From an uncultured Actinoplanes sp. (GTDB lineage: Bacteria > Actinomycetota > Actinomycetes > Mycobacteriales > Micromonosporaceae), in contig CAKUMG010000203.1 of assembly GCA_934667465.1 (NCBI GenBank), positions 1 to 8,440 of the forward strand: a stretch of DNA of 8,440 nucleotides, written 5' to 3'. The translations under genes and the position numbers were made by a program. The notes below the pieces were generated by a model. That model ran no database searches, was not told where the DNA came from, and saw nothing but the letters and a program-made list of their open reading frames with translations. Positions 1 to 8,440 of this stretch are shown one piece after another (position 1 is the stretch's first letter; the number at the start of each line of letters is the position of its first letter).

Positions 1-480
1 ATGGTCCGCGCCGAATGCGAGCACATCGTCGCCGAGGTCGTCCGCGAGACCGGCGTCCCGATCCTGATCGGCACGATGATCGAGATCCCCCGCGCCGCGC
101 TGACCGCCGACCAGATCGCCGAGGCGGCCGACTTCTTCTCCTTCGGCACCAACGACCTGACCCAGATGGCGTGGGGCTTCTCCCGCGACGACGTGGAGGG
201 CGCGTTCTTCTGGCGCTACCTCGAACTCGGCATCTTCGGCATCTCCCCGTTCGAGTCGCTCGACCGCGACGGCGTCGGGCGGCTCATCCGCATCGCCACC
301 GCCGAGGGCCGCAACGTCAAACCGGACCTCAAGCTCGGCGTCTGCGGCGAACACGGCGGCGACCCGGAATCGGTCCACTTCTTCCACGAGGTCGGCCTGG
401 ACTACGTCTCCTGCTCGCCCTTCCGCGTCCCGATCGCCCGCCTGGAAGCCGGCCGCGCCGCCGTCCTGCCCGCTCGCTAG
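1..480 (+). CDS. ppdK: Pyruvate, phosphate dikinase, C-terminal part (5' truncated by window edge)
   Basis: This is the last 159 residues of pyruvate phosphate dikinase, which interconverts pyruvate + ATP + Pi with PEP + AMP + PPi in the cytoplasm. The visible part is the C-terminal TIM-barrel (PEP/pyruvate-binding) domain. Family landmarks are intact: GTMIEIPRA at 24-32 with the metal-binding Glu28, [11 protein letters not shown] at 45-55 with Asn51/Asp52, FSRDD at 60-64, the catalytic-Cys loop [10 protein letters not shown] at 113-122 with Cys115 (equivalent to Cys831 of the Clostridium symbiosum enzyme), and [13 protein letters not shown] at 136-148. The ATG at base 1 aligns inside the family domain, not at a natural start; the full enzyme is near 880-900 residues, so about 700 residues lie to the left. 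The ORF ends cleanly in TAG at 478-480. The stop codon sits inside the first unit of a 35-bp tandem repeat. The neighbouring gene is convergent and no functional link is apparent. Confidence 0.95.
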
Positions 481-547
481 CCGGCGCCGCGCCCGCGACC
501 CTGGGCGCTCGCTAGCCCGGCTCCGCGCCCCGACCCTGGGCGCTCGG
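471..547. repeat. 35-bp tandem repeat spanning the ppdK stop codon (2 copies plus a 7-bp partial)
   Basis: Unit 1 is 471-505 and unit 2 is 506-540. Both begin CGCTCGCTAG and end GACCCTGGG, with a few mismatches in the middle. A third copy starts at 541 with CGCTCGG and then diverges. Unit 1 carries the last codons and TAG stop of ppdK, so the duplication places a second copy of the gene's final 10 bases just downstream. This looks like a slippage or unequal-exchange duplication. Confidence 0.85.
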
Positions 548-584
548 TGCGGCCGGGCCGACGCAAGCCCGCCCGTCGAGGTGC

Positions 585-610
585 GCTTCGGCTCTTCGCC
601 TGCGCCGAGC
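585..610. terminator. Possible hairpin terminator in the convergent ppdK/lipoprotein gap
   Basis: GCTTCGGC (585-592) can pair with GCCGAGC (604-610), giving a 7-bp stem with one bulged T and an 11-base loop. It lies between two convergent genes (stops at 480 and 653), where a bidirectional terminator is expected. No U-tract follows on either strand, so the call rests on position and a modest stem only. Nothing else is visible in the 481-652 gap beyond the tandem repeat. Confidence 0.35.
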
Positions 611-652
611 ATCCGTCACAGTTCCACGCGGACCTGCACTGAGCCCTTCCCG

Positions 653-1057
653 TCAGTCCCGGACCGAGAAGACCACGGAGTGGGTGCCGGACTCCAGGTA
701 GAACACGCCGTGGTCGGTCTCGCCCATCCGCCACTCGTCGCCGAACGTCAGCCGGCCCTGCACGTCACCGGGAATGATCGGCGACGTGGTGACCGGCTGC
801 CACTCCTGGCTGTAGCGGAACTCCCGGAAGTCCTCGGCCTCCAGCCGGGCGACCCCGGACTGCCACTTGCCCTCCGGCCCGCCCTCCTTGGTCTCCTCGT
901 TGACCCAGTACGCCTCCTCCGCCACGCCGAGATACTCGAGGCGCTCGATCGGGGCGTTCCGGACGGTACGCACGGGGTCCTCGCCCTGGCCCCCAGGCGT
1001 GCAGGCACCCAGCAGGAGAAGGGAGAGCAGCAGCGCCACGTGCCCGGTCCGGATCAC
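653..1057 (-). CDS. Small predicted lipoprotein, function unknown
   Basis: A 134-residue secreted protein. The N-terminus from the GTG at 1057 is a classic lipoprotein signal: Arg3 and His6, then hydrophobic ALLLSLLLL and the lipobox LGAC with Cys19 as the lipid-attachment residue, followed by a flexible TPGGQGED stretch. The mature part (about 115 residues) is charged and mixed in character, with aromatic-rich motifs such as EEAYWVNEE (48-56) and FRYSQEWQPV (80-89), and a C-terminal region ending in HSVVFSVRD that reads as beta-rich. I do not recognise the family. An in-frame GTG at 1066 is an alternative start; 1057 gives the more usual signal length. The reading frame stays open upstream to 1807 only because of GC bias, and that extension runs opposite the next gene. 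It is divergent from the membrane-protein gene at 1100, with 42 bases between, so the two may share a control region. Location: outer face of the cell membrane, by inference. Confidence 0.8.
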   Translation of the reverse strand: MIRTGHVALLLSLLLLGACTPGGQGEDPVRTVRNAPIERLEYLGVAEEAYWVNEETKEGGPEGKWQSGVARLEAEDFREFRYSQEWQPVTTSPIIPGDVQGRLTFGDEWRMGETDHGVFYLESGTHSVVFSVRD

Positions 1058-1088
1058 GCCACCCACATTAAGATGCCGTGTCACGGGT

Positions 1089-1093
1089 AGAGG
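1089..1093 (+). promoter_or_regulatory. Ribosome binding site for the 1100 gene
   Basis: AGAGG lies 6 bases before the GTG at 1100 and supports this start over the in-frame GTG at 1106, for which the spacing would be 12. Confidence 0.5.
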
Positions 1094-1099
1094 TCCATT

Positions 1100-1600
1100 G
1101 TGCACGTGACGACGCTGTTCCCGATTCTCGGCTGGTGCGCCGCCATGACCCTGCTGAGCGGCCTGCTGTACGACCGGTACGGCGGCGACGCCATCGCACT
1201 GATCATCGCGCTGACCATGGTTGCCGGCACGGGGCTGGCGCTGTGGTTCCGCAAGCCGCGCGCTGCCATGTCCGCGGCGCGCGGCCGGGTGCTGCTCGGG
1301 ATCGGTGCCGTCCTGGCCGCGCTGGTCGCGGCGGGCCTCGGCCTGGCCGTGACCCGGGGCTTCCGTGAGGCGTCGCTGGTGCTGACGACCGGTGCCGCTG
1401 TGGCGTTCGCGTGCCTCGGTGCCGGGAGCGCCGCTCACCAGCGCACGCTGATCACCTGCTACTGGCTCACCGTCGCCTGCACCCTGGCCGGGGTCGCGGT
1501 GGCGCTGGGCACGTGGTTGCCGCTCGTGTCGGGCTTCTTCGCGGCGCTGGGGGCACGGCTGGCGCGGCGATACCTGCCCAGGGACCGGAAGTCGAAGTAA
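1100..1600 (+). CDS. Multi-pass integral membrane protein, function unknown
   Basis: A 166-residue protein starting at a GTG. It is strongly hydrophobic, with about five predicted transmembrane segments: roughly 5-24, 30-50, 63-84, 92-112 and 117-150 (the last long enough to be two short helices). The loops are short. Several positively charged residues follow segment 2 (RKPRAAMSAARGR, 51-63), and the tail is basic (ARLARRYLPRDRKSK, 152-166), suggesting a cytoplasmic C-terminus. I see no conserved catalytic motif, no ATP-binding site and no transporter signature. It is divergent from the lipoprotein gene and convergent with the 33-residue peptide gene, so it appears monocistronic. It may work with the neighbouring lipoprotein at the membrane, but the only support for that is adjacency. 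The coding statistics, clean stop (TAA, 1598-1600) and signal-free membrane topology make it a real gene; the product remains unassigned. Confidence 0.8.
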   Translation: MHVTTLFPILGWCAAMTLLSGLLYDRYGGDAIALIIALTMVAGTGLALWFRKPRAAMSAARGRVLLGIGAVLAALVAAGLGLAVTRGFREASLVLTTGAAVAFACLGAGSAAHQRTLITCYWLTVACTLAGVAVALGTWLPLVSGFFAALGARLARRYLPRDRKSK

Positions 1601-1627
1601 CGCCGGGGACGGCAGGCCCGCCCGGAT

Positions 1628-1657
1628 GGCCGCGGCAGGTGGCCAGGAACCGCGGCC
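1628..1657. terminator. Hairpin between convergent genes (candidate bidirectional terminator)
   Basis: GGCCGCGG (1628-1635) and CCGCGGCC (1650-1657) are perfect inverted repeats, forming an 8-bp all-GC stem with a 14-base loop. It fills the 59-base gap between the stop at 1600 (+) and the stop at 1660 (-). There is no U-tract, which is common for actinobacterial terminators. Confidence 0.6.
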
Positions 1658-1659
1658 GC

Positions 1660-1761
1660 CTACTTGCGCCGGTTCGATCGGGCTGCCAGGAGCGCCGCTC
1701 CCACGATCGCGAGCACGACGACGAGGCAGATGAACAGGTGCCACGGTTGGATTGCGACCAT
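1660..1761 (-). CDS. 33-residue single-pass membrane peptide
   Basis: A very short gene, ATG at 1761 to TAG at 1660-1662. The product starts MVAIQPWHLF, continues with one hydrophobic helix (about residues 9-26, ICLVVVLAIVGAALLAA) and ends in a basic tail RSNRRK, so it is expected to sit in the cell membrane with the C-terminus inside. A TAAGG sequence lies 9 bases before the ATG. The frame stays open upstream to 2055, but that region is low-complexity Arg/Pro/Ala-rich sequence, so the short form is the sensible call. Peptides beginning with a PWHL-type motif before one helix occur in actinobacteria, and the start resembles TatA proteins. However, the TatA hinge and amphipathic helix are absent, so I do not call it TatA. 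Function unknown. The membrane-typical composition in the right order plus a plausible ribosome site are the reasons for listing it. Confidence 0.6.
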   Translation of the reverse strand: MVAIQPWHLFICLVVVLAIVGAALLAARSNRRK

Positions 1762-1978
1762 GTCCGCGGACCTTACCCGGAACTGACCGCGCGGGAGCGA
1801 CGCGCAACGCGCTGTCAGCCGGGACGGCCGTGCCCTGCCAGCGGGGGCGGCCCGCCGGAACGATGCCGCGGACGGGAAGCAGGGCCGTCGAATCGGGTGG
1901 CGGCAGCGGCGGAGCGCCGGCCCGGGCGACAGCCCCCTGGCGCCGGCCCGGGGCGCCTGCCGATCGGGCACGACGGCT

Positions 1979-2095
1979 CCGGCGCGGCGCCCCGATGTGC
2001 CCCGGCTCGATGGTGGAGGCCGGCTCGGAGCGGCACAGCGAGCCCGGTGCGGCACCCCGATGCGCCCCGGCCCGGATGGTGGAGGTCGGATCGGG
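1979..2095. repeat. Pair of about 50-bp imperfect direct repeats
   Basis: Copy A (1979-2028) and copy B (2044-2095) share the order CCGG(C/T)GCGGC(G/A)CCCCGATG, then (T/C)GCCCCGGC, then GATGGTGGAGG, then CGG and TCGG, with a few substitutions and a two-base length difference. Start-to-start distance is 65 bp. Copy B's halves form the 2064-2103 hairpin with the GATGGTGGAGG core in its loop; copy A can form a weaker CCGGC/GCCGG stem around the same core. This might be a REP-like intergenic element or a local duplication. Confidence 0.7.
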
Positions 2096-2103
2096 CCCGG
2101 GGC
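2064..2103 (-). terminator. Candidate terminator of the kinase operon
   Basis: GCCCCGGCCCG (2064-2074) pairs with CGGGCCCGGGGC (2092-2103), giving an 11-bp all-GC stem with a single bulged base and a 17-base loop. It begins about 30 bases after the kinase stop codon (2133-2135) in the direction of transcription. There is no U-tract. Position and strength suggest transcription termination or 3'-end protection of the operon mRNA. Confidence 0.5.
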
Positions 2104-2106
2104 GGC

Positions 2107-2147
2107 AGGGCGGGGTCAGCGCGAGGGCGGGGTCAGCGGGAGGGCGG
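2107..2147. repeat. 17-bp tandem repeat containing the kinase stop codon
   Basis: Copy 1 (2107-2123) and copy 2 (2124-2140) read AGGGCGGGGTCAGCG followed by (C/G)G, differing at one base. A 7-base partial copy (2141-2147) follows. Read on the minus strand, the TGA in copy 2 (2133-2135) is the stop of the histidine kinase, and copy 1 supplies the same TGA 17 bases later in another frame. Confidence 0.8.
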
Positions 2148-3611
2148 CTCCGTCAACGGCAGCTTGACCAGGAAGCGGGTGTTGCCGGGCTGGGAGTGCA
2201 GGGTGATGTCGCCGCCGTGGCCGTTGACGACGATGCGGTAGGAGATGTCGAGGCCGAGGCCCGTGCCCTCGCCGACCGCCTTGGTGGTGAAGAAGGGCTC
2301 GAAGACGCGCTTGCGCAGCTCCTCCGGGACGCCCGGGCCGGTGTCGCCGATGGAGACGATGAGGTGGTCGTCCTCGCGGGCGGTGGCCAGGGTGAGGGTG
2401 CCGGCGCCGTGCATCGCCTGGACCGCGTTGTCGATGATGTTGGTCCAGACCTGGTTGAGCTCGGCCGGGTGGGCCGGGATCTGGGGCAGCGTGCGGTCGT
2501 AGTCCTTGACGACCTTGACGCCGTCGCCGATCTTGTGGCCGAGCATCACGAGGGTGCTGTCGAGGCCGCTGTGCACGTCGATCCACTGGTGGGCGGCGCG
2601 GTCGAGCTGGCTGTACTGCTTGGCCGCGGTGACCAGGGAGGAGACGCGGCCGGTGGCGTCCTCGATGTCGCTCATCAGCTGCTCGGTCTCGAGCGCGTAG
2701 CCGAGCCAGTGGATGGCCTGGTCGAGCAGCTCGGGCGTGCCGACCCTGGCCTCGATCTCGTCGAGGCAGTCGACGTCGAGCCCGCCCTGTGCGAAGACCG
2801 GGGCGAGGTCCCAGCCGTTGGTGACGTTGCGCTCCTCCATCCAGTCGCCCAGCTCGTCCTCGCGGTCGGCGGCCTGCATGGCGGTCAGCGCCGGCGCCTT
2901 GGCCGCGCGCTCGATGACCTCCTCCTGCAGCTCGACCAGGGCGTCGAGGCGGTCCGGGGCGACCTTGCCGGCGGCGAGCATGCCGAGCTTGTGGCGCATG
3001 CCGGCGACGCGCTGGCGCAGGGCGCCGGTGGCGCGGCCGGCCGCGGCGGCCGGGTTGTTGAGCTCGTGCATCAGGCCGGCGGAGAGGGCGCCGAGGGCGG
3101 CGAGGCGCTGGCGCTCGCTGATCGCGGCCTGCGTGTTCTGGTAGCCCAGGGCGAGACCCTCGAGCAGGTGCAGCGCCATCGGGAACCACTCGCGCATCAG
3201 CTGGGCGAAGTCGCCCGCCTCGAGCACGAAGAAGTCGCTGTCGTCGAGGGCGTGCGCGCTCGTCGCATACTTGCGCTGGACGCCGTCGTCGCGGATGTAG
3301 GCCTGGACGGCGCCGAGGTAGACGCCGCGCTGCTCGGTGCGGGTGGTGCGGACGTCGTCCTGCCCGACCCGGCGGGTGAGCGCGATCGTGCCGCTGAGCA
3401 GCACCAGGAACAGCTCGGCCGGGTCGCCCTCGCGGATGACCACGGAACCGGCCGGGGCGTGCATGGTGCAGCCGTGCTCCGCGATCCAGGCGAGCTGGTC
3501 GTCGGTCAGTTTCTCGAACAGGAACAGCGTCTTGAGCTCGGCGGCGGAGAGCTTGCCCGGCTCGCAGGGCGCGAGCCGGACGTCTCCGGAGGAGTCGAGT
3601 CTGTCGCTCAT
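2133..3611 (-). CDS. Sensor histidine kinase with N-terminal cyclic-nucleotide-binding-like domain
   Basis: A 492-residue cytoplasmic protein without transmembrane segments. Residues about 25-140 form a cNMP-binding-type beta-barrel (LFEKLTDDQLAWIAEHG, then GSVVIREGDPAELFLVLLSGTIAL). The phosphate-binding cassette is atypical (YLGAVQAYIRDDG at 98-110), without the usual Glu and Arg, so cAMP binding is doubtful. The kinase core follows: phospho-acceptor His182 in LMHELNNP, a long helical insert (about 200-310), N-box NQVWTNIIDNAVQAM (386-400), G1 box DTGPGVP (423-429), F-box FEPFFTTK (437-444) and G2 box GEGTGLGL (447-454). His182 and Asn386 are 204 residues apart, much longer than in a standard kinase. 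The ATG at 3611-3609 overlaps the stop of the upstream gene (TGATG), and GGAGG at 3619-3623 sits 7 bases before it, so the two genes are translationally coupled. Its likely partner is the receiver domain of that upstream protein. The signal it senses is unknown. Confidence 0.92.
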   Translation of the reverse strand: MSDRLDSSGDVRLAPCEPGKLSAAELKTLFLFEKLTDDQLAWIAEHGCTMHAPAGSVVIREGDPAELFLVLLSGTIALTRRVGQDDVRTTRTEQRGVYLGAVQAYIRDDGVQRKYATSAHALDDSDFFVLEAGDFAQLMREWFPMALHLLEGLALGYQNTQAAISERQRLAALGALSAGLMHELNNPAAAAGRATGALRQRVAGMRHKLGMLAAGKVAPDRLDALVELQEEVIERAAKAPALTAMQAADREDELGDWMEERNVTNGWDLAPVFAQGGLDVDCLDEIEARVGTPELLDQAIHWLGYALETEQLMSDIEDATGRVSSLVTAAKQYSQLDRAAHQWIDVHSGLDSTLVMLGHKIGDGVKVVKDYDRTLPQIPAHPAELNQVWTNIIDNAVQAMHGAGTLTLATAREDDHLIVSIGDTGPGVPEELRKRVFEPFFTTKAVGEGTGLGLDISYRIVVNGHGGDITLHSQPGNTRFLVKLPLTEPPSR

Positions 3612-5269
3612 CACTGCGCCTCCAGATAGCGGTGGACCAGCGTGACGGCCATCGCGCCCTCGCCGACCGCCGAGGCCACCCGCTTGACCGAGTTGGCCCG
3701 GACGTCGCCGGCGGCGAAGATGCCGGGAACACTGCACTCCAGGTAGAACGGATCGCGGTCCCGATCCCATCCCGCCGGGCGGTTGCCATTTGCCAGCAGG
3801 TCCGGCCCGGTGTAGACGAAGCCCTTGCCGTCGCGGGCCACCGCGTCGCCGAGCCAGTCGGTGCGCGGCTCGGCGCCGATGAAGATGAAGAGGTAACCGC
3901 ACTCGACCGAGGCCCGGTTGCCCTCCTTGTTGTCGCAGATGGTGATCGCCTGCAGGTGCCCGTTGCCCTCGGCGGCGACGACCTCGCAGCGGGTCCGCAC
4001 CTTGATGTTGGGGACCTGCGCGAGCTGCTGGATGAGGTAGTAGGACATGGACGCCTCGAGCGAGTCGCCGCGGACCAGCAGCGTGACCGTGCGCGCATAC
4101 TTCGAGAAGAACAGCGCCGCCTGCCCGGCCGAGTTGGCGCCGCCGACGATGTAGACGTCGCTGCCGGCGCACGAGGGGCCCTCGGTCGCGGCCGAGCCGT
4201 AGTAGACGCCCGAGCCGGTCAGCTGCGCAATGCCCTCCGCGGCCAGCGGGCGGTAGGAGACGCCGGTGGCCAGCACGATCGAGTGCGCGGAGACCTCGCC
4301 GCCGTCGGCGAACGTCAGCGTGCGGGCGGAACCGTCGGCCCGCAGGCCGGTGACCTCGCGGGTGTTGAGCACCTCGGCCTCGAACTTGCCCGCCTGGCGC
4401 CGAGCCCGGTCGGTCAGCTGGGCGCCGGAGACGCCGTCGGGGAAGCCCAGATAATTCTCGATGCGGGAGCTCTGGCCGGCCTGGCCGCCGACGGCCTGCC
4501 GCTCGACGAGCAGCGTCTTGAGGCCCTCGGAGGCGCCGTAGACGGCCGCGCCCAGCCCGGCCGGGCCGCCGCCGACGATGACGAGGTCGTAGAAGTCGCG
4601 GTTGGGGCTGGTGGAGAGCCCGGCAGCCTCGGCCACCTCGAGCGTGGTGGGCTTGGTCAGGGCCCGGCCGTCGGCGGTCACCACGAGCGGGACGGACTCG
4701 GGGCCGACCCCCGCGGCGTCGAGCAGGCGGCGCCCCTCGGGGTCGTCGGCCGAGAACCACTGGTAGGGCACCAGGTTGCGGGCCAGGAAGTCGCGGATCT
4801 CGTAGGACCCCTCGCTCCAGCGGTGCCCGACCACCCGGATGTCGGCGACCTCGCGGTCGTGGGTGGCCTGCCACGCGTCGAGCAGGGCGTCGATCACCGG
4901 GTAGAGCTTCTCCTCCGGCGGGTCCCAGGGCTTGAGCAGGTAGTGATCGACGTCGACCACGTTGATCGCCTGGATCGCGGCGTCGGTGTCGGCATACGCC
5001 GTGAGCAGGGCCCGCCGGGCGCGGGGGAACAGGTCCATCGCCTGCTCGAGGAACTCGATGCCGTTCATCTGGGGCATGCGGTAGTCGGCGAGGATCACGG
5101 CGACCCGGCCGCCGCGCAACTTGATGTCGCGGAGCGCCTCGAGCGCGTCGGCGGCCGAGGAGGCCCGGATGATGCGGTAGTGCTCGCCGTAACGCCGGCG
5201 CAGGTCGCGGGCGATGGCCCGGGACACCGAGGGGTCGTCGTCGACGGTCAGGATCGCGGCATTACCCAT
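3611..5269 (-). CDS. Response regulator fused to a thioredoxin-reductase-like FAD/NAD(P)H oxidoreductase
   Basis: A 552-residue soluble three-part protein. (1) Receiver domain, residues 1-130: acidic pocket Asp10-12, phospho-acceptor Asp62 in LADYRMP, Thr90 and Lys113 in LLKPW, all intact. (2) Glutaredoxin/thioredoxin-fold domain, about 143-218, with a cis-Pro-type SVPLV (192-196); the expected CxxC position reads Ser152-Glu-Gly-Ser155. (3) Thioredoxin-reductase-like flavoprotein, about 225-552: FAD-binding GGGPAG at 233-238, the nucleotide-binding IVGGANSAGQAA at 374-385, and the second FAD contact GIFAAGDV at 516-523. The redox CxxC of true thioredoxin reductase is missing; the region reads GVYYGSAATEGPSC (354-367), leaving one nearby Cys. 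It probably oxidises NAD(P)H through FAD, but the acceptor is unknown. GAGGA (5276-5280) lies 6 bases before the ATG. It is the middle gene of the operon, overlapping the kinase gene by one base. Databases name such proteins fused response regulator/thioredoxin-disulfide reductase; the missing cysteines argue against reading that literally. Confidence 0.93.
   Translation of the reverse strand: MGNAAILTVDDDPSVSRAIARDLRRRYGEHYRIIRASSAADALEALRDIKLRGGRVAVILADYRMPQMNGIEFLEQAMDLFPRARRALLTAYADTDAAIQAINVVDVDHYLLKPWDPPEEKLYPVIDALLDAWQATHDREVADIRVVGHRWSEGSYEIRDFLARNLVPYQWFSADDPEGRRLLDAAGVGPESVPLVVTADGRALTKPTTLEVAEAAGLSTSPNRDFYDLVIVGGGPAGLGAAVYGASEGLKTLLVERQAVGGQAGQSSRIENYLGFPDGVSGAQLTDRARRQAGKFEAEVLNTREVTGLRADGSARTLTFADGGEVSAHSIVLATGVSYRPLAAEGIAQLTGSGVYYGSAATEGPSCAGSDVYIVGGANSAGQAALFFSKYARTVTLLVRGDSLEASMSYYLIQQLAQVPNIKVRTRCEVVAAEGNGHLQAITICDNKEGNRASVECGYLFIFIGAEPRTDWLGDAVARDGKGFVYTGPDLLANGNRPAGWDRDRDPFYLECSVPGIFAAGDVRANSVKRVASAVGEGAMAVTLVHRYLEAQ
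3619..3623 (-). promoter_or_regulatory. Ribosome binding site of the kinase gene, inside the upstream coding region
   Basis: GGAGG on the minus strand, 7 bases before the ATG at 3611, lies in the last codons of the flavoprotein gene. It fixes the kinase start at the TGATG overlap and rules out the longer open frame running up to 4874. Confidence 0.8.
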
Positions 5270-5275
5270 GAGCAG

Positions 5276-5280
5276 TCCTC
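5276..5280 (-). promoter_or_regulatory. Ribosome binding site of the flavoprotein gene
   Basis: GAGGA on the minus strand, 6 bases before the ATG at 5269. The whole 51-base gap to the NAD kinase stop (5321) shows no terminator-like hairpin with a T-run, in keeping with co-transcription. Confidence 0.7.
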
Positions 5281-5320
5281 AGCCGTAGGGGGTCTCGGTC
5301 GGGGGGTGGGCGGCGCCGGG

Positions 5321-6493
5321 TCAGGCGGTCGCCACGGATGCGTCCGCGAGGACGTCGCGGTATTCGGGGTGACGGTCGAGCCAGCCGGCGACGAACGGGC
5401 AGGTGACCGTGACCGGGGTGGCGCGGCGGCGGGCGTCGAGCATCGCGGCGGCGGCCAGGCGCCCGCCCAGCCCGCGGCCCTCGAACGCCTGGTCGATCTC
5501 GGTGTGGGCCAGCTCGACCCCGGTGCCGTGCCGGCGGTAGTGCAGGGAGCCGGCCGGCTCGCCGCCGAGCAGGACCTCGTAGCGCGACTGCTCGAAGCTG
5601 TCGACCACGACCGCGTCGGCCGGGTCGCCGCCGCCGACCTGGGCGCTGCCCTCGACCCGCAGCTTGCGCCGGGCCCGCTCGTAGAACGAGGTGCTGCCGA
5701 ACCGGATGACCTGGGCGGCGCCGGGGACCGGCACGATCCGCAGCTGCTGGCCGGGCTCGGCATTGCCCTGGATGATGCCGTCCACCTCGATCGCGAGCTT
5801 GCCGCTGGTGGGCAGCACGTCGAGCTCGAGCTGCTCGGAGGGGGCCAGCATCAGCGAGCGGTTGAACGACGAGTGCGCGGCGGCCGCGCTGACCAGCAGG
5901 CCCTCCACGTTGGGGGAGACGATCGGGCCGCCGGCGGAGAAGCTGTAGGCCGTGGAGCCGGTCGGGGTGGCCACGATGACCGCGTCGGCCGCGTAGCGCA
6001 CGAAGTTGCTGCCCTCGACGTTGATGCCGACGTGGGCCAGGCCGTCGCCGGGCACGCGGACCAGCGCGATGTCGTTGAAGGCGGACACCTCACGGCCGTC
6101 GGGCAGGACGGTGCGCACCGCGGTCCGCGGCTCGATCGTGAACTCGTGCTCGTCGATCGACGACAGGGCGCCGGGCAGGTCGGGCAGGTCGACCTCGGCC
6201 AGGAAGCCCAGCCGGCCCACGTTGACGCCGAGCACCGGGGTCTTGCGCCCCTCGACCAGGCGCATCGTGCGCAGCATCGTGCCGTCGCCGCCCAGGCTGA
6301 CCAGCAGGCCGGCGCGCTCGACCATCTCCTCGGCGGTGACCGCCTCGGCGTCGCAGTCGATCCGGGTGATCTCGTCGTGCAGCCCCAGCACGGTCACCCC
6401 GCGCGACGCCGCCCAGCGCACGATGGCGTCGATGGCGGACCCGCAGTCACGCCGCGGGTGCAGAACCAGCCCGACCACCTTGACCATGCCCAT
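5321..6493 (-). CDS. NAD kinase fused to a C-terminal GNAT acetyltransferase domain
   Basis: A 390-residue fusion. Residues 1-285 are an ATP-NAD kinase, which phosphorylates NAD to NADP in the cytoplasm: N-terminal VGLVLHPRRD (7-16), the catalytic GGDGT motif (68-72, Asp70), FND at 139-141 where the family usually has NE, ATPTGSTAYSFSAGGPIVSP at 175-194, and VDG at 237-239. SFYERARRKLRVEGS (269-283) is the normal end of an actinobacterial NAD kinase. After a short Gly/Asp/Ala linker (about 286-296), residues 300-378 form a small GNAT domain of the YjdJ-like type: SRYEVLLGGEPAGSLHYRRHG, LAHTEID (328-334), acetyl-CoA loop EGRGLGG (338-344), and CPFVAGWLDRHPEY (365-378). The frame is continuous through the junction. 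GAGGTG (6500-6505) lies 6 bases before the ATG at 6493; the ATG at 6487 is less well spaced. It is not next to tlyA/recN, the usual place of the main actinobacterial NAD kinase, so it may be a second paralogue, which is why I give no symbol. It is probably the first gene of the operon, supplying NADP(H) near an NAD(P)H-using protein. Confidence 0.9.
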   Translation of the reverse strand: MGMVKVVGLVLHPRRDCGSAIDAIVRWAASRGVTVLGLHDEITRIDCDAEAVTAEEMVERAGLLVSLGGDGTMLRTMRLVEGRKTPVLGVNVGRLGFLAEVDLPDLPGALSSIDEHEFTIEPRTAVRTVLPDGREVSAFNDIALVRVPGDGLAHVGINVEGSNFVRYAADAVIVATPTGSTAYSFSAGGPIVSPNVEGLLVSAAAAHSSFNRSLMLAPSEQLELDVLPTSGKLAIEVDGIIQGNAEPGQQLRIVPVPGAAQVIRFGSTSFYERARRKLRVEGSAQVGGGDPADAVVVDSFEQSRYEVLLGGEPAGSLHYRRHGTGVELAHTEIDQAFEGRGLGGRLAAAAMLDARRRATPVTVTCPFVAGWLDRHPEYRDVLADASVATA

Positions 6494-6499
6494 CGGTTG

Positions 6500-6505
6500 C
6501 ACCTC
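6500..6505 (-). promoter_or_regulatory. Ribosome binding site deciding the NAD kinase start
   Basis: GAGGTG on the minus strand, 6 bases before the ATG at 6493 and 12 before the next in-frame ATG at 6487. It favours 6493 and shows that the open frame up to 6661 is leader, not protein. Confidence 0.65.
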
Positions 6506-6521
6506 GTGCTCGCTCCGGCGG

Positions 6522-6559
6522 CCCGCGGGAGCGGACCGGCCCCCCGGACTCCCGGCGGG
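6522..6559 (-). other. Compound GC hairpin in the NAD kinase leader
   Basis: Nested inverted repeats: CCCG (6522-6525) with CGGG (6556-6559), GGGAG (6527-6531) with CTCCC (6549-6553), and CCGG (6536-6539) with CCGG (6544-6547) around a four-base loop. It lies about 30 bases upstream of the start codon, within the presumed 5' leader. It may affect translation or be incidental in such GC-rich sequence. Confidence 0.35.
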
Positions 6560-6628
6560 ACAGCGTTCAGCCTCGCACGTCCACCCGAAGGACGGCGAGC
6601 GCCGCCGGGCGACCTTGGGATGCATCGA

Positions 6629-6649
6629 ACCGTCAACATTCTTGACAGT
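6629..6649. promoter_or_regulatory. Inverted repeat formed by back-to-back TTGAC elements
   Basis: ACCGTCAA (6629-6636) and TTGACAGT (6642-6649) are inverted repeats matching at 7 of 8 positions with a 5-base centre. The right arm is a perfect -35 hexamer TTGACA for the protease; the left arm is TTGACG on the opposite strand, facing the NAD kinase operon. It could be an operator, two divergent -35 boxes, or both. I see no good -10 for the minus-strand promoter. Confidence 0.45.
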
Positions 6650-6670
6650 GCCGCTCGCCATAGACAGACT
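6642..6670 (+). promoter_or_regulatory. Candidate promoter of the secreted protease gene
   Basis: TTGACA (6642-6647), a 17-base spacer, then CAGACT (6665-6670) as a weak -10 with the conserved A at position 2 and T at position 6. The predicted transcription start is near 6677, leaving a leader of about 48 bases before the ATG at 6725. Confidence 0.5.
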
Positions 6671-6677
6671 CCGATGT

Positions 6678-6691
6678 GGAGAGCGCTCCCC
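6678..6691. promoter_or_regulatory. CebR/CelR-like LacI-family operator at the protease transcription start
   Basis: The 14-mer GGAGAGCGCTCCCC has the palindromic core AGCGCT and matches the known CebR/CelR box TGGGAGCGCTCCCA at 11 of 14 positions. It begins one base after the predicted transcription start, a classic position for a repressor. CebR/CelR repressors control cellulose-use genes in Streptomyces and Thermobifida; the regulator here is not in the window. Confidence 0.5.
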
Positions 6692-6709
6692 TTCCCCCTG
6701 AAGTGCAGC

Positions 6710-6716
6710 GGAAGGA
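6710..6716 (+). promoter_or_regulatory. Ribosome binding site of the protease gene
   Basis: GGAAGGA, 8 bases before the ATG at 6725. It fixes the start directly in front of the signal peptide, although the reading frame is open far upstream. Confidence 0.75.
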
Positions 6717-6724
6717 CTCCCCCC

Positions 6725-8278
6725 ATGTCACCTGTCCGCACCATGCTGGGCGCAGCCGTGACCGCGCTCACCCTTTTCGGCGCGGCCCCTTCACCGGGCC
6801 ACGCCGCACCGGCCGTTCCCGCCGACACCGGCGCAGCGGCCGCCGAGCAGCGCTTCGCGATGGCCCCGGAGATGGTCGCCGCCCTGCGCCGCGACCTTGG
6901 CCTCACCGGCGACGAACTGGCCGCGCGCCTGGCCACCGAGGCCGCCGCCCCGGTCGTGCAGCGCCGGCTGACGACCGCGCTCGGGAACGCGTACGGCGGA
7001 GCCTGGATCCCCGCAGGCAGCAGCCGGCTCACCGTCGCCGTCACGGATCCCGCGAAGGCGGCGAAGGTCCGGGCCGAGGGCGCGGTGCCGGCGATCGTCG
7101 GACGCAGCGCCCGGGACCTCACCGCCGACCGGGAACGGCTCGACCGGGCGGCGGCGCGCGCTCCGAAGAGCACGATCCACAGCTGGTACGTGGATCCGGC
7201 CCGCAACAGCGTCGTCATCGCCGCGGCACCGGGCGCGGAGGCGGCGGCCCGCACGTTCGCGGCGGCGGCCGGCGTCACCGGGGCCGAGGTCGTCGCGAGC
7301 ACCGGGGCGCCGCGCCCGCTCTACGACATCCGGGGCGGCGACCAGTACGTCATCAACGGCAACACCCTCTGCTCCGTGGGCTTCGCGGTCGCGGGCGGCT
7401 TCGTGAGCGCGGGCCACTGCGGCGGCGTCAACAGCCCGACCCTGGGCAACAACAACGTCGCGCAGGGCACGTTCGCCGGCTCGTCGTTCCCCGGCAACGA
7501 CTACGCGTGGATCCGGACCAACGGCAACTGGACGCCGCAGCCGTGGGTCAACAACTACGCGGGTGGCACGGTCACCGTCGCGGGCTCGCAGGACGCGGCG
7601 ATCGGGAGCTCGATCTGCCGCTCCGGGCGCACGACCGGCTGGCGCTGCGGCACGCTGGAGGCCCGCAACGCGACGGTGAACTATCAGCAGGGCGCGGTCA
7701 CGGGCATGGGCCGTACGAGTGCCTGCGCCGAACCCGGCGACTCCGGCGGCTCCTTCATCGCGGGCAACCAGGCCCAGGGTGTCACCTCCGGCGGCAGCGG
7801 CAACTGCTCCTCCGGCGGCACCACGTACTTCCAGCCGGTGAACGAGATCCTCGGCGTCTACGGCCTGTCGCTGACCACCACGGGCGGCGGCGGCAGCGGC
7901 GGCGCGCTCGTCAGCAACTGGAACAACAAGTGCGTCGACGTGCCGGACGGGATCTTCAACGACGGCGTCCCGGTCCAGATGTGGGGCTGCAACCAGTCCG
8001 CCGCGCAGCGCTGGACCGCCGTCAACGGCACGCTGCAGACCTCGAACAACAAGTGCCTCGACGTGGCCTGGGGCTCGACAGCCAACGGCGCCGCGATCCA
8101 GATCGTCGGCTGCAGCGGCAACCCGGCGCAGCAGTGGGTGCTGTCGGCGGCCGGCGACCTGGTCAACCCGCAGGCCAACAAGTGCATCGACATCGCGGAC
8201 TGGAACGGCAACGACAGGGCCCGGCTGCAGCTGTGGGACTGCGCCGGCACGCTCAATCAGAAGTGGCGCCGTGGGTAG
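6725..8278 (+). CDS. Secreted S1-family serine protease (alpha-lytic/streptogrisin type) with C-terminal ricin-type lectin domain
   Basis: A 517-residue secreted prepro-enzyme. Signal peptide: residues 1 to about 27 (Arg5, then a hydrophobic stretch, likely cleavage after GHA). Pro-region: about 40-198, of the alpha-lytic protease type, including a TVAVTDPAKAAKVRAEGA stretch (103-120) and SWYVDPARNSVVI (153-165). The mature protease starts near LYDIRGGDQYVING (199-212). The catalytic triad is intact: His231 in SAGHC, Asp259 in GNDYAW, Ser340 in GDSGGS. Cysteines are placed for the three expected disulfides (216-232, 298-308, 334-361). A Gly/Ser linker (386-393) leads to a 124-residue ricin B-type beta-trefoil with three repeats, each with a K-C-(V/L/I)-D motif (402-405, 443-446, 486-489) and a QxW motif (Gln428-Trp430, Gln469-Trp471, Gln512-Trp514). 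The lectin should hold the enzyme on polysaccharide or glycoprotein substrates; streptogrisin C instead carries a chitin-binding domain. It is divergent from the NAD kinase operon and probably controlled by the LacI-type operator upstream. Confidence 0.95.
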   Translation: MSPVRTMLGAAVTALTLFGAAPSPGHAAPAVPADTGAAAAEQRFAMAPEMVAALRRDLGLTGDELAARLATEAAAPVVQRRLTTALGNAYGGAWIPAGSSRLTVAVTDPAKAAKVRAEGAVPAIVGRSARDLTADRERLDRAAARAPKSTIHSWYVDPARNSVVIAAAPGAEAAARTFAAAAGVTGAEVVASTGAPRPLYDIRGGDQYVINGNTLCSVGFAVAGGFVSAGHCGGVNSPTLGNNNVAQGTFAGSSFPGNDYAWIRTNGNWTPQPWVNNYAGGTVTVAGSQDAAIGSSICRSGRTTGWRCGTLEARNATVNYQQGAVTGMGRTSACAEPGDSGGSFIAGNQAQGVTSGGSGNCSSGGTTYFQPVNEILGVYGLSLTTTGGGGSGGALVSNWNNKCVDVPDGIFNDGVPVQMWGCNQSAAQRWTAVNGTLQTSNNKCLDVAWGSTANGAAIQIVGCSGNPAQQWVLSAAGDLVNPQANKCIDIADWNGNDRARLQLWDCAGTLNQKWRRG

Positions 8279-8415
8279 TTCCGACCTGCGATAACACAAA
8301 AAAGAAGAGACGACGATCACGCTTAACGGGACCTTAAACGGTGTCGTGGATCCGGAAAGGCTCCTCAATACTCGGCGGGACCTCTGAAGTCCCCCGAGCG
8401 TGGAGGCCATCCCCG
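8279..8415. other. 137-base spacer or leader before the next gene
   Basis: An A-rich patch (8295-8311, with a run of seven A's broken only by one C and then AAAAAA) stands out in this GC-rich window. It is followed by two near-copies of CTTAA(A)CGG at 8322-8329 and 8333-8341, spaced 11 bases (one helical turn), and then by a strong hairpin (8371-8398). I cannot place convincing -35/-10 boxes, but the low-melting A-rich part and the spaced repeats suggest the promoter and operator of the gene at 8416. No terminator is evident immediately after the protease stop. Confidence 0.5.
8371..8398 (+). promoter_or_regulatory. Strong hairpin immediately before a Shine-Dalgarno sequence
   Basis: CTCGG (8371-8375) pairs with CCGAG (8394-8398), and GGGAC (8377-8381) with GTCCC (8389-8393). 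This makes a 10-bp stem with one bulged C and a 7-base loop CTCTGAA. The ribosome site TGGAGG starts only 3 bases later. It could be a leader element affecting translation of the next gene, or a protease terminator without a U-tract. Confidence 0.6.
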
Positions 8416-8440
8416 ATGCCCCGCAAGCGTACGTTCGCCC
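8416..8440 (+). CDS. Start of another gene, cut by the window end
   Basis: ATG at 8416 followed by seven readable codons (MPRKRTFA). TGGAGG at 8401-8406 lies 9 bases before it. The basic N-terminus Arg-Lys-Arg after Met-Pro is typical of the start of an actinobacterial signal peptide, so a second secreted product is possible. Nothing more can be said about the product. It shares orientation with the protease, but the structured 137-base spacer argues for separate control. Confidence 0.55.

Follow-up and report, generated by a model that had tools for sequence, protein, structure and literature searches.

The window analysed here is a stretch of 8,440 nucleotides in which three genes lie together on the reverse strand, between positions 2133 and 6493. 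As an earlier, sequence-only reading had proposed, these encode a histidine kinase, a flavoprotein and an NAD kinase fused to a GNAT domain; the same reading was also right that the kinase and flavoprotein genes share one base. The genes and their features were delimited as follows:

2133..3611, reverse strand: soluble histidine kinase of 492 aa, with a cyclic-nucleotide-binding-type domain (CNBD), DHp with a helical insert, and HATPase_c
2151..2468, reverse strand: HATPase_c catalytic domain, kinase residues 382-487 (Pfam)
2736..2963, reverse strand: insert of four predicted helices separating the DHp helix pair, kinase residues 217-292 (structure model)
3066..3068, reverse strand: predicted phospho-acceptor His182 in the HELNNP box (H in 97/97 aligned kinases)
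3183..3545, reverse strand: cyclic-nucleotide-binding-type domain, kinase residues 23-143 (PF00027 at 51-140; Pfam and model)
3609..3613, reverse strand: TGATG, in which the flavoprotein stop and kinase start overlap by one base
3611..5269, reverse strand: flavoprotein of 552 aa, consisting of a receiver, a degenerate thioredoxin-like domain and a thioredoxin-reductase-like FAD/NAD(P)H part
3614..4600, reverse strand: FAD/NAD(P)H module with thioredoxin-reductase fold, flavoprotein residues 224-552 (Pfam, Foldseek)
4184..4195, reverse strand: SAAT, flavoprotein residues 359-362, replacing the redox CXXC of thioredoxin reductase (alignment)
4616..4849, reverse strand: thioredoxin-like domain without active-site Cys, flavoprotein residues 141-218 (alignment and model)
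4850..5269, reverse strand: receiver domain, flavoprotein residues 1-140 (Pfam 6-118; Pfam and model)
5084..5086, reverse strand: predicted phospho-acceptor Asp62, at the phospho-acceptor place of the receiver
5270..5320, reverse strand: 51-bp gap between NAD kinase and flavoprotein, with a ribosome-site-like GAGGAC before the flavoprotein start
5321..6493, reverse strand: NAD kinase-GNAT fusion of 390 aa, the NAD kinase belonging to a separate subfamily (Pfam, identity comparisons)
5351..5584, reverse strand: GNAT domain PF14542 (Pfam)
5636..6487, reverse strand: NAD kinase part, with GGDG and FND motifs (Pfam, alignment)

The NAD kinase start was placed at 6493 because GAGGTG lies six bases upstream; the Pfam search of this protein took the ATG at 6487 as its start. 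Scanning of 1900-6800 identified no promoter or terminator site and no terminator-like hairpin. An RNA element in the window and a role in phage defence were both rejected, since Rfam and PADLOC respectively returned no match, which says only that nothing described there matched.

The kinase carries His182 within an AGLMHELNNP box, and its HATPase_c domain scored 86 bits. Residues H182, E183, N395, D423, G425, G449, G451 and G453 were all present in 94 of 97 kinases. Judged by sequence, the protein has the His phospho-acceptor and the ATP-binding N and G boxes of a HisKA-type two-component system. Its PF00027 match reached 39.3 bits against a gathering score of 27.5. The phosphate-binding cassette of cyclic-nucleotide-binding domains has the motif GE plus an arginine; the window's kinase has GA instead of GE, and an arginine was found in columns 110-116 of 39/97 kinases, where the alignment is uncertain. 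The helical insert between the dimerisation helices, a feature absent from the earlier reading, is predicted from a structure model with pLDDT 76 and pTM 0.37.

All five residues of the receiver pocket (D11, D12, D62, T90 and K113) are present in the flavoprotein, and would constitute the acidic pocket, phospho-acceptor Asp, Thr/Ser and Lys of a two-component receiver. Behind the receiver, the structure model (pLDDT 73, pTM 0.54) predicted a beta-alpha-beta-alpha-beta-beta-alpha arrangement at residues 144-216, agreeing with the 'degenerate thioredoxin fold' suggested previously; SEGS (152-155) stands at the site of CPDC in the Trx-fused relatives L120 and L121. The C-terminal part has TrxB-like FAD and NAD(P)H domain folds, and Pfam placed Pyr_redox_2 at residues 227-538. 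The loss of the thioredoxin-reductase CXXC from this part was not remarked upon in the earlier reading. None of 114 receiver- or CNBD-type sequences had CXXC at that site, which was present in both of two Trx-fused controls; CxxC occurred elsewhere in two intact-receiver sequences, L036 and L029, at 367-370 in the latter, just past the lost site. Databases name the flavoprotein thioredoxin or peroxiredoxin reductase. It scored 213.4 bits with the thioredoxin-reductase model TIGR01292 and 162.6 bits with the AhpF model TIGR03140, below the respective cut-offs of 343.45 and 502.9, and a thioredoxin/AhpC reductase identity was rejected as contradicted by the sequence, which has no CXXC. Alignment showed that Arg400 is retained, at what we take to be the position where thioredoxin reductase binds the 2'-phosphate, with Arg-Gly instead of Arg-Arg at the NADPH site. 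FAD/NAD(P)H residues were invariant, or nearly so, in 90 sequences with intact receivers, 17 with damaged receivers and seven fused to a CNBD, which was verified in 7/7 (the partial or frameshifted L032, L087 and L106 being excluded from the residue count). The flavoprotein part was therefore retained even where the phospho-input had gone.

The kinase and flavoprotein are consistently linked. Of 80 actinomycete genome loci, located via the kinase, 79 had the flavoprotein gene immediately upstream of the kinase gene. A survey of 246 actinomycete genomes gave 39 long kinase matches, 37 of them within 6 kb of a receiver-flavoprotein; this count left out rows starting past residue 147, which are plain reductases, and the fragments G067, G156, G204:C65, G204:C177, G210:C1:2488315, G236:C156 and the second piece of G233. 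Of 10 plasmid loci retrieved from four phyla, nine likewise had the two genes adjacent (this set omits H24, with 37.6% identity and 95% coverage, and all hits from H11 on apart from H29). On these values a chance neighbourhood of the pair was rejected, and the earlier statement that it recurs is upheld. Within the stretch examined around each of the 80 loci, the pair stood alone in 26 and was accompanied by a zf-UBP gene in 38, making this zinc finger a fourth recurring partner of the module; L011 has a zf-UBP gene adjoining a CNBD-fused flavoprotein. The earlier reading lacked zf-UBP because the 8,440-nt window contains no such gene.

Co-occurrence of all three genes, a check proposed by the earlier reading, was obtained in part: the pair is conserved, and in some of the actinomycetes only, the NAD kinase joins it in two gene orders, lying upstream among relatives of Actinoplanes and downstream in the Streptosporangiales. 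A lack of conserved linkage, which by that reading would have counted as refutation, was not observed for the pair. A linked NAD kinase was absent from the stretch examined at 68/80 loci. This restricted linkage, with 26/80 loci comprising the pair alone, does not establish the earlier description of the locus as a 'self-contained NADPH-sensing module'. At the level of whole genomes, 60/63 and 39/42 of those with the NAD kinase subfamily also held the flavoprotein (raw genome counts, in which phylogeny is ignored), and 24 genomes in the order set held the flavoprotein only (27 if the partial G262, G264 and G287 are counted). Flavoprotein rows were accepted here at ≥53% identity, excluding those three partial cases, the 40-48% class, the CNBD class and second copies in G278, G334, G353 and G380.

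The NAD kinase exceeded the cut-offs of PF01513 (55.8 bits), PF20143 (81.8 bits) and PF14542. With both NAD kinase domains and GGDG at residue 66, its product is predicted to phosphorylate NAD, i.e., to make NADP. With the best-matching NCBIfam equivalog, NF002892, it scored 177.7 bits against a cut-off of 299. Members of the subfamily were 55-91% identical to the window's protein, and other NAD kinases ≤45%. At least 7784 database relatives were found, and the best 120 homology matches were all GNAT-fused. Two or three NAD kinase matches above 50 bits occurred in each of nine Actinoplanes-group genomes searched (9/9), and so the subfamily copy is not the sole NAD kinase there.

Receiver integrity was compared among 107 full-length receiver types. 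The pocket was intact in 87/87 flavoproteins with an adjacent kinase, and damaged in 16 of the 17 that had no adjacent kinase though the contig had room. Receiver integrity thus follows the neighbouring kinase, which supports phosphotransfer from kinase to receiver. The damaged receivers formed one clade of 17, of which 16 had no neighbouring kinase and one was ended by a contig edge, and so the association represents a single evolutionary event. Thr90 was lost in 17/17 of these and Asp62 in 12/17, with the FAD/NAD(P)H site kept. In a covariation scan of 87 kinase-flavoprotein pairs, the interface at which kinase and receiver should meet was not enriched (REC-DHp1, 3 observed against 4.7 expected; REC-DHp2, 4 against 3.7), although at Neff 40 the scan carries little information on phosphotransfer. 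In the same pairs, the thioredoxin-like and CNBD parts showed somewhat more covariation than expected (17 against 7.6).

Several known proteins resemble parts of the module. Low-molecular-weight thioredoxin reductase (TrxB) shares the fold of residues 224-552 and the FAD and NAD(P)H motifs; the flavoprotein differs in lacking CXXC, in having Arg-Gly for Arg-Arg, and in being preceded by a receiver and a thioredoxin-like domain. AhpF, the top Foldseek match, likewise has a thioredoxin-like domain ahead of a thioredoxin-reductase-like core, but has two such domains where the flavoprotein has one; the latter has neither CXXC and an added receiver. Ferredoxin/flavodoxin-NADP reductases of the TrxR fold and TrxR-like proteins (6gar, 2zbw) are known as stand-alone enzymes without a receiver, and gave lower sequence scores than thioredoxin reductases. 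Plasmid proteins annotated as CNBD thioredoxin reductases have the same thioredoxin-like and FAD/NAD(P)H part without CXXC, but take a fused CNBD as input rather than a receiver and CNBD-kinase. NadK, the polyphosphate/ATP NAD kinase (e.g., 1u0r), shares GGDG and the nucleotide motifs with the NAD kinase, which differs in its fused GNAT domain (in the Actinoplanes group), in scoring below NCBIfam NAD kinase cut-offs, and in having FND; at this place, nine of 12 other NAD kinases from such genomes have LNE and three likewise have ND. REC-TrxR fusions are already catalogued in two-component censuses; for instance, a survey of 17 thermophilic cyanobacteria lists a single TrxB-type response regulator, found in one of them (PMC9953108). 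Such entries match the module in joining a receiver to a thioredoxin-reductase-like part; unlike it, in the census portions available they are given neither a function nor a loss of CXXC, and no kinase partner, NAD kinase or zf-UBP is named with them. Among the matches listed in the open-licence PMC literature there was no functional study of the kinase-flavoprotein pair, nothing that describes what the module does or its kinase, NAD kinase or zf-UBP, and no paper on the second bacterial NAD kinase subfamily or bacterial zf-UBP proteins.

We hold with moderate confidence that this is a conserved module in which the kinase phosphorylates the receiver of the flavoprotein and so switches NADPH-driven electron transfer, with NADP supplied by the NAD kinase. 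That reading is built on what was observed: the genes are linked, the domains are present, the catalytic and cofactor motifs are intact, both CXXC sites have been lost, and receiver integrity goes with kinase linkage. The kinase would autophosphorylate at His182 and pass phosphate to Asp62, and receiver phosphorylation would gate the enzyme rather than the reverse. The flavoprotein would transfer electrons from NADPH, the probable coenzyme given that Arg400 is kept, to something other than a thioredoxin disulfide; the separate NAD kinase is predicted to supply its NADP, and zf-UBP, outside the window, may work in the same pathway. Confidence is slightly lowered because 5/17 damaged receivers retain Asp62 and two (L097 and L104) are altered at Thr90 alone. 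A more specific version is offered tentatively, as a distinct possibility: a phospho-gated, thiol-free flavoprotein would send electrons from NADPH to a novel acceptor, a dedicated NAD kinase would enlarge the NADP pool, zf-UBP might pick the target protein by its C-terminal tail, and receiver plus CNBD-kinase or a CNBD fusion might be interchangeable inputs.

Among other explanations, there is some chance, albeit a minor one, that the flavoprotein is a sensor, with NADPH-reduced FAD altering the receiver or kinase such that redox state feeds phosphorylation and another protein is the output. The loss of both thiol sites fits a sensor better than a disulfide reductase, the co-occurring NAD kinase would couple the module to the NADP pool, and L185-L187, where three consecutive kinases lie beside one flavoprotein, could represent a shared hub. 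However, a sensor requires a further output, and a casual rather than systematic look at rough gene maps (made with a simple gene caller, which put some kinase genes on the wrong strand) brought no repeated DNA-binding partner to notice; two neighbours that do recur in L184-L187 were identified as DUF924 and an MFS transporter. Moreover, damaged-receiver relatives retain the flavin site and CNBD-fused relatives combine the same flavoprotein with another kind of input domain, which favours an output role for the flavoprotein over a sensor role.

It is unlikely that kinase and flavoprotein cooperate with the NAD kinase as a chance neighbour in a housekeeping role. Its linkage is confined to part of the actinomycetes, and it lies more than 2.5 kb from the flavoprotein or on another contig in 40/60 and 27/39 genomes holding both, but the same subfamily is linked in two gene orders, its genomic co-occurrence is near-complete, and further NAD kinase copies exist in all the Actinoplanes-group genomes searched. 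That the kinase signals mainly to other response regulators, the fused receiver being a phosphate sink, would accommodate the stretches of L025, L012 and L013, where the kinase lacks a flavoprotein, but seems quite improbable given almost complete pairing elsewhere. The database names and C-terminal fold would suit an ordinary thioredoxin or peroxiredoxin reductase carrying a receiver; with CXXC missing from both the FAD/NAD(P)H part and the thioredoxin-like domain, and TIGR01292 at 213 rather than 343 bits, its probability is very slight.

If kinase-gated electron transfer is correct, a kinase signal would control redox chemistry directly, not genes, and signal phosphorylation would set NADPH use, by way of a protein labelled thioredoxin reductase in databases, in many actinomycetes as well as in some cyanobacteria, deinococci and burkholderias. 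The damaged-receiver and CNBD-fused relatives provide natural controls for the role of the receiver, and both the second bacterial NAD kinase subfamily and the bacterial zf-UBP proteins would acquire a role.

The three genes of the cluster are arranged in the window as follows:

5321-6493, minus strand: NAD kinase-GNAT fusion
3611-5269, minus strand: receiver-flavoprotein
2133-3611, minus strand: histidine kinase with a CNBD-type domain

The sequence-only reading had described a trio on a single strand with a one-base overlap between the last two genes, and this was confirmed; within TGATG, one base is common to the flavoprotein stop codon and the kinase start codon. The NAD kinase and flavoprotein genes are separated by 51 bp, and the layout of all three would be compatible with a single transcript, as judged from the sequence. 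The flavoprotein had its nearest relatives (92% identity) in Actinoplanes and its kin. Divergent from the cluster, a predicted secreted protease (6725-8278, plus strand) combines an alpha-lytic-protease prodomain (PF02983) with a ricin-type lectin domain (PF00652); its relatives also lie close to the cluster in L014-L017 and L020. The C-terminal end of a pyruvate, phosphate dikinase, truncated by the window edge, occupies 1-480 on the plus strand.

The kinase-alignment scan, using one genome per species, yielded at least 589 relatives, of which the best 80, all actinomycete, were taken as loci. The kinase was directly preceded by a flavoprotein in 79 of these, the exception (L025) being without one. 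In a set of 246 genomes sampled across the phylum to which genome G001 belongs, 44 contained 59 full-length receiver-flavoproteins, 30 of them with an adjoining kinase, while 37 of 39 long kinase hits had a receiver-flavoprotein within 6 kb. Ten full-length relatives (51-67% identity) were fetched from plasmids of Tsukamurella, Streptomyces, Nocardia, Nonomuraea, Deinococcus, Nostoc (two), Gloeothece, Paraburkholderia and Caballeronia, and nine had a neighbouring kinase; in the tenth (L006) the gene behind the flavoprotein encodes a transposase, and a CNBD-kinase is found approximately 8.6 kb upstream. Local variation was also seen. One receiver-flavoprotein was followed by three kinases of the same type in tandem, then by DUF924 and MFS transporter genes (L185-L187); a second annotated ATP-binding protein was close to the flavoprotein in L005 and L008; and each of the three fetched cyanobacterial plasmid loci (L006, L009, L010) had glgX and an AGE-family epimerase gene immediately upstream of its flavoprotein gene. 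The flavoprotein of L087 (165-1872) was in two frames, probably through a frameshift, and a stop codon fell within the kinase match range of L067 and L090.

The state of the receiver followed the presence of the kinase. The set of 107 full-length receiver-flavoproteins included 87 that were kinase-adjacent, a class over-represented because the kinase had served to find the 80 genome loci, and all 87 kept D11/D12 (or Glu), D62, T90 (or Ser) and K113. Another 17 had no adjacent kinase despite room on the contig; the phosphorylation pocket was damaged in 16 and intact in one (L006). The three at contig ends comprised two intact and one damaged. Among the 17 damaged receivers (L096-L105, L107-L113), Thr90 was lost in every case, Asp62 in 12 and Lys113 in nine, Thr90 being the sole changed pocket residue in L097 and L104. 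In a quick tree of 62 sequences, based on the part behind the receiver, all 17 fell in one clade (SH-aLRT = 100); their monophyly indicates one event, with many different decays within the clade. Despite this damage the FAD and NAD(P)H residues persisted: for instance, the three glycines of GxGxxG, Q263 and G521-D522 were present in 17/17, R400 in 16 and E537 in 13. The flavoprotein part therefore seems useful without phosphorylation, which favours the receiver as its input. The signal between flavoprotein and kinase may instead run in the reverse direction.

Residues 224-552 of the flavoprotein adopt a fold as in thioredoxin reductase and AhpF. Its identity as a thioredoxin reductase was rejected because CXXC is absent although the fold matches; SAAT replaces it at this site in the window protein, and CXXC was found there in none of 90 intact, 17 damaged or seven CNBD-type sequences. 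L036 and L029 do have a CxxC, but elsewhere, and the Trx-fused controls L120 and L121 retained both CPDC and CATC. In the Trx-like domain, both active-site cysteine places were Ser in 76 of 90 intact sequences, and the second place was Cys in six. R400, conserved in 90/90 intact and 7/7 CNBD-type sequences, aligns with the first Arg of the thioredoxin reductase HRR motif, a residue with a role in NADPH binding; this position makes NADPH the likelier coenzyme.

The window NAD kinase belongs to a subfamily whose members share 55-91% identity with it, other NAD kinases reaching at most 45%. The subfamily carries the motif FND, while other NAD kinases of such genomes had LNE (9/12) or also ND (the remaining three); all nine Actinoplanes-group genomes searched had two or three NAD kinase matches above 50 bits. 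In the family of G001 (150 genomes), the flavoprotein occurred in 60/63 genomes with the subfamily vs 39/87 without, and in the order of G012, Planotetraspora (121 genomes), in 39/42 vs 24/79, kinship being ignored in both comparisons. In 19/60 of the former set the NAD kinase was upstream of the flavoprotein at a distance of up to 500 bp; in 12/39 of the latter it lay approximately 1.5 kb downstream, with the kinase in between. One subfamily in two gene orders speaks for a functional tie. Elsewhere (40/60 and 27/39, respectively) NAD kinase and flavoprotein were on different contigs or more than 2.5 kb apart; conserved linkage, envisaged for the whole trio, held for the pair and only in part for the NAD kinase. 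GNAT-fused NAD kinases were found in the Actinoplanes group, and Virgisporangium (L177) has one that is unlinked; in Deinococcus (L005) a separate GNAT of the same Pfam family is near the pair.

A fourth gene, zf-UBP, gave no tblastn match in the window and was present within the cluster at 42 of 80 loci, behind the kinase in 38 and ahead of the flavoprotein in four (one on the opposite strand). Six genomes (L014/L165, L164/L174, L166, L167, L168, L175) carried it on the same strand with the NAD kinase on one side and the flavoprotein on the other, and five (L169-L173) had it in that place on the opposite strand. Genomes with a receiver-flavoprotein had zf-UBP in 37/45 cases vs 19/201 without in the 246-genome set, and 15/15 hand-picked pair-bearing genomes had it vs 2/14 controls.

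REC-TrxR fusions themselves are already known from two-component censuses (e.g., PMC9953108), and the literature search returned no functional account of the module among the matches listed. In the mechanism proposed here, the kinase would phosphorylate the fused receiver, which would then gate flavin chemistry driven by NADPH. Supplying the NADP pool would fall to the NAD kinase, and a protein target would likely be handled by zf-UBP. In the kinase, a CNBD-type domain and the ATPase domain enclose a predicted 73-residue helix including H182, a predicted insert of four helices (219-290) and another long helix (293-337). The cassette typical of genuine cNMP binders is not clearly conserved. On a Rhodococcus plasmid (L011, 4277-6236), trxA, zf-UBP and a CNBD-flavoprotein fusion lie behind clpB and a J-domain gene, possibly as a stress operon. 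In such CNBD-fused relatives the same flavoprotein would be controlled directly by the fused domain, as if receiver plus CNBD-kinase achieved this control with two proteins.
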